Source: an uncultured Rhodospirillales bacterium (lineage in GTDB: Bacteria; Pseudomonadota; Alphaproteobacteria; Acetobacterales; Acetobacteraceae). From it: a stretch of 64,000 nucleotides of DNA. The stretch is taken from the NCBI GenBank assembly GCA_903865895.1, contig CAIPLM010000079.1, positions 1 through 64,000 of the forward strand, written 5' to 3'. The position numbers and the translations under genes are program-made. This document shows, in pieces, positions 1 to 64,000 of this stretch. Positions within the stretch are counted from its first letter, which is position 1. Each line of letters opens with the position of its first letter. The notes under the pieces were generated by a model. That model saw only the letters and a list, made by a program, of their open reading frames with translations. It was not told the origin of the DNA and ran no database searches.

Positions 1-11
1 GAGACGGCGCT

Positions 12-641
12 ATGCCGAACGATCTGACGGGGCCGCATGCCCCGGAGGGCTACATGCGGAACGTGTTCGGCCACCTGGTGCCGACGCACATGGTGCGGCC
101 GGAGCTGCGGCTGCAGGACCAGCTGGTGAAGGACCTGCTTCTGCGGGCCGACAGGTTGCGTGGGCTGATCGCGGCTGAGAAGGCGGCGATGATGAGCGAC
201 GTGCGGGCCTTCCTCGCGCTGCTCGACGAGAAATACGGGGTGAAGCGGGTCGGCCAGCGCGGCGGCGTGGTGCTGGACAGCTTCGACGGCGATGCTCGGG
301 TGACGATCTCGGTGGGCGACAGCATCACCCTCGGGCCGGAACTGAGCGCGGCGCGGGCGCTGATCGACGAGTGCATCGGGCGCTGGGCAGCCGGGGCGGA
401 CGAGCACCTCAAGGCGCTCGTCGACGACGCGTTCAAGGTCGGCGAGACCGGCAAGCTGGCGGTCGACCGGGTGCTGGCGCTGCGGCGGATCGAGATCGAC
501 GACCCGACCTGGAAGCGCGCGATGGATGCGATCAATGACGCCATCCAGGTGACGCGATCCCGCGAGTATCTGCGGCTTTACCAGCGACCGGCGCGCGAGG
601 CGAAGCTGGAGCAGGTGGCGATCGACTGGAGCAAGCTGTGA
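12..641 (+). CDS. DUF3164 family protein, phage early region
   Basis: 209 residues, matching in length and layout the DUF3164 proteins found just after the transposase genes in Mu-like phages. The middle (about residues 80-115) is a beta-rich segment with GGVVLDSFDGDARVTIS, the conserved part of the family as I recall it. The C-terminus (residues 150-209) is helical and charged. The biochemical role is unknown; a DNA-metabolism accessory role is usually assumed from position. The stop codon overlaps the GTG start of the next gene, which suggests translational coupling. No clear ribosome-binding site is visible in the 11 bases available upstream. Confidence 0.75.
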   Translation: MPNDLTGPHAPEGYMRNVFGHLVPTHMVRPELRLQDQLVKDLLLRADRLRGLIAAEKAAMMSDVRAFLALLDEKYGVKRVGQRGGVVLDSFDGDARVTISVGDSITLGPELSAARALIDECIGRWAAGADEHLKALVDDAFKVGETGKLAVDRVLALRRIEIDDPTWKRAMDAINDAIQVTRSREYLRLYQRPAREAKLEQVAIDWSKL

Positions 642-925
642 GCCTCTCCTTCGATCAGCGGGTGGTGGCACGGGGCTGGCGGGTTTTCGAGGCGACCCCG
701 AGCCCGAACCGCACCGGGGCCAAGGCGCCGATCGGCGCGCGGGTGCGCTGGCTCGGCGAATTGCTGAAGGACGCCGAGGCGTCGCCGCGCCTGAACGCCA
801 AGGAAGAGAACTTCATCGCGGGGCTGCGGCGGCGCTTCGATCGCGAGCGCGCCGGCACCGGGCTGACCGATACGCAGCTGCGTTGGCTGCGTTCGATTGA
901 AAGGAAAATCCATGCGATCGGCTGA
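638..925 (+). CDS. hypothetical phage protein, early region
   Basis: A 95-residue basic protein starting with GTG inside the stop codon of the upstream gene (GTGA overlap). It has no signal peptide or membrane segment. Arginine-rich helices (residues about 60-95, with GLRRRFDRERAG) suggest nucleic-acid contact, but I recognise no family. Its place between DUF3164 and GemA is typical of small, poorly conserved Mu early accessory genes. Confidence 0.6.
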   Translation: MSLSFDQRVVARGWRVFEATPSPNRTGAKAPIGARVRWLGELLKDAEASPRLNAKEENFIAGLRRRFDRERAGTGLTDTQLRWLRSIERKIHAIG

Positions 926-1349
926 CAAGAAGGGCGCCGCCGCGCCACTGAGCGGGGACCGGCGGGCGATGATCGCCAAGGTGCATGTCGCCAAGAAGGC
1001 GCTGGCGATGAGCGAGGACAGCTACCGCGCGCTGCTGCGGCGGGTGAGCGGGGGCGACAGCCTCTCGGCCTGCACCGATGCCACGCTCATAGCGGTGCTG
1101 GCGGAGTTCAAGCGGCTCGGATTCACCGCGCCGCGCCGGGCCTCCGACAAGCCGCACGTGCGGAAGATCTACGCGCTTTGGCGGGCTCTTAAGCCGCATC
1201 TGGATGCGCCCTCAGACGACGCCTTGCGCTCGTTCGTGAAGCGGCAGACGGGCGTGATGGCACCCGAGTGGCTGGACGCGGCGCAGGCCAACAAGGTGAC
1301 CGAGGGGCTCAAGGCATGGGCCAAGCGGCTGGGGGTGGAGCATGGCTGA
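912..1349 (+). CDS. GemA-like regulatory protein (DUF1018)
   Basis: 145 residues starting at the ATG preceded by AAGGA at 901-905, in preference to a TTG five codons upstream. The helical N-terminus (IAKVHVAKKALAMSEDSYR) and the central KPHVRKIYALW segment are the recognisable signature of the GemA/DUF1018 family. In Mu, GemA modulates host gene expression and is linked to DNA gyrase expression and relaxation of supercoiling; that role is known for the family and inferred here. The gene overlaps the next ORF by 8 bases. Confidence 0.8.
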   Translation: MRSADKKGAAAPLSGDRRAMIAKVHVAKKALAMSEDSYRALLRRVSGGDSLSACTDATLIAVLAEFKRLGFTAPRRASDKPHVRKIYALWRALKPHLDAPSDDALRSFVKRQTGVMAPEWLDAAQANKVTEGLKAWAKRLGVEHG

Positions 1350-1560
1350 CCTCACCCCGTTCGAGCGCGATTTCCTGCGCTCGCTGCCGCGCGAGATCGT
1401 CGGCACCCCCAGCCAGCCCAACCCGCTGAGCAAGGCCGAGCGGGCGGCGTTGGTGCGCCTCCAATCCGCCGGGTTGATCACCGTCCAGGTGGAGTCCGCC
1501 TATCGCGGCAGGGCATTGCAAACCGATGCCGGGCGCGATGCGCTGCGGAGGGCGGCATGA
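1342..1560 (+). CDS. small hypothetical protein, possible winged-helix
   Basis: A 72-residue soluble protein. Residues about 30-70 read as helix, helix, then beta-hairpin (LSKAERAALVRLQSAGLITV, then a tyrosine/arginine wing and TDAGRDALRR). This resembles the tail of small winged-helix domains that end in a TxxGxxAL motif. No family assignment is possible from sequence alone. It overlaps gemA at its start and the next gene at its stop. Confidence 0.55.
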   Translation: MADLTPFERDFLRSLPREIVGTPSQPNPLSKAERAALVRLQSAGLITVQVESAYRGRALQTDAGRDALRRAA

Positions 1561-1787
1561 GGCACGGGCGCGGGCTGGCCGTGGACGCGGCGCTGCTGAT
1601 CGACGCGACGCCGGCAGCAAAGGCGATGGACGCGGCGCTCGCGCCGCTGGGCTTCGCGCTGAAGCCGTTGGCGCGGGCCAGCATCATTCAGCGCGGGCTG
1701 ATCCGCGCGACGGTGGTGTGGCGGTGCCGCGCGCGCGGTGCCTCGACGACCCTCAACGTGACGCTGGCGTTGACGGACCTCGCCTGA
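1557..1787 (+). CDS. small hypothetical protein
   Basis: A 76-residue protein starting with the ATG of an ATGA overlap and ending in a TGATG overlap with the Mor-like gene. It has an alanine-rich N-terminal half and a beta-rich C-terminal half (IRATVVWRCRARGAS, then TLNVTLAL). No domain is recognised. The tight coupling on both sides supports real translation. Confidence 0.5.
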   Translation: MRHGRGLAVDAALLIDATPAAKAMDAALAPLGFALKPLARASIIQRGLIRATVVWRCRARGASTTLNVTLALTDLA

Positions 1788-2314
1788 TGGACACAACCGG
1801 CACCGACCAGGCGCTCGCAATCCGGGTGGAGCTGCTGCCCGAGGGGCTGCGGCATCTGGCGGCGCTGTCCTCGCCGGAGATGGCGATCCGCTTCGCGCGG
1901 GAGTTTGGTGGCGAGCGCATCTACATCCCGCGCAAGGTGAGCCTCACCTCGCCGCTGATCGAGTGCCTGGGGATCAAGCTCGCACTGCTGGTGTGCGATC
2001 GACATGGCGGCGAGGAATGGGATGTGGCCAGCGCCCGCACCTATATCCGCTGGCTCGACGTGCGGGCGCTGAAAATGGCTGGGTTGTCGGTGCGGCAGAT
2101 CAAGCGGAAGCTGGGCATCGGCATGCGCCATATCCGCCGGCTGCTGAATGGGTTCGACCCCCATGGCGTGCCGATGGGTGAGCTTGCCCGCGCGGTGGCG
2201 GAACTCTACGAGGTGAAGGTGATCGATGCCGAGCCGGCCAAGGCGCCACGCGGCAACCCGAACCAGATGCTGCTGCCGCTGTTCGGCGATGGCGGCGGCG
2301 GAGGGGACACCTGA
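1787..2314 (+). CDS. Mor-type transcription activator of middle/late phage genes
   Basis: 175 residues. The segment FAREFGGERIYIPRK (residues about 38-52) matches the GG-x-x-(I/V)-YIP dimerisation motif of the Mor/C family. A helix-turn-helix follows at about residues 92-122 (MAGLSVRQIKRKLGIG, then RHIRRLLNG). In Mu, Mor activates the middle promoter and acts with the sigma-70 RNA polymerase C-terminal domains. Here it is the last gene before the lysis and packaging genes, the expected place for such a switch. The glycine-rich C-terminal tail is unusual. A GC-rich inverted repeat lies just after the stop codon. Confidence 0.72.
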   Translation: MDTTGTDQALAIRVELLPEGLRHLAALSSPEMAIRFAREFGGERIYIPRKVSLTSPLIECLGIKLALLVCDRHGGEEWDVASARTYIRWLDVRALKMAGLSVRQIKRKLGIGMRHIRRLLNGFDPHGVPMGELARAVAELYEVKVIDAEPAKAPRGNPNQMLLPLFGDGGGGGDT

Positions 2315-2325
2315 CACCCTGATTT

Positions 2326-2343
2326 GCGCGCGGCCCCGCGCGC
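2326..2343. terminator. GC-rich inverted repeat after mor-like gene
   Basis: GCGCGCGG and CCGCGCGC arms are separated by two bases, directly after the Mor-like stop and before the next ribosome-binding site. It could act as a weak terminator or attenuator between early/middle and late genes. No T-run follows, so factor-independent termination is uncertain. Confidence 0.4.
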
Positions 2344-2370
2344 ACGATGAAGCCTCATCAGGAGGCTCTC

Positions 2371-2883
2371 ATGGATTTTCTCGCCAGTCTCGGCCAGACG
2401 CCGCTGTCGGCCATCGTGCCCTATGTCACTGCCGCCATCGCGATCGCCACCATTCTGCTCAACATGATGCCGCCGCCCGGCAGCGGCGGTTCCTCGGTCT
2501 ACGCGATGATCTGGAACTTCGTGCACGTCGTCGCGAACCTTCGCTCGCCCCCCGCGACGCCATCGACCGCCGCGCCGGCAGCTTCCGCGACGATGCTGCC
2601 CGGCTGGCTGGTCGGCTTGATGCTTGCCGCCACGCTCGCCGCCTGCACCTCACAGCAAGAGCAGCAGGCCGTGCAGTTTCTCCAGGTGGCTTGTGACGTG
2701 GACGGCGTGGTGCAGCCGGCCGTCGTGCCGCTGGCCAAGCTCGCCGGGGCGGACGGTGCGACCATTGCCAACGTCGATGATCTCCTCGTGCACCCCGCCG
2801 TCGCCGAGGCTTGCGCCAAACTGAACGGCAGGCCGGCCCCGGCATTCCCGGCTGGCGGCCTCGGCGCAGCGGCCCCGAAGTAA
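2371..2883 (+). CDS. putative lysis protein: holin-like membrane segment fused to lipoprotein-like domain
   Basis: 170 residues from the ATG preceded by AGGAGG at 2360-2365. Residues about 12-32 form one hydrophobic helix and 43-57 an amphipathic segment, resembling a small holin. Inside the same frame, M75 starts a second export-like sequence with a lipobox ending LAAC (Cys92), followed by a soluble domain with further cysteines at about 108 and 148. Position between the Mor-like activator and the packaging genes fits lysis genes of Mu-like phages. The single-frame arrangement could be a fusion or could hide an internal start at 2593, although no good ribosome-binding site precedes it. Holin and spanin-like roles are inference. 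Confidence 0.45.
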   Translation: MDFLASLGQTPLSAIVPYVTAAIAIATILLNMMPPPGSGGSSVYAMIWNFVHVVANLRSPPATPSTAAPAASATMLPGWLVGLMLAATLAACTSQQEQQAVQFLQVACDVDGVVQPAVVPLAKLAGADGATIANVDDLLVHPAVAEACAKLNGRPAPAFPAGGLGAAAPK

Positions 2884-2949
2884 CGCAGCCCTGGCCGGCG
2901 CCGGTGGCGCCGGCCAAGCCGCACCGCAACCTCCGGCGACAGGGCGCAC

Positions 2950-3327
2950 ATGTTTGAAATCCCCATCGCTATCCGCTTCTGGATCGATCTCATCGGCCTC
3001 ATCGGCGGCGCCGTTGGCGTGCTGGCCGGCGCGGCGTGGTGGTTGATCCGGCACTCGCTGGTCACGCACACCGCGCTGGAGGGCAAGATGGCCCCACTCG
3101 GAACCGTGCTGGACGACCATGGCAACCGGATCGCCAAGGTCGAAAACGACATGAAACACCTGCCGAGCGGCGACGATTGGCACAGCGTGCGCGAGCAGAT
3201 GATCCGCCTCGAAGGCGGGATCAACAATCTCGAAACCCAGGTCACGGCGGTGCGCGAGACGATGGAGCGCATCGAGCGCCCGCTCAACGTGCTGATCGAC
3301 GGCAAGCTGAAGGCGGGCAGTAAATGA
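2950..3327 (+). CDS. DUF2730 family phage protein
   Basis: 125 residues with one N-terminal transmembrane helix (about residues 10-34) followed by a long coiled-coil region (about 50-118). This is the layout of DUF2730 proteins encoded just before the gp26/gp27 genes in Mu-like phages. The hydrophobic anchor and coiled coil make a lysis or membrane-associated role plausible, but none is established. It overlaps the next gene by 4 bases (ATGA). Confidence 0.65.
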   Translation: MFEIPIAIRFWIDLIGLIGGAVGVLAGAAWWLIRHSLVTHTALEGKMAPLGTVLDDHGNRIAKVENDMKHLPSGDDWHSVREQMIRLEGGINNLETQVTAVRETMERIERPLNVLIDGKLKAGSK

Positions 3328-3623
3328 GCTTCAAGGACGACTGGATCGGCTCGCGCCGGGCGCATCTGCTGCGCTTCCTCGTGCGCGCGGGCGGCGAGGC
3401 GAATGAGAGCGTGATCTGCACCACGATGGAGCACACTGGCTTCGGCCGCGACACGCGCGAGGATTTCCGCGGCGACATCACCCACCTCACGCGCAACGGC
3501 TGCCTCACCGACGAGTGGATCGACGATGTGCGGGTGGTGCGCATCACCGAGCGCGGCGATATGACAGCGCAGGGGCGCGTGGAAGTGCTCGGCGTCGAGT
3601 GCTCGCGCTGGCGCGCCCCCTGA
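3324..3623 (+). CDS. Mu gp26-like protein (VpaChn25_0724 family)
   Basis: A 99-residue soluble protein. It has a helical N-terminus (RRAHLLRFLVRAGGEANES) and a winged-helix-like middle (FRGDITHLTRNGCLTDEW), followed by strands and a TERG turn, as in the small gp26-type family that always precedes gp27 in Mu-like packaging clusters. The precise function is unknown; a DNA-binding role in packaging is inferred from fold and context. Start and stop both overlap neighbours. Confidence 0.65.
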   Translation: MSFKDDWIGSRRAHLLRFLVRAGGEANESVICTTMEHTGFGRDTREDFRGDITHLTRNGCLTDEWIDDVRVVRITERGDMTAQGRVEVLGVECSRWRAP

Positions 3624-4177
3624 TGGGCCGCCCCTCGAAATTCGACCGTCTCGGCCCGGAGATCCGCGAGGAGGTGGCGCGGCTGCGCGATCGTGGCCGC
3701 ACGGTCGAGGAGATCATGGCGCATCTCAAGGCGCTGGAGATCGACCCCGCCGCCCTGCCGTCGCGCTCCGGCCTGGCGCGCGAGATCCAGCCGATCGACG
3801 CGGCGCTTGAGATGTTGCGGCAGAGCCGGCTGGACAGCGAGGCGATTGTCAAGCGCCGCGACGACGAGCCGGAGGGGCGGCAAGGGCGCGCGAATGTCGA
3901 GCTGATGCAGGGGCTGATGTTCAAGGTGCTGATGGGGCAGGCCAGCAACGCCGAGGTGACGTTGACGCCGAAGGATACCGCCCTGCTCGCCAAGGCGATG
4001 GCCGATACCGCGCGGGCCGAGCGCCAGGCGCTGGAGACGCGGCGCGAGATCAGGCGCGAACTGCGCGAAGAGGCCGAGCGCGAGCTGGCCAAGCTGGAGA
4101 CCGAGACCAAGACCGAGGCGGTGTCGCCGGCCGAGATGATCGCACGCATCCGCGCGCTCTACGCCGGCGAGGCCTGA
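3623..4177 (+). CDS. DUF3486 / Mu gp27-like protein, probable small terminase subunit
   Basis: 184 residues. The N-terminal GRPSKFDRLGPEIREEV followed by a helix-turn-helix-like stretch (residues about 22-60) is the hallmark of DUF3486. The C-terminal half is a long charged helix rich in Glu and Arg (about 115-160). In Mu-like phages this protein lies directly before the large terminase and is taken to be the small terminase subunit that recognises the phage end. The start is set by the TGATG overlap with the upstream gene. Confidence 0.75.
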   Translation: MGRPSKFDRLGPEIREEVARLRDRGRTVEEIMAHLKALEIDPAALPSRSGLAREIQPIDAALEMLRQSRLDSEAIVKRRDDEPEGRQGRANVELMQGLMFKVLMGQASNAEVTLTPKDTALLAKAMADTARAERQALETRREIRRELREEAERELAKLETETKTEAVSPAEMIARIRALYAGEA

Positions 4178-4179
4178 CC

Positions 4180-5511
4180 ATGGCGGGGTTGCTCTACCCC
4201 TACCAGGTGCGCTGGCTGCGCGACCAGGCGCGGTTCAAGATCGGCATGTTCGCGCGCCAAACCGGCAAGACCTTCACCACCACGTTGGAGATCTCCGACG
4301 ATTGCGTGGCGGCCGATGCGATTGGCGGGCGGACGCGCTGGGTGATCCTGTCGCGCGGCGAGCGCCAGGCGCTGGAGGCGATGAACGAGGGCATCCGGCC
4401 GCACCTCAAAGCCTATGGCATCGCGGCTGAGCTGCTCGAGTACGACCTGAAGCTGGAGGAGGCGACGCACCGGGCGGCCGAGATCGCGCTGCCCAATGGC
4501 AGCCGCATCACCGCCCTGCCGGCCAACCCCGACACCGCGCGCGGCTTCTCGGCCAATGTGTTCCTCGACGAGTTTGCTTTCCACAAGGACAGCCGGGCGA
4601 TCTGGGGCGCGCTGTTCCCGGTGGTCTCCAAGCCCGGCCTGAAGCTGCGCATCTGCTCCACGCCGAACGGGCGGGGCAATAAGTTTTACGAACTTTGGAA
4701 CAGCAACGAGGGCACCTGGTCACGCCATCGCGTGGACATCAACCAGGCGGTGGCGGACGGGCTGCCGCGCGACCTCACGGAGCTGCGCGCCGCCGCCGGT
4801 GACGACGATCTGTGGCGGCAGGAATACGAGCTGGAGTTCCTCGACGAGGCCAGCGCCTGGCTGCCCTACGACATCATCACCGCCTGCGAGGATGGCGCCG
4901 CCGGTCGGCCCGAACTGTATCAGGGCGGCCCCGTTTTCATCGGCAACGACATCGCGCGCCGCTCCGACCTGTGGGTGGCCTGGGTGCTGGAACTCGTCGG
5001 CGACGTGCTGTGGACGCGCGAGATCGTCACGCTCAAGAACGCCAGCTTCGCCGCGCAGGACGCCGAGATCGCCCGGCTGATGGGCTACTACAACGTGCGC
5101 CAGCTGGTGATGGATCAAACCGGCATGGGCGAGAAGCCGGTCGAGGACATGAAGGCGGCGCATGGGCGCGGCCGGGTGACCGGGCTGCACCTTGCCGGCG
5201 CGGTGCGGATGAACGTGGCCTCGGTCGCCAAGATGCGGTTCGAGGACCGCAAGCTGCGCATCCCCCAGGGCGACAACGTGCTGCGGGCCGATCTGCACAA
5301 GATCAAGAAAGTGAACAGCGAGACCGGCATCCCGCGCCTGGTCGCCGATCGCGACAGCGCCGGCCACGCGGACCGCGCCTGGGCCGGGATGATGGCGATC
5401 GCCGGGGCCGATCCGTTCATGGTCAAGCGCGACGACGGCATCCTGGAATTCTATCGGCGCGAGCACGCCAAGATGCTGGAGCGCAAGGCGGCGGAGAAGG
5501 AAAAGCAATGA
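4180..5511 (+). CDS. phage terminase large subunit (Mu gp28-like)
   Basis: 443 residues, the usual length for this packaging motor. The ATPase part shows a Walker A motif ARQTGKT (residues 25-31) and a Walker B VFLDEF (127-132). The C-terminal RNase H-like nuclease begins with FIGNDIARR (Asp257) and has a second acidic motif at about VMDQTG (residues 309-314). It pumps phage DNA into the prohead and cuts it. It follows the gp27-like gene by two bases and overlaps the next gene by four. Confidence 0.9.
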   Translation: MAGLLYPYQVRWLRDQARFKIGMFARQTGKTFTTTLEISDDCVAADAIGGRTRWVILSRGERQALEAMNEGIRPHLKAYGIAAELLEYDLKLEEATHRAAEIALPNGSRITALPANPDTARGFSANVFLDEFAFHKDSRAIWGALFPVVSKPGLKLRICSTPNGRGNKFYELWNSNEGTWSRHRVDINQAVADGLPRDLTELRAAAGDDDLWRQEYELEFLDEASAWLPYDIITACEDGAAGRPELYQGGPVFIGNDIARRSDLWVAWVLELVGDVLWTREIVTLKNASFAAQDAEIARLMGYYNVRQLVMDQTGMGEKPVEDMKAAHGRGRVTGLHLAGAVRMNVASVAKMRFEDRKLRIPQGDNVLRADLHKIKKVNSETGIPRLVADRDSAGHADRAWAGMMAIAGADPFMVKRDDGILEFYRREHAKMLERKAAEKEKQ

Positions 5512-5762
5512 AGAAGCGCAGCCTGGTCGTCGCGTTCGACCGCCGCCATGTGGGCTGCCTCAGCCCGGTGCTCGCCTCGGCGATCGCCGGGGCTGAGGAG
5601 GTGGCGAGAAGTGCACCCGATCCCACCGCGGTGGCGCCGTTCATCACCAGCTTCATCTCTGACCTCAATGCCTGCCTTGCAGGCGTAGAGGCGGCGATAG
5701 CGGCTGAGGAACGGCAGGCGCAGCGAGTGGCGAAGGCCAAGACGAAGGTGAAGCGCGGATGA
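5508..5762 (+). CDS. small hypothetical protein between terminase and portal
   Basis: 84 residues starting at an ATGA overlap with the terminase and ending in an ATGA overlap with the portal gene. A mostly helical, alanine-rich body ends in a lysine/arginine-rich tail (KAKTKVKRG). No family is recognised. Coupling to both neighbours suggests a packaging or portal-associated role, which is inference only. Confidence 0.6.
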   Translation: MKKRSLVVAFDRRHVGCLSPVLASAIAGAEEVARSAPDPTAVAPFITSFISDLNACLAGVEAAIAAEERQAQRVAKAKTKVKRG

Positions 5763-8080
5763 GCGGCACCAAATCCCCCTCACTGTTCGGCCGGGTAGCC
5801 GCCGCCGCATCGTTCGTGCTGACCGGGCGGGCGCCGGCGACTTGGTTCGGCCCGTCGCAGCCGATCGCGCCACAGGCGCCGGCATCGGTGGCCGGGCGGG
5901 CGTTCGACTACGCGCCGGCCATCAACCTCAACACGCAGCCGCGCATCGACGAGGAGATCAGCGCCGCGGACCTGCGGGCGCTCGCCGATAATTGCGACGT
6001 GCTGCGCCTGGTGATCGAGACCCGCAAGGACCAGCTGGCGCCGATCGAGTGGCAGTTCCAGCTGCGCGACAAGGCCGCGCGCAAGACCGATGACCCGCGC
6101 ATCAAGCTGCTCACCGACTTCTGGCAGCGGCCGGACCGCGAGCACAGCTGGGACGAATGGCTGCGCCCGCTGCTCGACGACAAGATGGTGATCGACGCCG
6201 CCACCCTGTATCCGCGGCGCACCCTGGGCGGCGACATCTGGGGCTTCGAGCTGATCGACGGCAGCACCATCAAACGCATCATCGACGACCATGGGCGCAC
6301 GCCGTTGCCGCCCGACCCGGCCTATCAGCAAATCCTGCATGGCATGCCGGCGGTGAACTACACCAACGAAGAGCTGCTGTATTTCCCGAGCAACCTCAGG
6401 ACCTACAAGCTCTACGGCCTCTCGCCGGTGCAGCAGGTGGCGATGACGGTGAACGTCGCGCTGCGCCGGCAGATGGGGCAGTTGGAATTCTACACCGCGG
6501 GCACCGTGCCGGACGCGCTGGCCGGCGTGCCGGACGGCTGGACGCCGGAACAGCTCGGTGACTTTCAGCGCTACTGGGACGAGCTGCTGACCGACCAGAC
6601 CGACGTGCGGCGCCGCCTCCGCTTCGTGCCGGGCGCCATCGCCAAGGGGTTCGTGCAGACCAAGGAAGCCGCCCTCAAGGACGAGTTCGACGAGTGGCTG
6701 GCGCGCGTCGTCTGCTATGCGTTCTCGGTCAGCCCGCAATGGGCGATCAAGCAGTTGAACCGCTCCACCGGCGAGACGGCGCAGGAGATGGCGAATGCCG
6801 AAGGGCTCGCGCCGCTGCGCCGCTGGGTTAAGAAGATGGTGGAGCGCTGCATCCAGGTCGGCTGGGACTGGACCGATATCGAGTTCGCCTGGCGCGAGGA
6901 GGAGGCGACCGCGCCCGAAGTGCAGATGGCCGTGGCCACCGGCTACCTGAAGGCCGGGGTGCTGACGGTGAACCAGGTGCTCGCCAATCTCGGGTTGGAC
7001 CCGATCGAGGGCGGCGACGTGAACCGGGTCTATACCGCGTCCGGCGTGGTGCCACTGGTGGCACCGGTGACGCCGCCGTCTCCTGGTACCGGACACAATG
7101 GCGGGCCGCCGCTCGACGAAACCGACGCGGAGGCGGCGCTCGCCAAGGCGGCCGACCCGGAGACGCGACTGGCGGGCATGTGGACGCACTTCCTGACCCA
7201 TGCGGCACCGGCTGTGGCCGCCAAGGTGGCCGCCGCGGTGCCGACCCCGCTGACCAAGGCGGCCGGCGACGACCCGGCCAACCCGCCGCCACCCGGCAAC
7301 CGCCTGACGCATCCCGACGCGCTGGCAGCGGAGGAAGAGGCGGCCCGCCTTGCCGCCGCCTCCACCGAGCCGGCGATCGGCGCGGCGATCGAGGACGCAG
7401 TGGCGGCGATGCCGTGGGAGGCGGTGCAGGCAAGCACCCAGGATGCGCTGGCGGCGCTGGCGCAGGCCGGCGTGCGGGAAGGGGCGGACCTGGTGCAGAG
7501 CGCTGCGGCGGCGATCGCCGAGGCCGAAACGCCGGCCCCGGCCGAGCCGGGCGGCGTGCGCGCGGTCGTCAGCGTGAAGGACGCGACGCGGCTGGCCAAC
7601 CCGCGCGCCATCGCCTGGGCCGAGGCGCATGCGGCCGAACTGGTGCAGGGTATGAGCCAGACCACCAAGGACGCGCTCAACCGTCTGGTGCAGCAGGCGG
7701 TGTCCGAGGGCTGGAGCACCAAACAACTGGTGGATCGCATCGTGGCGGACCACGCCTTCTCGGAGGAGCGGGCGATGGTGATCGCGCGGACCGAGGCGAA
7801 GCGGGCGAATTCGGCCGGGCGCATTGAAAGCTGGCGCGCGTCCAGCCGCGTCGATGGGGTGCAGCGCCGCAAGCGGGTGATCCTCGGGATGAACGAGAAC
7901 CACTGTGCGGTGTGCCGCTCGGCGGTGCTCGAGGGCGCGATCGACATCGACGACACCTGGGCGGCCGGGTTCATGCCGCCGTTCCATCCTTCCTGCTACT
8001 GCAACATCGTGCCTGTCTCCAGCCATCTGGTGCAGAAGGCACACGGCCTCACCTGCGACCACGTGGCAGAGGGCTCGTGA
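5759..8080 (+). CDS. portal protein fused to MuF minor head domain
   Basis: 773 residues, far longer than a normal portal (about 450-550). Residues about 60-420 are portal-like, with a LVIETRKDQLAPIEW helix and the ELLYFPSNLRTYKLYGLSPV segment of Mu/SPP1-type portals. An alanine/proline-rich linker follows (about 430-600). Residues about 605-760 match the Mu gpF (MuF) C-terminal domain with a CAVC pair (Cys716, Cys719) and an HPSCYC motif (743-748), a likely zinc site. Portal and minor head protein are separate genes in Mu (gp29, gp30). The fusion would fix one MuF domain per portal subunit. Confidence 0.85.
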   Translation: MSGTKSPSLFGRVAAAASFVLTGRAPATWFGPSQPIAPQAPASVAGRAFDYAPAINLNTQPRIDEEISAADLRALADNCDVLRLVIETRKDQLAPIEWQFQLRDKAARKTDDPRIKLLTDFWQRPDREHSWDEWLRPLLDDKMVIDAATLYPRRTLGGDIWGFELIDGSTIKRIIDDHGRTPLPPDPAYQQILHGMPAVNYTNEELLYFPSNLRTYKLYGLSPVQQVAMTVNVALRRQMGQLEFYTAGTVPDALAGVPDGWTPEQLGDFQRYWDELLTDQTDVRRRLRFVPGAIAKGFVQTKEAALKDEFDEWLARVVCYAFSVSPQWAIKQLNRSTGETAQEMANAEGLAPLRRWVKKMVERCIQVGWDWTDIEFAWREEEATAPEVQMAVATGYLKAGVLTVNQVLANLGLDPIEGGDVNRVYTASGVVPLVAPVTPPSPGTGHNGGPPLDETDAEAALAKAADPETRLAGMWTHFLTHAAPAVAAKVAAAVPTPLTKAAGDDPANPPPPGNRLTHPDALAAEEEAARLAAASTEPAIGAAIEDAVAAMPWEAVQASTQDALAALAQAGVREGADLVQSAAAAIAEAETPAPAEPGGVRAVVSVKDATRLANPRAIAWAEAHAAELVQGMSQTTKDALNRLVQQAVSEGWSTKQLVDRIVADHAFSEERAMVIARTEAKRANSAGRIESWRASSRVDGVQRRKRVILGMNENHCAVCRSAVLEGAIDIDDTWAAGFMPPFHPSCYCNIVPVSSHLVQKAHGLTCDHVAEGS

Positions 8081-8400
8081 TGCCGCGCGCCACGGCTATG
8101 GACGAGGACACCCCGGCGCAGGAGGCCGCGCGTGTGGCGCAGGCCGAGCGGGCTGCACTGGCGGCCACCATCAAGGCCCTGGCGCGCGTCACGATGCCGG
8201 TGGGGCATGGCGATAAGCATCGCCGCAGGCGGCTCTTAGCTGCCGATTTGGACCGCCTTAGCCGCGAGGACCGCGAGACGCTGGAGCGCCTGGCCTGGCG
8301 CTACCGCCGGCAGATGCCGCGCCACCTGGTGCCGGCGATGAACCCCGATGACCCGATCGTTCGCGAGACGAGGAGCCGCCCCGATGCCAGACCTGTTTGA
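8080..8400 (+). CDS. hypothetical phage protein
   Basis: 106 residues from the ATG just after the portal GTGA junction. It is strongly helical and basic, with a KHRRRRLL cluster at about residue 46 and a RLAWRYRRQMP helix at about 75. No recognised domain. It overlaps the downstream muramidase start by 17 bases, so it is probably co-translated. Confidence 0.5.
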   Translation: MPRATAMDEDTPAQEAARVAQAERAALAATIKALARVTMPVGHGDKHRRRRLLAADLDRLSREDRETLERLAWRYRRQMPRHLVPAMNPDDPIVRETRSRPDARPV

Positions 8401-9037
8401 CCGCTGCCACGCCGCGCTGATGGTGCATGAGGTCGCTGCTGATCCGATGGACCCCAAGCTGTGGACCGGTGGCGCGGTGGGCGACGGCGAGTTCATGGCG
8501 CCGAATGGCGGGCTCGACCTGAACGCGGCAGACCGCGGCAACTGGACCGGCGGCAGCATCGGCTCCGGCCTTCTCGGCGGCACGCGCTGGGGCATCTCGA
8601 CAGCAGCCTATCCCGACTTGCTGAAATCCATGCCGGGCCAGATCCAGGGCAGCTACCCGACCCTGGTGAAGGACCTCCCATTCCGGCGCGCCAAGGACCT
8701 GGCGCGCTATGCCTTCTGGGACAAGCTCCGCTGCGCCGAGTTGCCGGGCCCGGTGGCGCTGCTGCAACTCGACGACGGGTTCAACACCGGCGTCGGCGCG
8801 GCGATCGGCCGGCTGCAATCCGCTGTCGGCGCGAAGAAGGATGGCGTGTTCGGTACCGGTACCATGACCGCCGTGCAGGCGCAGCTCGCACGCGGCGGTG
8901 CTGTGGCGCTGGCGCGGGAACTGCTGGCGCTGCGGATCGACGCCATGGCGATGAGCGCGCAGTGGCCCGTCTTCGGGCTCGGCTGGTCGCGCCGGCTGGC
9001 CAAGCTGCCGTTCCAGGCGATGGCGCTCGCCGCATGA
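8384..9037 (+). CDS. phage endolysin, GH108-type N-acetylmuramidase with peptidoglycan-binding domain
   Basis: 217 residues from the ATG following a GAGGAG box. The N-terminus FDRCHAALMVHE carries the glutamate expected as catalytic acid in GH108 enzymes. A glycine-rich region of about 45 residues leads to RWGIS, corresponding to the family's GIT/GIS motif, so the active-site loop appears enlarged. The C-terminal part (GAKKDGVFGTGTMTAVQA) is a PG_binding_3-like domain. It should cleave cell-wall glycan during lysis. It has no signal peptide, so it needs a holin or another export route. Confidence 0.75.
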   Translation: MPDLFDRCHAALMVHEVAADPMDPKLWTGGAVGDGEFMAPNGGLDLNAADRGNWTGGSIGSGLLGGTRWGISTAAYPDLLKSMPGQIQGSYPTLVKDLPFRRAKDLARYAFWDKLRCAELPGPVALLQLDDGFNTGVGAAIGRLQSAVGAKKDGVFGTGTMTAVQAQLARGGAVALARELLALRIDAMAMSAQWPVFGLGWSRRLAKLPFQAMALAA

Positions 9038-9261
9038 TGCCGCTGCGCCCGGTGGGCACGAACACCATCTATCGCATGCCGACTGGCGGCCCGGAGATCC
9101 ACGACCTGCCGGTGGTCAAGGGGAACGGAGTATGCGTCTCGCGCTGGGAGCCGACCCCGGCAGAACTGGCGATCCTGCTCGCTGGCGGCTGCGTGGAACT
9201 GGCCGTGATGGGCGAGCAGCCGCCGGTGTCGCTGCGGGCGGTGCCGGCGGCGGAGGGCTGA
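9034..9261 (+). CDS. small hypothetical phage protein
   Basis: 75 residues starting in an ATGA overlap with the endolysin. The sequence is beta-rich with a central W-E-P-T-P-AEL segment. Similar small proteins with a PTxxELxxLxxGGxVEL pattern occur in phages, but no function is known to me. Probably co-expressed with the lysis gene. Confidence 0.5.
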   Translation: MMPLRPVGTNTIYRMPTGGPEIHDLPVVKGNGVCVSRWEPTPAELAILLAGGCVELAVMGEQPPVSLRAVPAAEG

Positions 9262-9265
9262 TTGC

Positions 9266-9667
9266 ATGGTCGCATATTCGTTCAAGCGGCAGTTCATTCG
9301 TCCGATCCTGCGGCAGACCAAGCAGCAGACCATCCGCGCCGATCGGCGCCGCCATGCGCGCCCGGGAGAGCCGCTGCAGATCTACTTCGGCATGCGCACG
9401 AAATCATGCCGGCTCATCGGTCACGCAACATGCCTGCTCGCCCACCCGATCCGGTTGGACTTCGTGGCCAATCGAGTGGAGCGCGATGTCGGATTGCCCC
9501 GCGTCTCGGCGGCCGATCTCGATCGCTTCGCCATGGACGACGGTTTCGCGGACTGGGCGGCGATGCGCTCGTTCTGGCGCACCGAGCATCCAGACGTCCC
9601 GGTCTTCTCGGGTGTGCTGATCGGCTGGGGCACTTCGCTCCGGGCCATGTGGCCGGACGAAACCTAG
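9266..9667 (+). CDS. ASCH-domain-like protein
   Basis: 133 residues. The N-terminus resembles small ASCH-fold proteins: FKRQFIRPILRQTKQQTIR followed by RHARPGEPLQIYFGMRTK and a C-terminal helical part around RFAMDDGFADW. ASCH domains bind RNA or modified nucleosides and are common as phage accessory genes. Its substrate here is unknown. It lies at the start of the accessory cassette, with a lower-GC flavour than the structural genes. Confidence 0.6.
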   Translation: MVAYSFKRQFIRPILRQTKQQTIRADRRRHARPGEPLQIYFGMRTKSCRLIGHATCLLAHPIRLDFVANRVERDVGLPRVSAADLDRFAMDDGFADWAAMRSFWRTEHPDVPVFSGVLIGWGTSLRAMWPDET

Positions 9668-9727
9668 CAGGATTGCTCAGTTGGAATGTCCCGCGCGGTG
9701 ATGGTGATGAAGGAGCGAGTGGAAATC

Positions 9728-9997
9728 ATGAGCCGAACGAAGACAACGGTCGCCCGTGTCGGCCGGCGGCGGCCGAGCAGGACCGATCTGCTCGGCGTGA
9801 TTGCCGTGCTGCAAAACACCATCGGCTCGATCGGCAGCGCCACGTGCGATAGAAACCCGAACCGGCAAGCGCATATTGATCACCTCGTGGCGTTCGGCAT
9901 GAGCGTAGCGATCGAGGCGCGGAACCATGACAGCCCCTATGCCGGGCTACGCTCGGACTGGCACATCCCGCTTCCCGATCTCGCTGGGGTGTCGTGA
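9728..9997 (+). CDS. hypothetical phage accessory protein
   Basis: About 89 residues from the ATG at 9728; alternative in-frame starts exist at 9686 and 9701, and an AAGGAG box lies at 9710-9715. The N-terminus is basic (SRTKTTVARVGRRRPSR) and is followed by a helix (DLLGVIAVLQNTIGSI). No domain recognised. The stop codon overlaps the start of the next gene. Confidence 0.45.
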   Translation: MSRTKTTVARVGRRRPSRTDLLGVIAVLQNTIGSIGSATCDRNPNRQAHIDHLVAFGMSVAIEARNHDSPYAGLRSDWHIPLPDLAGVS

Positions 9998-10287
9998 TGC
10001 GCCAATCGTTAACGATGCATTTCACCGGGTATGGACTGACGGAGGAGACCCGGCGTGCGCTCGAAACTGCGCCCTTGCGGATGGCGCTGCGGCGCCTGCT
10101 GGAGGAGCGGGCGGCGGGGCGCAACTCCGTGGTCAACACCGCGTTCTCCACCTCGGTATGCTTCGAACTGCTCGACACCGGGCTGGCCGAATGGGCGCGG
10201 CTGCGCTCGCGCGGCAAAGGGCGGCTTTCCCTGACCGCCGCCGGTATCGCGGCGGCCGAGGCGGCGCGGGACGGCGTTCCGGTCTGA
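9997..10287 (+). CDS. small winged-helix-like hypothetical protein
   Basis: 96 residues. A helical first half (TEETRRALETAPLRMALRRL) leads to a pattern of helix plus TAAGIAAAEAAR at the C-terminus. This is the same LTxxGxxA ending seen in the small early protein at 1342-1560 and suggests a winged-helix fold. No family identified. It may start at GTG 9994, one codon earlier. Confidence 0.45.
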   Translation: MRQSLTMHFTGYGLTEETRRALETAPLRMALRRLLEERAAGRNSVVNTAFSTSVCFELLDTGLAEWARLRSRGKGRLSLTAAGIAAAEAARDGVPV

Positions 10288-10341
10288 TTGCCCGGCCCAG
10301 CCCGGGCTGTCATCCTGTGCCCCTAGTCCTGGACTCGTGCG

Positions 10342-10827
10342 ATGGCAGTTCCTCCGCCCGGCAAAGACCCTTTCCGCATGGCCAACCCTCGGGCGATCAA
10401 GCGCGCAGAGGAGACGCCGCTCGACCTGTTGAAGGATGCCAGCGAGGCCACGCGGACCGTTGTGCGCGCCGTGATAGTGCGAATGGTGACGGAGGGCTGG
10501 GCTTATCGCGACGGGATCAAGGCGCTGGTTCAAGAGGCCGGACTGCCGGAGGACCTCGCCGAGATGGTTAATGGCTACGAGAACCGCAGAGCGCAGAACC
10601 TCGGACGCATCGACAGTTGGCGCGCGTCATGGAAAATCACCGGCCATAGAACCATGAAGAAAGTAAGCCCGCGCCAAGGGGGCGCACTGAACCCAATCTG
10701 CCAAGCAGTGATCGACGCCGGTGCGATCGACATCGACGATAGCTGGCCGCAGGGCTTTTCACCCCCCTTCTACCCCGGATGCAGATGCATTCTGATTCCT
10801 GCCGTGGGTGGCTCCACGCACAAATAA
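10342..10827 (+). CDS. stand-alone MuF-like minor head domain protein (paralogue of portal C-terminus)
   Basis: 161 residues that align along most of their length with residues about 610-760 of the portal-MuF fusion. Shared landmarks are ANPRAI near the start, a GRI(D/E)SWRAS block, and GAIDIDD(S/T)W plus GF-x-PPF-(Y/H)P-x-C-x-C near the end. The first zinc-site pair is reduced: the fusion's CAVC is PICQ here, and the histidine of HPSC is tyrosine. This could be a second minor head protein, a diverged duplicate, or an effector packaged in the virion. Context within small accessory genes favours an accessory role. Confidence 0.6.
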   Translation: MAVPPPGKDPFRMANPRAIKRAEETPLDLLKDASEATRTVVRAVIVRMVTEGWAYRDGIKALVQEAGLPEDLAEMVNGYENRRAQNLGRIDSWRASWKITGHRTMKKVSPRQGGALNPICQAVIDAGAIDIDDSWPQGFSPPFYPGCRCILIPAVGGSTHK

Positions 10828-10947
10828 TCGGCGTCGGCATCGCGGCGGCCGAGGCGGAGCGGGATGACAAAAGCGTGTGTCGTTCTCCGGTTGCAGCCGT
10901 TCCGCCTCCGTGCGAGCGTCGGGGCACAGAAAAATAGGGCGCACATT

Positions 10948-11355
10948 ATGCGACGTTTCCTCCCGCTGGCCTTGGCCACCATCATCACTGCCTGCGCGGC
11001 CACTGGCGTGAAGGTCGATCCGTCGCAGACGGCATCGTTCAAGCCGGGCCAGACGACCTATGCGGAGGTGATCGCCAAGCTCGGGCCGCCGACGTCGCAG
11101 ACCCAGATCGGCACGGGGCAGCGGTTCATCTCTTACACCTACGCACGCTCGGCCGCCCGGCCGGAGACCTTCATCCCCATCGTCGGGGCCTTCGTCGGTG
11201 GTGCCGATACCCAGGCCCAGTCCGTCATGTTCCGGTTCGACGCGAACGGCGTGCTGGTAGACACCACCAGTTCATCGCACCAGATGGGCAGCGGCACCGG
11301 CTTCATGGCCGGGCCGCCGGCACCCCGCACGGCGCAACCAACGACGGCACCGTGA
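10948..11355 (+). CDS. phage-encoded BamE/SmpA-like lipoprotein
   Basis: 135 residues from the internal ATG at 10948, chosen because it places a classic lipoprotein signal at the N-terminus (MRRFLPLALATIITAC, lipobox ITAC, Cys16). The mature part begins with FKPGQTTYAEVIAKLGPPT, the motif of the SmpA/OmlA/BamE-like fold, then beta strands and a TVSF-like strand (QSVMFRFDANGVLVD). It is expected to be membrane-anchored and made during lysogeny or infection. Phage lipoproteins of this size often block superinfection; that is inference. The stop overlaps the next gene. Confidence 0.65.
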   Translation: MRRFLPLALATIITACAATGVKVDPSQTASFKPGQTTYAEVIAKLGPPTSQTQIGTGQRFISYTYARSAARPETFIPIVGAFVGGADTQAQSVMFRFDANGVLVDTTSSSHQMGSGTGFMAGPPAPRTAQPTTAP

Positions 11356-11390
11356 CGCGGCTGATGCGGCCCAGCAGGGAGAGCGAGGCC

Positions 11391-11714
11391 ATGCAGCATG
11401 ACGATGGATCGCAGAAGGTCGTCGATATCGCCGATCTGATCGGCGCGCGAGCGGCGGCGGTGAAGTTCTCCCGGCTGGAGCGCATCGCGGCCGACGCCGA
11501 GGCGGCACTTCTGGCGGACCCGCGCCCCGCCATCCAGGCGATGGCTGACGAGATCGTGCGGCTGAAAGCGGGGCTGGACGAAATCCGCGCGACCCTCTCG
11601 CCGCGGGTGCATTTCAGTCCTCTCAGCACGCCGCCGCAGTTCCGCAATCCCGGCACCGACGCGCTGGAGCAGATCGAGCGTATCCGGTTGATTTTCGACC
11701 GGCTGAAGCTTTAA
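11391..11714 (+). CDS. hypothetical coiled-coil phage protein
   Basis: 107 residues from the ATG at 11391, which has a GGGAGAGCGAGG purine-rich stretch upstream. A GTG start at 11352 would add 13 residues and overlap the lipoprotein stop. The protein is helical, with heptad-like repeats around residues 20-70 and a second helix at the C-terminus (LEQIERIRLIFDRLKL). No family is recognised. It is the last gene before the 305-base gap. Confidence 0.45.
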   Translation: MQHDDGSQKVVDIADLIGARAAAVKFSRLERIAADAEAALLADPRPAIQAMADEIVRLKAGLDEIRATLSPRVHFSPLSTPPQFRNPGTDALEQIERIRLIFDRLKL

Positions 11715-12019
11715 TCCGGACTGCCCGACGCGGAGGCCGTGCGACCATTTTGCGCGGGTCAGCAAAATGGTCTTTGCGAACCCTTCGGTCTCTATTCTGC
11801 CTTACCCTCCATGTCCTGTTCTAAGAGGGCGATTAAGACGGCATAAGAGGGCCTCTAGGCGATTTTCCCGGCTCCGGGCTGCATCCGGACGCCAGGTATG
11901 GGCATCGCGCCCCTGCCGTTTCTGTGCAACGGCGCAATCCGAGCCCTCCACGGACATCTGACAGGCTGAAGCCGCCGCGCGCGCGCGGGCAATCTGGGGG
12001 CCTTCCACCCGGAGGCCTC
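11715..12019. promoter_or_regulatory. 305-base intergenic region upstream of the protease gene
   Basis: The longest non-coding gap within the phage genes. It holds a perfect inverted repeat (ACCATTTTGC at 11744-11753 and GCAAAATGGT at 11762-11771, 8-base loop) and a shorter palindrome AGAGG-g-CCTCT (11846-11856). It ends in a GGAGG box at 12011-12015 serving the protease start. A 64-codon open frame inside it looks spurious. The gap separates the accessory cassette from the virion genes, so a late promoter or a topological element is likely. Mu carries its strong gyrase site at the comparable place, before gene I. Confidence 0.5.
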
Positions 12020-13447
12020 ATGCTGATTTTCCCCCTGCGTAAAGCCGACGCGATGCAGCGCCGCGTTTACGCCCGCCTCGACGAGACCGTCGATCGCGCT
12101 GGCGAGGCGATGGACTACGCGGCCTCCGTGCCGGTGTTCAAAGCCTGGTCCGATGCGCAGGCCGCGCAAACCAGCGGCAAGAGCCGGGGCAACGTGCGCA
12201 GTCAGCACGGCCGCATCGCCGCCGGGGTGGTCTCCGAAATCAGCTTCGATGATGACGCCCGTGCCATCGAATTCGGGATCGACGTGGTCGACGACGGCGA
12301 GTGGGACAAGGTCATCAAGGGCGTCTACACCGGCATCTCGCCCGGCGGCTCGGCCGCGCGGCGCAAGGAAGCCACCGGCGTGGTGCGCTACGCCGTCACC
12401 TCGCTCAACGAGCTGTCGCTCGTCGATATTCCCTGCTCGCCCGCCGCCACCTTCACGCTGATCAAGGCCGATGGCGTTGAGGAGGAGGTGGACTTCGCGG
12501 CGCCCGAGGATATCCACGCCGCGCGCCACGACCTCATGAAGGCGCTGTCGGACGCCGCATCGCCGCGCGACCATGCCGCCCTACTGGCGCCGCTGTCCGT
12601 CGATCGGCTGGAGAAGCTGTTCGGCGGCGCCGCCGTCGAGGGGCCGCTGCTCTCGGCCACGACGCGGCGCGACCTCGCCCAGTCCGGCGCCGCCCTGGCG
12701 GATGGCAGCTACCCGGTGGTGGATGCCGAGACGCTGGAGGCCGGCTTCGCTGCCTTAGCCAAGGCCGATGGGGACTTTCCCGACATCCGCGCCCACCTGG
12801 CGGCGCGCGGCGAGGCGCTCGGCCTGCACGAGCTGCTGGCGCGCGAGGCGGGCGACACTCCACTGCGCAAGGGGCTGTTCGCCGTCGGCCGGCTCTCCGA
12901 GATCATCGGCATGCTCACAAGCCTCGCCGAAGACGCCGCCTGCGAGGCGAACTGGGAGGGCGACGGCTCCGATATCCCCGCCCGCCTCACCGCCTGGATC
13001 GCGGCCGGCGCCTCCATCCTGGTCGCCATGGCAGGGGAAGAGAGCGCTGAGGCGGTCGCGAGCCTACAGGCCGCCGTGGCGGCGCTGCCGGCGGCGATCG
13101 TCCAGGAGCCGGATAGCGATGATGCGCCGGTGGAGAAGGCCTACCGCCTCGACACGGGGCTGCTGCTCAAAGCGACCGTCGATCTTGCCGCCTCCCGCTC
13201 CGATCTAGAGAAGGCGCACGCGGCCACCGAGGCGGTGCGCGCAGAACTGGCGGCACTGAAGAAGCAGCCCGCGCCCGGCGGCCCGCGCCTGCGCGCCGTT
13301 TCGCGCGGCGATGACGTCGGACCCGCCGACACCGAGCCCGGCGGCGATCTCCTCAAGGCCTACCACGCCATGCCTGATGGCATCGAGAAGGCCCGAGCCG
13401 GCACCCGCCTCGTCATGGCCGGCATCCTGCCGGGCTACAACCAATAA
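12020..13447 (+). CDS. prohead protease / scaffold protein (XkdF or Mu I-like)
   Basis: 475 residues with GGAGG five bases before the ATG. The N-terminal 160 residues show the pattern of XkdF-type phage serine-protease domains: VYTGISPGGSA (about residues 105-115) followed by VTSLNELSLVDIPCSPAA (about 128-145). The remaining 300 residues are helical and alanine/glutamate-rich, as expected for an internal scaffold. A conserved-looking tail ends in GTRLVMAGILPGYNQ. It probably guides capsid assembly and is cleaved on maturation. It precedes the major capsid gene by 20 bases. Confidence 0.7.
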   Translation: MLIFPLRKADAMQRRVYARLDETVDRAGEAMDYAASVPVFKAWSDAQAAQTSGKSRGNVRSQHGRIAAGVVSEISFDDDARAIEFGIDVVDDGEWDKVIKGVYTGISPGGSAARRKEATGVVRYAVTSLNELSLVDIPCSPAATFTLIKADGVEEEVDFAAPEDIHAARHDLMKALSDAASPRDHAALLAPLSVDRLEKLFGGAAVEGPLLSATTRRDLAQSGAALADGSYPVVDAETLEAGFAALAKADGDFPDIRAHLAARGEALGLHELLAREAGDTPLRKGLFAVGRLSEIIGMLTSLAEDAACEANWEGDGSDIPARLTAWIAAGASILVAMAGEESAEAVASLQAAVAALPAAIVQEPDSDDAPVEKAYRLDTGLLLKATVDLAASRSDLEKAHAATEAVRAELAALKKQPAPGGPRLRAVSRGDDVGPADTEPGGDLLKAYHAMPDGIEKARAGTRLVMAGILPGYNQ

Positions 13448-13467
13448 ACCTGAAGGACCCACCCCGG

Positions 13468-14970
13468 ATGTCTTCACTGCTTCGCAATGTCACGCAGGAC
13501 AGCATTGACCTCCTGCGCAAGACGATCGACGGCAACTCCGAGCTGACCAAGGCGTTCACCCAGCCGGGCTCGGCCACCACCGGCATCCAGAACTACTCGC
13601 TGGAAGTGCCGGCCAAGAGCCTCATCCCGGTGCTCACGCCGCTGCGCAATCGTATCCCCCGGCGCATGGCGACTGGCGGCATCCAGGCGAACTGGAAGGC
13701 GTTCACCGGCGTCAACACCACCAACCTCGATATCGGCCTGTCGGACGGCAACCGCGGCGGCGTGATGGTGGAAACCAGCGCCGATTACTCGGCGAGCTAC
13801 AAGCAGCTGGGCCTTGAAAGCTCGGTCACCCGGGGCGCCCGCCTCGCGGCCGAGCAGTTCATGGACCTGCTGGCCACCGGGCAGACCCATCTGCTCTGGG
13901 CCGTCATGCTGGCTGAGGAGGCGCTCGATTTGTGGGGCAACGCCTCGCAGGCGCTCGGCACCCCGGCCCAGGCCGGCGCGTCGGACGTGGGCACTGGGGG
14001 CTCGCTGGTTTTCAACACGTCGTATGGCATCCGCGTGGTGGCACTCACCCTCGCCGGCTATGCCGCATCCACCGTGGCCGGCGGCGTGCGCACCTCGGTC
14101 ACCCGCACCAATGCCGACGGCACGACGGACACCTATGGCGGCGGCTCCAGCATCGCTTCGCCTGTCCGCAACATCACCACCGCCAACGATGCAGCGAGCA
14201 CCCACTCCATTCTGGCGACCGTCGCCCCGGTGGTCGGTGCGGTTGCTTATGCCTGGTTCTGGGGCACCGGCGGTGTGCACACCCTCGGCGCGATCACCAC
14301 GATCAATTCGGTGGTGATCACCGCGGCGGCCACCGGCTCGCAGGTGGCGAGCGGCATCACATCCGATAACTCCACCAACGCCCTGGTCTATGACGGCATC
14401 CTCACCCAGGTCGCCAAGCAGAACTACGGCGGCTACTTCGCCACCATGGCCACCGGCACCGCCGGTGTCGGCACCCCGCTGACCGGCGACACCCGCGGCG
14501 GCATCGTCGAGATCGACCTGGCGCTCAAGTATTTCTGGGACGTCTCACGCCTCTCGCCGGACACCATCTGGGTCTCCTCGCAGGAAGCGCAGAATATCCT
14601 GAACAAGGTGTTGAACGCGGGCGCGTCCGGTGCCCAGCGCTTCATGGTCACCTCCGACCGCGGCAACCTGATCGCGGGCGACGCGGTGACGACCTACCTC
14701 AACAAGTTCACGCTCAACGGCGCCAAGCCGCTGACGGTGCGGCTCCACCCCAACCTGCCCGCCGGCACGCTGTTCTTCGACTCCGAGAGCCTGCCCTACC
14801 CGATGTCCGACGTCGATGCGGTGCTGGTGAAGCGGTTGCGGCAGGACTACCTGGCCGAAGTCTGGCCGCAGACGAAGCGCAAGGTGGAGTACTCCGTCAG
14901 CTTCGACGGCGTGCTGCAGAACTACGCGCCCTTTGCTTTCGGCGTGATCACCAACATCGCGAACGGGTGA
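13468..14970 (+). CDS. major capsid protein
   Basis: 500 residues. The first 160 residues read like an HK97-type N-arm and core (MSSLLRNVTQDSIDLLRK, LTPLRNRIPRR, LGLESSVTRGARLAAEQFMD). A central section (about 175-305) is rich in Thr, Gly and Val, and resembles an inserted beta domain. The C-terminal part returns to the core (DLALKYFWDVSRLSPDTIWVS and YLAEVWPQTKRKVEYSVSFD). Position directly after the protease/scaffold gene supports the call. The inserted domain would be exposed on the capsid surface. Confidence 0.75.
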   Translation: MSSLLRNVTQDSIDLLRKTIDGNSELTKAFTQPGSATTGIQNYSLEVPAKSLIPVLTPLRNRIPRRMATGGIQANWKAFTGVNTTNLDIGLSDGNRGGVMVETSADYSASYKQLGLESSVTRGARLAAEQFMDLLATGQTHLLWAVMLAEEALDLWGNASQALGTPAQAGASDVGTGGSLVFNTSYGIRVVALTLAGYAASTVAGGVRTSVTRTNADGTTDTYGGGSSIASPVRNITTANDAASTHSILATVAPVVGAVAYAWFWGTGGVHTLGAITTINSVVITAAATGSQVASGITSDNSTNALVYDGILTQVAKQNYGGYFATMATGTAGVGTPLTGDTRGGIVEIDLALKYFWDVSRLSPDTIWVSSQEAQNILNKVLNAGASGAQRFMVTSDRGNLIAGDAVTTYLNKFTLNGAKPLTVRLHPNLPAGTLFFDSESLPYPMSDVDAVLVKRLRQDYLAEVWPQTKRKVEYSVSFDGVLQNYAPFAFGVITNIANG

Positions 14971-14978
14971 GGCGCGCC

Positions 14979-15257
14979 ATGGCGAAGAAAAGCGACGTGG
15001 CGGCCGTCGAGCTCGTCAAGCTGCATGCGCGGCGCGGCGTTGCGCGGCTGCACATCGGCGACGACGAGCACGAGGTGGACGTCGACGGCACCATCCACGT
15101 GCCGCACCACCAGGTGGAGGACGCGTTGAGCCTCGGGTGCAGCCGCACCCCGGAGGCGCCGATCGCCGAGGCCGAGGACCCGCTGGCCGCGCTCGAAGCG
15201 CGCGTCATCGCGTTGGAGGCCAAGGTGGCGGCGCTCGATACCGGCAAGAAGAAGTAG
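14979..15257 (+). CDS. small head-region hypothetical protein
   Basis: 92 residues from the ATG at 14979. The first half is beta-rich with alternating acidic residues (LHIGDDEHEVDVDGTIHVP), the second a short coiled coil (DPLAALEARVIALEAKVAAL). Located between the capsid and the head-tail connector, where head decoration or completion proteins are usual. No family assigned. Confidence 0.55.
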   Translation: MAKKSDVAAVELVKLHARRGVARLHIGDDEHEVDVDGTIHVPHHQVEDALSLGCSRTPEAPIAEAEDPLAALEARVIALEAKVAALDTGKKK

Positions 15258-15260
15258 AAG

Positions 15261-15809
15261 ATGGCGCTCGCCGACCTCTCCGATCTGGAAGCGTGGCTGG
15301 GGCTCTCGTCGGGCAATACCGACGAGGCCCTGCTGACGCGCCTGCTCGGAGCGGCGAGCGATTTCGTGGAGACCTGGTGCTCGCGGACATTCGCGGTCAC
15401 CGCCTACACCGACATTCGCGACGGCACCGGGCTGGGGCGGATGACGATGATCAACCGGCCTGTGGTCGCCGTGACGGCGCTGGCGATCGACGGCTCGGCG
15501 ATCCCGGCGGCCGGCACGATCAACGGCAGCGGCTGGTTCCTGAACAAGGACAGCGTGCAGCTGTTCGGCTACGCCTTCAACCGCGGCCAGGCCAACGTGG
15601 CGATCAGCTACACCGCCGGTTTCGCCACCATCCCCCCGGCCGTCGCCCAGGCGACAATCGAACTGGCGGCGATGCGCTACCAGGAGCGTGGTCGCATCGG
15701 CTTGTCCTCCGTGGCCGCTGCTGGCGAGACCACGAGCTACGTGATCAAGGACATGCCGCCCTCGGTCGCTACCCTGCTCAACCAGTATCGCCAGGTCGTG
15801 CCGCAATGA
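15261..15809 (+). CDS. head-tail connector protein (HK97 gp6-like)
   Basis: 182 residues starting with ALADLSDLEAWLGL, the helical N-terminus of gp6-like adaptor proteins. A helix containing LLGAASDFVETWCSR is followed by strands, then a helical C-terminus (ATIELAAMRYQERGRIG). Such proteins form the ring under the portal. It overlaps the next gene by 4 bases. Length and order (connector, gp10-like, tail terminator, tube) match lambdoid and GTA-type siphophages. Confidence 0.75.
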   Translation: MALADLSDLEAWLGLSSGNTDEALLTRLLGAASDFVETWCSRTFAVTAYTDIRDGTGLGRMTMINRPVVAVTALAIDGSAIPAAGTINGSGWFLNKDSVQLFGYAFNRGQANVAISYTAGFATIPPAVAQATIELAAMRYQERGRIGLSSVAAAGETTSYVIKDMPPSVATLLNQYRQVVPQ

Positions 15810-16258
15810 GCGATGAACTGACAGCCAGCGCCCCCCGGCTGGAGCACTTGGTGGTGGAGCTGGGCAAGCTCGGCACCGAGGCGCGGGCGCGGCTGCTCCA
15901 CGCTGCCGGGGTAGAGGCGGACGCCTTCGAGACCGTGGTGGTCAGCGAAAAACTGAGTGGCGGTGTGCTGAAGCAGCGGACGGGCGCTCTGGCGGGGAGC
16001 GTATTCAAGGAGGTCACCGAGACCGGCGACGGTACGCAGGTGACGATTGGCGCCAACACGCCCTATGCCCGCATCCACGAATACGGCGGCGTCATTGAGC
16101 CGGTGAACGCCCTGGCGCTGCGCTTCAAGATCGACGGGCAGTGGGTGTTCGCGAAACGCGTGGAGATGCGGGAGCGCTCCTATCTCCGCTCCACCCTCGC
16201 CGAGCGCGCCGACATCATTCGCGCCGAACTGGCGCGCGCCGTGGCCGGTGCCGCATGA
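15806..16258 (+). CDS. virion morphogenesis / HK97 gp10-like protein
   Basis: 150 residues with the diagnostic IGANTPYARIHEYGGVI motif (about residues 84-100) shared by the HK97 gp10-like and Mu gpG (virion morphogenesis) families. The N-terminus is helical. It acts in head-tail joining or tail completion. The start is the ATG in the ATGA overlap at 15806. Confidence 0.75.
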   Translation: MSDELTASAPRLEHLVVELGKLGTEARARLLHAAGVEADAFETVVVSEKLSGGVLKQRTGALAGSVFKEVTETGDGTQVTIGANTPYARIHEYGGVIEPVNALALRFKIDGQWVFAKRVEMRERSYLRSTLAERADIIRAELARAVAGAA

Positions 16259-16677
16259 GCCGTGAAACTGCTTTCACCGCGCTGGTGACCAAGCTCCAGG
16301 GCGTCGCCGGCGTGGTGACGGTCTCGCGCAAGCTCGACCTGCTGGAGAACGTGCCGGGGCCGAAGCTGCCGGCGCTGTACGTCACCCTCGGCAACCAGAC
16401 GGTTGTCACCAAGGTGGGCTTCCCGCCGAAGCGAACGCTGCGGGCCAACGTGTTCCTCTACGTCGCGGCATCGGATGCAACCGTCGCGTCGGGCACGCTG
16501 CTCAATCCGCTGCTCGACGCGATCGAGGCGGCGCTGGCGCCGGCAGCACCCCAGGTGCAGCAGACCCTCGGCGGCGCCGTGGCGCATGCCTGGATCGAGG
16601 GCACGATCGACGTCTACGAGGCGGTGAAGACCCAGCGGGCCGCCGCGCTGATCCCCATCACAATGTTGATCCCGTAG
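16255..16677 (+). CDS. putative tail terminator protein
   Basis: 140 residues beginning MSRETAFTALVTKLQ in an ATGA overlap. The alpha/beta pattern, with LPALYVTLGNQTV and a final strand around IPITMLI, is that of small tail terminator proteins (gpU/gp37-like). The name rests mostly on position between the gp10-like protein and the tail tube. Confidence 0.55.
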   Translation: MSRETAFTALVTKLQGVAGVVTVSRKLDLLENVPGPKLPALYVTLGNQTVVTKVGFPPKRTLRANVFLYVAASDATVASGTLLNPLLDAIEAALAPAAPQVQQTLGGAVAHAWIEGTIDVYEAVKTQRAAALIPITMLIP

Positions 16678-16686
16678 GAGAGCGCC

Positions 16687-16944
16687 TTGAGCGACACCAA
16701 AGCCGCGCCTGAGACCCAGGCTGAGACGGACGCCCCCACCGCGGATGCGGCACCCGCCGCCGCTCCAGCGGACGGAAAGGCCGGCCATATCGCGGCGTTC
16801 GACACCGCCTGGTCGCAGGCGATGGCGGGCTGGCTGGTCGGCCACGTCGCCAACAGCCCGATCTCGCGTGAGACGGGCGCCTTCAACCACCTGGTGGAGA
16901 CGGCGCTGCCGGCGCTGCGCCAGGCCATCAAGGACGTGATCTGA
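16687..16944 (+). CDS. small hypothetical tail-region protein
   Basis: 85 residues using TTG as start, supported by a TAGGAGAG box at 16675-16682. The N-terminal 35 residues are low-complexity Ala/Pro/Thr/Asp. The rest is a helical domain (AFDTAWSQAMAGWLVGHV). It sits between the terminator and tube genes. No known family. Confidence 0.5.
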   Translation: MSDTKAAPETQAETDAPTADAAPAAAPADGKAGHIAAFDTAWSQAMAGWLVGHVANSPISRETGAFNHLVETALPALRQAIKDVI

Positions 16945-16945
16945 C

Positions 16946-17680
16946 ATGCAGCTCTCCTTCGGCTCCGGCTTCATTTTCGGCATCCGTACCGACGTCGCCA
17001 ACGCCACGCCGGTGCCGCTCGGCATCCTGCAGGACGTCGGTCTGACGTTCAGCGGCGACATCAAGCCGCTCTATGGCGAGAAGGAATTCGCCTACGCCTT
17101 CGCCCGCGGCAAGATGAAGATCGAGGGCAAGGCCAAGCTCGGCCGTATCAACGGGCGGCTGTTCAATGATCTGTTCTTCGGGCAGACCATGGCCGCCGGC
17201 CAGGTGCTCTCGGCGATCGGCGAGACCGCGTCCATCCCTGCCAGCACCCCGTGGCAGGTCACCGTGGCAAACGGCGCGACCTTCCAGACCGATCTCGGCG
17301 TGGTCTATGCCGCGACTGGCCTGCCGTTCACCAAGGTCGCTTCGGCGCCGACGATCGGCCAGTATTCCGCCTCGGCCATCGGCGTCTACACCTTCGCAAC
17401 GGCCGATGCTTTGGCGGCGGTGTCGATCTGCTATACCTACACCGCGACCACCGGCCAGACGATCACTATCACCCAGGCGACAATGGGCGCGGTGCCCACC
17501 TTCAAGGGCGTGTTCACCACCACCTTCCAGGGCAAGGTGATGACGCTGACGCTCAATAACTGCGTCAGCGAGAAGCTGGGCTTCTCGACCAAGCAGGACG
17601 ACTGGACCATCCCGGAACTCGATTTCCTGGCCGGGGCAGACATCCTCGGCGCGATCGGCACCATGGCGCTCTCGGAGTAA
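16946..17680 (+). CDS. major tail tube protein
   Basis: 244 residues. The beta-rich sequence opens with a glycine-rich strand (FGSGFIFGIRTDV). A stretch KFKGK-like (ARGKMKIEGKAKLGRING) near residue 55 and a late strand VMTLTLNNCVSEKLGF are typical of siphophage tube subunits. It directly precedes the chaperone and tape-measure genes, which fixes the role with fair confidence. Tubes of stacked hexamers carry the DNA into the cell. Confidence 0.7.
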   Translation: MQLSFGSGFIFGIRTDVANATPVPLGILQDVGLTFSGDIKPLYGEKEFAYAFARGKMKIEGKAKLGRINGRLFNDLFFGQTMAAGQVLSAIGETASIPASTPWQVTVANGATFQTDLGVVYAATGLPFTKVASAPTIGQYSASAIGVYTFATADALAAVSICYTYTATTGQTITITQATMGAVPTFKGVFTTTFQGKVMTLTLNNCVSEKLGFSTKQDDWTIPELDFLAGADILGAIGTMALSE

Positions 17681-17684
17681 CGCC

Positions 17685-18017
17685 ATGAACCCGCCCGCCC
17701 TGGCGCTATACGGTGCCACCGTCACGCTGCCCGCGATCTCCTTCGCCGCCGTGCGCCGCGTGGCGCCGCTGCTCGACCAGATGGCCACGCTGGCGCCCGA
17801 GGCCGCGTCGCGCGGCTGGGAGGTGCGCAGTCTCATGCTCCAGGCGGTGGCGATCTTCGCCGGCCGCGACCCGGCCCAAGCAGAGGAGGAACTCTCCTTC
17901 GTCGAGGCCGCCGGGATCTCGGAGCGGTGGGGCGACATCCTCGCCTGGGCCGGGCTGGTGCCCGCCTCGGGGGAAGCTCCGGCGGCCAGCTCACCCATGA
18001 GCGTATCGGCGAACTGA
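17685..18017 (+). CDS. tail assembly chaperone (G-like)
   Basis: 110 residues, mostly helical, with a central LLDQMATLAPEAASRGWEVR segment. Its position between tail tube and tape measure is that of lambda gpG. The 3' end overlaps a second frame (-1) that continues to 18268 without an obvious ribosome-binding site of its own. This suggests a GT-type fusion made by frameshifting, with a G-rich run (TCG GGG GAA, near 17970) as the possible slip site. Confidence 0.6.
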   Translation: MNPPALALYGATVTLPAISFAAVRRVAPLLDQMATLAPEAASRGWEVRSLMLQAVAIFAGRDPAQAEEELSFVEAAGISERWGDILAWAGLVPASGEAPAASSPMSVSAN

Positions 18018-18268
18018 TCGCCGAGCTGGTCGCCTTTGGCTGCGGTTCATGGCGGCAGGTGGAGACGGAGATGGGCCTGCGCGAATACGCCATCATGTGG
18101 CGCCACTGGTCTGACCATCCACCGCTGCCGCTGATGGTGGCCGGCTATCTCGGCATCAAGCCGAAGCCGAAGACGCCGGCCGACAATGAGTCTGGCCTCC
18201 GCGAACTGATGGGCATGTTCGGCGTGACGCCCGACAAGCTGGCCGCCGGCACGGTGCGGCTGGCATGA
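17927..18268 (+). CDS. -1 frame extension of tail chaperone (T-like)
   Basis: An open frame shifted -1 relative to the upstream chaperone. Its convincing coding part starts near 17985 (GQLTHERIGELIAELV) and continues through MGLREYAIMWRHWS and LPLMVAGYLGIKPK to a stop overlapping the tape-measure ATG. No ATG lies upstream of the conserved part, only a GTG at 17927 without a clear ribosome-binding site. Expression as a C-terminal extension of the chaperone by programmed frameshift is therefore the simplest reading. Confidence 0.55.
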   Translation: MGRHPRLGRAGARLGGSSGGQLTHERIGELIAELVAFGCGSWRQVETEMGLREYAIMWRHWSDHPPLPLMVAGYLGIKPKPKTPADNESGLRELMGMFGVTPDKLAAGTVRLA

Positions 18269-20913
18269 GCGACACCACCGTCCAGATCACCTTCGGCGGC
18301 ACCACCACGGAGTTCGAGGCCGCCGCCGCGCGGGCCACCGCGGCGATGCGCGCGCTGACCGACGGCGTGAACACCGTGACCGCCAACCTGGCGGCCAGCA
18401 CGCAAGGGCTGAACGCGGCGACGCCGGCGATGGCGGCGACGGCCAAGGCGACCGACACTGCGACGGCGGCGGTGCGGCAGTTGGCCCCGGCCGCGAAGAC
18501 CGCGACGGCTGATGTGCAGGCGCTGGCCAGCGCCACCAGCGAGACCGGCGCGGCCTCGCAGAAGGCCGGGATGGAGATCAAGGCCGGCGTCACCCGCGAA
18601 CTGGTGGTGTTGGGGCACGAGGCGCTGAGCGGAAACTTCACCCGCCTGCCCGGCAGCTTCATGGTGCTGGCCGAGCGCATCCACCTCACCGGCGCGGCGA
18701 TGGCGGGCCTGGTCATCGGCCTCGCCACCGCCGCCGTCGCCGCGGCGCATTTGGTGACGACGCTGAACGAGGTGGCCGACGCCAAAATGGCGGCCCAGGC
18801 CGCCGCCACCGGTGGCCTGGTCACGGACCAGGAAAGCAACGCGGCGATCGCGCGCGCGAAGAAAATCGAGGGTGTGACCACTGAGACCGCCGAGAAGATG
18901 GTCAGCACCTACAATCGTGCCCGCGGCATGACCAAGGAGGTGCTCGACCAGCTGCTCGGCGACACCGTCAACTACGCCACACGCGCCGGCACCAGCATCG
19001 AGGGCGCCAGCAGGACGATTGCCGCGGCCTTCGGCCTACAGACGCATGCCGCCGAGGAGGTGTTCAAGAATACCCGCGCCTCGGCCGAGACGATCGCCGC
19101 CTTCGACAAAGCCGTCGAAGCCGGCCAGCCGGTCCAGGCCCGCACCGTGTTGCTGCGGGAGCTGGCGCGCTCCCACGCTGCGGTGGGGGGGCAGGCCGCC
19201 TTCGCCACCAAGAAAATTTCCGACATGGTCGCCATCGCCAGCCAAGGCATGGGCGCGGCCATCACGCCGATCAACGACCTGTTCACCATCGAGGCGGCGC
19301 AGAACGCCGAGCGATTGGACACGGCGCTGAAGAACATCTCGGCCGACCGGGACAACGGCTCCGATGCCGGCTGGATGCGGCGGCAAGAGACGGCGCTCGC
19401 CCAGCAGAACCTCGCCATCATCCGCGCGGCGACGAGCTCGAAAGATGCCACCGACGCGCGGCTGGCCAATGACGCGGCCTATTGGCAGAAGGTGCTGGCC
19501 GGCGAGAACCTCTCGGTCGAGCAGCGGCGCCAGGCGCAGCAGAAACTCACCCAGGTTGAGACCCAGCAGGCCGAGGCGCGGCTGCGGGCAAACGACGCCG
19601 CCGGCAAGCGCGACGTGCAGGCCGAGATCGCCGCGCTGTCGGCCGAGCAGGCGGCGCATCACGACAATTACGCCAAATGGATGGAGCTGGAGGCGCAGAA
19701 GCTCGCCATCCTCAAGGGCATCTACGGCGAGAAGAGCCGGGAATATCTGTCCGAGCTGAAGGCCGAGGAGACCTACGAGCGTGAGCACCAGAAGCGGCTG
19801 GAGGAGCTGAACCTCCAGCGGGTGGAGCAGGTCAATGCGCTGGGCCAGCGGGAATTAAGCGAGCGCATCGCCCGGCTCGGCGAGGAGGCCGCGGCCCACC
19901 TGCGCACCCACGCCGAGGAACTCGCCGCGGCGCGCGAGCAGACCGAGGCCGAGCAGAAGCTGGAGCTGTGGCGGCTCGACACGCTGATCACCACCCTGGA
20001 AGAGGGCACCGACGAGTATGCCAAGGCGCTGTTGAAGCGCCAGGAACTCTACCAGACCTTCCAGACCCGCCTCGCCGGGATCGATCGCTCCATCGCGGCG
20101 GAGAACGAGCGGGCGGCGCAGCGGTCTCTGGCTGTCTACGCCCAGGCCTTCGAGCGCATCGGCTCCGCCGGTGAGAGCATCGTAACCGGCCTCGCCCAGG
20201 GCACTCTCACATGGCAGCGCGCGCAGCAGATGGCCGCCTCGGCGGTGTTGTCGTCCATGGTCTCCGTCGGCGCTCAACTGGTGGCGCGCTGGGTCGCGAT
20301 CGAGTTGGCGAAGACTGGGGGCACCGTCGCCGGCAACATGGCGCGCACCCAGATCGACGCTGGCGCCTCGCCCGCCTCGGTCCTGGCCGGCGTACTGGCG
20401 CGGTGGCTGGGGCTTGAGGCCGCGAAGGACGGCGCTGCCGTCGTCGGCGCAGGGACGCGCGCCGGTGCAGACGAGGCTGCCGATACCGCGGCCGCGATTG
20501 CGAAGGCGGCCTCCGCGAAGGCGCAGGTGATGGCCAATGCCGGTATCGCCGGCTCGGCCGCCTATGCCTCGATCGCCGCAATCCCGATCGTCGGGCCTGG
20601 GCTGGCGCCGGAGGCGGCATCTATCGCCTATGCCGGCGCGGCAGCCTATGGGCTGCCCAGCTTCGCCGTCGGCGCCTGGTCACTGCCGGGCGACATGATT
20701 GCCCAGGTGCATCGCGGCGAGATGATCGTGCCGTCCTTCCAGGCCGAGGCCATGCGCAACGGCGCGTCGATCGGTGGCAGCGGCGGCGATCTCCACGTGC
20801 ACATCTCGGCGATCGACACTCAGTCCGGCGCGGCCTTTCTCGCCGCGCAGATGCCGTTCCTGGCGAAACGCTGGAAGCAGCACGTCCAGCTCAACCCGAG
20901 TGACCGGCCATGA
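18265..20913 (+). CDS. tail tape measure protein
   Basis: 882 residues, the second-longest gene of the phage. It begins with MSDTTVQITFGGTTTEFEAAAARA, a TMP_2-like start, and has a hydrophobic stretch at about residues 147-165 (AGLVIGLATAAVAAAHLV). Long coiled-coil helices cover about 370-640, with alanine/glycine-rich membrane-like helices at 670-800. It sets tail length and helps DNA enter the cell. If the usual rule of about 1.5 angstrom per residue holds, the tail would be about 130 nm. Confidence 0.85.
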   Translation: MSDTTVQITFGGTTTEFEAAAARATAAMRALTDGVNTVTANLAASTQGLNAATPAMAATAKATDTATAAVRQLAPAAKTATADVQALASATSETGAASQKAGMEIKAGVTRELVVLGHEALSGNFTRLPGSFMVLAERIHLTGAAMAGLVIGLATAAVAAAHLVTTLNEVADAKMAAQAAATGGLVTDQESNAAIARAKKIEGVTTETAEKMVSTYNRARGMTKEVLDQLLGDTVNYATRAGTSIEGASRTIAAAFGLQTHAAEEVFKNTRASAETIAAFDKAVEAGQPVQARTVLLRELARSHAAVGGQAAFATKKISDMVAIASQGMGAAITPINDLFTIEAAQNAERLDTALKNISADRDNGSDAGWMRRQETALAQQNLAIIRAATSSKDATDARLANDAAYWQKVLAGENLSVEQRRQAQQKLTQVETQQAEARLRANDAAGKRDVQAEIAALSAEQAAHHDNYAKWMELEAQKLAILKGIYGEKSREYLSELKAEETYEREHQKRLEELNLQRVEQVNALGQRELSERIARLGEEAAAHLRTHAEELAAAREQTEAEQKLELWRLDTLITTLEEGTDEYAKALLKRQELYQTFQTRLAGIDRSIAAENERAAQRSLAVYAQAFERIGSAGESIVTGLAQGTLTWQRAQQMAASAVLSSMVSVGAQLVARWVAIELAKTGGTVAGNMARTQIDAGASPASVLAGVLARWLGLEAAKDGAAVVGAGTRAGADEAADTAAAIAKAASAKAQVMANAGIAGSAAYASIAAIPIVGPGLAPEAASIAYAGAAAYGLPSFAVGAWSLPGDMIAQVHRGEMIVPSFQAEAMRNGASIGGSGGDLHVHISAIDTQSGAAFLAAQMPFLAKRWKQHVQLNPSDRP

Positions 20914-22109
20914 CGCTCCTATTCCCCGCCCCGCCCGGCCGCGACTGGCCGCTGAAGCGCACGCCGATCTGGAAGACCCTGCGGCAGGCATCGATCTCCG
21001 GCCAGGAGACGCGCCAGGCGCTGTGGAGCTACCCGCAGTACCGGTACGAGCTGGGCTTCGCTGGGCTGCGTTCCTCAGTGGCGCTGCCGGAGTGGCAGAC
21101 GCTCGCCGGGCTGTTCAACCAGGTCGCCGGCAGCGCAGGCATCTTCGCCTTCAACGACGTGCAGGACATGACGGCGACCCAGCAGTCGATCGGTGTCGGC
21201 GACGGCACCACCCCCGCCTTCCAACTGGTGCGCGCGCTGGGCGGGTTCGTCGAGCCGGTGTTCGCGCCCACCAGCGTCACGCTCCAGCAGAGCGACTGGC
21301 AGGGGGTCACCACGCTCCTGCCCACGTCGCGCACCAACTTTATCACCAAATCCCTGCCCATCCCCGCGAATGGATGGAGCGGCGGCGATGGCGCGCTCAC
21401 CTCGCTCTCGGCCACCGCGCCGGATGGCAGCGGCACGGTGGGCCGCTACACCGAGAACAACACCAGCAACACCGGCCACCAGATGTTCTTCCCTGGTGAT
21501 CCGCTGACGCTCGCGGTGGGCACGCAATACACGCAGTCGATCTGGTGCAAACCGGCCGGCACGGGCTCCAAGCGCTACCTTCAGGCGCTGCTCAACAACA
21601 CCGCATTCGCGAGCTACGGCGGCGCGACGTTCGATGTCACCGGCAGCGGCGCCGTCACCTATGTCAGCAGCCCGACCGGCGCGAATGTGAGCGCCGCCAT
21701 CATCCCCGCCACCGGCGGCTGGTTCCGCTGCTGCATCACCTTCACGCCCACCATCTCGGCGTCGAATTACTACACCTGGCGCTGCGGCGCGGCCGGAAAC
21801 GACATCTTCGGCAACTACATGGGCGACGGCACCTCGGGCTTGCAGCTCTGGGGCGGCCAGCTTGAGAACGGTTCGGCGGCCGGCGCCTATATCCCCACGT
21901 CAGGCTCGGCCGGCACAGTGACCGACTACGCGCTGGGCAATCTCGGCGTGATCAACATGACCGCGGCGCCCGCCGCCGGCACATCGCTGCTGTGGTCCGG
22001 CACGTTCAACTGGCTGTGCCGGTTCGACGCCGACGAGATGCCTTTCCAGCAGGACATGGCGGGGCTGTGGAGCCTGCGCCCCTGCACATTCTCCACGGTG
22101 AAGCTGTGA
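20910..22109 (+). CDS. DUF2460 (GTA-like) distal tail protein with inserted carbohydrate-binding-like domain
   Basis: 399 residues, about twice the usual DUF2460 length. Residues 1-132 (YPQYRYELGFAGLRS, LAGLFNQVAGSAGIFAFND, GGFVEPVF) and 339-399 (LGVINMTAAPAAGTSLLWSG, then FNWLCRFDADEM) are the two halves of the normal protein. Between them is a module starting RTNFITKS and ending WGGQLENGSAAGAYIPT, the pattern of carbohydrate-binding-like domains seen on phage spikes and tails. DUF2460 forms the distal tail hub in gene transfer agents. The insert would sit outside the hub and could touch the cell surface. Confidence 0.75.
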   Translation: MTLLFPAPPGRDWPLKRTPIWKTLRQASISGQETRQALWSYPQYRYELGFAGLRSSVALPEWQTLAGLFNQVAGSAGIFAFNDVQDMTATQQSIGVGDGTTPAFQLVRALGGFVEPVFAPTSVTLQQSDWQGVTTLLPTSRTNFITKSLPIPANGWSGGDGALTSLSATAPDGSGTVGRYTENNTSNTGHQMFFPGDPLTLAVGTQYTQSIWCKPAGTGSKRYLQALLNNTAFASYGGATFDVTGSGAVTYVSSPTGANVSAAIIPATGGWFRCCITFTPTISASNYYTWRCGAAGNDIFGNYMGDGTSGLQLWGGQLENGSAAGAYIPTSGSAGTVTDYALGNLGVINMTAAPAAGTSLLWSGTFNWLCRFDADEMPFQQDMAGLWSLRPCTFSTVKL

Positions 22110-23056
22110 AGGCCGCGAAATGGGAAACGACATCGGGCGCCTTGTCCGCGCTTTTGGCGACGCGCTCCTTCGCCTCGGCAGATCTCTACACCATCACGCT
22201 GGCGGGGGGCGGCACACCGCTGCGCTACACCACGGCCGATACCGATATCGGCTACTCCGGCAACACCTGGACCCATGGCGGCCCGCTGTTCGACCTGGCG
22301 GGCAGCCGCGCCGTCGGCCACTGGAAGACCGGGCTCGACACCGACACCTGGCACTGCACCATCGCGCCGCGCGCGGTCGATCCCGTCACCGGCGCCGCCA
22401 ACCCGGACATGATCGGCAGCGTGCCGTGGCTCGCCGCTGCCCGCGCCGGGGCGCTGGACGGCGCGATCGTCACGGTTGACCGGGCCTATCTCGCCTCGTG
22501 GCCGGCGATGCCGCGCCCGCGGGTGGTGACGCCCACGGGGGTGGTGAACATCTTCACCGGCCGCGTCGCCACGGTCGATATCGGCCGCTCGGCCGCGATC
22601 GTCACGCTCAACTCGCACATCGAGCTGCTCGGCATGCAGATGCCGCGGCATCTCTATCAGGCCGGCTGCCGGCACGTGCTGTTCGATGCCGGCTGCGGCC
22701 TGTCGGCGGCCGGGTTCGGCGTCGGATCCTCCGTCCAGTCCGGCAGCACGGCCGGCGTCATCCTCGCCGCCGCCACCGCGCCATCGGGCAGCGGCAGCTA
22801 CACGCTCGGCCGGCTGGTGATGACCTCGGGCAAGAGTGCCGGTTTCGCCCGCGCCGTGCGCGCCTGGACGCCGCCGGCCGGGGGCGGCGCCGGCAGCTTC
22901 ACCCTGCTCTCGCCCTTCCCCTTCGTGCCCGCGCCCGGCGACACCTTCACCGCCTGGCCCGGCTGCGACAAGCAGATGGCCACCTGCGCCCTGTTCTCGA
23001 ACTCCGCGAATTTCGGCGGCATGCCGTTCATCCCGGCGCCGGAGACCTCGGTATGA
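22106..23056 (+). CDS. DUF2163 (GTA-like) baseplate hub protein
   Basis: 316 residues starting at the GTG of a GTGA overlap. Signature segments of the DUF2163 family are ITLAGGGTPLRYTTADTDI near the start, a cysteine-rich centre (LYQAGCRHVLFDAGCGL) and a C-terminal WPGCDKQMATCALF followed by NFGGMPFIP. The three cysteine clusters resemble the iron-sulfur/metal-binding hub proteins of GTA and lambda gpL-type tails. It is followed without gap by the NlpC/P60 gene. Confidence 0.85.
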   Translation: MKAAKWETTSGALSALLATRSFASADLYTITLAGGGTPLRYTTADTDIGYSGNTWTHGGPLFDLAGSRAVGHWKTGLDTDTWHCTIAPRAVDPVTGAANPDMIGSVPWLAAARAGALDGAIVTVDRAYLASWPAMPRPRVVTPTGVVNIFTGRVATVDIGRSAAIVTLNSHIELLGMQMPRHLYQAGCRHVLFDAGCGLSAAGFGVGSSVQSGSTAGVILAAATAPSGSGSYTLGRLVMTSGKSAGFARAVRAWTPPAGGGAGSFTLLSPFPFVPAPGDTFTAWPGCDKQMATCALFSNSANFGGMPFIPAPETSV

Positions 23057-23523
23057 GCGCCGAGGCCCGGGCGCGGGTGGTGGCGGAGGCGCGGTCCTGG
23101 ATCGGCACCGCCTATCACCACATGGGCACCATCAAGGCCCGGCGCGATGCGGCTGGCGCGGTGCTCGATCGCGGTGGCGTGGACTGCGCCACCCTGCTCG
23201 CCTGCGTCTATGCCGATGCCGGCGTAATCGCCCCCGTCGAGGTGCCGCACTATCCGCCCGACTGGCACCTCCACCGCAGCGGTGAGCGGTATCTTGAGAC
23301 CGTCTTAGAACGCGCCAAAGAGATCGCCGAGAGCGCGGCCGGACCGGGCGACGTGGTGCTCTACCGCTTCGGCCGCGCCTTCGCCCATGGCGCCATCCTG
23401 CTGGAGCAGGGCTGGCCGCAGATCGTTCACGCGCGCTCGCAGAGCGGCATCGTGCACGAGGATCGCGGCGACCTCGGCGAGCTGGCGGACCGCCCGCGCC
23501 GCTTCTTCACCCTGTGGCCCTGA
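23053..23523 (+). CDS. NlpC/P60-type tail peptidase (GTA-like)
   Basis: 156 residues with catalytic Cys45 in GGVDCATLL and His112 in FAHGAIL, in the spacing of the NlpC/P60 fold. The N-terminal AEARSWIGTAYHH matches GTA peptidases. It likely cuts peptidoglycan peptides so the tail can cross the wall. It sits between DUF2163 and the tip protein exactly as in Rhodobacter GTA. Confidence 0.9.
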   Translation: MSAEARARVVAEARSWIGTAYHHMGTIKARRDAAGAVLDRGGVDCATLLACVYADAGVIAPVEVPHYPPDWHLHRSGERYLETVLERAKEIAESAAGPGDVVLYRFGRAFAHGAILLEQGWPQIVHARSQSGIVHEDRGDLGELADRPRRFFTLWP

Positions 23524-23526
23524 TCC

Positions 23527-26496
23527 ATGTTCGCGCAACCCAAGACCCAGAAAACCCAGCCCGACAGTTCCATGCGGGTGCAGACGTCGATCGCAGGCAA
23601 GGCGGTTGCGCTGGGCTGGGGGAAGGCGCGGCTCGCCGGCAACCTGCTGTGGTATGGCGACTTCAAGGCGACGCAGACCGCGGCGGCCGGCGGCAAGGGC
23701 GGCGGCGGCAAGGCCGGCAGCGGGCAATACAGCTACAGCGCCTCGGTGGTCATCGGCCTCTGCGAGGGGCCCATCGCCGCCTTCGGCCAGATCTGGAACA
23801 ACAGCACGCCCACCACCCTGGCCTCGCTCTCGCTGAGTGGGCTGGTCGGCAGCTATTCCGCGAGCGCCTGGTCCTACCTCACCTCGGCCTACCCGGCGCA
23901 GGCGCTGGCCTATCGCGGTCTGGCCAACGCCGTGGCGGCCGGCATGCCGCTCGGCTCCTCCTCTTCGCTGCCCAACATCACCTTCGAGCTGCTGTTCGGC
24001 GTCAACGGTGCCATCGTCGGGCTGCCCGATGCGGACCCTGCGGCGGTGATGACCGACTTCCTGACCAACAGCGCCTATGGCGCCGGCTTCCCCTCGGCCA
24101 ATCTCGACAGCCTCACCGTCTGGTCGAACTACTGCATCGCGAACGGACTTCTCGTCTCTCCGGTGCTCACCGACCAACAGGAAGGGCGGCAGTTCCTGGC
24201 CGATCTGCTGGCCGCGACGAACGCGGAGGCCGTGTGGTCGAGCGGCGTGCTGACCGTGGTGCCCTACGGCGACCAGTCGATCACCGCCAACGGCCGCAGC
24301 TACACGGCGCCGAGCGCGCCGCTCTACAGCCTCACCGACATCGACTTCAAGGACCCGCAGGGCGGCAACAGCAACTCCATGGGCGGCACCTCGACCGACC
24401 CGGTGCAGTGCACCCGGCTGCGCCCGTCCGACCAGCGCAACAGCTTCGCCGTCGAGTATCTCGATCGCGCCAACAGCTACAACGCGACCGTAGTGACCGC
24501 GTCGGACGATGCCTCGATCCAGCTCTACGGGCTGCGCCGGGCCGACACCAAGACGCTGCACCTGTTCTGCAACCAGGCCGCCGCGCTGCTGAGCGCGCAG
24601 CTGATGCTGGGCCGCGAGGCCGTGCGCAACACCTACGCCTTCACCCTCGGCCCCGAATACATCCTGCTCGACCCGATGGACATCGTGGCGATCACCGACG
24701 CCGGGCTCGGCCTCGCGGCCCAATGGGTGCGAATCAAGGAGATCCAGGAGAACGCCGACGGCACGCTGTCCATCCAGGCCGAGGACATGCTGACCGGCGC
24801 CGGCTCCGCGCCGCTCTATGCTGCCCAGCCGGCGATGGGCGCGGGCGCCAACATGAACGCGACGCCAACCGGCGTGACCGCGCCGGTGATCTGGGAGCCC
24901 ACCTACGCCCTGGCCGAGGGCACCGAGATCTGGATCTCCGTCGCGTCCTCCGGCGCGAATTTCGGCGGCGCCGATATCTGGGTCTCCACCGACAACACCA
25001 CCTATCAGCTCGCCGGCACGTTCCATGGCGAGAGCCGGATGGGTGTCACCACCGCATCGCTGCCGTCGGTTTCGGCCGCGCCCACCGGGCCAACGGTGGA
25101 CGCCACCAACAGCCTCGCCGTCGACATGGCCGAGAGCGCCACGCAACTGATCAGCGGCACCCAGGCCGACGCGCTGGCCGGCAATACCCTGGCCTATGTG
25201 AACGGCGAGTATCTCGCCTTCCAGACGGCGACGCTGACCAGCGGCACGGCCTATTCGCTGTCCTACCTGGTGCGCGGCATGTTCGGTTCCTCACCGGTGG
25301 GCGCCCCATCCGGCTCGCAGTTCGTCCGCCTCAGCCCCGGCACCTATTTCCGCTACCCGATCACTGCGGACCGCATCGGCAGCCCGCTGTGGTTCAAGGT
25401 GCTGCCGTTCAACGCCTATGGCGGCGGCCAGCCGGCGCTCTCCGCCATCGCCGCCTATGGCTACACCGTCACCGGCGTGGCGCTGGCGGGCACGCTGGCG
25501 GCGCCGGCCAACCTCACCACCAGCTACGTCGCCGCATACACCTATCTGACCTGGACCGAGGTGAGCGATTTCCGGGTGCCGCAATACGAGATCCGCAAGG
25601 GCTCGTCCTGGGCCGGCGGGCAGAAGCTCGGCACGGTGGCGCATCCGCCCTTCCTGGTCTTCGGCAACGACACTTATTGGGTGGCCGCCGTGGCGACGCC
25701 GACTGCCGGCCTCACCGTCTATTCCACCCCGGTGTCCCTGACGATCTCCGGGGCGGCGATCGTCGCCAACACGCTGGCCACCTGGGACGAGGCGGCGACG
25801 AGCTGGACCGGCACGCGCACCGGCGGTGTGGTGGTGGGCAGCGGCATCGTCACCACCTCGGACCTCGGCGCGGGCCAGGTCGGTGGCGTCTACGAGATCC
25901 CGACCGGCCACCAGATCGACGTCGGCCGCGCCTGCGCCTGCAACGTGCTGATCAACTGGACGAGCTCGGGCTATCCGGCGGGCCAGAACGTGCTGGCCAC
26001 CACCAATTGGCTGGCGATGACGGATCTGCTGGGCGCCGCGGCGGCGCAGAGCGCCTCGGTCTATCCCGAGATCGCTATCAGCCAGGACGGCACGACGTGG
26101 GGAGCCTGGCAGCGTTTCGTGCCCGGCGCCTATGTGGGCCGCAAGTTCAAGGCCCGCATGCAGGTGCAGACGCTCGATCCCCAGGTGGCGGCCGCCCTGC
26201 TGAGCTTCACCTTCGCCGTCGCGCCGCCGCAGCGCGATGACCACATCATCGGCCTCTCCGTCGCCTCGGGCGGCACGGCGGTCACCTTCAAGCCGGATGG
26301 CAGCGGTACCACCGTGGCGTTCAACGGCGGCCCCGGCGGCGCCGCAACGCCTGCCGTTCAGGGCACCATCATCGGGGCATCCGGCGCCGACACGCTGGTG
26401 ATCAGCAGCCTCACGACCTCCGGCTGCACCGTGCAGGTGCTGAACGGCGGCTCCGGCGTCGCCCGCACCGTCAACCTTCTCGCACAGGGATACTAG
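23527..26496 (+). CDS. tail tip / host specificity protein
   Basis: 989 residues, the largest phage protein here. The N-terminal half has a glycine-rich loop (AAGGKGGGGKAGSG), then YSASVVIGLCEGPIAAFGQIW, the conserved block of the J-like tip family. Residues about 215-300 resemble a phage-tail_3 hub domain (EGRQFLADLLAATNAEAVW). The C-terminal 500 residues contain fibronectin-type beta modules (LTTSYVAAYTYLTWTEVSDF) and a final Gly/Thr-rich domain, the likely receptor-binding part. Confidence 0.85.
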   Translation: MFAQPKTQKTQPDSSMRVQTSIAGKAVALGWGKARLAGNLLWYGDFKATQTAAAGGKGGGGKAGSGQYSYSASVVIGLCEGPIAAFGQIWNNSTPTTLASLSLSGLVGSYSASAWSYLTSAYPAQALAYRGLANAVAAGMPLGSSSSLPNITFELLFGVNGAIVGLPDADPAAVMTDFLTNSAYGAGFPSANLDSLTVWSNYCIANGLLVSPVLTDQQEGRQFLADLLAATNAEAVWSSGVLTVVPYGDQSITANGRSYTAPSAPLYSLTDIDFKDPQGGNSNSMGGTSTDPVQCTRLRPSDQRNSFAVEYLDRANSYNATVVTASDDASIQLYGLRRADTKTLHLFCNQAAALLSAQLMLGREAVRNTYAFTLGPEYILLDPMDIVAITDAGLGLAAQWVRIKEIQENADGTLSIQAEDMLTGAGSAPLYAAQPAMGAGANMNATPTGVTAPVIWEPTYALAEGTEIWISVASSGANFGGADIWVSTDNTTYQLAGTFHGESRMGVTTASLPSVSAAPTGPTVDATNSLAVDMAESATQLISGTQADALAGNTLAYVNGEYLAFQTATLTSGTAYSLSYLVRGMFGSSPVGAPSGSQFVRLSPGTYFRYPITADRIGSPLWFKVLPFNAYGGGQPALSAIAAYGYTVTGVALAGTLAAPANLTTSYVAAYTYLTWTEVSDFRVPQYEIRKGSSWAGGQKLGTVAHPPFLVFGNDTYWVAAVATPTAGLTVYSTPVSLTISGAAIVANTLATWDEAATSWTGTRTGGVVVGSGIVTTSDLGAGQVGGVYEIPTGHQIDVGRACACNVLINWTSSGYPAGQNVLATTNWLAMTDLLGAAAAQSASVYPEIAISQDGTTWGAWQRFVPGAYVGRKFKARMQVQTLDPQVAAALLSFTFAVAPPQRDDHIIGLSVASGGTAVTFKPDGSGTTVAFNGGPGGAATPAVQGTIIGASGADTLVISSLTTSGCTVQVLNGGSGVARTVNLLAQGY

Positions 26497-26498
26497 GC

Positions 26499-27248
26499 AT
26501 GCCGTCGCTCGTCATCGCCACCACCGGCACCATCTCGGGCGTCGCCGAGAACACGCAGATCAACGCGATCGCCGCCTCGCTGGCTACCGCGCAGCAGTCC
26601 AGCACGGCGCCCACCACCACCTCGACGGGCCTGTCGTCGATGGCCGGGGTGTGGTGGCACAACCTGACCGACAACACGATCCGCGTGCGCGACCAGGCGG
26701 ACAGCGCCTGGATCACCATCGGCACGCTGAACGAGACGGCGAAGACCTTCGCGCCCGCTGGCAGCTCGGGCTCCTATCTGGCTTTGTCCGGCGGCACGCT
26801 GACCGCGGGGCTCACGGTGCAATCGGGAGGCATCAGCATCACCGCAGGCGGTCTCGCGGTTACCGCGGGCGGCATGACGATCGGCGGCAATAGCTCCGTC
26901 ACCGGCACGTTCAGCGCCAGCGGCGCGGTGACCTTTTCCAGCACGGGGAGCTTCGGCGGCAACGTGACTGCGGCCGGGCAGATATTCTCGTCATCCGGCG
27001 GCTTCAAGTTCCCGGACAACTCGGTGCAGACCACCGCCTTCACCGGCTCCGGCTATGCGCTCACTTCGTCGCTGGCGAGCTATGCACCGCTTGCTTCGCC
27101 TGCGCTCACCGGGACGCCTACGGCGCCGACGGCGGCAATCTCGGACAGCTCGACGACGCTCGCGACCACCGCGTTCGTGCATGCTGTGATCCTCGCCGCG
27201 CTCACCAGCTACGCCGGCAGCGGCGTCCCCAGCGGCGGCACGGGCTGA
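26499..27248 (+). CDS. tail fibre-like protein
   Basis: 249 residues. Central repeats alternate short glycine/threonine strands (GGISITAGGLAVTAGGMTIGG), typical of fibre shafts. KFPDNSVQTTAF near residue 170 and ALTGTPTAPTAA followed by TTLATTAFV near 205-225 are common phage fibre motifs. It is expected to trimerise. It follows the tip gene by two bases. No chaperone gene of the usual kind is seen. Confidence 0.8.
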   Translation: MPSLVIATTGTISGVAENTQINAIAASLATAQQSSTAPTTTSTGLSSMAGVWWHNLTDNTIRVRDQADSAWITIGTLNETAKTFAPAGSSGSYLALSGGTLTAGLTVQSGGISITAGGLAVTAGGMTIGGNSSVTGTFSASGAVTFSSTGSFGGNVTAAGQIFSSSGGFKFPDNSVQTTAFTGSGYALTSSLASYAPLASPALTGTPTAPTAAISDSSTTLATTAFVHAVILAALTSYAGSGVPSGGTG

Positions 27249-27300
27249 CCTCTGACCGCCTGAAACCGGCGATCAATCCCCGCCATCCTGCCTCCCAAAC

Positions 27301-27313
27301 GCGCCTCAGGCGC
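27301..27313. terminator. short palindrome after fibre gene
   Basis: GCGCCT and AGGCGC flank one C in the 80-base gap between fibre gene and next gene. It may form a weak terminator or a protein site. No T-run follows. Confidence 0.3.
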
Positions 27314-27328
27314 ATCTGAGAGGTGATG

Positions 27329-27877
27329 ATGATCCGGCTTCTCTTCCTGCTTTTAGCAATTCTGCTCGCCGGTGAGGCCCGAGCCCAGAACGGCCAAAAC
27401 TACAATAGCTGCACGCAGTCCGCGGTGATCAACTGCCCGCGCGCACCGATCTGGGCGGTGCCGCCGGTGCTGACCGGCAGCGTCGACTACGTCACCCAGA
27501 CCCCTTACGGCGGCCTGCGCGTCCAGCTGCAGGATGGCGTCGGGAACGACCTGGCGCCCATCACGCCGGTTGCGACCACGTCGCTTGCGTCGAGTCTCGT
27601 GCTGAAGGCGGCGCCTGGTCAGCTCTACTCGGCCACCGTGACCACCAGCACGACGCCGGGTTACGTCATGGTGTTGAATGCCACCGCGCCACCGGCCGAC
27701 GGTGCGGTCACCCCGTGGTTCTGCTTCTACATGCAGCCCCTCTCGTCGCAGTCCTTCGGCAGCTTCGGGGCACCGGCTGACCTCTACACCATCGGCATCA
27801 CCGTCGTGTTCTCGACAACCGGCTGCCTCACCAAGACGGCATCGGCGACCGCGTTCATCTCGGGGAGCGTGCGATGA
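27329..27877 (+). CDS. exported hypothetical protein in tail-fibre locus
   Basis: 182 residues from the ATG best spaced from AGAGG (27318-27322); in-frame ATG 27326 and GTG 27323 are alternatives. A clear Sec signal peptide (MIRLLFLLLAILLAGEARA, cleavage before QNGQN) leads to a beta-rich mature part with cysteines at CTQSAVINC and in the second half. It resembles periplasmic or surface proteins rather than virion parts. Its stop overlaps the next gene (ATGA). Function unknown. Confidence 0.6.
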   Translation: MIRLLFLLLAILLAGEARAQNGQNYNSCTQSAVINCPRAPIWAVPPVLTGSVDYVTQTPYGGLRVQLQDGVGNDLAPITPVATTSLASSLVLKAAPGQLYSATVTTSTTPGYVMVLNATAPPADGAVTPWFCFYMQPLSSQSFGSFGAPADLYTIGITVVFSTTGCLTKTASATAFISGSVR

Positions 27878-29067
27878 CGGCGCGCTGTCTGCCGCGATGG
27901 CTGGCTGGAGCCACCTGCCGCCTCATCCTGGCATGGTGCGTCATTGCGCTGGGCGGCGGCGCGTTCCTCGCGCCCGATGCCGCAGCGAACATGCTCGGCC
28001 CGGCGAGCGGCTTCTCTGCCAGCTTCGCCGCAGCGCCTGAATTTGGCATCGCCATCGACGGCGATGTCACGATCAGCAGCGGGACGACGACGCTCTCGCG
28101 CGACATGCACTACCGGAACCTGACGATCTCGGGCACCGGCAAGATCGTCACCAACGGCTACGTCATCTACGTCTCCAATACACTCGACCTTTCGGGTGCT
28201 GGCGCTGCGGCGATCTCCAGCAACGGTGCAGCTGGCGGCGCGGCCAGCGGGGCTACCGGCGGATCAGCTGGCGCCGGTCAGTTCGGGCTCACCGTTCCGT
28301 CGACTCGGGTCGGGTCTGTGGGGACCACCGGCACAAGTGCCGCGGGAGCCGTCGGCACCCTCATCGGCGGCCAGACATGGGCATACGGCGGGGACACTGG
28401 CGCCAACGGTGCCGGGGGTGCCGGAACGAACGCTGCGGGTGCGTCCACTGCCGGCAGTTCTGTCACCCGGATCACCATCAATCCCGGGGTGTTCGTCGCT
28501 CCGATCGTCGCGGTCAACGCGGCGACAACCACAGGCGACGTGTGGGGTGGCGTCAGCGGCATTTCCGGGCCGTCGGGCGGCGGTGACGGGACCAATCCCG
28601 GCGGTGGTGGAGGCGGCGCTCCCTCCGCCGGTGGCTATGTCGCGATTCGCGCCTATGTCATCGCGCGTGGTTCGAATGCCACGGCGAGTATCATTCAGTC
28701 GATCGGCGGCGCCGGCGGTAACGGCGGCACGGTCTCCACGGGCAATGTCGGCGGCGGCGGCGGTGCATCTGGCGCTGGCGGCGGTGGGATTGATATCGTC
28801 GCCTATGCCATGAGCGGCAGCACGATCCCGAACGCGCTCGACGCAAGCGGTGGGACTGGAGGCAATGGCGGCAACGGCGCGGGTACCGGTCTTGGCGGCA
28901 ACGGCGGCACCGGTGGGAAGGGCGGCGCGATCAAGGTGGCAATCCTCGGTGGCACTCCCTCGCTCACCTATAACACTGCCAACATCGCTGGCACGGCCGG
29001 CTCGACAACGGCGACCGCCACCGGCGCGGCCGGTGGCGCTGGCGCATCATCCCGCGCGAACTTGTGA
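27874..29067 (+). CDS. glycine-rich exported protein in tail-fibre locus
   Basis: 397 residues. The N-terminus has a basic start and hydrophobic helix (LILAWCVIALGGGAFL) ending near DAAAN, a likely signal peptide. Then come short beta segments (HYRNLTISGTGKIVTNGYVIYV) and about 250 residues of Gly/Ala/Ser-rich repeats (such as GGNGGNGAG and GGGGGAS). Such glycine-rich stretches occur in phage fibre tips and in surface adhesins. It is coupled to the previous exported protein. A receptor-binding tip or a surface-modifying role are both possible. Confidence 0.6.
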   Translation: MTARCLPRWLAGATCRLILAWCVIALGGGAFLAPDAAANMLGPASGFSASFAAAPEFGIAIDGDVTISSGTTTLSRDMHYRNLTISGTGKIVTNGYVIYVSNTLDLSGAGAAAISSNGAAGGAASGATGGSAGAGQFGLTVPSTRVGSVGTTGTSAAGAVGTLIGGQTWAYGGDTGANGAGGAGTNAAGASTAGSSVTRITINPGVFVAPIVAVNAATTTGDVWGGVSGISGPSGGGDGTNPGGGGGGAPSAGGYVAIRAYVIARGSNATASIIQSIGGAGGNGGTVSTGNVGGGGGASGAGGGGIDIVAYAMSGSTIPNALDASGGTGGNGGNGAGTGLGGNGGTGGKGGAIKVAILGGTPSLTYNTANIAGTAGSTTATATGAAGGAGASSRANL

Positions 29068-29073
29068 GGAATT

Positions 29074-29523
29074 ATGAGCACGATCACAGATGCTTTCGGG
29101 CGCACCGTCACCAAGACCTCGATCAACGCTCAGACGACGTATTCGGTCCCTCTTCAGGACGGTATTTTCACCGTCACGCAAGAGGGCGATGGCGACGATG
29201 GGGCCGCGTTGACGACCATCAACGCCATGGGGTCGCCCCCGGCGCCGGATACACGTCAAGCCGTGCCTGACGTGGTGACCTTGTGGAAGGCGAAGGCGGT
29301 TCTCGCCGCACAGCCGTCGAAACTGCATCCGGGGAAGACGCTGCTCGACGATGCGACCGCCGTCATCGCGGCGGCCCCCCAGATGGTCCAGATCGCATGG
29401 GCCAACGCTGCCGATCTGGAGCGGACCAGTGCAACGCTGGGCCTGTTGGCGAGCGAGATCGGCCTGACCTCCTCAGATCTCGACACATTATTTGTGGCGG
29501 CAGACGCATTCGTGTTGCCCTGA
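29074..29523 (+). CDS. hypothetical phage protein at end of tail locus
   Basis: 149 residues. A short beta-rich start (ITDAFGRTVTKTSINAQTTYSV) is followed by a helical domain from VVTLWKAKAVLAAQ to the end. No family with known role is recognised; it could be a fibre-assembly helper by position. It is the last gene of the late block before three hairpins. Confidence 0.55.
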   Translation: MSTITDAFGRTVTKTSINAQTTYSVPLQDGIFTVTQEGDGDDGAALTTINAMGSPPAPDTRQAVPDVVTLWKAKAVLAAQPSKLHPGKTLLDDATAVIAAAPQMVQIAWANAADLERTSATLGLLASEIGLTSSDLDTLFVAADAFVLP

Positions 29524-29530
29524 CGAAACC

Positions 29531-29635
29531 CTCTCGGCCGTAAGGCCGGGAGCCTGGGCTGTATCCAGCAGCCCAAGCCGCGCGCCGCTACGCGCCCGGA
29601 AAAACCGACCCGTCCTTCCCCTTGCGGGGAGGACG
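29531..29635. terminator. three consecutive hairpins between late genes and methylase
   Basis: Hairpin A (29531-29552) has a 9-pair stem including one G-T pair and a GTAA loop. Hairpin B (29555-29575) pairs TGGGCTG with CAGCCCA. Hairpin C (29611-29635) pairs CGTCC(T/T)CCCC with GGGGAGGACG. A and B lie right after the late-gene stop and are likely termination signals. C ends 21 bases before the methylase ATG and could influence its translation. Confidence 0.5.
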
Positions 29636-29656
29636 CACCGTGACTGGAAAAAGTAA

Positions 29657-30457
29657 ATGAGTGATTTCTCGCGCGTCGACCCTGTCGTGCCTGTGGCGCC
29701 CTGGGTCGGCGGCAAGCACCGACTGGCCAACCGCATCATCCCGCGACTCCAGGCGATCCCGCACAGCTGCTACGTCGAGCCGTTCATCGGGATGGGCGGG
29801 ATATTCCTACGCCGCCCGTGGCGGATAAAATCGGAGGTGATCAACGACCTCAGCACCGATGTGGTGAACCTGTTCCGGGTGCTCCAGCGCCACTTTAACG
29901 CGTTCATGGACATGCTGAAGTGGCAGATTACCTCCCGCGAGCAGTTCCTCCGCCTACGCGACCAGGACCCCGAGACCCTCACCGACCTGGAGCGCGCTGC
30001 CAGGTTCCTCTACCTTCAGCGCCTCTCATTCGGCGGCAAGACCGATCACGCCAGCTTCGGCACCACCACCACGCAATCCGCACGGTTCGACGTGCTGAAG
30101 CTGACCAGCATCCTGGAGGACGTCCACGAGCGCCTGTCCGGCGTGGTGATCGAGCGCTTGCCCTACGCCGATCTGATCAAGCGCTATGATCGCCCCACCA
30201 CGCTTTTCTATCTCGACCCGCCCTACTGGGGCTGCGAGGACTACTACGGCGAAGGGATGTTCGCCCGGCAGGACTTCGAACACATGGCGACCATCCTGAG
30301 CGCGATCAAGGGCCGCTTCGCGATGTCAATCAACGACACCCCGCAGATCCGCGAACTGTTCAAAACCTCCGAACTGGTCCCGCTGGAGGTGAGCTACAGC
30401 CTGACGCCGAAGGCTGCCGGCAAGAAGTTCGCCGAGCTGCTGATCATGAACCGCTAG
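29657..30457 (+). CDS. D12-class DNA adenine methylase
   Basis: 266 residues. Residues 15-20 (PWVGGK) are the SAM-binding PF-x-G-x-K-like motif of alpha-class adenine methylases. The catalytic motif DPPYWG lies at residues 187-192, and YVEPFIGMGG at about 35-44 completes the set. It methylates adenine-N6 in a short recognition site not predictable from sequence. It is the rightmost phage gene, where Mu carries the mom DNA-modification operon. An anti-restriction role is therefore likely. Confidence 0.88.
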   Translation: MSDFSRVDPVVPVAPWVGGKHRLANRIIPRLQAIPHSCYVEPFIGMGGIFLRRPWRIKSEVINDLSTDVVNLFRVLQRHFNAFMDMLKWQITSREQFLRLRDQDPETLTDLERAARFLYLQRLSFGGKTDHASFGTTTTQSARFDVLKLTSILEDVHERLSGVVIERLPYADLIKRYDRPTTLFYLDPPYWGCEDYYGEGMFARQDFEHMATILSAIKGRFAMSINDTPQIRELFKTSELVPLEVSYSLTPKAAGKKFAELLIMNR

Positions 30458-30514
30458 GCCCATTTCAGCAGGTCGCTAAGGCGCTCTTAGCGGCATGCTG
30501 AGAGCCTATTTGGG

Positions 30515-30561
30515 TTCCGAAAATGGTTGGCGAAATTTCCGAAAATGGTTGGCGCGCTACA
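30515..30561. repeat. tandem end repeats and probable right end of prophage
   Basis: The 18-base sequence TTCCGAAAATGGTTGGCG occurs at 30515-30532 and again at 30537-30554, a 22-base period. Tandem sites of about this size at the extreme end of the element are the pattern of transposase-binding sites in Mu-like phages. Mu-type ends terminate in CA; the first CA after the repeats is 30560-30561, followed by TCCGT as possible 5-base target duplication. Confidence 0.6.
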
Positions 30562-30573
30562 TCCGTTGAAGAG

Positions 30574-30645
30574 GCTGCTGAAAGAGAGAGGGGGCCAACT
30601 CGGTGGATGCCACCACGGAGTAGGCCCCCTCTCTCTTTCAGCAGC
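30574..30645. terminator. long perfect hairpin (23-bp stem) at phage-host junction
   Basis: Left arm 30574-30596 and right arm 30623-30645 are perfect reverse complements (begin GCTGCTGAAAG, end CTTTCAGCAGC). The 26-base loop itself pairs (GGTGG atg CCACC). It starts about 13 bases after the presumed phage end. It may be a strong bidirectional terminator for the minus-strand gene on its right, or a remnant of a small mobile repeat. Confidence 0.6.
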
Positions 30646-30664
30646 ATTCCTTAATGCATGAGGT

Positions 30665-30710
30665 CCAGGGGCTCGGCCCCTGGTGGGGGTCGAGGGGGCA
30701 ACGCCCCTCG
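30665..30710. repeat. tandem GC-rich intergenic hairpins
   Basis: Two adjacent hairpins: CCAGGGG/CCCCTGG (30665-30683) and CGAGGGG/CCCCTCG (30691-30710). Variants of this paired GGCCCCTGG-type element are, as I recall, common between genes in Acetobacteraceae genomes. It lies at the 3' end of the glycosyltransferase gene and may help terminate it. Confidence 0.5.
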
Positions 30711-30752
30711 CCTTGCCTGCTGCCGTAAACGCCTCCGCGAACCGCCCGAGCG

Positions 30753-31909
30753 TTACTCCACGCGGGGGCGGTCGAGGGCGGATTGGATGGCGGCGAGGAG
30801 GTGCATGACGGAGGTGGACCAGAAGCGGGTGGTCACGCCGGGGGGGCGTTCGACATTGAGTTCGCGGCCGAGCACGGCGTCGTAGGTGATGCCGAGTGTG
30901 GCGGCGAGGTTGCGGAAGCACCAGTTCACCCAGCCATCCATGTGGAGTTCGACCAGCATGGTGCCGGGGCGGGCGTAGACGAGGTTGGCGAGGCCGGCGC
31001 CGTGTGGGGCGACGATGAAGTCGGCGCCGGCGAACAGGGCTGCCTGGGCGGCAAAGGGCAGGGTTTCCAGCCGCACGGGCACGAAGCCGAGACGGGCAAG
31101 ACCGGCGACCACCTCGTCGTCATTGACCAGGCAGCGATGGGCGTTGGGCGCGCGATCTCCGGCCCGGCGATCAATATAGATGCGACGGGGGAGGTCTTCC
31201 GCGGCGGCGGGGCGGAAGCGGGCGAAAAAGGGCGCGATGGAAGGGTGCGGCGTATGGTAGCCGGTGATGCTCCAGGGCACCACGAGGCGCTCGATGTGGA
31301 AGGTCTGATCGCGCGCCACACTGTGCAGGCGGCGGCCTTCGCCGAGGCCGCTCATGGCGAAGCTGTCCTGCTGGTAGCCGGGCGCGAGGGGCGGCACCAG
31401 CATGTTGCCGTAAATCGCCATCACCTCGGCGGGCAGCGGGGCAAAGCGGCCGAGCCCGTCGAGCGTCCAGTGATAGTAATTCTCGTAATTGCCGCCGAGC
31501 AGGCTGATCCAGGTACCGACGAGGTGCTCCACCTCGCGTTCGGGGAGGGCGATGCCGTCCTCGGTGATTGCGTAGCCGTGGCGCTCCGGCGAGGTTTGCT
31601 GGAGCGTATCGGCCACCACCGCACCACCAGCGGCGATGATGCCGGCATCGGAATGCACCAACACGTCGGTGAACACCACCAGCCAGGCGTTCACGGAGCG
31701 AAAGCTGGCGGAATCCCAGGTCTGGCCGGGCGGCTCCTCCTTGCCGAGCGTGGCGGGGCCGAACATATGCCGCCCGGTCGGCAGCGGCGGCAGCACGACC
31801 TCCGCACGGTCGGCCATGAGTTGCGAGAAGACGTGCCGCTGGGTCGCGGCATCGAGCTGCAACTCGGTGGTGGTGCGCCGCGCGAGCGCGCGGCTCGGCG
31901 GCGCGTCGC

Positions 31910-31913
<4 letters not shown>
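30753..31913 (-). CDS. GT61-family (DUF563) glycosyltransferase
   Basis: 386 residues from a GTG that overlaps the ppdK stop (GTGA). Landmarks are LLGGNYENYYHWTLDGLGR (about residues 140-160), PRRIYIDRR, and the C-terminal VAPHGAGLANLVYARPGTML block typical of DUF563/GT61 enzymes. It probably transfers a sugar to a surface polysaccharide or glycan; donor and acceptor are unknown. Coupling to ppdK is odd, as the two have no clear shared pathway. Confidence 0.75.
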
Positions 31914-34579
<2,666 letters not shown>

Positions 34580-34704
34580 GATGGCTCAAATCTCCCTGGC
34601 GGGGCGCGGAGGGCGCGCGCCGCCGTTTGCCGATATCCGATCGACCCGGCTTCCGGCGCGATCAATGCATCGCCCGTGCCACCTGGATCGATCATACGCC
34701 GAAA

Positions 34705-36774
34705 CTACCCCTCGATACGCGAAAAATCCGCAACCTGGTTCAGCACGGCACGCACGCGCGCGAGGATGGCGAGGCGATTCAGCCGCACCTCGGCCCGCGA
34801 GTCGTTAACCGTGACTTCAGTGAAGAAAGCATCAAGAAGTGGCCGTAGTGCGGCGAAGCTCTCCATGGCTGTGCCATAGTTTTCCTGCCGAATCATCATA
34901 ATGACCATCTCTTCGCGGCGCTGCAGAGCTTCAACCAGCGCAATTTCAGCACCGGCTTCCAAAATCGTAGGATCAACGGATCGGTCATGCGAACCGTCCT
35001 TCTTCTCCTCGATGCGCAGGATATTGGCCGCGCGCCGATACCCCGCCAGCAGATTGGAGCCATCTTCGGTACCAAGCATCTCCGCCACCGCTGCAGTCTT
35101 GGCGAGCAAGCGGGTAAGGTCGTCATCAATTCCGGATGTTCCGATGACCGCATTCAGCACGTCATGTCGGGCACCATCGGCACGCAATTGGACGCGCAAA
35201 CGCTCGATGATGAACAGCATCACTTCTGTGATCACGCTGTCGACCGGCGTCAGACCGGCTACGCCAAGGTTTTCCTGATGGTCGGCGATCGCGTCAAAGA
35301 GACTTAAGCGCAGATCGTTCTGGCGGATAAGGCGAATGATCCCGAGGGCCGCTCTGCGCAGGGCATACGGGTCCCCCGAGCCAGTCGGCTTTTCGCCAAT
35401 TGCAAAGAAGCCAACGAGTTGGTCCAGCTTGTCGGCCAGCGCTACCGCGATGGAAACGGGGTGCATCGGCACCGCGTCGGTCGGGCCTTTGGGCGCGTAG
35501 TGATCGCCGACGGCCTCGGCGACGCAGGCATCCTCGCCGTCATGCCGGGCGTAGTAGCTGCCCATGACCCCCTGCAATTCCGGGAATTCGCCGACCATCC
35601 CGGTGGTGAGATCGGCCTTGGCGAGCAAAGCGGCGCGGGCGGCCTGGTCCGGGTCGGCCTTGGTGTATTCGGCCAGCACGCGGGCGAGGCGAACGAGGCG
35701 GCGCACCCGGTCGCCCTGGCTGCCGAGCTTGGCGTGGAAGGTCACGCTATCGAGCGCGGCGACGCGGCTTTCCAGCGTGCGCGTGCGGTCGAGGTCCCAG
35801 AAATGCCGGGCGTCGGAGAAGCGGGCGCTCAACACCCGCTCATTGCCGGCCACCATCGCCGTGCCGCCATCGGTGGGGTCGATATTGGCGATGAATGCAA
35901 AATGCGCCGCCGTTTTGCGGAAAGCGTCGCGAAATGCGAAATAGCGCTGGTTCACCCGCATCGAGACCTGCATCACCTCGGCCGGCAGGTCCATGTAGGC
36001 GGCGTCGATCGCCCCGAGATAGGGGAACGGCCATTCCACCAGCCCGGCCACCTCGTCCAGCAGCCCCTGATCCTCGACCAGCGCCAGCCCATGCGTCGCG
36101 GCGATCTGGTGCAACCCGGCCTCGATCAGCGCCCGGCGCTCGGCGGCATCCACCAGCACGCGGCGTTCGCGCAGCCTGGCCGCCCAATCCGCTGACGAAG
36201 TGACGGCGAAGGCGCCGGGGGCGAGGAAGCGATGCCCCTCGGTGAGATCGCCGGAAGCCAGCCCATGCCCATCATCATCGCCGTCACGCAGGGTGAACGG
36301 CACCACGGCACCATCGAGCAGGCAAAGGATGCGGCGCAGCGGACGCACCCAGGTGAAATTGCTGGAGCCGCCCCAGCGCATCGATTTCGGCCAGGGGAAG
36401 CGGCGCAGCACCGCCGGCACGGCGGTGGCGATCAGCGCCGCGGCATCAACGCCGGGCACCACCTTGTCGAGCACCCAGAAATCACCCTCCTCGCGGAGTT
36501 GCTCCTTCGCGGCGCCATGCTTGCGCAGGAACCCGGCCAGCGCTTGCTCCGGCGCAGTGCGGCGCGGGCCACGCTCGCTGCTGCGGCTCTCCGGCACATG
36601 GCCGGCGATCTCCGCAGCGAGCGCGATGCGGCGAGGGCCGTAGAACGTGCGCACGGAGGCCGGCGCCAGGGCCGCCAGCGCCTCACCGAGCAGCCGCGCG
36701 AGGTCCTCCGCCGCGCGGGCCTGCATACGGGCGGGGATTTCCTCGCTGAAAAGTTCGAGAAAAATCTCAGGCAT
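34705..36774 (-). CDS. glyS: glycyl-tRNA synthetase beta subunit
   Basis: 689 residues beginning [21 protein letters not shown], the family start. LAHP-like metal motif variants and the C-terminal DALR-type anticodon domain are present ([32 protein letters not shown]). It forms the alpha2beta2 enzyme with GlyQ that charges glycine tRNA. It overlaps glyQ by 8 bases. The 3' third of the gene (34705 to about 35400) is visibly less GC-rich and uses AT-ending codons more than the 5' part. Confidence 0.97.
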
Positions 36775-37639
36775 CGACCGTCTCCCCCGCCACCCAGGCC
36801 TCGCAACAGCCTTTGGCGAGCGTGCGCACCCGGGCGATGTAGCTGGCCCGCTCGGTGACGCTGATCACGCCGCGGGCATCGAGCAGGTTGAAGAGATGGC
36901 TCGCCTTGATGCATTGGTCATAGGCCGGCAGCGCCAGGCCACGGGCGAGGATCGCCGCGCATTCCCGCTCGGCATCCTCGAAATGGCGCGCGAGCATGGC
37001 GGTATCGGCATGCTCGAAGTTATAGGCGCTGTATTCCTTCTCGGCGCGCAGGAACACGTCGCCGTATTTCACGCCGCTTCCGTTGAAATCGAGGTCGTAC
37101 ACGCGCTCGACATTCTGCACATACATCGCCAGGCGCTCAAGCCCGTAGGTCATCTCGAAGGACGGATGCACCACGGAAATACCGCCAACCTGCTGGAAAT
37201 AGGTGAACTGGCCGACTTCCATACCGTCGCACCACACCTCCCAGCCCAGGCCCCAGGCGCCCAGCGTCGGGCTTTCCCAATCGTCCTCGACGAAGCGGAA
37301 ATCATGCACCAGCGGGTCGAGCCCGATGGCGGCGTAGCTGGCCAGCAGCAGCGCCTGCGCATCGGCCGGCGAGGGCTTCATGATCACCTGATACTGATAA
37401 TAGTGCTGCAACCGGTTGGGGTTCTCGCCATAGCGCCCGTCGGTCGGCCGGCGGGAGGGCTGCACGTAGGCGGCGCGCCAGGGCTTGGGGCCGAGGGCGC
37501 GCAATGTCGTCGCCGGATGGAAGGTGCCGGCGCCCATTTCCATGTCGAAGGGTTGCAGGATCACACAGCCCTGGGCGGACCAGAAATTGTGCAGCCGCAG
37601 GATCAGCTCCTGGAAGCTGGGCGGTTTGGCGGAGGTCAT
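36767..37639 (-). CDS. glyQ: glycyl-tRNA synthetase alpha subunit
   Basis: 290 residues from the ATG at 37639, matching family length; longer upstream extensions are unlikely. [17 protein letters not shown] at the start, the class II core ([19 protein letters not shown]), and [11 protein letters not shown] are highly conserved. It binds ATP and glycine; GlyS provides tRNA recognition. Divergently arranged from the CoA-binding gene, with about 100 bases between. Confidence 0.97.
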
Positions 37640-37745
37640 GTGCGGCGGCGTCTCGTTGTTCTTTGATGCGCTGCACAATACGGTTTCACGCGCGGGGCAA
37701 CAAGGGAGCGGTGGCAAAGCGCCACGCGCCATGGTGGAATGGGCC

Positions 37746-38165
37746 ATGTCCATCGATGGGCTCAGCGACGCCGAGATCGCCCGCATCCTCGCCGAGACGC
37801 GCCGGGTGGCGCTTCTCGGCGCCTCGCATCACCCCGATCGCGCCGCCAACTACATTCAGGCCTTCCTGCAGCGGCGCGGCTATGAGGTGACGCCGATCAA
37901 TCCCGGGCTCGCCGGGCAGAGCCTGCATGGCCGGCTCGTTGTGGCGCGGCTGGAGGAGGCGGCGCCGCTCGACATGATCGATGTCTTCCGCGCCTCCGCC
38001 CATTTGCCGGGCATCGTGGATGAGACGATTCGCCTGGGCGCCCGCACCATCTGGGCGCAGCTCGGTGTGGCCGACATCGGCGCCGCGGCGCGCGCCCGGG
38101 CGGCCGGAATCACGATGGTAATGGACCGCTGTCCCTCGATCGAGGTGCGCCGGCTGCACCTGTGA
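37746..38165 (+). CDS. CoA-binding protein (YccU-like)
   Basis: 139 residues with a Rossmann-type start [20 protein letters not shown] and the [17 protein letters not shown] segment of stand-alone CoA-binding domains. The C-terminal half ([28 protein letters not shown]) completes the fold. Physiological role unknown in this family. Another in-frame ATG at 37731 would add five residues; neither has a strong ribosome-binding site. Confidence 0.85.
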
Positions 38166-38299
38166 CGGCTGGATTGCCGGGAGTTCTCGGAGGTTTAACC
38201 TCGGCGCCGCGGTTTTGCCTTGAAGGGCGGCGGGCGACGGGCCACATCGAACGCTGACGACGCCGGGCGGAATTGCGGCCGGCGCATAGGGGAAAGCAA

Positions 38300-39208
38300 A
38301 TGACCAACGAGGAACGGGATCTCATCCTCAACTTCATCCAGCGTGTCGGCGGCAGCCAAGCCTCCGGCTTCGGCTCGGTGCCCTCGACCAACCCGGCGAT
38401 GCCGCCGATCGACCGCGACGCCGACGCCTTCATCGCCGAACAATTCGCCAAGTTCCCGGAGGCGCGCTACCGCATCACCCAGCTCGCCTTCGTGCAGGAG
38501 CACGCGCTGGCCGAGGCGAGCAACCGCATCAACCAGCTACAGGCCGAGAACCAGGCACTGCGCCAGGCGCAACAGGCCCAGCCTGCCCAGCCGGCGGCCT
38601 CACCCTGGGGCCAGGCCGCCCAGCCGGCGCCGCAGCCCTCGCGCGGATTTTTCGGCAGCGTGTTCGGCGGCGGCCAGCAGGCGGCCCCTCCCCCGCCGCC
38701 CCCGCAATATCAACAGCCGCAGTATCAGCAGCCGCAATACGCCCCGCCCCCGCCGCAATACGCGCCCGGCTACCAGCCCGGCATGTTCCAGCAGCGCGGC
38801 TCGGGCTTCCTCGGCTCCGCACTGACCACCGCGGCGGGCGTCGCCGGCGGCATGGTGGCGGGCAACGCGCTGATGAACCTGTTCTCCGGCAACCATAACC
38901 AAGGATTCGGTGGTGGTGGCTTTGGTGGCGGCGGTTTCGGCGGCGGCGGCTTCGGCAGCCCAGCTTCGGCGCCCGGCTACTTCCCGCCCCAGTCGCCCTC
39001 TGCCAGCCCCTGGGCCGCGGAGCCCGCTCCCTCGGCCGATCCCTACGAGGTCGGCGGCCTGTCCAAGGACTCAACCGGCTATGGCAACCAGGATAGCGGC
39101 GGCTGGCAGCAGGCCGCGTCGAACACCGGCGGCTGGCAGGATGCGCCGGATGACGCCCCCTCGGGCGGCGGCTGGACCGATGCCGGCGGGTCCGACGACG
39201 AGGTCTGA
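38300..39208 (+). CDS. DUF2076 domain protein
   Basis: 302 residues from the ATG after AGGGGA. The first 85 residues are the helical DUF2076 core (MTNEERDLILNFIQRVGG, then PPIDRDADAFIAEQF). A Gln/Pro/Tyr-rich section follows (about 130-165), then a hydrophobic glycine-zipper stretch (SALTTAAGVAGGMVAGNALM) and a Gly/Phe-rich tail. It is probably membrane-interacting or periplasmic, although no signal peptide is visible. Function unknown. A hairpin terminator follows. Confidence 0.85.
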   Translation: MTNEERDLILNFIQRVGGSQASGFGSVPSTNPAMPPIDRDADAFIAEQFAKFPEARYRITQLAFVQEHALAEASNRINQLQAENQALRQAQQAQPAQPAASPWGQAAQPAPQPSRGFFGSVFGGGQQAAPPPPPPQYQQPQYQQPQYAPPPPQYAPGYQPGMFQQRGSGFLGSALTTAAGVAGGMVAGNALMNLFSGNHNQGFGGGGFGGGGFGGGGFGSPASAPGYFPPQSPSASPWAAEPAPSADPYEVGGLSKDSTGYGNQDSGGWQQAASNTGGWQDAPDDAPSGGGWTDAGGSDDEV

Positions 39209-39216
39209 CGGCATCT

Positions 39217-39241
39217 GAGCGGGGGTCGCATTCCCCCGCTC
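39217..39241. terminator. hairpin after DUF2076 gene
   Basis: GAGCGGGGG and CCCCCGCTC (9 perfect pairs) flank a 7-base loop, 9 bases after the stop codon and before the tsaB start. No T-run, but the stem is strong. Confidence 0.55.
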
Positions 39242-39265
39242 CGCTCGGGGTGCTAGTTTCTGTGC

Positions 39266-39931
39266 ATGCGGATTCTCGCCCTCGACGGAGCCCTTGCACG
39301 CTGCGCAGCCGCCCTCGTGGTGGATGGCAACGTGATCGCCGTGCGCCAGGAGGCGGGCGGCCGCGGCCAGGCCGGCGCATTGCCGCCAATGGCCGAGGCG
39401 GTGCTGGCTGAGGCCGAAATTGCGGCCGGCTCGCTTGACGCAATCGCCGTCACCGTCGGCCCCGGCAGCTTCACCGGCCTGCGCGCCGCAATCTCCCTCG
39501 CCCACGGCCTGGCCGCCGCCGCTGGCTGCCCGGTCATCGGCGTCAGCGTCGCCGAGGCCATGGCCGCAGCCCTGCCCAATCTCGGCGGGCGCGAACTCTG
39601 GGTGGCGATCGACAGCCATCGCGGCCGCGTCTTCCTGCATCGCGCAGGCGGTGAGGCCGAGTCCATGGCACTTGCGGATGTGCCGCTGGTGACCGGACGC
39701 GTCGCGGTGGCCGGGGATGCCGCCATCGCGGTCGCCTGTCACCTCGCCTCCCTCGATGTCGACGTGATGCTGACCGACGTGCGGCTGCCGCCGATCCGCC
39801 AGGTCGCGCTGGTGGCGATGCAGCGGCTGCACGGCGATATCCCGCCTCGCGAGGCCCAGCCGCTCTACGTCGATCCGCCCGAGGCCAAGCTGCCGGCCGG
39901 CGGATTGCGGCCGCCGCCGCGCGCGGAGTGA
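39266..39931 (+). CDS. tsaB: tRNA threonylcarbamoyladenosine biosynthesis protein TsaB
   Basis: 221 residues. It starts MRILALDGALARCAAALV and carries ITVGPGSFTGLRAAISLAHGLA (about residues 64-86), the signature of TsaB. TsaB partners TsaD in making the t6A modification at A37 of ANN-decoding tRNAs. It is coupled to rimI by a GTGA overlap, an arrangement common in proteobacteria. Confidence 0.95.
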   Translation: MRILALDGALARCAAALVVDGNVIAVRQEAGGRGQAGALPPMAEAVLAEAEIAAGSLDAIAVTVGPGSFTGLRAAISLAHGLAAAAGCPVIGVSVAEAMAAALPNLGGRELWVAIDSHRGRVFLHRAGGEAESMALADVPLVTGRVAVAGDAAIAVACHLASLDVDVMLTDVRLPPIRQVALVAMQRLHGDIPPREAQPLYVDPPEAKLPAGGLRPPPRAE

Positions 39932-40371
39932 TCCGCGCCACGCCCGCTCACGCTATCGTGATGGCGGAAATCCATCGCGCGAGTTTCCCCCCCGACGAGG
40001 CCTGGGGGCCCGATGCCTTTGCGCTGCAACTCGGCCTACCCGGCGTCTTCGCCTTGCTGGACGAGACCGGCGGATTTCTGCTCGCCCGCGTGACGATGGA
40101 TGAGGCGGAGGTGTTGACACTGGCGGTGCAACCCGACGCCCGCCAGCGCGGCACCGGCCGGCGCCTGCTCGTGGCCGCGATGCAGGAGGCAGGGCGCGAT
40201 GGTGCGCGCACCATGTTTCTTGAAGTATCCGCCATCAATAACGCCGCACGAAACCTCTACGAAACATCAGGCTTCCGGCAAGTGGGTTTGCGCCGGCGTT
40301 ATTATGCCGATGGCAGCGACGCATTGGTCATGCGGCGGCCAATTACTTCCGGCGCACCAGCATCCGCGTGA
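39928..40371 (+). CDS. rimI: ribosomal protein S18-alanine N-acetyltransferase (RimI-like)
   Basis: 147 residues starting at GTG within the tsaB stop. The GNAT acetyl-CoA binding motif appears as VQPDARQRGTGRRLL (about residues 66-80), with the C-terminal NNAARNLYETSGFRQVGLRRRYY block characteristic of RimI. It acetylates the N-terminal alanine of S18 in E. coli. Its 3' end overlaps the convergent TusA-like gene by 29 bases. Confidence 0.9.
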   Translation: MIRATPAHAIVMAEIHRASFPPDEAWGPDAFALQLGLPGVFALLDETGGFLLARVTMDEAEVLTLAVQPDARQRGTGRRLLVAAMQEAGRDGARTMFLEVSAINNAARNLYETSGFRQVGLRRRYYADGSDALVMRRPITSGAPASA

Positions 40372-40612
40372 TGCCGTCCGCCTCGTCGAGCAGCGCGAGC
40401 ACCGTGTGGCCCTGTTCGGTGGCGGTACGTGGAACATTACGGCGCGGCTCATCGCCCTTCAGAAGGACCTGAAGAATCTGGCCGGAGCGCAATTGGTCGA
40501 GCGCTAATCGCGTGCGGACGAACGTCATCGGGCAATATTCCCGGGTTACGTCTATTTCACGATCTGGCGTTATCGCAGTTTGTGAAAGCCCTTCATTCGT
40601 CTTATCGGGCAT
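40343..40612 (-). CDS. TusA-family sulfurtransferase
   Basis: 89 residues. TREYCPMTFVRTRLALDQL carries the conserved Cys-Pro of TusA/SirA/YeeD proteins at about residue 27, and the downstream strand VLLKGDEPRRNVPRTA fits the two-layer fold. It relays sulfur as a persulfide, for thiouridine formation or another sulfur pathway. It is transcribed divergently from mucR and convergently to rimI. Confidence 0.8.
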   Translation of the reverse strand: MPDKTNEGLSQTAITPDREIDVTREYCPMTFVRTRLALDQLRSGQILQVLLKGDEPRRNVPRTATEQGHTVLALLDEADGITRMLVRRK

Positions 40613-40653
40613 GGCAGTTCTTGCTGTCTCTTCTTTGAGGTAAAATTAATCGT

Positions 40654-40683
40654 TTGCACGACATCGGTGGCGCCACCTATATG
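40654..40683 (+). promoter_or_regulatory. candidate mucR promoter with palindromic operator
   Basis: TTGCAC (40654-40659) and TATATG (40678-40683) are separated by 18 bases. The 3' two thirds of the spacer is the perfect 12-base palindrome GGTGGCGCCACC (40666-40677), directly touching the -10 box. The mucR ATG is 32 bases downstream. The geometry suggests repression by a dimeric regulator. Confidence 0.5.
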
Positions 40684-40715
40684 GCCGCAGTTGACCAAGT
40701 GCAAAGGATAATACG

Positions 40716-41123
40716 ATGTCTGAACCGGGTAACAACCCCGATGTTCTTGGGCTCACCGCCCAGATTGTTTCCGCCCATGTGTCCAACAACTCGGTCCCCA
40801 CCGAGGCACTTCCTTCGCTGATCCAGGATGTCTACCGCACCCTCGCCTCCATCGGGCAGGGCGAACCGGTGGTGGAAAAGCAGGAGCCGGCGGTTCCGAT
40901 CAAGAAGTCCGTATTCGCGGACCATATCGTCTGCCTCGAGGACGGCAAGAAGCTCAAGATGCTGAAGCGCCACCTCAAGACCGCCTATAACATGACGCCG
41001 GACCAGTATCGCGAGAAGTGGGGCCTGCCGCCCGACTATCCGATGGTCGCGCCGAACTACGCCAAGCACCGCTCCTCGCTGGCCAAGAAGATCGGTCTCG
41101 GGACCAAGCCGCGCGCGCGCTGA
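40716..41123 (+). CDS. MucR/Ros family zinc-finger transcriptional regulator
   Basis: 135 residues. The helical N-terminus (QIVSAHVSNNSVPTEALP) mediates oligomerisation in the family. The Ros zinc-finger region starts at Cys73 (CLEDGKKLKMLKRHL with His86), followed by MTPDQYREKWGLPPDYPMVAPNYA, the most conserved block. MucR proteins silence many genes in alphaproteobacteria, including exopolysaccharide and cell-cycle genes. It is preceded by a promoter with a palindrome and followed by a strong hairpin. Confidence 0.93.
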   Translation: MSEPGNNPDVLGLTAQIVSAHVSNNSVPTEALPSLIQDVYRTLASIGQGEPVVEKQEPAVPIKKSVFADHIVCLEDGKKLKMLKRHLKTAYNMTPDQYREKWGLPPDYPMVAPNYAKHRSSLAKKIGLGTKPRAR

Positions 41124-41132
41124 AGCAAGCGA

Positions 41133-41166
41133 CGGCGGCGGCACGGCTCCCCCTGTGCCGCCGCCG
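41133..41166. terminator. hairpin after mucR
   Basis: Twelve perfect pairs (CGGCGGCGGCAC with GTGCCGCCGCCG) around a 10-base loop, starting 10 bases after the mucR stop and ending 24 bases before the fur-like ATG. Likely terminator, leaving little room for a separate promoter before the next gene. Confidence 0.6.
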
Positions 41167-41190
41167 CCGGCTTGATGTAGAAGACCTGCG

Positions 41191-41622
41191 ATGGACAGCA
41201 GGATCGAACGGCTCTGCATAGAGCGTGGGCTGAAGATGACCGGGCAGCGCCGGGTGATCGCCCGTGTCCTGTCCGACTCCGAGGACCATCCCGACGTCGA
41301 GGAGCTTTACCGCCGCGCGGCCGCCCTCGACCGTAATATCTCCATCGCCACCGTCTACCGCACCGTCCGCCTGCTTGAAGAAAAAGGCATCCTGGAGCGG
41401 CGTGATTTCGGTGGCGGGCGCGCCCGCTACGAGCCCAGCGAGCAGGGCCACCACCACCATCTGATCGATGTCGAGACCGGCAAGGTCGTCGAATTCGAGG
41501 ATGCCGAGCATGAACGGGTGCTGCAGGCCATCGCGCAGCGGCTCGGGTTCGAGCTCGTCTCCCACCGGCTGGAACTCTTCGGCCGCCCCCTCGCCGCCGG
41601 GCGCAAGCCCGATGGCGATTGA
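41191..41622 (+). CDS. fur: Fur family transcriptional regulator
   Basis: 143 residues. The winged helix contains MTGQRRVIARVL and NISIATVYRTVRLLEEKGIL. The dimerisation domain has the HHHH motif (His87-His90) with HLIDVETGKVVEFED. It lacks the C-terminal cysteine pairs used by Zur or some Fur proteins, as is usual for alphaproteobacterial Fur/Mur. It senses iron or manganese and represses uptake genes. Whether this copy responds to Fe or Mn cannot be told from sequence. Confidence 0.92.
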   Translation: MDSRIERLCIERGLKMTGQRRVIARVLSDSEDHPDVEELYRRAAALDRNISIATVYRTVRLLEEKGILERRDFGGGRARYEPSEQGHHHHLIDVETGKVVEFEDAEHERVLQAIAQRLGFELVSHRLELFGRPLAAGRKPDGD

Positions 41623-41644
41623 CCCCGCCCCAGGAAATCCGCCC

Positions 41645-42607
41645 ATGCGCCGCTTCAACGTGATCATGACCAGCCCGCGGCTGGCTGCGCCCGCCGTGGC
41701 GATCCTGGAAGCGGCGGGGTGCGACATCCACTACATGGAGCCCTATCCCAGCGCGGCCGAGGTGGCGGCGTTGAGCGGGCGGGTGCAGGCCGACGCTATC
41801 CTCAGCCGCCAGGGCCCGGTGATGGCGGCCGCGATGGACGCCTCGCCGCGCCTGCGCATCGTCGCGCGTCACGGCGTGGGGGTGGATGACGTGGATATCC
41901 CCGCCGCAATCGCGCGCGGCATCCTCGTCACCCGGGCGCCCGGGTCCAACACCACGGCGGTGGCGGAACACACCATCGCCCTCATCCTGGCGCTGGCCAA
42001 GGATCTGCGGCCACTCGCCACCTCGATCGGCGGCGGCGCCTGGCGTGGAGCGGCGACCAAGGTCCGCGATATCGCCGGGCTGCGGCTCGGCCTGCTCGGC
42101 TATGGCGCCATCGGCCGCGCGGTGGCCGCCTTCGCCGCGCCATTCGGCATGGTGATCAGCGCCTATTCCCCCTCGGCGTCAGATGCCGCCTTCCCCCCAG
42201 TGCGGCGCGCGGCGACGCTGCTTGACCTGTGCGCGGGCTCCGATGTGCTCTCGGTGCACTGCCCCTACGCGCCGGCCACCCGGCATATCGTGAATGCCGC
42301 CGCCCTCGCCGCCATGCCGCGCGGCGGTTACGTGATCAACACCGCGCGGGGCGGCATCGTCGATGAGGACGCGCTGGCCGCGTCACTCGATAGCGGCCAC
42401 ACCGCCGGCGCCGGACTTGACGTGTTCGAGGACGAGCCGCCGCGGCCGGACCATCCCCTGCGCAACCATCCCCGCGTGCTGCCGACGCCGCATGTCTCCG
42501 GCGTGACCGACGGATCGCTGGTCAACATGGGCGTGATGGCGGCCGAGTGCATCGCCGCGGCGCTGACCGGCGGCACCGTGCCGCCGGAGCGCATCGTGCA
42601 CGGCTGA
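41645..42607 (+). CDS. D-isomer-specific 2-hydroxyacid dehydrogenase
   Basis: 320 residues with NAD-binding motif GLLGYGAIGRAVAAF, followed by the family blocks VLSVHCPYAPATRHIVN and INTARGGIVDEDAL. The catalytic His in the PHVSG segment near residue 285 and the Arg/Glu of the active site are in place. It resembles phosphoglycerate dehydrogenase-like enzymes, but lacks the ACT domain and is too short for SerA proper. The true substrate is uncertain. It lies 22 bases after fur and 4 before lnt. Confidence 0.88.
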   Translation: MRRFNVIMTSPRLAAPAVAILEAAGCDIHYMEPYPSAAEVAALSGRVQADAILSRQGPVMAAAMDASPRLRIVARHGVGVDDVDIPAAIARGILVTRAPGSNTTAVAEHTIALILALAKDLRPLATSIGGGAWRGAATKVRDIAGLRLGLLGYGAIGRAVAAFAAPFGMVISAYSPSASDAAFPPVRRAATLLDLCAGSDVLSVHCPYAPATRHIVNAAALAAMPRGGYVINTARGGIVDEDALAASLDSGHTAGAGLDVFEDEPPRPDHPLRNHPRVLPTPHVSGVTDGSLVNMGVMAAECIAAALTGGTVPPERIVHG

Positions 42608-42611
42608 TCCG

Positions 42612-44105
42612 ATGGAGCGCCTGCACGCCCGCCCGGCGCTCGCCGCCTTGGTGCTCGGCCTGCTCTCGGCCGCCGCTTTGCCGCCGCTGCATGTGCTGCC
42701 GGTGCTGTGGCTCAGCCTGCCCGGCCTGCTCGCGCTGCTCAATCGCGCCGCCGGGTGGCGCGGCGTGGCGTGGGTGGCGTTCTGCTTCGGGCTCGGCCAC
42801 CACATCGCCGGGCTCTACTGGATCACCGAGGCCATCCTGATCGAGGCCGGCACTTTCTGGTGGCTGGTGCCGCTGGGGGTGCCGATGCTGGCGGCGGTGC
42901 TGGCGCTGTTCATCGTGGCCCCCTGCCTCTTGGCGCGGCAGGCGCCGGAAATAGGCCGCGGCTGGGTGCTCGCCGGGCTGTGGGTCGCGTTCGATATCGC
43001 GCGGCAATTCGTCCTCTCCGGGTTTCCCTGGAACCCGCTGGGCAGCGTGTGGGCGATGCCAGGGCTGGCGGGGGATGTGATGCTGCAACCCGCCGCCGTG
43101 ATGGGCGTGCATGGGTTGAGCCTGCTGACACTACTCACCGGCTTTGCCCCCCTGGCCGGGCGGCGCGGCATGATCGCCGCATGCACCTTGCTGGTGGTCT
43201 GGGCGGGCTGGGGCGCGCTCCGCCTCGGCCCCAATCCGGCACCCTCGACGCCGCTCACCGTCGTGCTGGTGCAGGGCAATATCGCGCAGGAGGGCAAGTG
43301 GGAGCGCGAGCGGGCGCTGCGCAACTTCAAGCGCTTCCTGGATCTGACCCGCGCGGGAGTGGACACGGCTGGTAACGGCAAGACCCTAGTGGTGTGGCCC
43401 GAGACCGCGAGCCCCTTCCTGATCGACCGCGACGCCGATGCACGCGCGGCGGTGGCAGAGGCCGCCGGTGGCGCGGCCTTCATCGGCACCATCCGCTTCG
43501 ATGCCGCCAACCGCCCCTATAACAGCCTGGTCGCGGTCGACGGACCCGGCCCGGTGGCGGCGACCTATGACAAATGGCATCTCGTGCCCTTCGGCGAATA
43601 TCAACCCGGCTGGTTCCCGCTGCCGATCGCCTTCGTCTCCGGCGACGGCTTCGGCCGCGGTACGGGACCGCAGACCTGGCGGCTGCCGGGGATCCCGGCG
43701 GTAGGGCCGCTGATCTGCTACGAGGCCATCTTCCCCGCCGAGGGCGTGGCGGCAGACCGGCCGGAATGGCTGGTGAATGTGACCAATGATGCGTGGTTCG
43801 GCAATTCCACCGGCCCGCGCCAGCACCTCGCGGCCGCCCGGCTGCGCGCGGTGGAGGAGGGGCTGCCACTGATGCGGGTGGCCAATACCGGTATTTCCGC
43901 GGGTTTCGACGGCTATGGCCGCGAACTCGGCCGCATCGGCATGAATCAGGCCGGCAGCATCGCTCTGCCGCTGCCCGGCGCACTGGCGCCGACCGTGGCA
44001 AGTCGCTTCGGGCTGTGGCTGCCGGGGGCGCTGGCACTGCTTTGCATCGCCGGCGGATTAATAATCGGAAGGCAGCGCAACACGGGATCGTTTTCGAGAC
44101 ATTGA
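42612..44105 (+). CDS. lnt: apolipoprotein N-acyltransferase
   Basis: 497 residues with about six N-terminal and one C-terminal transmembrane helix around a nitrilase domain. The catalytic triad is visible: Glu264 in VVWPETAS, Lys321 in YDKWHLVPFGEY and Cys369 in LICYEAIFP. It adds the third acyl chain to lipoproteins in the inner membrane. In many alphaproteobacteria lnt precedes an XRE regulator gene, as here. Confidence 0.96.
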   Translation: MERLHARPALAALVLGLLSAAALPPLHVLPVLWLSLPGLLALLNRAAGWRGVAWVAFCFGLGHHIAGLYWITEAILIEAGTFWWLVPLGVPMLAAVLALFIVAPCLLARQAPEIGRGWVLAGLWVAFDIARQFVLSGFPWNPLGSVWAMPGLAGDVMLQPAAVMGVHGLSLLTLLTGFAPLAGRRGMIAACTLLVVWAGWGALRLGPNPAPSTPLTVVLVQGNIAQEGKWERERALRNFKRFLDLTRAGVDTAGNGKTLVVWPETASPFLIDRDADARAAVAEAAGGAAFIGTIRFDAANRPYNSLVAVDGPGPVAATYDKWHLVPFGEYQPGWFPLPIAFVSGDGFGRGTGPQTWRLPGIPAVGPLICYEAIFPAEGVAADRPEWLVNVTNDAWFGNSTGPRQHLAAARLRAVEEGLPLMRVANTGISAGFDGYGRELGRIGMNQAGSIALPLPGALAPTVASRFGLWLPGALALLCIAGGLIIGRQRNTGSFSRH

Positions 44106-44125
44106 CTCATTTTTCGCGATTTCAC

Positions 44126-44155
44126 TTGACGATCCAGGGTTGTGCGACCTATTAA
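44126..44155 (+). promoter_or_regulatory. candidate sigma-70-type promoter for the XRE regulator
   Basis: TTGACG (44126-44131) and TATTAA (44150-44155) with an 18-base spacer, in a locally AT-rich stretch just after lnt. The regulator ATG lies 93 bases downstream, leaving a leader that contains GGCCGGCC. Confidence 0.5.
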
Positions 44156-44248
44156 CCATTCAACCTTTGTTAACAGCTCCGGCCGGCCGCTAGGCTCTCC
44201 CGTTGAGGAGTGCCCATCCGGACCCCGGCGTAGACAGGAGTGCCACCT

Positions 44249-44764
44249 ATGTCTGGTCTTGGCGATGAGCCGCTGCCCCGTCTCGGCGCAGCCGCGGAGG
44301 GTATTGGCGAGCGCGCCGAGCGCGAATCTCGCCCGAGCCCCATCGATGTTCATGTCGGCTCGCGCATCCGCCTGCGCCGCACCCTGCTCGGCATGTCGCA
44401 GGAGCGGCTGGGCGAGGCGCTTGGGCTGACATTCCAGCAGGTGCAGAAATACGAGCGCGGCGTGAACCGCGTCGGAGCCTCGCGCCTGTTCGACCTGTCG
44501 CGCGTGCTCGACGTGCCGATCAGCTTCTTCTTCGATGACATGCCGGAGGCCAACGCGCAGCAGGCGGCCAGCGTGGGCGGTGGGCTCTCGGGCCGGCGCA
44601 GCTTCGGCTTCTCCGACCAGCAGGATGGCTTCGGTGGCGACGACGTGCTCAATCGCCGCGAGACGGTGGAGCTGGTGCGCGCCTATTATCGCATCACCGA
44701 CCCGAACCAGCGCAAAAGCGTGTTCAACCTCATCAAAAGCATGACGCCCGACTCGGCGGACTGA
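44249..44764 (+). CDS. XRE family transcriptional regulator
   Basis: 171 residues from the ATG with CAGGAG eight bases upstream. The HTH (residues about 37-90) reads VGSRIRLRRTLLGMSQERLG, then LTFQQVQKYERGVNRVGASRL, the well-conserved alphaproteobacterial type found after lnt. The C-terminal helix carries RRETVELVRAYYRI. Homologues regulate stress or cell-surface functions in some genera. The target here is not known. Confidence 0.92.
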   Translation: MSGLGDEPLPRLGAAAEGIGERAERESRPSPIDVHVGSRIRLRRTLLGMSQERLGEALGLTFQQVQKYERGVNRVGASRLFDLSRVLDVPISFFFDDMPEANAQQAASVGGGLSGRRSFGFSDQQDGFGGDDVLNRRETVELVRAYYRITDPNQRKSVFNLIKSMTPDSAD

Positions 44765-44793
44765 CGCGCCGCGCGGCCGGGGGAGGCGGCAGA

Positions 44794-46518
44794 ATGCCGG
44801 GCAGGCTTTCCCGCGCCGAGGGTTGGCTGTGCTTCGCCATCGCCACCGCGCTCGATATCGCCTCCGGCCTGCGCTCCAGCCCCGAGGTGCTGGAGGGGCG
44901 GCTGCTCAACCCAGACAGCTACATGCGCATCGTCCGCCTGCGCGACATGCTGGACGCCGGACGCCCGTTGCATGCAGTGATGCGCGACGGCTCCGGCGAG
45001 GGGACTGTGCTGCACTGGTCCCATCTGCTCGATGCCGTGCTGCTGCTTCTATCGCTGCCGTTTCGCCTGATACTGCCCGGCGATGCCGCGTTGCAGGCGG
45101 CGGCAATGCTGCTTGGCCCGCTCTCAGTCGGCGCGGCCGGCGCCGCGGCGGCCTGGCTGCTCGCGCCGATCACCCGCCCCGGCACGCGCTGGACCGCCGC
45201 CGCCCTGGCCGGGCTGGCGCCGCCGGTGATCGTCTACGGGTTTCCCGGCGTCGCCCATCACCACGCCCCACTCGGCATCGCCGCCCTGTTGTTGGCCGGA
45301 GCCGCAGGGCGTGTCGCAGCCGGCTCGGTGCGGGCGGGATGGCTGCTCGGCGCCGCGGCCGGCTTCGGCATCTGGCTGTCACCCGAAGCGATGCCCTTCG
45401 CGCTGCTCGCCTTCGGCGGCGGCGGCCTCGCCTGGCTGATCGCCGCCGAACCCAAACCGCTCGCCGCCGGGCTGCTGCGCGGCGGGGCGGCCTTCCTGGC
45501 GATCATCCTATTGGCCCTGGCGATCGACCCGCCATCGGGCGGCCGCGCGGCGCTGGAGTTGGATCGCATCTCCGCCGCCTATGTCCCGCTCGCCGCGCTC
45601 GCCGTCGCAGTGGCATTCGCGCTGACGCGGCTTGGCGGGCGGCGTTGGCTCGGCGTTCTGTTCGGTGCGGCAGCGATTGCCGGCTGGCTGGCCCTGTTTC
45701 CCGACGTGCTGCGCGGCCCGGATGCCGCCGCGCCCGAGGCTGCGGCGATGTTCGCGGCAATCGAGGAGATGCTGCCGGTGCGCGGCTGGGCGCAGGCCGT
45801 GCTGTTTCTGGGCGACGGGGCACTCGCGCTGATCTTCTGCCTCGCCATGGCCTGGCGCGGCCGATCCTGGACCTGGGCCTACGCCGCGGGCGCGGTGCTA
45901 TTCATGCTGGCGCTCGGCGCGCTGCACATCCGCTTCGCCACCTACGCCACCCTCGCCGGCGCCGCAGTGCTGCCCGCGTTGCTTGGTGCGATCACCATCC
46001 GCCTCGCCGGGCAGCCCAATTTGCAGGCCCTGGGGCGGGTCGGCATGCTACTGATTGCGATGCTGCCCACCCGGGCGGACGGCATCGCCGCCCAATTCGC
46101 CATCCCATCCACGGCCGCCCCCGCCGCCCTTCCCTGCCCCATCGCGCCTTTCGCGCCGCATCTCCAGGCACTCGGCGATGCGGTGGTGCTGAGCGACATC
46201 AACGATGCGCCGGAATTGCTGTATCGCAGCCGCATCCGCACCGTCGCCTCGCTGTATCACCGCAACGTGCCAGCCTTCCTGCGCATGCAGGTTGCCTGGC
46301 GTGAGGTGCCCGGCGATGCGCCCGGCCCGGCTTTCCTCGCCACCGGCGCGCGCTTCGTGCTGGTCTGCCCCACCGGCCCGCGCTCGGCGATGGTCGCGGG
46401 GCTGGCAGAGACCACCCTCCTCGATCGCCTGCGCGCCGGCGCCCCGCCGGCGTGGCTGCGGCAGGTGCAGGCCGATCCGGCATCGGGGCTGGTGCTGTTC
46501 GAGCTTGCCACCAAATAG
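44794..46518 (+). CDS. polytopic membrane protein, possible GT-C (STT3-like) glycosyltransferase
   Basis: 574 residues with about a dozen hydrophobic helices and a soluble C-terminal domain (from about residue 430). The first loop carries NPDSYMRIVRLRDML (Asp41), resembling the first acidic motif of STT3/PglB-type GT-C enzymes, and a second loop has FPGVAHHHAPLG. A WWDYG-like motif is not evident. It may transfer a lipid-linked glycan, or only share the fold. It follows the XRE gene by 29 bases. Confidence 0.55.
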   Translation: MPGRLSRAEGWLCFAIATALDIASGLRSSPEVLEGRLLNPDSYMRIVRLRDMLDAGRPLHAVMRDGSGEGTVLHWSHLLDAVLLLLSLPFRLILPGDAALQAAAMLLGPLSVGAAGAAAAWLLAPITRPGTRWTAAALAGLAPPVIVYGFPGVAHHHAPLGIAALLLAGAAGRVAAGSVRAGWLLGAAAGFGIWLSPEAMPFALLAFGGGGLAWLIAAEPKPLAAGLLRGGAAFLAIILLALAIDPPSGGRAALELDRISAAYVPLAALAVAVAFALTRLGGRRWLGVLFGAAAIAGWLALFPDVLRGPDAAAPEAAAMFAAIEEMLPVRGWAQAVLFLGDGALALIFCLAMAWRGRSWTWAYAAGAVLFMLALGALHIRFATYATLAGAAVLPALLGAITIRLAGQPNLQALGRVGMLLIAMLPTRADGIAAQFAIPSTAAPAALPCPIAPFAPHLQALGDAVVLSDINDAPELLYRSRIRTVASLYHRNVPAFLRMQVAWREVPGDAPGPAFLATGARFVLVCPTGPRSAMVAGLAETTLLDRLRAGAPPAWLRQVQADPASGLVLFELATK

Positions 46519-46560
46519 GGGCTTGCGCGGCGCCGCCCGGCACCCCATCTGCGCGTCATC

Positions 46561-46574
46561 GTTCGATATCGAAC
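46561..46574. promoter_or_regulatory. 14-bp perfect palindrome upstream of pirin gene
   Basis: GTTCGATATCGAAC is a perfect palindrome placed 16 bases before the pirin ATG, probably within the core promoter. This suits binding by a dimeric MarR-, ArsR- or LysR-type regulator, none of which is encoded next to it. Confidence 0.5.
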
Positions 46575-46590
46575 AATGCGGAGACCAGCA

Positions 46591-47292
46591 ATGATCCAGA
46601 TCCAGCCCTTCGACCGCCTCGGCCGCTTCCAGAATGCGTGGCTCAATGCCCGCTACCACTTCAGCTTCGGCCAGTACCGGGATCCCGCGCGCCAGGGCGT
46701 CGGCGGCCTCGTGGTGTGGAACGACGACGAGATCGCCCCCGGCACCGGGTTTGACCCGCACCCCCATCGCGAGATGGAGATCATCACCTATGTGCGCGAG
46801 GGGGCGATCACCCATCGCGACAGCCTCGGCAATGAGGGCCGCACCGAGGCCGGCGACATCCAGGTGATGCATGCCGGCACCGGCATCACCCATGCCGAAT
46901 ACAATTTGGAGCCGACCCCGACCCGGCTGTTCCAGATCTGGATCCACCCCGGCACGCAAGGCGTGGCGCCAGGCTGGGGTGCCAGGAAATTCCCGCGCAC
47001 CAGCAGCACCGTGCTGACCGCGATGGCCGATGGCCGCGCCGGCGCCGACGGCTCGGCCCTGCCGCTCTATGCCGATGCCGCGGTGCTGGCCGGCACCATC
47101 AAGGCGGGCGAGAGCGTCACCCACGCCCTCGGCAAAGGCCGCGTCGGCTATCTCGTCGCCGCCACCGGCACGGTCTCGGTGAACGGCGCCACCGTCGGCA
47201 CGCGGGATGGCGTGACCGTCACCGGCGAGGACAGCATCACCATCACCGCGTCAGCCGATGCCGAGGTGGTGCTGGTCGACGTGGTCGGCTAA
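46591..47292 (+). CDS. pirin family protein
   Basis: 233 residues with a GGAGA box before the ATG. The bicupin carries the metal ligands His57, His59, His101 and Glu103 (HPHREMEIITYV and ITHAEYN). The C-terminal cupin (VGYLVAATGTVSVNG) is shorter, as in YhaK-type pirins. Some members are quercetin dioxygenases, others redox-sensing cofactors. Which applies cannot be told. The palindrome just upstream suggests tight regulation. Confidence 0.9.
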   Translation: MIQIQPFDRLGRFQNAWLNARYHFSFGQYRDPARQGVGGLVVWNDDEIAPGTGFDPHPHREMEIITYVREGAITHRDSLGNEGRTEAGDIQVMHAGTGITHAEYNLEPTPTRLFQIWIHPGTQGVAPGWGARKFPRTSSTVLTAMADGRAGADGSALPLYADAAVLAGTIKAGESVTHALGKGRVGYLVAATGTVSVNGATVGTRDGVTVTGEDSITITASADAEVVLVDVVG

Positions 47293-47293
47293 A

Positions 47294-47336
47294 GCGTGAT
47301 GACCGGAGGCGGAATCGCAGTAGGTCTGAATCACGC
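47294..47336. repeat. inverted repeat, likely alphaproteobacterial intergenic repeat
   Basis: GCGTGAT (47294-47300) and ATCACGC (47330-47336) flank 29 bases just after the pirin stop. Together with the hairpin that follows, it resembles dispersed intergenic elements seen in several alphaproteobacteria. Confidence 0.4.
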
Positions 47337-47350
47337 GACCAAACAAAGGT

Positions 47351-47394
47351 TTAGAGCACGAGGGCTGCGCCTATCAGCAGCCATCGTGCTCTAA
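47351..47394. terminator. bidirectional terminator hairpin
   Basis: Arms 47351-47368 and 47377-47394 pair over 18 positions with one mismatch (TTAGAGCACGA with TCGTGCTCTAA, then GGCTGC with GCAGCC) around an 8-base loop. Because both ends are AT-rich, transcripts from either side end in a short U-containing tail. It lies between the convergent pirin and methyltransferase genes and includes the latter's stop codon. Confidence 0.7.
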
Positions 47395-48035
47395 GCGGCG
47401 GCGAGGCGGGACAGCGTGACGTTGCGGGTCTCGTTGTCCTCCAGCTCCCGGCTGGTCGGCACCACGAAATGCGCGAAGGGGGAGAGCCCCTCGCGCGGCA
47501 GATAGGCGCGGCCGGGGTCGGCGATCCACACCTCCGCGGTGCGCGCCATCGCCTGCAACCAAGGCAGGATATGGCGCGTCATCGGCGCCTCGTAGCAGAC
47601 ATCGCCGCAGAAAATCAGGTCCCACCGGCAGGGCTGGCCGACGATGTCGGCGGTCTCACCCGCCACGGTGGTGCCATTCAACGCGGCGTTGAGGCCGATC
47701 GTGGCGGTGGCCAGGGGGTCGATCTCCGCCGCTTCGGCGCTGGCCGCCCCCGCCATCAGCGCCGCAATCGCCGCCAGCCCGCCGCCGGCCGCGAAATCCA
47801 GCACTCGCTTGCCGGCGACGGTGGCGGGATAGTCCAGCACATGGCGGGCGATGGCGATGCTGCCGGGCCAGGCGAAGGCCCAGAAGGGCGGCGCGATATT
47901 GGCCCGCGCCAGCCAATCCTCGGTCGCCTGCCAGATCGGGGTGATCTCGGTGGCGAGATATAGCGCGACCTCCGGCACCAGAGCGGGCCGCCCGATCACC
48001 GTATTGGCGCGGACGAATTCGGCCGCGTCGGTCAC
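47391..48035 (-). CDS. class I SAM-dependent methyltransferase (ETF-beta lysine methyltransferase-like)
   Basis: 214 residues from a GTG overlapping the ubiA stop (GTGA). PPFWAFAWPGSIAIARHVLD (about residues 48-67) and the SAM-binding VLDFAAGGGLAAIAALMAGA (about 77-96) match the bacterial METTL20/ETFBKMT-like branch. AEIDPLATATIGLNAALNG binds the ribose. Members trimethylate lysines on electron-transfer flavoprotein beta in mitochondria and some bacteria. The substrate here is inferred. Confidence 0.7.
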   Translation of the reverse strand: MTDAAEFVRANTVIGRPALVPEVALYLATEITPIWQATEDWLARANIAPPFWAFAWPGSIAIARHVLDYPATVAGKRVLDFAAGGGLAAIAALMAGAASAEAAEIDPLATATIGLNAALNGTTVAGETADIVGQPCRWDLIFCGDVCYEAPMTRHILPWLQAMARTAEVWIADPGRAYLPREGLSPFAHFVVPTSRELEDNETRNVTLSRLAAA

Positions 48036-48931
48036 AGCCGGCCAAGCAGGATGGCGAGGCCGATGGCGAACCCGGCCTCGCGATTGGCGTGGAACAAGGC
48101 AAGGCACAGCGCCGGGTCATTCACGTCGATCCGCGCGATCTGCCGCGCCAGCAACCCAGCCGGCAGCAGCAACGCGAGGTTGAACCAGGCGGACAGTCCG
48201 GCGAGCCAGCCGGTGGCCACCAGCAGCGCGAGCGTGCCGAGATAGCAGGCGGCGAGGAAGGGCTTCGTCTGCGTCGCGAACAGCCGCGCCGTCGAGCGCA
48301 CGCCGACCAGCGCGTCATCCTCGCGATCCTGATGGGCGTAGATCGTGTCGTAGCCGAGAATCCACAGGATCGCCGCGGCATAGAGCGTGGCGGTCGCGGC
48401 ATCGAGCCTTCCGGCGGCGGCCGCATAGCCCATCGGCGCGCCCCAGCCGAAGGTGAAGCCGAGCATGAGCTGCGGCCACCACGTCACCCGCTTGGCCAGC
48501 GGATAGGTGACGACCAGCAGCAGGGAGGCGACGCCCAGCGCCTGCGCGAGCGGGCCGAGTTGCAGCAGGATCGCAAGCCCGACCGCCAGCAGCACGGCGA
48601 GGAATGTCGCGGCATGACGCATCCTGAGCGCGCCCGAGGCGAGTGGCCGCCCGGCGGTGCGGGTCACCTTGCGGTCCATGTCACGGTCCCACATGTCGTT
48701 CACCACGCAACCGGCGCCGCGCATGACGAAGGCGCCGGCGAGGAACAGCGCGATCAGCCGCATGCCCGCCGCGGCATCGGGGGCGGCGAGGGTGATCGAC
48801 CACAGGCCGGGCAGGAACAGCAGCCAGCCGCCGATCGGCCGGTCAATCCGCGCGAGATGCACATAGGGCACCCAGGCGGCGGGGAGCCGCGCGACCCAGC
48901 CGGTGCGGATGATATCGGTATGCGGGAGCAT
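48032..48931 (-). CDS. ubiA: 4-hydroxybenzoate octaprenyltransferase
   Basis: 299 residues with seven to nine transmembrane helices. The two Asp-rich motifs are present: NDMWDRDMDRKVTRTAGRP (residues 78-96) and YDTIYAHQDREDD (about 195-207). It attaches the polyprenyl tail to 4-hydroxybenzoate in ubiquinone synthesis, in the inner membrane. Divergent from rsmE, 78 bases apart. Confidence 0.94.
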   Translation of the reverse strand: MLPHTDIIRTGWVARLPAAWVPYVHLARIDRPIGGWLLFLPGLWSITLAAPDAAAGMRLIALFLAGAFVMRGAGCVVNDMWDRDMDRKVTRTAGRPLASGALRMRHAATFLAVLLAVGLAILLQLGPLAQALGVASLLLVVTYPLAKRVTWWPQLMLGFTFGWGAPMGYAAAAGRLDAATATLYAAAILWILGYDTIYAHQDREDDALVGVRSTARLFATQTKPFLAACYLGTLALLVATGWLAGLSAWFNLALLLPAGLLARQIARIDVNDPALCLALFHANREAGFAIGLAILLGRL

Positions 48932-49009
48932 GGGCGTGTGTCGCGCCCCGTCGCCGCGGCGTCAACCGCCGCCATCTCGGCATCGGCCGGATTGCTGCTA
49001 GAATGCGCC

Positions 49010-49717
49010 ATGCACGCGCCACTTCGCCTCCATGTCACCGCCGACCTCGCCGAGGGTGCGGAGATCGCCGCCACCCCCGGCCAGGCGCATTACCTCGGCG
49101 CCGTGATGCGCCGCACCGCCGGGGACTCGCTGCTGCTGTTCAACGGGCGCGACGGCGAATGGGCTGGCAGCATCACCGCGATCCGCAAGGACAAGGCGCA
49201 GTTCGGCGTGGAGCGGCAGACCCGGCCGCAATCGATGGAGCCGGATATCTGGCTGCTCTTCGCGCCCCTCAAGCGCGACGCGACCGACCTCGTGGCCCAA
49301 AAGGCGACCGAGCTTGGTGCCGCCGCCCTGCTGCCGGTATTCACCGAGCGGACCAATGCCGGGCGGGTCAACCTCGAGCGCCTCGCCGCGATCGCCGCCG
49401 AGGCGGCCGAGCAATGCGAGCGGCTGAGTGTGCCCGTCGTCCATCCCCCCCGCCATTTGACCGAGGTGCTCGCGGATTGGCCCGCCGGGCGCCGTTTGGT
49501 GGTGGCGGCCGAGCGAAGCGATTCGCCGCCGATCCGTGCCGCGGCGGGGCCGGTTGCCCTGCTGATCGGCCCGGAAGGCGGTTTCACGCCGCTGGAGCTT
49601 GACCTTTTGGCCCGGCATGCCTTTGTACACCCGGCTTCCCTCGGCCCGCGCATCCTGCGAGCCGACACGGCTGCCATCGTCGGGCTGGCTCTTCTGCAAG
49701 CGACTTCCGGCGGCTAA
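49010..49717 (+). CDS. rsmE: 16S rRNA (uracil1498-N3)-methyltransferase
   Basis: 235 residues. The N-terminal PUA-like part has LHVTADLAEGAEI and AHYLGAVMRRTAGDSLLLFNG. The SPOUT knot contains LIGPEGGFTPLE (from about residue 184) and SLGPRILRADTAAI near the end. It methylates U1498 of 16S rRNA. The start at 49010 gives the family length. gshA follows after 44 bases, an arrangement common in alphaproteobacteria. Confidence 0.95.
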   Translation: MHAPLRLHVTADLAEGAEIAATPGQAHYLGAVMRRTAGDSLLLFNGRDGEWAGSITAIRKDKAQFGVERQTRPQSMEPDIWLLFAPLKRDATDLVAQKATELGAAALLPVFTERTNAGRVNLERLAAIAAEAAEQCERLSVPVVHPPRHLTEVLADWPAGRRLVVAAERSDSPPIRAAAGPVALLIGPEGGFTPLELDLLARHAFVHPASLGPRILRADTAAIVGLALLQATSGG

Positions 49718-49761
49718 GACTGCACCCAACCGCGCCGCCGCGCCTGAAGGAACGTTCAACG

Positions 49762-51123
49762 ATGTCCAATCCCGGGGATGTAGATCAGACACCGATCACC
49801 TCGATGCGCCAGTTGGCTGAATATATCGCCGTCGGCTGCAAGCCGGCCGAGCGGTTCACCATCGGCACCGAGCATGAGAAATTCGGCTTCTCCACCACTG
49901 ATTTCCGTTCGCCGCCCTACGAGCCCGGCGGCATCCGCGCCATCCTCGAGGGGATTGGCGCCACGGGCTGGGAGCCGATTCTCGATCGCGGCAACCCGAT
50001 CGGCCTCAAGCGCGGCTTCGCCTCGGTCTCGCTCGAGCCGGCTGGCCAACTCGAACTCTCCGGCGGCCTGATGCCGACGCTGCATGACACGCTGTCGGAG
50101 ATCGAGGACCACTACGCCGAGGTCCGCGCGGTGGCCGCCCCGCTCGGCCTCGGCTTCTCGGCGCTGGGTTTCCACCCCATCAACACGCGCGAGCAGATGC
50201 CGTGGATGCCCAAAGGCCGCTACGCCATCATGAAGCGCTACATGCCGCTGGTCGGTACCCGCGGGCTCGACATGATGACGCGCACCTGTACCGTGCAGGT
50301 CAACCTCGACTACAGCAGCGAAGCCGACATGGTGAAGAAGCTGCGCGTCTCGCTCGCCCTGCAACCGCTGGCCACCGCGCTGTTCGCCAATTCGCCATTC
50401 TACGAGGGCAAGCCGAACGGCCTGATGTCCAACCGCGCCTTCGCCTGGACCGACACCGATAATGCCCGCTCCGGCATCCCCTCGGTGTTCTTCGAGGACG
50501 GGTTCGGCTTCGAGCGCTATGCGCAGTGGCTGGTCGACGACCTGCCGATGTATTTCGTCTACCGCGACGGCTATATCGACGTCGCCGGCCGCTCCTTCCG
50601 CGACTTCCTTGACGGCAAGCTCGGCAATACCGAAGCCGGCGAGGCCACGATGGGCGATTTCGCCGACCACATGACCACCGCCTTCACCGATGTCCGCCTC
50701 AAGCGCTTCCTCGAGATGCGCGGCGCCGACGCCGGCACCACTGCGATGATGGTCGCGCAATCCGCCCTCTGGGTCGGCCTGCTCTATGACGACGCGGCGC
50801 TGGAAGCCGCCGCCGCCCTGGTCCGCCGGCATGATTGGCGGGAGTTCGTGGCGCTGCGCGCCCTGGTGCCGACGACGGGCATGGCGACCCCGTTCCAATC
50901 CGGCACGCTGCGCGACCTCGGGCGCGAGGTGGTGGCGATCGCGCGGGACGGGCTGGCCGCCCGGGCGCGGCGCAACGGGGCGGGCGAGGACGAGACAAAG
51001 TATCTCGATCCGCTTCAAGAGATCGTGAACGGCGGACCAACACAGGCGGAGCATTGGCTGTCACGATTTAACGGCGACTGGCACGGCGATATCACACGGA
51101 TCTTCGCTGAATCGGCTATTTGA
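49762..51123 (+). CDS. gshA: glutamate--cysteine ligase
   Basis: 453 residues of the plant/alphaproteobacterial type (not the E. coli type). RFTIGTEHEKFGF (about residues 32-44), GQLELSGGLMPTLHDT and TCTVQVNLDYSSEADM are the conserved catalytic blocks. It makes gamma-glutamylcysteine, the first and limiting step of glutathione synthesis. gshB is not in the window. Confidence 0.95.
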   Translation: MSNPGDVDQTPITSMRQLAEYIAVGCKPAERFTIGTEHEKFGFSTTDFRSPPYEPGGIRAILEGIGATGWEPILDRGNPIGLKRGFASVSLEPAGQLELSGGLMPTLHDTLSEIEDHYAEVRAVAAPLGLGFSALGFHPINTREQMPWMPKGRYAIMKRYMPLVGTRGLDMMTRTCTVQVNLDYSSEADMVKKLRVSLALQPLATALFANSPFYEGKPNGLMSNRAFAWTDTDNARSGIPSVFFEDGFGFERYAQWLVDDLPMYFVYRDGYIDVAGRSFRDFLDGKLGNTEAGEATMGDFADHMTTAFTDVRLKRFLEMRGADAGTTAMMVAQSALWVGLLYDDAALEAAAALVRRHDWREFVALRALVPTTGMATPFQSGTLRDLGREVVAIARDGLAARARRNGAGEDETKYLDPLQEIVNGGPTQAEHWLSRFNGDWHGDITRIFAESAI

Positions 51124-51213
51124 CGCCTCGATCACTGCCAGCGCACCGGATTTTTGCGTTAGGACGGGTGAGAATGGCTGGATAGACCCGGTTTCTACAC
51201 GGAAGGGTTGCCG

Positions 51214-53358
51214 ATGGCCTTGCGCACACAACCGCTTCCGGCGATGAATCAGGGTATGTCGCTTAATCCGCCGCCGCCGCGCCCCCCCGGTAGTTCAGCC
51301 ATGCCCCATGGATCCGACCCGGTGCTCGTCCGCCTCCGGCTCATCGGCCAGATGGAAGCCTGGACGCTGACCTCCGAGAGCGTGCTGCCGACCGGGCGCA
51401 AAACCCGCGCACTGCTCGCCATCCTCGCGCTCTCCCTGCCGCGCTCGGTGCTGCGGGGGCGGCTGGCTGAGATGCTGTGGAGCCGGCGGCCGGAGGAGCA
51501 GGCGCGCGCCTCGCTGCGCCAGGAGATCCATCGCCTGCTCGAAGCGCTGGAACCGGTGGGCGGGCAGATCCTGGCGATCAGCCGCGATCACCTCAGCCTG
51601 CGGCCCGGCACGGTGTGGGTGGATGTCGAGGAGGTGCTGCGCGCCTCCACCGCCAAGCCTGCCGCCCTCTCACTGCTCGATGGCGAGCTGCTGGAAGATC
51701 TCGACGGGGTTGACCCGAGCTTTGACGCCTGGCTGGCCGGCGAGCGCGAGCGGTTGCGTGACCGGGCCCGCGGGCTTGCCGAGAACCTGCTCAACGAGAA
51801 GACCGAGCCGACCGACGTGATCCCGGCCGCCCAGCAGCTCCTCGGCATCGATCGCACCCATGAGGGGGCCTGGCGCGCGCTGATGAAGGCCTATGCCGCC
51901 CGCGGCGAGCGCGGCATGGCGATCCAGGCCTATGAGCGCTGCCGAGCCGTGCTGGCGGATCAGCTCGACGCGCAACCTTCGGAGGAGACGCAGCGCCTCC
52001 TCAATGAAATCCGCTCCGCCGGCCCGCCGGTGACGCCGCTGCGCCCGGAACCCCGGCCGGAGCCGCGGCCCGAGCCGCGAAGCGAGGTCCGCAGCCCCCG
52101 TAACGAGCCCCGGGAATTCCGCAACGAGGCCCGCACCAACCTGCCGCGCGGCGGCGCCCGGGTGGGCGTGATGCCGCTGCAGATGGTCAATACCACCGAG
52201 GAAGAGGCGCATCTCTCCACCGGGCTGGCCGACGAAATCACCTCGGCGCTGGCGCGCTTTCGCTGGATGTTCGTGGTCTCCTCCAGCTCGCTCGCCCGCT
52301 TCGCCGCCGGCTCGCGCGACGAGACGGCGATCCGCCGCAACTTCAATATCGACTTCCTGCTCGACGGCACCATCCAGCGCACCGGCGCCCGCCTGCGCAT
52401 CGGGCTGCGCCTGCTGGATCTCAGAGCCGGCAACCAGATGGTCTGGGCGCGGCGCTTTGACCGCGACAGCAATGACCTGCTGACCCTGCAGGACGACATC
52501 GCCGCCGAGGTGGTGGCGCAGATCGACCCCGAGATCCTGCTCATCGAGGCCCAGCGCGTCAGCTCCCGCCCATCGCAGGACCCCTCGGCCTATGATCTGG
52601 TGCTGCGCGCCATCCCACTGATCACCCGGCTGGAACGGCCGCTGTTCATGCAAGCCGGGGACCTGCTGCGCCAGGCCGTGGGGCAGGAGCCGGAATACGC
52701 GGCCTCCCATGCCTGGTTCGCCTTCTGGCACATGTTCCTGGTCGGCCAAGGCTGGTCGGACGCGCCGGCCGAAGCGATGGCCGAGGCCGGCCGCCTTGCC
52801 GAGCGCGCCATCATGCTCGACCCGCAGGACGCGAAAGCGCTCACCATCGCCGGCCATGTCCGCGCCTTCCTGCATCACCGCATGCGCGAGGCCCTGACGC
52901 TGCATGATCGGGCGCTCACCCTGAACCCCAACCTCTCGATGGCCTGGGCCTTCTCGGCGATGACCTTCACCTACCTTGGTGATTTCGCCGAGGCGGAGAA
53001 ACGCATCAACCGCTACAAGCGCCTCTCGCCGCTCGACCCGCATGCCTTCTTCTATGACGGCATCATGATCTACATCGCGCTGCTGCGGCACGACTACGAG
53101 CAGGCAGCGACCGTAGGGCGGATGGTGACCGAGATGAACCTCTCTTTCAGCTCCACCCAGAAGCCCTATCTCGCCGCCCTCGGCCATCTCGGCCGCAAGG
53201 ACGAGTGCACGCCGGTGCTGAAGCGGCTGATGGAAATCCAGCCTGAGTTCTCGATCGAGTCGTTCTCGGCCACCAGCCCCTTCGAGCGCAAGGAAGACCT
53301 GGAATGCGTCGTCGCCGGGCTGCGTGCCGCCGGCGTGCCGGAGACCGCGCGGGGGTAA
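51214..53358 (+). CDS. BTAD / TolB-like / TPR transcriptional regulator
   Basis: 714 residues from the ATG preceded by GGAAGGG (a TTG two codons upstream is possible). An OmpR-type winged helix plus BTAD domain lies at about residues 40-260 (LRLIGQMEAW, TRALLAILALSLPRSV, AYERCRAVLADQLDAQPSEET). A Pro/Arg/Glu linker (about 275-310) follows, then a TolB-like module (GVMPLQMVNTTEEEAHLSTGLADEI) and TPR repeats to the end. No cyclase catalytic domain is visible. It probably senses a peptide or ligand through the C-terminal half. Confidence 0.75.
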   Translation: MALRTQPLPAMNQGMSLNPPPPRPPGSSAMPHGSDPVLVRLRLIGQMEAWTLTSESVLPTGRKTRALLAILALSLPRSVLRGRLAEMLWSRRPEEQARASLRQEIHRLLEALEPVGGQILAISRDHLSLRPGTVWVDVEEVLRASTAKPAALSLLDGELLEDLDGVDPSFDAWLAGERERLRDRARGLAENLLNEKTEPTDVIPAAQQLLGIDRTHEGAWRALMKAYAARGERGMAIQAYERCRAVLADQLDAQPSEETQRLLNEIRSAGPPVTPLRPEPRPEPRPEPRSEVRSPRNEPREFRNEARTNLPRGGARVGVMPLQMVNTTEEEAHLSTGLADEITSALARFRWMFVVSSSSLARFAAGSRDETAIRRNFNIDFLLDGTIQRTGARLRIGLRLLDLRAGNQMVWARRFDRDSNDLLTLQDDIAAEVVAQIDPEILLIEAQRVSSRPSQDPSAYDLVLRAIPLITRLERPLFMQAGDLLRQAVGQEPEYAASHAWFAFWHMFLVGQGWSDAPAEAMAEAGRLAERAIMLDPQDAKALTIAGHVRAFLHHRMREALTLHDRALTLNPNLSMAWAFSAMTFTYLGDFAEAEKRINRYKRLSPLDPHAFFYDGIMIYIALLRHDYEQAATVGRMVTEMNLSFSSTQKPYLAALGHLGRKDECTPVLKRLMEIQPEFSIESFSATSPFERKEDLECVVAGLRAAGVPETARG

Positions 53359-53359
53359 A

Positions 53360-54229
53360 TCAGTTGCGCGTGGCGATGCCTACGCCGGCGAGCACGATCA
53401 GGCTCGCGGCAATCACCGTCGTGGTGATCGGCTCGCCGAGCAGCAGCCGTGCCAGCAACAGGCCCGAGACCGGCTGGAGGAATTGCAGCACGCCGATGCG
53501 CGCGATGCCGCCCTGACCGAGCGCCCAGTACCAGATGACGTAGCCGAGCATCGACACCCCCAGCGCGAGGTAGGTGACACCCGCCCAGGCGGCGGTTGAG
53601 ATCGTGCCCCAGGCGATGCCATCGAACATCCAGGGCGTGAAGGGCAAGAAAATCAGCGTCGCCAGCGCGATCCCCCAATACGTGGTGCCCTGGGAGGGAT
53701 AGCCGGCCTGTGACAGCCGCGCTCCCGTCACATAGCCGGTGGAGGCGATGGCAGCCGAGGCAACGCAGATCGCATCGCCCAGCAGGCTCGCCTCGCCGCC
53801 CGGCGCGGCGCGGCTGAAGATCAGCAGCGCCTCGCCGGCGATCGCGATCGTGCAGCCGATCCACCACATCCGGCCGGGCCAGCGGCGGTCCGTCAGATTG
53901 GCGATGGCGCCGGTGAATACCGGGAGCATGGCGAGGATCATGCCGGCATGGATCGCCGAGGTGCGGGACACGCCGTAGCTGAAGATTACGGGAAAACCGA
54001 TGAAGCCGCAGAAGGCACACAGCGCCATCAGCCCCATTTCGCGCGCATTGCGCGGCAGCGGCACGCGGAACAGCAGCGCGAGCAACACCCCCACCGGCGC
54101 CGCGATTGCCGCGCGCAGGGCGGACATCGGCAGTGGCGGCAACTCCGTCACCGCCACCTTGGTGCCGACCGGCGAGCCACCCCAAAACAGCACCGCGAAC
54201 AGGGCCGCGGCCAGCACGATCGGTCGCAT
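53360..54229 (-). CDS. EamA family (DMT) transporter
   Basis: 289 residues starting at the ATG of an ATGA overlap with the upstream gene. Ten predicted helices form two EamA repeats; PxxxALRAAIAAP (first repeat) and GQGGIARIGVLQFLQPVSG (second) are typical. Likely an exporter of metabolites or amino acids. Substrate unknown. Its stop nearly touches the convergent regulator gene. Confidence 0.88.
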   Translation of the reverse strand: MRPIVLAAALFAVLFWGGSPVGTKVAVTELPPLPMSALRAAIAAPVGVLLALLFRVPLPRNAREMGLMALCAFCGFIGFPVIFSYGVSRTSAIHAGMILAMLPVFTGAIANLTDRRWPGRMWWIGCTIAIAGEALLIFSRAAPGGEASLLGDAICVASAAIASTGYVTGARLSQAGYPSQGTTYWGIALATLIFLPFTPWMFDGIAWGTISTAAWAGVTYLALGVSMLGYVIWYWALGQGGIARIGVLQFLQPVSGLLLARLLLGEPITTTVIAASLIVLAGVGIATRN

Positions 54230-55143
54230 CAGGCCGCCTTCGCCCGCAGTAGCGCCAGCGCCCGCCCGTCCAGCACCATGAGCCCGAACGCCACCAACAC
54301 CATGCCGCCCAGCTGCTGCGGCTCCAGCCGTTCGCCGAGGATGCCGATGCCGAGCAGGATGGCGGTGATCGGGCTCAGGAACGTCACCAGCACCACGTTG
54401 GTGGCGCCGGCGGTGGCGAGGATGCGGTAGAAAATCGAATAAGCGAGTGCTCCGGTCAGCAGCCCCATCGCGAGGATCGCGCCAATCGCCGCCCAGGAGG
54501 GCGCCGGCAGCGCCCATGGCCGGTCAACGAGCAAAGCGAGCGGTATCAGCATGATCGCGGAGGTGCTGAGCTGGCCGGCCGCGGTGGTCATCGCATGCAG
54601 CCCGAGCGGGGCGAAGCGGCGGCCATAGATGCCGGCATAGGCATAGCCGAGCGAGGCGCCAAGGCAGGCGAGCGCGCCGAGAATGCCGGAAGCCGAGAAG
54701 CTGAAGGTGCCGCCGCCCAGCATCACCGCGAGCCCGGCAAATCCGATCAGCACGCCGGCGGCATGCCGCGGCGTCATCCGCTCATCCGCCGTCAGCCAAT
54801 GGGCCAGCAGCACGGTGAACAGCGGCGAGGTGGCGATCAGTACCGAGGCAAGGCCAGTTGCCACGAAGGGGCTGGCGAAGGCGATCAGGATGAACGGCCC
54901 AGCATCGTTGAAGACGCCCATCAGCACGAACTGCCCCCAGGTCCGCCGCCCCCGCGGCAGGTGCGCACCGGCCTGGCGCATGGCCAGCAGAAGAGCAACG
55001 GCCGCCAGCGCCACCTTGGCGGCAGCGATAGTGAAGGGCGGCAATTCCCGCGTGGCGAAGGAGAGAAAGAGGAATGTACTGCCCCAGAGAACGGACAGCG
55101 CGAGCAGCAGCGCCCATTCGAGCGCCGTCATCGTGCGGTTCAT
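54229..55143 (-). CDS. EamA family (DMT) transporter
   Basis: 304 residues, ten helices in two EamA repeats. It begins with VLWGSTFLFLSFATRELPPFT and ends its second repeat with TNVVLVTFLSPITAILLGIGILGERL. Coupled to the following EamA gene by ATGA. The tandem pair may form a heteromeric exporter or be paralogues with separate substrates. It lies 35 bases downstream of the BMP-type binding protein gene. Confidence 0.9.
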   Translation of the reverse strand: MNRTMTALEWALLLALSVLWGSTFLFLSFATRELPPFTIAAAKVALAAVALLLAMRQAGAHLPRGRRTWGQFVLMGVFNDAGPFILIAFASPFVATGLASVLIATSPLFTVLLAHWLTADERMTPRHAAGVLIGFAGLAVMLGGGTFSFSASGILGALACLGASLGYAYAGIYGRRFAPLGLHAMTTAAGQLSTSAIMLIPLALLVDRPWALPAPSWAAIGAILAMGLLTGALAYSIFYRILATAGATNVVLVTFLSPITAILLGIGILGERLEPQQLGGMVLVAFGLMVLDGRALALLRAKAA

Positions 55144-55178
55144 GCCGTTCCTCCCCTGGGGCAGCCTTGATCAGCGCG

Positions 55179-56246
55179 TCAGATCTTGCCCTGCACGCCG
55201 TCCACGAACCAGTTCATCTCGCCGATTTCCTTGTCGGTCATGGCATGGCCGGCGGCCACCTTGGGCTTGCCATCCTGGCCGCTGAGCGGCCCGGCGAAGG
55301 GCTTCAGCGTGCCGGCGCCGATGGCGGCGAGCTTGGCATCCACCTCCTTGCGCACCGCATCCGGCACCGCGGCACCGTAGGGGGCGAGCTTGGTCATCCC
55401 CTCCTTCACGCCGCCCCACAAGTCCCCGGACTTCCAGGTGCCGGCGATTACCGCCTTCACGCGGCCGACGTAGTAGTCATTCCAGTTATGGGTAACCGCG
55501 GTGAGGCAGGTCTTGGGGCCGTATTTCGACTGGTCGGAGTTGTAGGCGACCGTCAACACGCCCTTCTCCTCGCCGGCCTGGGCCACGGCGGTGCTGTCGG
55601 TGTGGTGGGTGAGGATGTCCGCACCACCGGCGATCAGCGTATCGGCGCCGGCGCGCTCCTTGCCCGGATCGAACCAGGACGACGTCCAGACCACCCGCAC
55701 CTGCGCCTTGGGGTTCACCGAGCGCATGCCCAGCGTGAAGGCGTTGATGCCCTGCAGCACTTCGGGGATCGGGAAGGCCGCGACGTAACCGGCGATGCCG
55801 GACTTGCTCATCCGCCCGGCCAGCACGCCGGTGGCGTAGCGCCCCTCGTAGAAGCGCGCCGAATAGGTGGCGAGGTTGGCCGCCCGCTTGTAGCCGGTGG
55901 CGTGCTCGAACTTCAGCTTGGGGAACTGGCCGGCGACCTTAAGGGTCGGGTTCATGTAGCCGAAGGAGGTGGTGAAGATCAGGTCATTCCCGTCGGTGGC
56001 GAGCTTGCGGATAACGCGCTCGGCATCCGCCCCTTCCTCGACGTTCTCGACGAAGGAGGTCTTCACCGCGTTGCCCATCGCGGCATCGAGCGCGCGGCGG
56101 CCGAGCTCATGCTGGAAGGTCCAGCCGGCATCGCCGACGGGAGAGACATAGACGAAGGCGACCTTGAGCGGCCCGGCGGCGGCCGCGTCGCGGGCGGCGA
56201 GGGCCGCGGCGGCGGGGGCAAGCAGGAGGGAGCGGCGGGAGAGCAT
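55179..56246 (-). CDS. BMP-family ABC transporter substrate-binding protein (nucleoside-type)
   Basis: 355 residues with a signal peptide of twin-arginine look (SRRSLLLAPAAAALAA). The mature part has the BMP/PnrA family blocks VAFVYVSPVGDAGWTFQHELGR, FTTSFGYMNPTLKVA, and SGIAGYVAAFPIPEVLQGINAF. It should deliver a purine nucleoside or related ligand to the permeases. It is the last gene of the ABC unit in transcription order. Confidence 0.9.
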   Translation of the reverse strand: MLSRRSLLLAPAAAALAARDAAAAGPLKVAFVYVSPVGDAGWTFQHELGRRALDAAMGNAVKTSFVENVEEGADAERVIRKLATDGNDLIFTTSFGYMNPTLKVAGQFPKLKFEHATGYKRAANLATYSARFYEGRYATGVLAGRMSKSGIAGYVAAFPIPEVLQGINAFTLGMRSVNPKAQVRVVWTSSWFDPGKERAGADTLIAGGADILTHHTDSTAVAQAGEEKGVLTVAYNSDQSKYGPKTCLTAVTHNWNDYYVGRVKAVIAGTWKSGDLWGGVKEGMTKLAPYGAAVPDAVRKEVDAKLAAIGAGTLKPFAGPLSGQDGKPKVAAGHAMTDKEIGEMNWFVDGVQGKI

Positions 56247-56274
56247 GGCGAGGGGTCCTTTCGGGCGGGATGGG

Positions 56275-57201
56275 TCAGACGGGATGGAAGGGTTTGCCGA
56301 GCGAGGCCGGCGCGTTCAACTTGAGGCGCAGCCTGTCGCGCGAAATCAGCACGAGCACAAGGATGGTGGCGAGATAAGGCAGCGTTGCCAGCAGATTCGG
56401 CGCCACCGGAATGCCCCAGGCATTGGCCTGGAAGCCGGCGATGGTGACGAAGCCGAACAGCAGCGCGCCGAGCGTGACGAAATGCGGCTTCCAGGTGGAG
56501 AACACCACCAGCGCGAGCGCGATCCAGCCGCGGCCGGCCACCATGTTCTCCGTCCACATCGGCGTATAGGCGAGGCTCAACGACACCCCGGCGAGCCCCG
56601 CCATCGCGCCGCCGAACAGGGTGGCGGCGAGGCGGATGCGGATCACCGCGTAGCCGAAGCTGTGCGCCACCTCGGCGCTCTCCCCCACCGCGCGCAGCAC
56701 CAGCCCGGCGCGGCTGCGCGCGAGAAACCGCTGCACCGCGAAAGGCGCGGCCAGCGCAAGCCACACCAGCGGATCGAGCAGCAGGAGCTGCTGCATAAAA
56801 GGCGAGGCGGCCGCGAGGTTGGGGAAGATCACGGTGGCGAGGCCAGGGATCGGGTGGCTCTGGAACGGCGCGCCGAACAAAGCGGAGAAGCCGACGCCGA
56901 AAATCGTCAACGCCAGCCCGCTCGCCACCTGGTTGGCCCGCAGCCCCAGGGTGAGCGCGGCGAAAATACCGGCCATCGCCATCCCCGCCGCCATCGCCGC
57001 CAGCAGGCCAAGCCAGTGGCTGCCCGTGGTGATGGTCGCCGCGAAGCCGACCACGGCGCCGACCAGCATCATCCCCTCGACGCCGAGGTTCAGCACTCCG
57101 GCCCGCTCCGTCACCAACTCACCTGTCGCCGCCAGGATCAGCGGCGCCGCGGCCCTGAGCGTCGCCACTAGCAGCGCGACCAGCATGACCCCGTCATCCA
57201 C
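56275..57201 (-). CDS. ABC transporter permease (BMP/nucleoside type)
   Basis: 308 residues from the GTG at 57201, which has GGGAGAA with correct spacing. An ATG at 57186 is the alternative. LVTERAGVLNLGVEGMMLVGA near the start is the signature of the short NupQ/RbsC-like permease partner. It overlaps the upstream permease by 8 bases. It forms the membrane channel with its partner. Confidence 0.9.
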   Translation of the reverse strand: MDDGVMLVALLVATLRAAAPLILAATGELVTERAGVLNLGVEGMMLVGAVVGFAATITTGSHWLGLLAAMAAGMAMAGIFAALTLGLRANQVASGLALTIFGVGFSALFGAPFQSHPIPGLATVIFPNLAAASPFMQQLLLLDPLVWLALAAPFAVQRFLARSRAGLVLRAVGESAEVAHSFGYAVIRIRLAATLFGGAMAGLAGVSLSLAYTPMWTENMVAGRGWIALALVVFSTWKPHFVTLGALLFGFVTIAGFQANAWGIPVAPNLLATLPYLATILVLVLISRDRLRLKLNAPASLGKPFHPV

Positions 57202-58279
57202 GGCCGCTTCTCCCGCGGCCATGGGCGCGCCCTCCGAGGCGGATGCGGTAGTGCACCAGCACATCGGCTCCGAGCAGGAAGAGCAACAGCATGCCCTGGA
57301 TCACCCCGGTGGCCGCCAGCGGCAATTGCTGGGTGATCTGCAACGCTTCGCCGCCGAGATAGAGCAAGGCCATTAGCAACGCCGCGAGCAGAATGCCCAC
57401 CGGGCGAAGGCGGCCCAGGAAGGCCACGATGATGGCGGCGAAGCCGTAACCAGGCGAGATGCTCGGCAGCAATTGCCCGATCGGGCCCGCCACCTCGGAT
57501 ACCCCCGCGAGCCCGGCCAGCCCCCCACTCAGCAGCAGGCAGAACCACACCGCCGCCGTCTCGGAAAACCCGGCATAGCGCGCGGCCCCCGGTGCGAGGC
57601 CGACCACGCGGATGCGGTAGCCGATCAGCGTGCGCCCCAGCAGCAGCGCGCCGGCCGGCACTGCGAGCAGGGCGAACAGCGCCGCAATCGTCACTCGCCC
57701 GCCCTCGAACAGCAGCGGCAGCGTGGCGGCCGGCTCGAATTGGCGGGATTGCGGAAAGTTGAACCCCTCCGGGTCCTGCATCGGGCCACGCACCAGCCAA
57801 CCCAGCAGCTGGATCGCGACATAGCTCAGCATCAGCGTCACCAGGATTTCGTGCGCGTTGAACCGGGTGCGCAGAAGCGCCGCGATCCCCGCCCAGGCCA
57901 TGCCGCCCAGCACGCCGGCCAGCAGCACCAGCGGCAGCACGAACCAGGCGCCATCCGGCCCCAGCCACAGCGCCACCGCCCCGCCGGTGATCGCGCCCAT
58001 GGTGAACTGCCCCTCGGCGCCGATGTTCCACACATTGGCCTGCACGCCGACCGCGATGCCAATGGCGCACAGCAACAACGGCGTCGCCTTCAGCGCCAAT
58101 TCGCTCACCCCCGTCGCATCGGCCAGCGGCGCGATGAACAGCGTGTGCAGGCAGGCGATCGGGTCCTTGCCCATCACGGCGAACAGCAGCGCGGCGCCCA
58201 AAGCGGCCGCCACCACCGCCAGCACCGGGGCCAGCACCGCCATTAGCCGCGAAGCCGCCGCCCGCCGCTCAAGCCGCAT
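57194..58279 (-). CDS. ABC transporter permease (BMP/nucleoside type)
   Basis: 361 residues with about nine helices. TPLLLCAIGIAVGVQANVWNIGAEGQFTMGA-type block (about 70-100) is diagnostic for the longer permease of BMP importers, and FNAHEILVTLMLSYVA for the coupling region. It overlaps the ATPase gene by 11 bases. Confidence 0.9.
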   Translation of the reverse strand: MRLERRAAASRLMAVLAPVLAVVAAALGAALLFAVMGKDPIACLHTLFIAPLADATGVSELALKATPLLLCAIGIAVGVQANVWNIGAEGQFTMGAITGGAVALWLGPDGAWFVLPLVLLAGVLGGMAWAGIAALLRTRFNAHEILVTLMLSYVAIQLLGWLVRGPMQDPEGFNFPQSRQFEPAATLPLLFEGGRVTIAALFALLAVPAGALLLGRTLIGYRIRVVGLAPGAARYAGFSETAAVWFCLLLSGGLAGLAGVSEVAGPIGQLLPSISPGYGFAAIIVAFLGRLRPVGILLAALLMALLYLGGEALQITQQLPLAATGVIQGMLLLFLLGADVLVHYRIRLGGRAHGRGRSGRG

Positions 58280-59780
58280 GCGCCATGCCCCCCATCAGCA
58301 GGCCGATGCGCTCGATATCGGTCTCCGCCACCGCGGTGGCCGGCGATAAATGCCCGGCATGCAGCACGGAGATGCGGTCGCAAATCGCGAACAGCTCGTC
58401 GAGATCCTCCGAGACGATCAGCACGCCAACGCCGGAGGCCGCGAGATCGCGCAAAGCATCGTGGATGGCGAGCGCGGCGCCCACATCCACCCCCCAGGTC
58501 GGGTGCGAGGCGATCAGTACCTTCGGCGCATGGCCAACCTCACGGCCGATGATGAATTTCTGCATGTTGCCGCCGGAGAGCGAGGAGGCCGGCGCATCCG
58601 CCCCCGCCGCCACCACCCGGAAGGCGTCGATCACGCCGCTGGCGAACCGGCGCAACCCAGGAAAATTCACGAAACCGCCGCGCACCAGGCCGCCATCCGT
58701 GCCGGTCAGCAGCGCATTCTCGGTCAGCGACAGCTCCGCCACCGCGCCACGCCCGAGCCGCTCCTCCGGCACCGCCGCCAGGCCGAGCCGCCGCCGCGCC
58801 GCGGCACCGCGCCGCCCGCACGGCGTGCCGGCAACGAGTACCGCACCCTGGTCAGCCGCCAGCCGCTCGCCGGTCAGCGCCGCCAGCAGCTCTTTCTGGC
58901 CATTTCCCGCCACCCCCGCGATCCCCAGGATTTCGCCGCCCCGCACCTCCATATCGATCGCGCGCAAATCGGTGCCGAACGGATCATCGGCCGGCAGGCT
59001 CAGCCTCCGCGCCTCCAGCACCGCGGCGCCTGCCGGCGGGCGGGCGATCACCGCGGGGGCGGCAAGCGCGCGGCCGATCATCATTTCCGCCATCACCGCG
59101 GGCGCCGTTTCGCGTGGCACGCAGGTGCCCACCACGCGGCCGCCACGCAGCACAGTCGCGGTGTCGCACAGCGCCTGGATCTCCGGCAGCTTGTGGCTGA
59201 TGTAGAGGATGCTGCACCCCTCGGCGGCGAGCCGGCGCAGCATGACGAACAGCCCCTCCACCTCCTGCGGCGTCAGCACCGAGGTCGGCTCGTCCATGAT
59301 CAGCAGGCGCGGCGCCTGCAGCAGGCAGCGCAGGATCTCCACCCGCTGCCGCTCGCCGACGGAGAGGTGATGCACATGCCGCCCGGGATCGACCGCCAGC
59401 CCGTAGCGCGCCGCCACCTCGGCGATGCGCGCCGAAAGTGCGGCAATGCTCTCCTGGGTGGCGAGCCCGAGCGCGATGTTCTCCGCCACGGTCAACGTCT
59501 CGAACAGGGAGAAATGCTGGAACACCATGCCGATGCCGAGCGCGCGCGCCGCGTTGGGGTCGGCCACGCTGACCACTCTGCCCTCCCAGGCGATCGTCCC
59601 GGCATCGGGCTGCACCACGCCGTAGATGATTTTCACCAGCGTGGACTTGCCGGCCCCGTTCTCGCCGAGCAGGGCGTGAATTTCGCCGGGCATCACCCGC
59701 AGGTCGATACCCGCATTGGCCTGGGTCGTCCCGTAGCGCTTCGAGATGCCGCGCAGGTCGAGTCGGGGTAAGAGATCCAT
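58269..59780 (-). CDS. ABC transporter ATP-binding protein (BMP/nucleoside type, two nucleotide-binding domains)
   Basis: 503 residues with two ABC domains. The first has Walker A LLGENGAGKST, signature LSVGERQRVEIL and Walker B LLIMDEPTSVL. The second has a degenerate Walker A (GVAGNGQKEL) and signature LSGGNMQKFIIG, the usual asymmetric pattern of this family. First gene of the importer unit. Divergent from the sulfotransferase gene with a 103-base gap that must hold both promoters. Confidence 0.93.
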   Translation of the reverse strand: MDLLPRLDLRGISKRYGTTQANAGIDLRVMPGEIHALLGENGAGKSTLVKIIYGVVQPDAGTIAWEGRVVSVADPNAARALGIGMVFQHFSLFETLTVAENIALGLATQESIAALSARIAEVAARYGLAVDPGRHVHHLSVGERQRVEILRCLLQAPRLLIMDEPTSVLTPQEVEGLFVMLRRLAAEGCSILYISHKLPEIQALCDTATVLRGGRVVGTCVPRETAPAVMAEMMIGRALAAPAVIARPPAGAAVLEARRLSLPADDPFGTDLRAIDMEVRGGEILGIAGVAGNGQKELLAALTGERLAADQGAVLVAGTPCGRRGAAARRRLGLAAVPEERLGRGAVAELSLTENALLTGTDGGLVRGGFVNFPGLRRFASGVIDAFRVVAAGADAPASSLSGGNMQKFIIGREVGHAPKVLIASHPTWGVDVGAALAIHDALRDLAASGVGVLIVSEDLDELFAICDRISVLHAGHLSPATAVAETDIERIGLLMGGMAHAA

Positions 59781-59883
59781 CTTCCGAAACTACCAGCGCC
59801 ACTGCCCGGCGGAAACCGGCGTTGCTCTTGCCAAACGCCTTACCTCAAGGAAGATTACGCCAACCGTTCAAAGGGGAACATCC

Positions 59884-60513
59884 GTGGCACTATCCGTCAT
59901 CGGCGCCGGCTTCGGCCGCACCGGAACCATGTCGTTGAAGCAGGCGCTGGAGCAGCTTGGCCTCGGCCGCTGCCATCACATGGAGGAGGTGATGGGCCAC
60001 CCCGCCCAGGTGCCGCTCTGGGCGGACGCTGCGGCCGGCAAGCCCGACTGGAACCGTATCTTCGACGGCTATGGCTGCATGGTGGATTGGCCAGGCGCCC
60101 ATTTCTGGCGCGAGCTCGCCGATTTCTACCCTGATGCGAAGGTGCTGCTCTCCGTGCGCCCGGAAGAGGCGTGGTGGAATAGCTATTCCGAGACCATCGC
60201 CACCGTGCTCGCCATGCGCGAGAAAATCCCGGTGCCGCATATCCGCGACATGATGGGGGTAGCGCAAACCCTCATCGCCGAGCGCACCTTCAAGGGCGCC
60301 ACCGACAAGGTCTCCATCCTCTCCGCCTATCGCCGCCGCATCGAGGAGGTGAAGGCCGCCATCCCGCCCGAGCGACTGCTGGTGTTCAACGTGGCCGAGG
60401 GCTGGGAGCCGCTCTGCCGCTTCCTCGGCAAGCCGGTGCCAGAGACGCAATTCCCACGCGTCAACAGCGCCGAGGAGTTCAAGGCCCTGATGCGCAAGAT
60501 GTCGGGCGGCTAG
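59884..60513 (+). CDS. sulfotransferase family protein
   Basis: 209 residues from a GTG with AAGGGGA seven bases upstream. The N-terminus VIGAGFGRTGTMSLKQALEQLG is the PAPS-binding loop of the Sulfotransfer_4 group (residues about 4-25), with Lys in place for the 5'-phosphate. A further block is VLLSVRPEEAWWNSY. It probably transfers sulfate from PAPS to an unknown acceptor. Many members have no known substrate. Confidence 0.85.
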   Translation: MALSVIGAGFGRTGTMSLKQALEQLGLGRCHHMEEVMGHPAQVPLWADAAAGKPDWNRIFDGYGCMVDWPGAHFWRELADFYPDAKVLLSVRPEEAWWNSYSETIATVLAMREKIPVPHIRDMMGVAQTLIAERTFKGATDKVSILSAYRRRIEEVKAAIPPERLLVFNVAEGWEPLCRFLGKPVPETQFPRVNSAEEFKALMRKMSGG

Positions 60514-60606
60514 GCCGAGGCCGACCCGCCGACCACAAAATCGGCGACTTCGATCACAACGAGCGGCGTGGGCTTTTTTGCCACGTCGAATCTGGTAGAA
60601 AGGGGC

Positions 60607-61455
60607 ATGTCCGAGCGCGCCCCCTCCCCTGACGCCCTGCTCCCCGCCCTGCGGCGGCTGCTGCAACCGCTGATCCGCCTGCTGATCCGCAGCGGCATCA
60701 CCTTCCCCGTGCTGGAGGACCTGCTGCGCACCCTCTATGTCGAGGTCGCCCAGCAGGGGCTGCCGCCGAATGATCCCGGCCGCAGCGACAGCCGGATCAG
60801 CCTGCGCACTGGCGTGCACCGCAAGGAAATCCGCCGCCTCCGGCTAGAGCCCGAGGCGCCGGCCTTCGAGACCCCCGCGGTGGTCACCCGCAGCAGCCGG
60901 ATCATCGCGGCCTGGCTCGGCGAAGCTGCATGGCGGGATGCCGATGGCACGCCGATGCCACTGCCGCGCCAGGGTGCGGTTCCGTCCTTCGAGGCGCTGG
61001 TCGCCTCGGTGACGGTGGATGTGCGGCCGCGCGCCGTGCTCGACGAATTCCTCAGCCAGGGCGTCGTGCGGCTGGATGGCGAGGACCGGGTGGTGCTGAA
61101 CGAAGCCGCCTTCATCCCACCGCCGGGCCAGGAGGCACAAATCTACTATTTCGCGCGCAACCTGCATGACCATATCGCCGCCGCCGCCGCCAATATCGTC
61201 GCAGAAGGCCGCGCGCCGCATCTCGACCGCGCGGTGCATTACGACCGGCTGCCCCAAGAGGTCGCCGTCGCCTTCGAGGCCGAAGCCCGCGTGCGGGCCC
61301 AGGCCCTGTTGCAGGAGTTGAATGCGTTGGCGCTCGATCTGCTAAACCGTCACGAAGCGTCCCGAGCGCACCAGGCTGGCGTGACGCGGCGCGTCAATCT
61401 CGGCATCTACGTCTATACGGAGGACGACCCTCCCGCCGGGGAGGCCGCGCCATGA
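60607..61455 (+). CDS. DUF6502 family protein
   Basis: 282 residues from the ATG with AAAGGGGC upstream. Winged-helix-like N-terminal part (RLLIRSGITFPVLEDLLRTLYVEVA, then SRISLRTGVHRKEIRRLR) suggests DNA binding. The C-terminal half is helical (EAEARVRAQALLQELNALALDLL) and ends in VNLGIYVYTED. DUF6502 genes usually precede a DUF5666 lipoprotein gene, as here (ATGA overlap). Function is unknown; a regulator role is inferred from the fold. Confidence 0.8.
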   Translation: MSERAPSPDALLPALRRLLQPLIRLLIRSGITFPVLEDLLRTLYVEVAQQGLPPNDPGRSDSRISLRTGVHRKEIRRLRLEPEAPAFETPAVVTRSSRIIAAWLGEAAWRDADGTPMPLPRQGAVPSFEALVASVTVDVRPRAVLDEFLSQGVVRLDGEDRVVLNEAAFIPPPGQEAQIYYFARNLHDHIAAAAANIVAEGRAPHLDRAVHYDRLPQEVAVAFEAEARVRAQALLQELNALALDLLNRHEASRAHQAGVTRRVNLGIYVYTEDDPPAGEAAP

Positions 61456-62579
61456 GGCGGATGACTTGGCTTGCCGCGCTGGCACTGCTGGCGGGCTGCA
61501 TGGCCCCACCCGCGGAACTGCAGGCCGATCGTGGCATCGGCGGCACGGGTAGCCCGCCCGTATTGGCTGATCGCGGGATTGGCGGCACCGGGATCGACGG
61601 GGTGGACGTGCTCGGCGCCATCACTGGCTTCGGCAGCATCCTGATCGACGGAGTGGAGATTGCGATCCCGCCGGGAATCAGCGTCACCCAATTGCGGGTT
61701 GGCCAAGTCGTCGCCATCTCGGCGCGGCGCGACGGGGCAAGACTATTGGCCGAACGGATCGAGCCGCGACCTGTCGTGGTCGGCCCGGTCGAGACTCGCG
61801 CGGCAGATGGGCAGTTGCGTATCGCCGGGCAGGCAGTACTTAGCTCCAGCGCAGCGCCGCGGATTGGACAGTGGGTGGCGGTGTCCGGCTTCCGCCGTGC
61901 CGATGGCGTGATCGCCGCCACGCGGATCGACCCGGCGCCAAGCGGCGTCGCACGCATCACCGGGCTGGTGCGGCAAGGGCCGAACGGGCCGGTGATCGGC
62001 GGGACGCGTCTGCGTGGCGCCGTCGCGGCCGGTAACGTATTGGCGGTTGAAGGCCGCTACACCGACGGGATTCTGAGTGTGACTGACGCGCATGCCGAAG
62101 GGCTCACGCCGTTCGGGCGTGGCGACCGGCGGAGCCTGATACAGGCCTTCGTCGGCGACAGCAACGGTGGGCTTCAACTCGGCGAGGGCGGCATGGTGCG
62201 GCGCGTACCCGGCCTCGCCCCACCCGCAACACCGATCATCGCCGTGGTCGAGCTGCGGCCCGATGGCACCGGTGGTGCGATCGCCGTCAGCCTCGACCAT
62301 GCAGGAGTGCGCGACGACTCCGCCGCTCGCGCGGCCCCAACCGTGGTTGCCCCAACAAGCGGCCTGACCGGCCCAGCTGGCACGGCCGCACCAGCCATAG
62401 CCGCCGGTATCGCACCCTCCGGGACGCCGGCCGGCGGGCACGGCGGTGGAAGCCCGGGCGGAACGGGGATTGGAGGGAGCGGGCCACCAGGCGTCGGCGG
62501 CGCCGGGGCCGGGTTGGGGGGCCAGGTCGGTGCAGGTGCGGGAAACGGCGCTGCCACCGGCCCCGGGCGCGGCGGTTAA
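61452..62579 (+). CDS. DUF5666 lipoprotein
   Basis: 375 residues with lipoprotein signal MTWLAALALLAGCM (lipobox LAGC, Cys near residue 16). Two DRGIGGTG repeats follow (about 26-50), then repeated OB-like beta modules of DUF5666 (ITGFGSILIDGVEI, VRVGQVVAIS-like LRVGQVVAISARR, and IGQWVAVSGFRRADG). The last 80 residues are Gly/Pro/Ala-rich and disordered. It is expected on the periplasmic side of a membrane. It is co-transcribed with the DUF6502 gene. Confidence 0.85.
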   Translation: MRRMTWLAALALLAGCMAPPAELQADRGIGGTGSPPVLADRGIGGTGIDGVDVLGAITGFGSILIDGVEIAIPPGISVTQLRVGQVVAISARRDGARLLAERIEPRPVVVGPVETRAADGQLRIAGQAVLSSSAAPRIGQWVAVSGFRRADGVIAATRIDPAPSGVARITGLVRQGPNGPVIGGTRLRGAVAAGNVLAVEGRYTDGILSVTDAHAEGLTPFGRGDRRSLIQAFVGDSNGGLQLGEGGMVRRVPGLAPPATPIIAVVELRPDGTGGAIAVSLDHAGVRDDSAARAAPTVVAPTSGLTGPAGTAAPAIAAGIAPSGTPAGGHGGGSPGGTGIGGSGPPGVGGAGAGLGGQVGAGAGNGAATGPGRGG

Positions 62580-62601
62580 GCGAGTTCGGTTGGAATTTTG
62601 T

Positions 62602-62630
62602 TTGACGTGGGTAAATTTCCCACATATCCA
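62602..62630 (+). promoter_or_regulatory. promoter-like site containing an interrupted palindrome
   Basis: TTGACG (62602-62607) is followed by GTGGG-t-AAATTT-CCCAC (62607-62623), a 16-base palindrome broken by one inserted T, and then TATCCA (62625-62630). It stands 38 bases before the ATG of the secreted-protein gene. A regulated promoter is plausible; the -10 box is weak. Confidence 0.4.
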
Positions 62631-62660
62631 GGCGATGCCAATTTGCCTGGAGCACAGCCC

Positions 62661-63899
62661 ATGCCGCACCCCAACCAATCCCGCAGTTTCTCGAACACCG
62701 GCACACTCAGCGCCGCGAACGCCGGCTCGATATCGATCGATCCGCCGGCCGCTGCCGGTTTCCCAGGCTTCCCGCCGCCCTTCGACAGCTTCGGCGCGAC
62801 GGGCGTCACCAGGTTTCCGGATACCTTTGGCGGCACCGGCGCCACCGGCCCGTCCGGCGCGACAGGATTGCCGCCCCACCCCGGCGGCACCGGCGTGTTC
62901 GGCCCGTCAGGCGCGACAGGCCCGGTCGGCGCTACCGGCGCGCCTCCGCCACGGTTCGACCCGCATCGCGGCAACGGCTTCGGTTTCCATAATGATATCG
63001 ACGCCAGCGGCACCCTCGCGGAAGGCAGCGGCACGCTGACTATCGGCAGCACCACCACAACGGTGACCACTCCCATCACCTTCGGCGACGGCGACTACAA
63101 ACTGATCGACAACGAGGCCGGCGCGATCATCTTCGGCGGCAGCGGGAATGACAGCGTCACCGAGATCGCCGCAGGGGCCCAAATCACGCTCGGCAACGGC
63201 AACATGGTGGTCAATGCCCCCGGCGGAGGCTCCGTGGTGACGGTCGGCACCGGCGACATGGCGATTGCCCTGGGCGGCACCGGCAACACCATCACCGCCG
63301 GCCCAACGAATGGCGGCACCAGCGATATTTCCTTCATCCGCGCCGGGAGCGGCGGCGCCACCGTGGTCGCCGGAGACAGCACTTTCGTGATCTCCGCCGG
63401 CGGCGCCGATAACAGCATCACAGTCGGCACCGGCGACAACGCCATCCATCTCGGCGGCTGCGGTGACCACACGCTCGCCACGATCACCGCGAACAGCGTG
63501 ACCCTCGGCAACGGCACCAACCACGTCTTCCTGCGCGGCTCCGGGGACACCGTGCATCACGGCAGGGGCACCGACACCATTGCCGCCCTTGGAGCCACCA
63601 ACGAGACCTTCGTGATCAATGCGGCCGGGGGGAATGATACCATTCAGGGCTTCACCGCCAGCAATGGTGATGTGTTGGACCTTTCGCGGATCCTCGGCGG
63701 CCTCGCGGTTGCCGCCGATCTCTCTAACCTCTCGGACTTCGTCACGTCGGCCACCTCGGTCGACGCGATGAGCGCCGCCTGGACCGACACCGTGCTGACC
63801 ATCACCGGGGGTAGTGGCACCGCGACCGTCACCCTCGCCAATACCGGCACTCTCACCCTCGCCGGGCTTATCGGCAGCCACAGCATCCTCGCCACCTGA
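62661..63899 (+). CDS. putative type I-secreted collagen-like / RTX-like protein
   Basis: 412 residues from the ATG at 62661 (GGAG upstream; a TTG at 62598 is less likely). Residues about 57-93 contain collagen-like Gly-x-x triplets (GATGPSGATG, twice). Residues 120-330 are short repeats such as VTVGTGDMAIALGGTGN, compatible with a beta-helix. The C-terminus (from about 321: GGNDTIQGFTASNGDVLDLS) matches the type I secretion target domain family. There is no N-terminal signal peptide, which fits type I export. Surface or extracellular role likely. Confidence 0.65.
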   Translation: MPHPNQSRSFSNTGTLSAANAGSISIDPPAAAGFPGFPPPFDSFGATGVTRFPDTFGGTGATGPSGATGLPPHPGGTGVFGPSGATGPVGATGAPPPRFDPHRGNGFGFHNDIDASGTLAEGSGTLTIGSTTTTVTTPITFGDGDYKLIDNEAGAIIFGGSGNDSVTEIAAGAQITLGNGNMVVNAPGGGSVVTVGTGDMAIALGGTGNTITAGPTNGGTSDISFIRAGSGGATVVAGDSTFVISAGGADNSITVGTGDNAIHLGGCGDHTLATITANSVTLGNGTNHVFLRGSGDTVHHGRGTDTIAALGATNETFVINAAGGNDTIQGFTASNGDVLDLSRILGGLAVAADLSNLSDFVTSATSVDAMSAAWTDTVLTITGGSGTATVTLANTGTLTLAGLIGSHSILAT

Positions 63900-63915
63900 T
63901 CAAGCGTTACGCAGG

Positions 63916-63941
63916 GCGCCCCGGGGCCATCCCTGGGGCGC
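63916..63941. terminator. hairpin after secreted-protein gene
   Basis: GCGCCCC and GGGGCGC pair over 7 bases around a 12-base self-complementary loop, 17 bases after the stop codon. Probable terminator. Confidence 0.55.
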
Positions 63942-63972
63942 TCCCCGGAGACTTCATGCCAGGCGGGACCGC

Positions 63973-64000
63973 ATGACCACAGCCATCTTCAATAGCCTCG
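63973..64000 (+). CDS. start of a gene cut by the window edge
   Basis: An ATG at 63973 opens a frame of nine codons (MTTAIFNSL) that runs off the window. Another ATG at 63956 lies in a different frame context. A purine-rich AGGCGGGA lies just upstream. Too short to identify; position after a secretion substrate makes a type I export component one possibility. Confidence 0.25.

Follow-up and report, generated by a model that had tools for sequence, protein, structure and literature searches.

A prophage gene pair encoding fibre-like proteins with predicted export signals, and its relatives in uncultivated tailed phages

The first ~30.5 kb of the window (the whole stretch of 64,000 nucleotides analysed here) are occupied by a tailed prophage on the + strand. 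Behind its host-specificity and tail fibre genes, this prophage carries two coupled genes, P1 and P2, which are part of the late structural operon. The features of the region are the following.

4180, + strand: terminase gene
5759, + strand: portal gene
18265, + strand: tape measure gene
21992, + strand: tail assembly gene
23527-26496, + strand: gene of the Rcc01698/J-like host-specificity tail protein
26499-27248, + strand: tail fibre gene (PHROG tail fibre), without signal peptide, directly 5' of the P1-P2 pair
27329-27877, + strand: P1, predicted exported beta-sandwich protein of 182 aa (from homologues and an AF2 model)
27329-27385, + strand: Sec signal peptide of P1, MIRLLFLLLAILLAGEARA, which recurs in homologues
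27566-27874, + strand: conserved domain of P1, residues 80-182 (pLDDT of blocks mostly 90-96)
27722-27724, + strand: Cys132 of P1, first cysteine of the conserved pair
27824-27826, + strand: Cys166 of P1, second cysteine of the conserved pair
27874-27877, + strand: ATGA, in which the P2 start overlaps the P1 stop and the two genes are translationally coupled
27874-29067, + strand: P2, predicted exported Gly-rich protein of 397 aa
27874-27987, + strand: predicted Sec signal peptide of P2, cleavage after AAA (residue 38), with a homologue in L134/L008
28042-29064, + strand: Gly-rich fibre-tip domain of P2, residues 57-397
29074-29523, + strand: third gene of the run, phrog_6034-like, without signal peptide

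No promoter-like site was found between 26400 and 30600. The prophage ends on the right with a DNA methyltransferase gene (phrog_56, 29657-30457), and host genes follow beyond it, one of which (31910-34579) resembles ppdK by eye. An endolysin-like gene (phrog_315, 8348-9037) adjoins the portal gene and does not close the structural operon on its 3' side.

The P1 reading frame (27323/27329-27877) has GAGAGG in front of the ATG at 27329, and its N-terminus, MIRLLFLLLAILLAGEARA followed by QNG, is a textbook Sec signal of the SPI type, with an AxA site between ARA and QNG and a mean Kyte-Doolittle value of 3.57 in the h-region. The start of P2 lies inside the P1 stop (cgATGAcg), with GGGGAG upstream, and its N-terminus reads MTARCLPRWLAGATCRLILAWCVIALGGGAFLAPDAAA followed by NM. 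Under our heuristic rule, both proteins display the positive n-region, the uncharged h-region and the AxA-type site of signal peptidase I substrates. A lipobox is absent at the predicted cleavage site of either protein, and neither mature protein contains a transmembrane anchor. A sequence-only reading of this locus had described two coupled genes after the fibre gene, one with a Sec-type signal and one Gly-rich with an N-terminal signal; this description was confirmed, and the arrangement proved to be wider than claimed.

The AF2 model of P1 is a confident beta-sandwich over residues 80-182, with most 10-residue blocks scoring 90-96. The fold is common to 34 viral predicted proteins in BFVD, with uncharacterised phage proteins among them and the best match from Ralstonia phage RSK1, and the PDB fold search with P1 gave no match at E<1e-3. 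For P2, the model (pTM 0.74) shows confident strands plus Gly-rich regions, and the PDB search returned no match at all. In Pfam and PHROGs, no significant named family, nor any enzyme family, was obtained for P1 or P2.

Glycine makes up 25% of P2 overall and 27% of its mature part. Residues 44-397 align with the ends of long fibres at 45-51% identity, with E values down to 6e-56. In four genomes (G240, G018, G109, G207) the P2-type Gly-rich domain (45-49% identity) forms the C-terminus of tail fibres of 1500-1700 aa that lack a signal peptide. G257 has the domain as a stand-alone protein, and viral contigs have it attached to fibre-type N-termini; signal peptides are lacking in these cases as well. 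Homology to the fibre tips of same-family prophages covers the whole Gly-rich domain, but those tips have no signal peptide and would be cytoplasmic products, whereas P2 and its G090 homologue have a signal peptide and no trunk. As the P2-type domain ends long fibres in relatives, the P2 of the window is that tip, with a signal peptide replacing the trunk. The proteins are fibre- or adhesin-like, which supports part of the sequence-only reading. No P2 match was found in plasmids. Mature P2 has no cysteine, so that its export is argued from its signal peptide and from a single homologue.

This homologue is located in the same family, in a Paracraurococcus MAG (G090, L134), where the second half of P1 and P2 are both matched in adjacent genes placed after a J-like gene. 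Their signal peptides, MIRLMIALALALAAQNIAHA and MRRWRLLAAFLAVLIGPAAPIFG, are divergent from those of the window, and the third gene also has a signal peptide, unlike the third gene of the window. A second prophage fragment of the window's own genome (C353) carries a P1 homologue and, behind it, an unrelated Gly-rich protein, both of them with a signal peptide; a near-identical copy of this arrangement (L007/L020, G000:C353) occurs in G208/L135. In G098, a signal-peptide P1 homologue is followed by a signal-peptide protein resembling, by eye, a beta-helix of the pectate-lyase type. A match to P1 in G103 was dropped, as it contained an internal stop and missed the family motif.

The P1 domain, of about 100 aa, occurs in no fewer than 92 IMG/VR contigs (80 fetched), and a second scan added 14 loci; in all, more than 100 uncultivated tailed-phage contigs have it. 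It is also present in a few alphaproteobacterial prophages, with copies in Sphingomonas melonis AS2.3 (L136) and in two MAGs of this class. The family is marked by the motifs PADGAVTP and VFSTTG[C/P], and the P1 of the window fits it, with a signal peptide and Cys132/Cys166. By contrast with this abundance in uncultivated phages, tblastn against 50,697 phage records gave no match for P1 relatives or P2, and a consensus query of the phage records gave as best match gp046 of Caulobacter phage KSC (E 0.08), which has no signal peptide. At the search sensitivity used, no cellular, non-phage P1 homologue was found. A partial match in Spirochaetes (L137) was discarded.

Roughly 70-80% of viral P1-family members have a signal peptide, as called by a simple home-made heuristic rule on approximate gene calls in metagenome contigs, and the rest have ordinary cytoplasmic N-termini. 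Only one P1 copy was present in 96 of 99 loci, so that an exported copy seems to take the place of a cytoplasmic one. The two forms also occur in P22-like loci, where the P1 gene sits among portal, capsid and neck genes (assigned by position and motif rather than by profile hits) and has a signal peptide in L053 and L136 and none in L097 and L100. At L111:7667-8986, a P1-type gene without signal peptide or cysteines is immediately followed by a divergent signal-peptide paralogue.

The state of two cysteines follows that of the signal peptide. In a first sample, the pair was present in 60/60 signal-peptide members and in 0/15 others, counts reached after three members (L094, L077, L096) were moved to the signal-peptide class upon reading of their N-termini, whose signals the rule had missed; the reassignment was made with the cysteine state known and may flatter the contrast. 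For this reason, the cleaner test is a second sample, found by motifs that exclude the cysteines, in which the pair occurred in 3/5 signal-peptide members (the exceptions being L174 and L187) and in 0/7 others. Pooled, the pair is present in 63/65 signal-peptide members vs 0/22 others (Fisher p = 1.2e-18, kinship between sequences ignored). A few signal-peptide members use a neighbouring cysteine pair, and in members without signal peptide the cysteines are replaced, the second site being typically proline. A score of "1,0" for G098 was due to trimming, and its full sequence has both cysteines. On the weakly supported P1 tree (96 columns), the best topology calls for at least 9 changes of the signal-peptide label, and supported branches impose 3 of them. 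Across independent contrasts, the cysteine pair changes with the signal peptide in nearly all cases or shows no difference, and never changes in the opposite direction; the contrasts on supported branches number just three (sign test p = 0.25), which puts significance out of reach. The pair is a probable disulphide, judging from this pattern of residues.

A related bias was detected in the genes around P1. Among the genes of 80 P1 loci, cysteine counts were even in 99/108 signal-peptide genes vs 167/383 others (Fisher p = 5e-21), and the bias persisted when P1 family members were left out (p = 5e-17). Cysteine-free genes represented 1/112 of the signal-peptide genes vs 31% of the other genes in P1 loci. 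In control loci chosen by the P2 domain, signal-peptide calls fell to 5.6%, and cysteine parity was evenly split (3 even, 3 odd). The frequency of signal peptides peaks at P1 (0.61) and the next gene (0.37), and is about 0.03-0.14 at a distance of four genes or more. The gene after P1 had a signal peptide in 39/56 cases when P1 had one vs 3/14 otherwise (p = 0.0017). That gene is interchangeable, being Gly-rich, fibre-like or of the S74 type, and the neighbours matched PHROG tail-fibre families, S74 chaperone domains and Gly_rich_2. Runs of up to five signal-peptide genes were present in P1 loci, some encoding more than 1000 aa; at L077:4316-9423, for example, such genes occupy positions -3, -1, 0, +1 and +2 around P1.

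These data bear on whether the hydrophobic N-termini are export signals at all. P1 and P2 could be ordinary cytoplasmic virion proteins that undergo neither export nor cleavage, their N-termini being structural, for example in tail anchoring, as would suit their position in the tail module and the occurrence of the P2 domain as a tail-fibre domain in relatives. This is highly improbable in view of the textbook n/h/c regions and AxA sites, of the family-wide tie to the cysteine pair, and of the parity bias of signal-peptide genes. Since the cysteine pair and the even cysteine counts track the signal peptide, export to an oxidising compartment is very likely real, and virus parts of this type very probably leave the cell interior before the burst. 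The export signals thus look as genuine as the sequence-only reading had supposed: they recur in divergent form in G090/L134 and through most of the P1 family, and are rare in the control loci.

Some neighbours are enzyme-like, which raises the question of whether the set consists of binders. The exported proteins could instead serve to open the envelope or the matrix at lysis, as the enzymes or helpers of a lysis accessory or depolymerase set. The arabinofuranosidase-type Pfam match of one neighbour and the pectate-lyase-like beta-helix seen by eye in G098 point in this direction, and an esterase of a Xanthomonas phage that bears a signal peptide has been interpreted along these lines (PMC10975493). 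Nevertheless, P1 and P2 match no enzyme family, and no PDB fold at E<1e-3, and the P2 domain is a fibre tip, which makes such a role improbable. A signal-peptide neighbour at L054:9676-10542 has a HEMMETMG stretch that resembles, by eye, a zinc metalloprotease motif.

The sequence-only reading had proposed that the lysogen displays both proteins on the host surface, for adhesion, biofilm effects or receptor masking. The signal peptides look genuine, and it is in prophages or bacterial contigs that the copies from the window, from G090, from C353 and from S. melonis are located, as lysogenic conversion would have it. A comparable position is known from lambda: in Lom-type systems, a signal-peptide gene lies between the tail host-specificity gene and the tail-fibre genes, and the lysogen makes Lom as a protein of the outer membrane. 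The likeness of P1 and P2 to Lom lies in a signal-peptide gene near tail host-specificity and fibre genes; they differ in having neither an anchor nor a promoter-like site. The folds to be compared are the outer-membrane beta-barrel of Lom-type proteins, the beta-sandwich of the P1 model and the strands with Gly-rich regions of the P2 model. The genes belong to a late operon, and the mature proteins have no membrane anchor. A tyrosine integrase was detected in 8/43 viral records with the cassette and not in 35/43, which may be incomplete, so there is no consistent link to an integrase. Both forms of P1 occupy a similar structural-gene slot, each in different phages. Lysogen-specific display is distinctly unlikely on these grounds, and of the roles proposed, receptor masking survives as a live rival.

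Masking, or superinfection exclusion, would mean that fibre-tip-like proteins block the receptor, in the periplasm or after release, and spare the progeny from debris and infected cells. P2 is a fibre-tip domain without trunk, the operon is late, and the exported form is soluble. The cassette lies just 3' of the J-like and fibre genes, which is the slot of T5 llp and other exclusion lipoprotein genes (PMC9586334). T5 Llp and Cor are phage-encoded exported exclusion proteins whose gene is directly 3' of the receptor-binding gene (PMC9586334). P1 and P2 share with them phage origin, export (predicted for P1 and P2) and a position 3' of host-recognition genes. However, Llp and Cor are small lipoproteins, while P1 and P2 have type I signals and no lipobox, are larger, have fibre-like domains and show no detected homology to them. 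Against masking also stand the runs of up to five exported genes, some encoding more than 1000 aa, which far exceed the needs of a receptor plug, and the P22-like cassette, which sits among head and neck genes, away from the receptor-binding gene. Masking is thus possible, albeit rather unlikely.

The best reading of the locus has the proteins act when the cell lyses or later, with virions or receptors as the target. As to which, we favour, with a probability of about 0.45, that P1 and P2 are exported, periplasm-folded versions of virion surface proteins that meet the virions at lysis. It is preferred over masking because the exported and cytoplasmic forms share the domain and the type of operon slot, and because the exported copy is usually the sole one; the same P1 domain or Gly-rich tip is made elsewhere without signal peptide, in a similar structural operon or at the end of a long fibre. 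P1 and P2 would be late tailed-prophage proteins that leave the cytoplasm through the Sec system of the host in the course of infection. In the periplasm, P1 would fold into a beta-sandwich subunit locked by a disulphide, and P2 into a Gly-rich fibre-tip domain, and their identity as exported versions of virion surface proteins is the less certain step. At lysis, the periplasmic pool would meet the virions and either decorate the particles or aid adsorption outside the cell. To our knowledge, no tailed phage loads virion parts from the periplasm, and an exported protein would be diluted at lysis, both of which count against virion loading. Extended to the whole set of uncultured tailed phages, the proposal is more tentative: Sec-exported, disulphide-bonded surface parts may join the particle at lysis, with repeated switches between cytoplasmic and exported forms in which the disulphide is gained or lost together with the signal.

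Gly-rich tip proteins are familiar in other phages. In T-even phages, the gene of gp38, a tip adhesin with poly-glycine, adjoins the fibre gene, and we know of no signal peptide in gp38-type adhesins. P2 resembles them in being Gly-rich and in having a domain that ends fibres in relatives, and differs from them by its signal peptide; P2 gave no family match and no PDB match. In one published account, the authors called several phage genes with signal peptides striking, and its passages on them do not connect these genes with fibre domains, with disulphides or with a switch between forms with and without the signal. No description of exported tail-fibre cassettes was found in the open literature, subscription papers being outside the scope of our search.

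Tailed phages are taught to build their virions wholly in the cytoplasm. The lack of a signal peptide has even been used as support for a phage origin of hypervariable binding proteins (PMC6199706). Fibre- and decoration-like genes of many uncultivated phages nevertheless have signal peptides, with cysteines that behave as in exported proteins. Either the virions of such phages would be finished outside the cytoplasm, or phages would commonly send out copies of surface modules of their own, to act on receptors. The families that occur both with and without a signal peptide may serve as matched natural controls.
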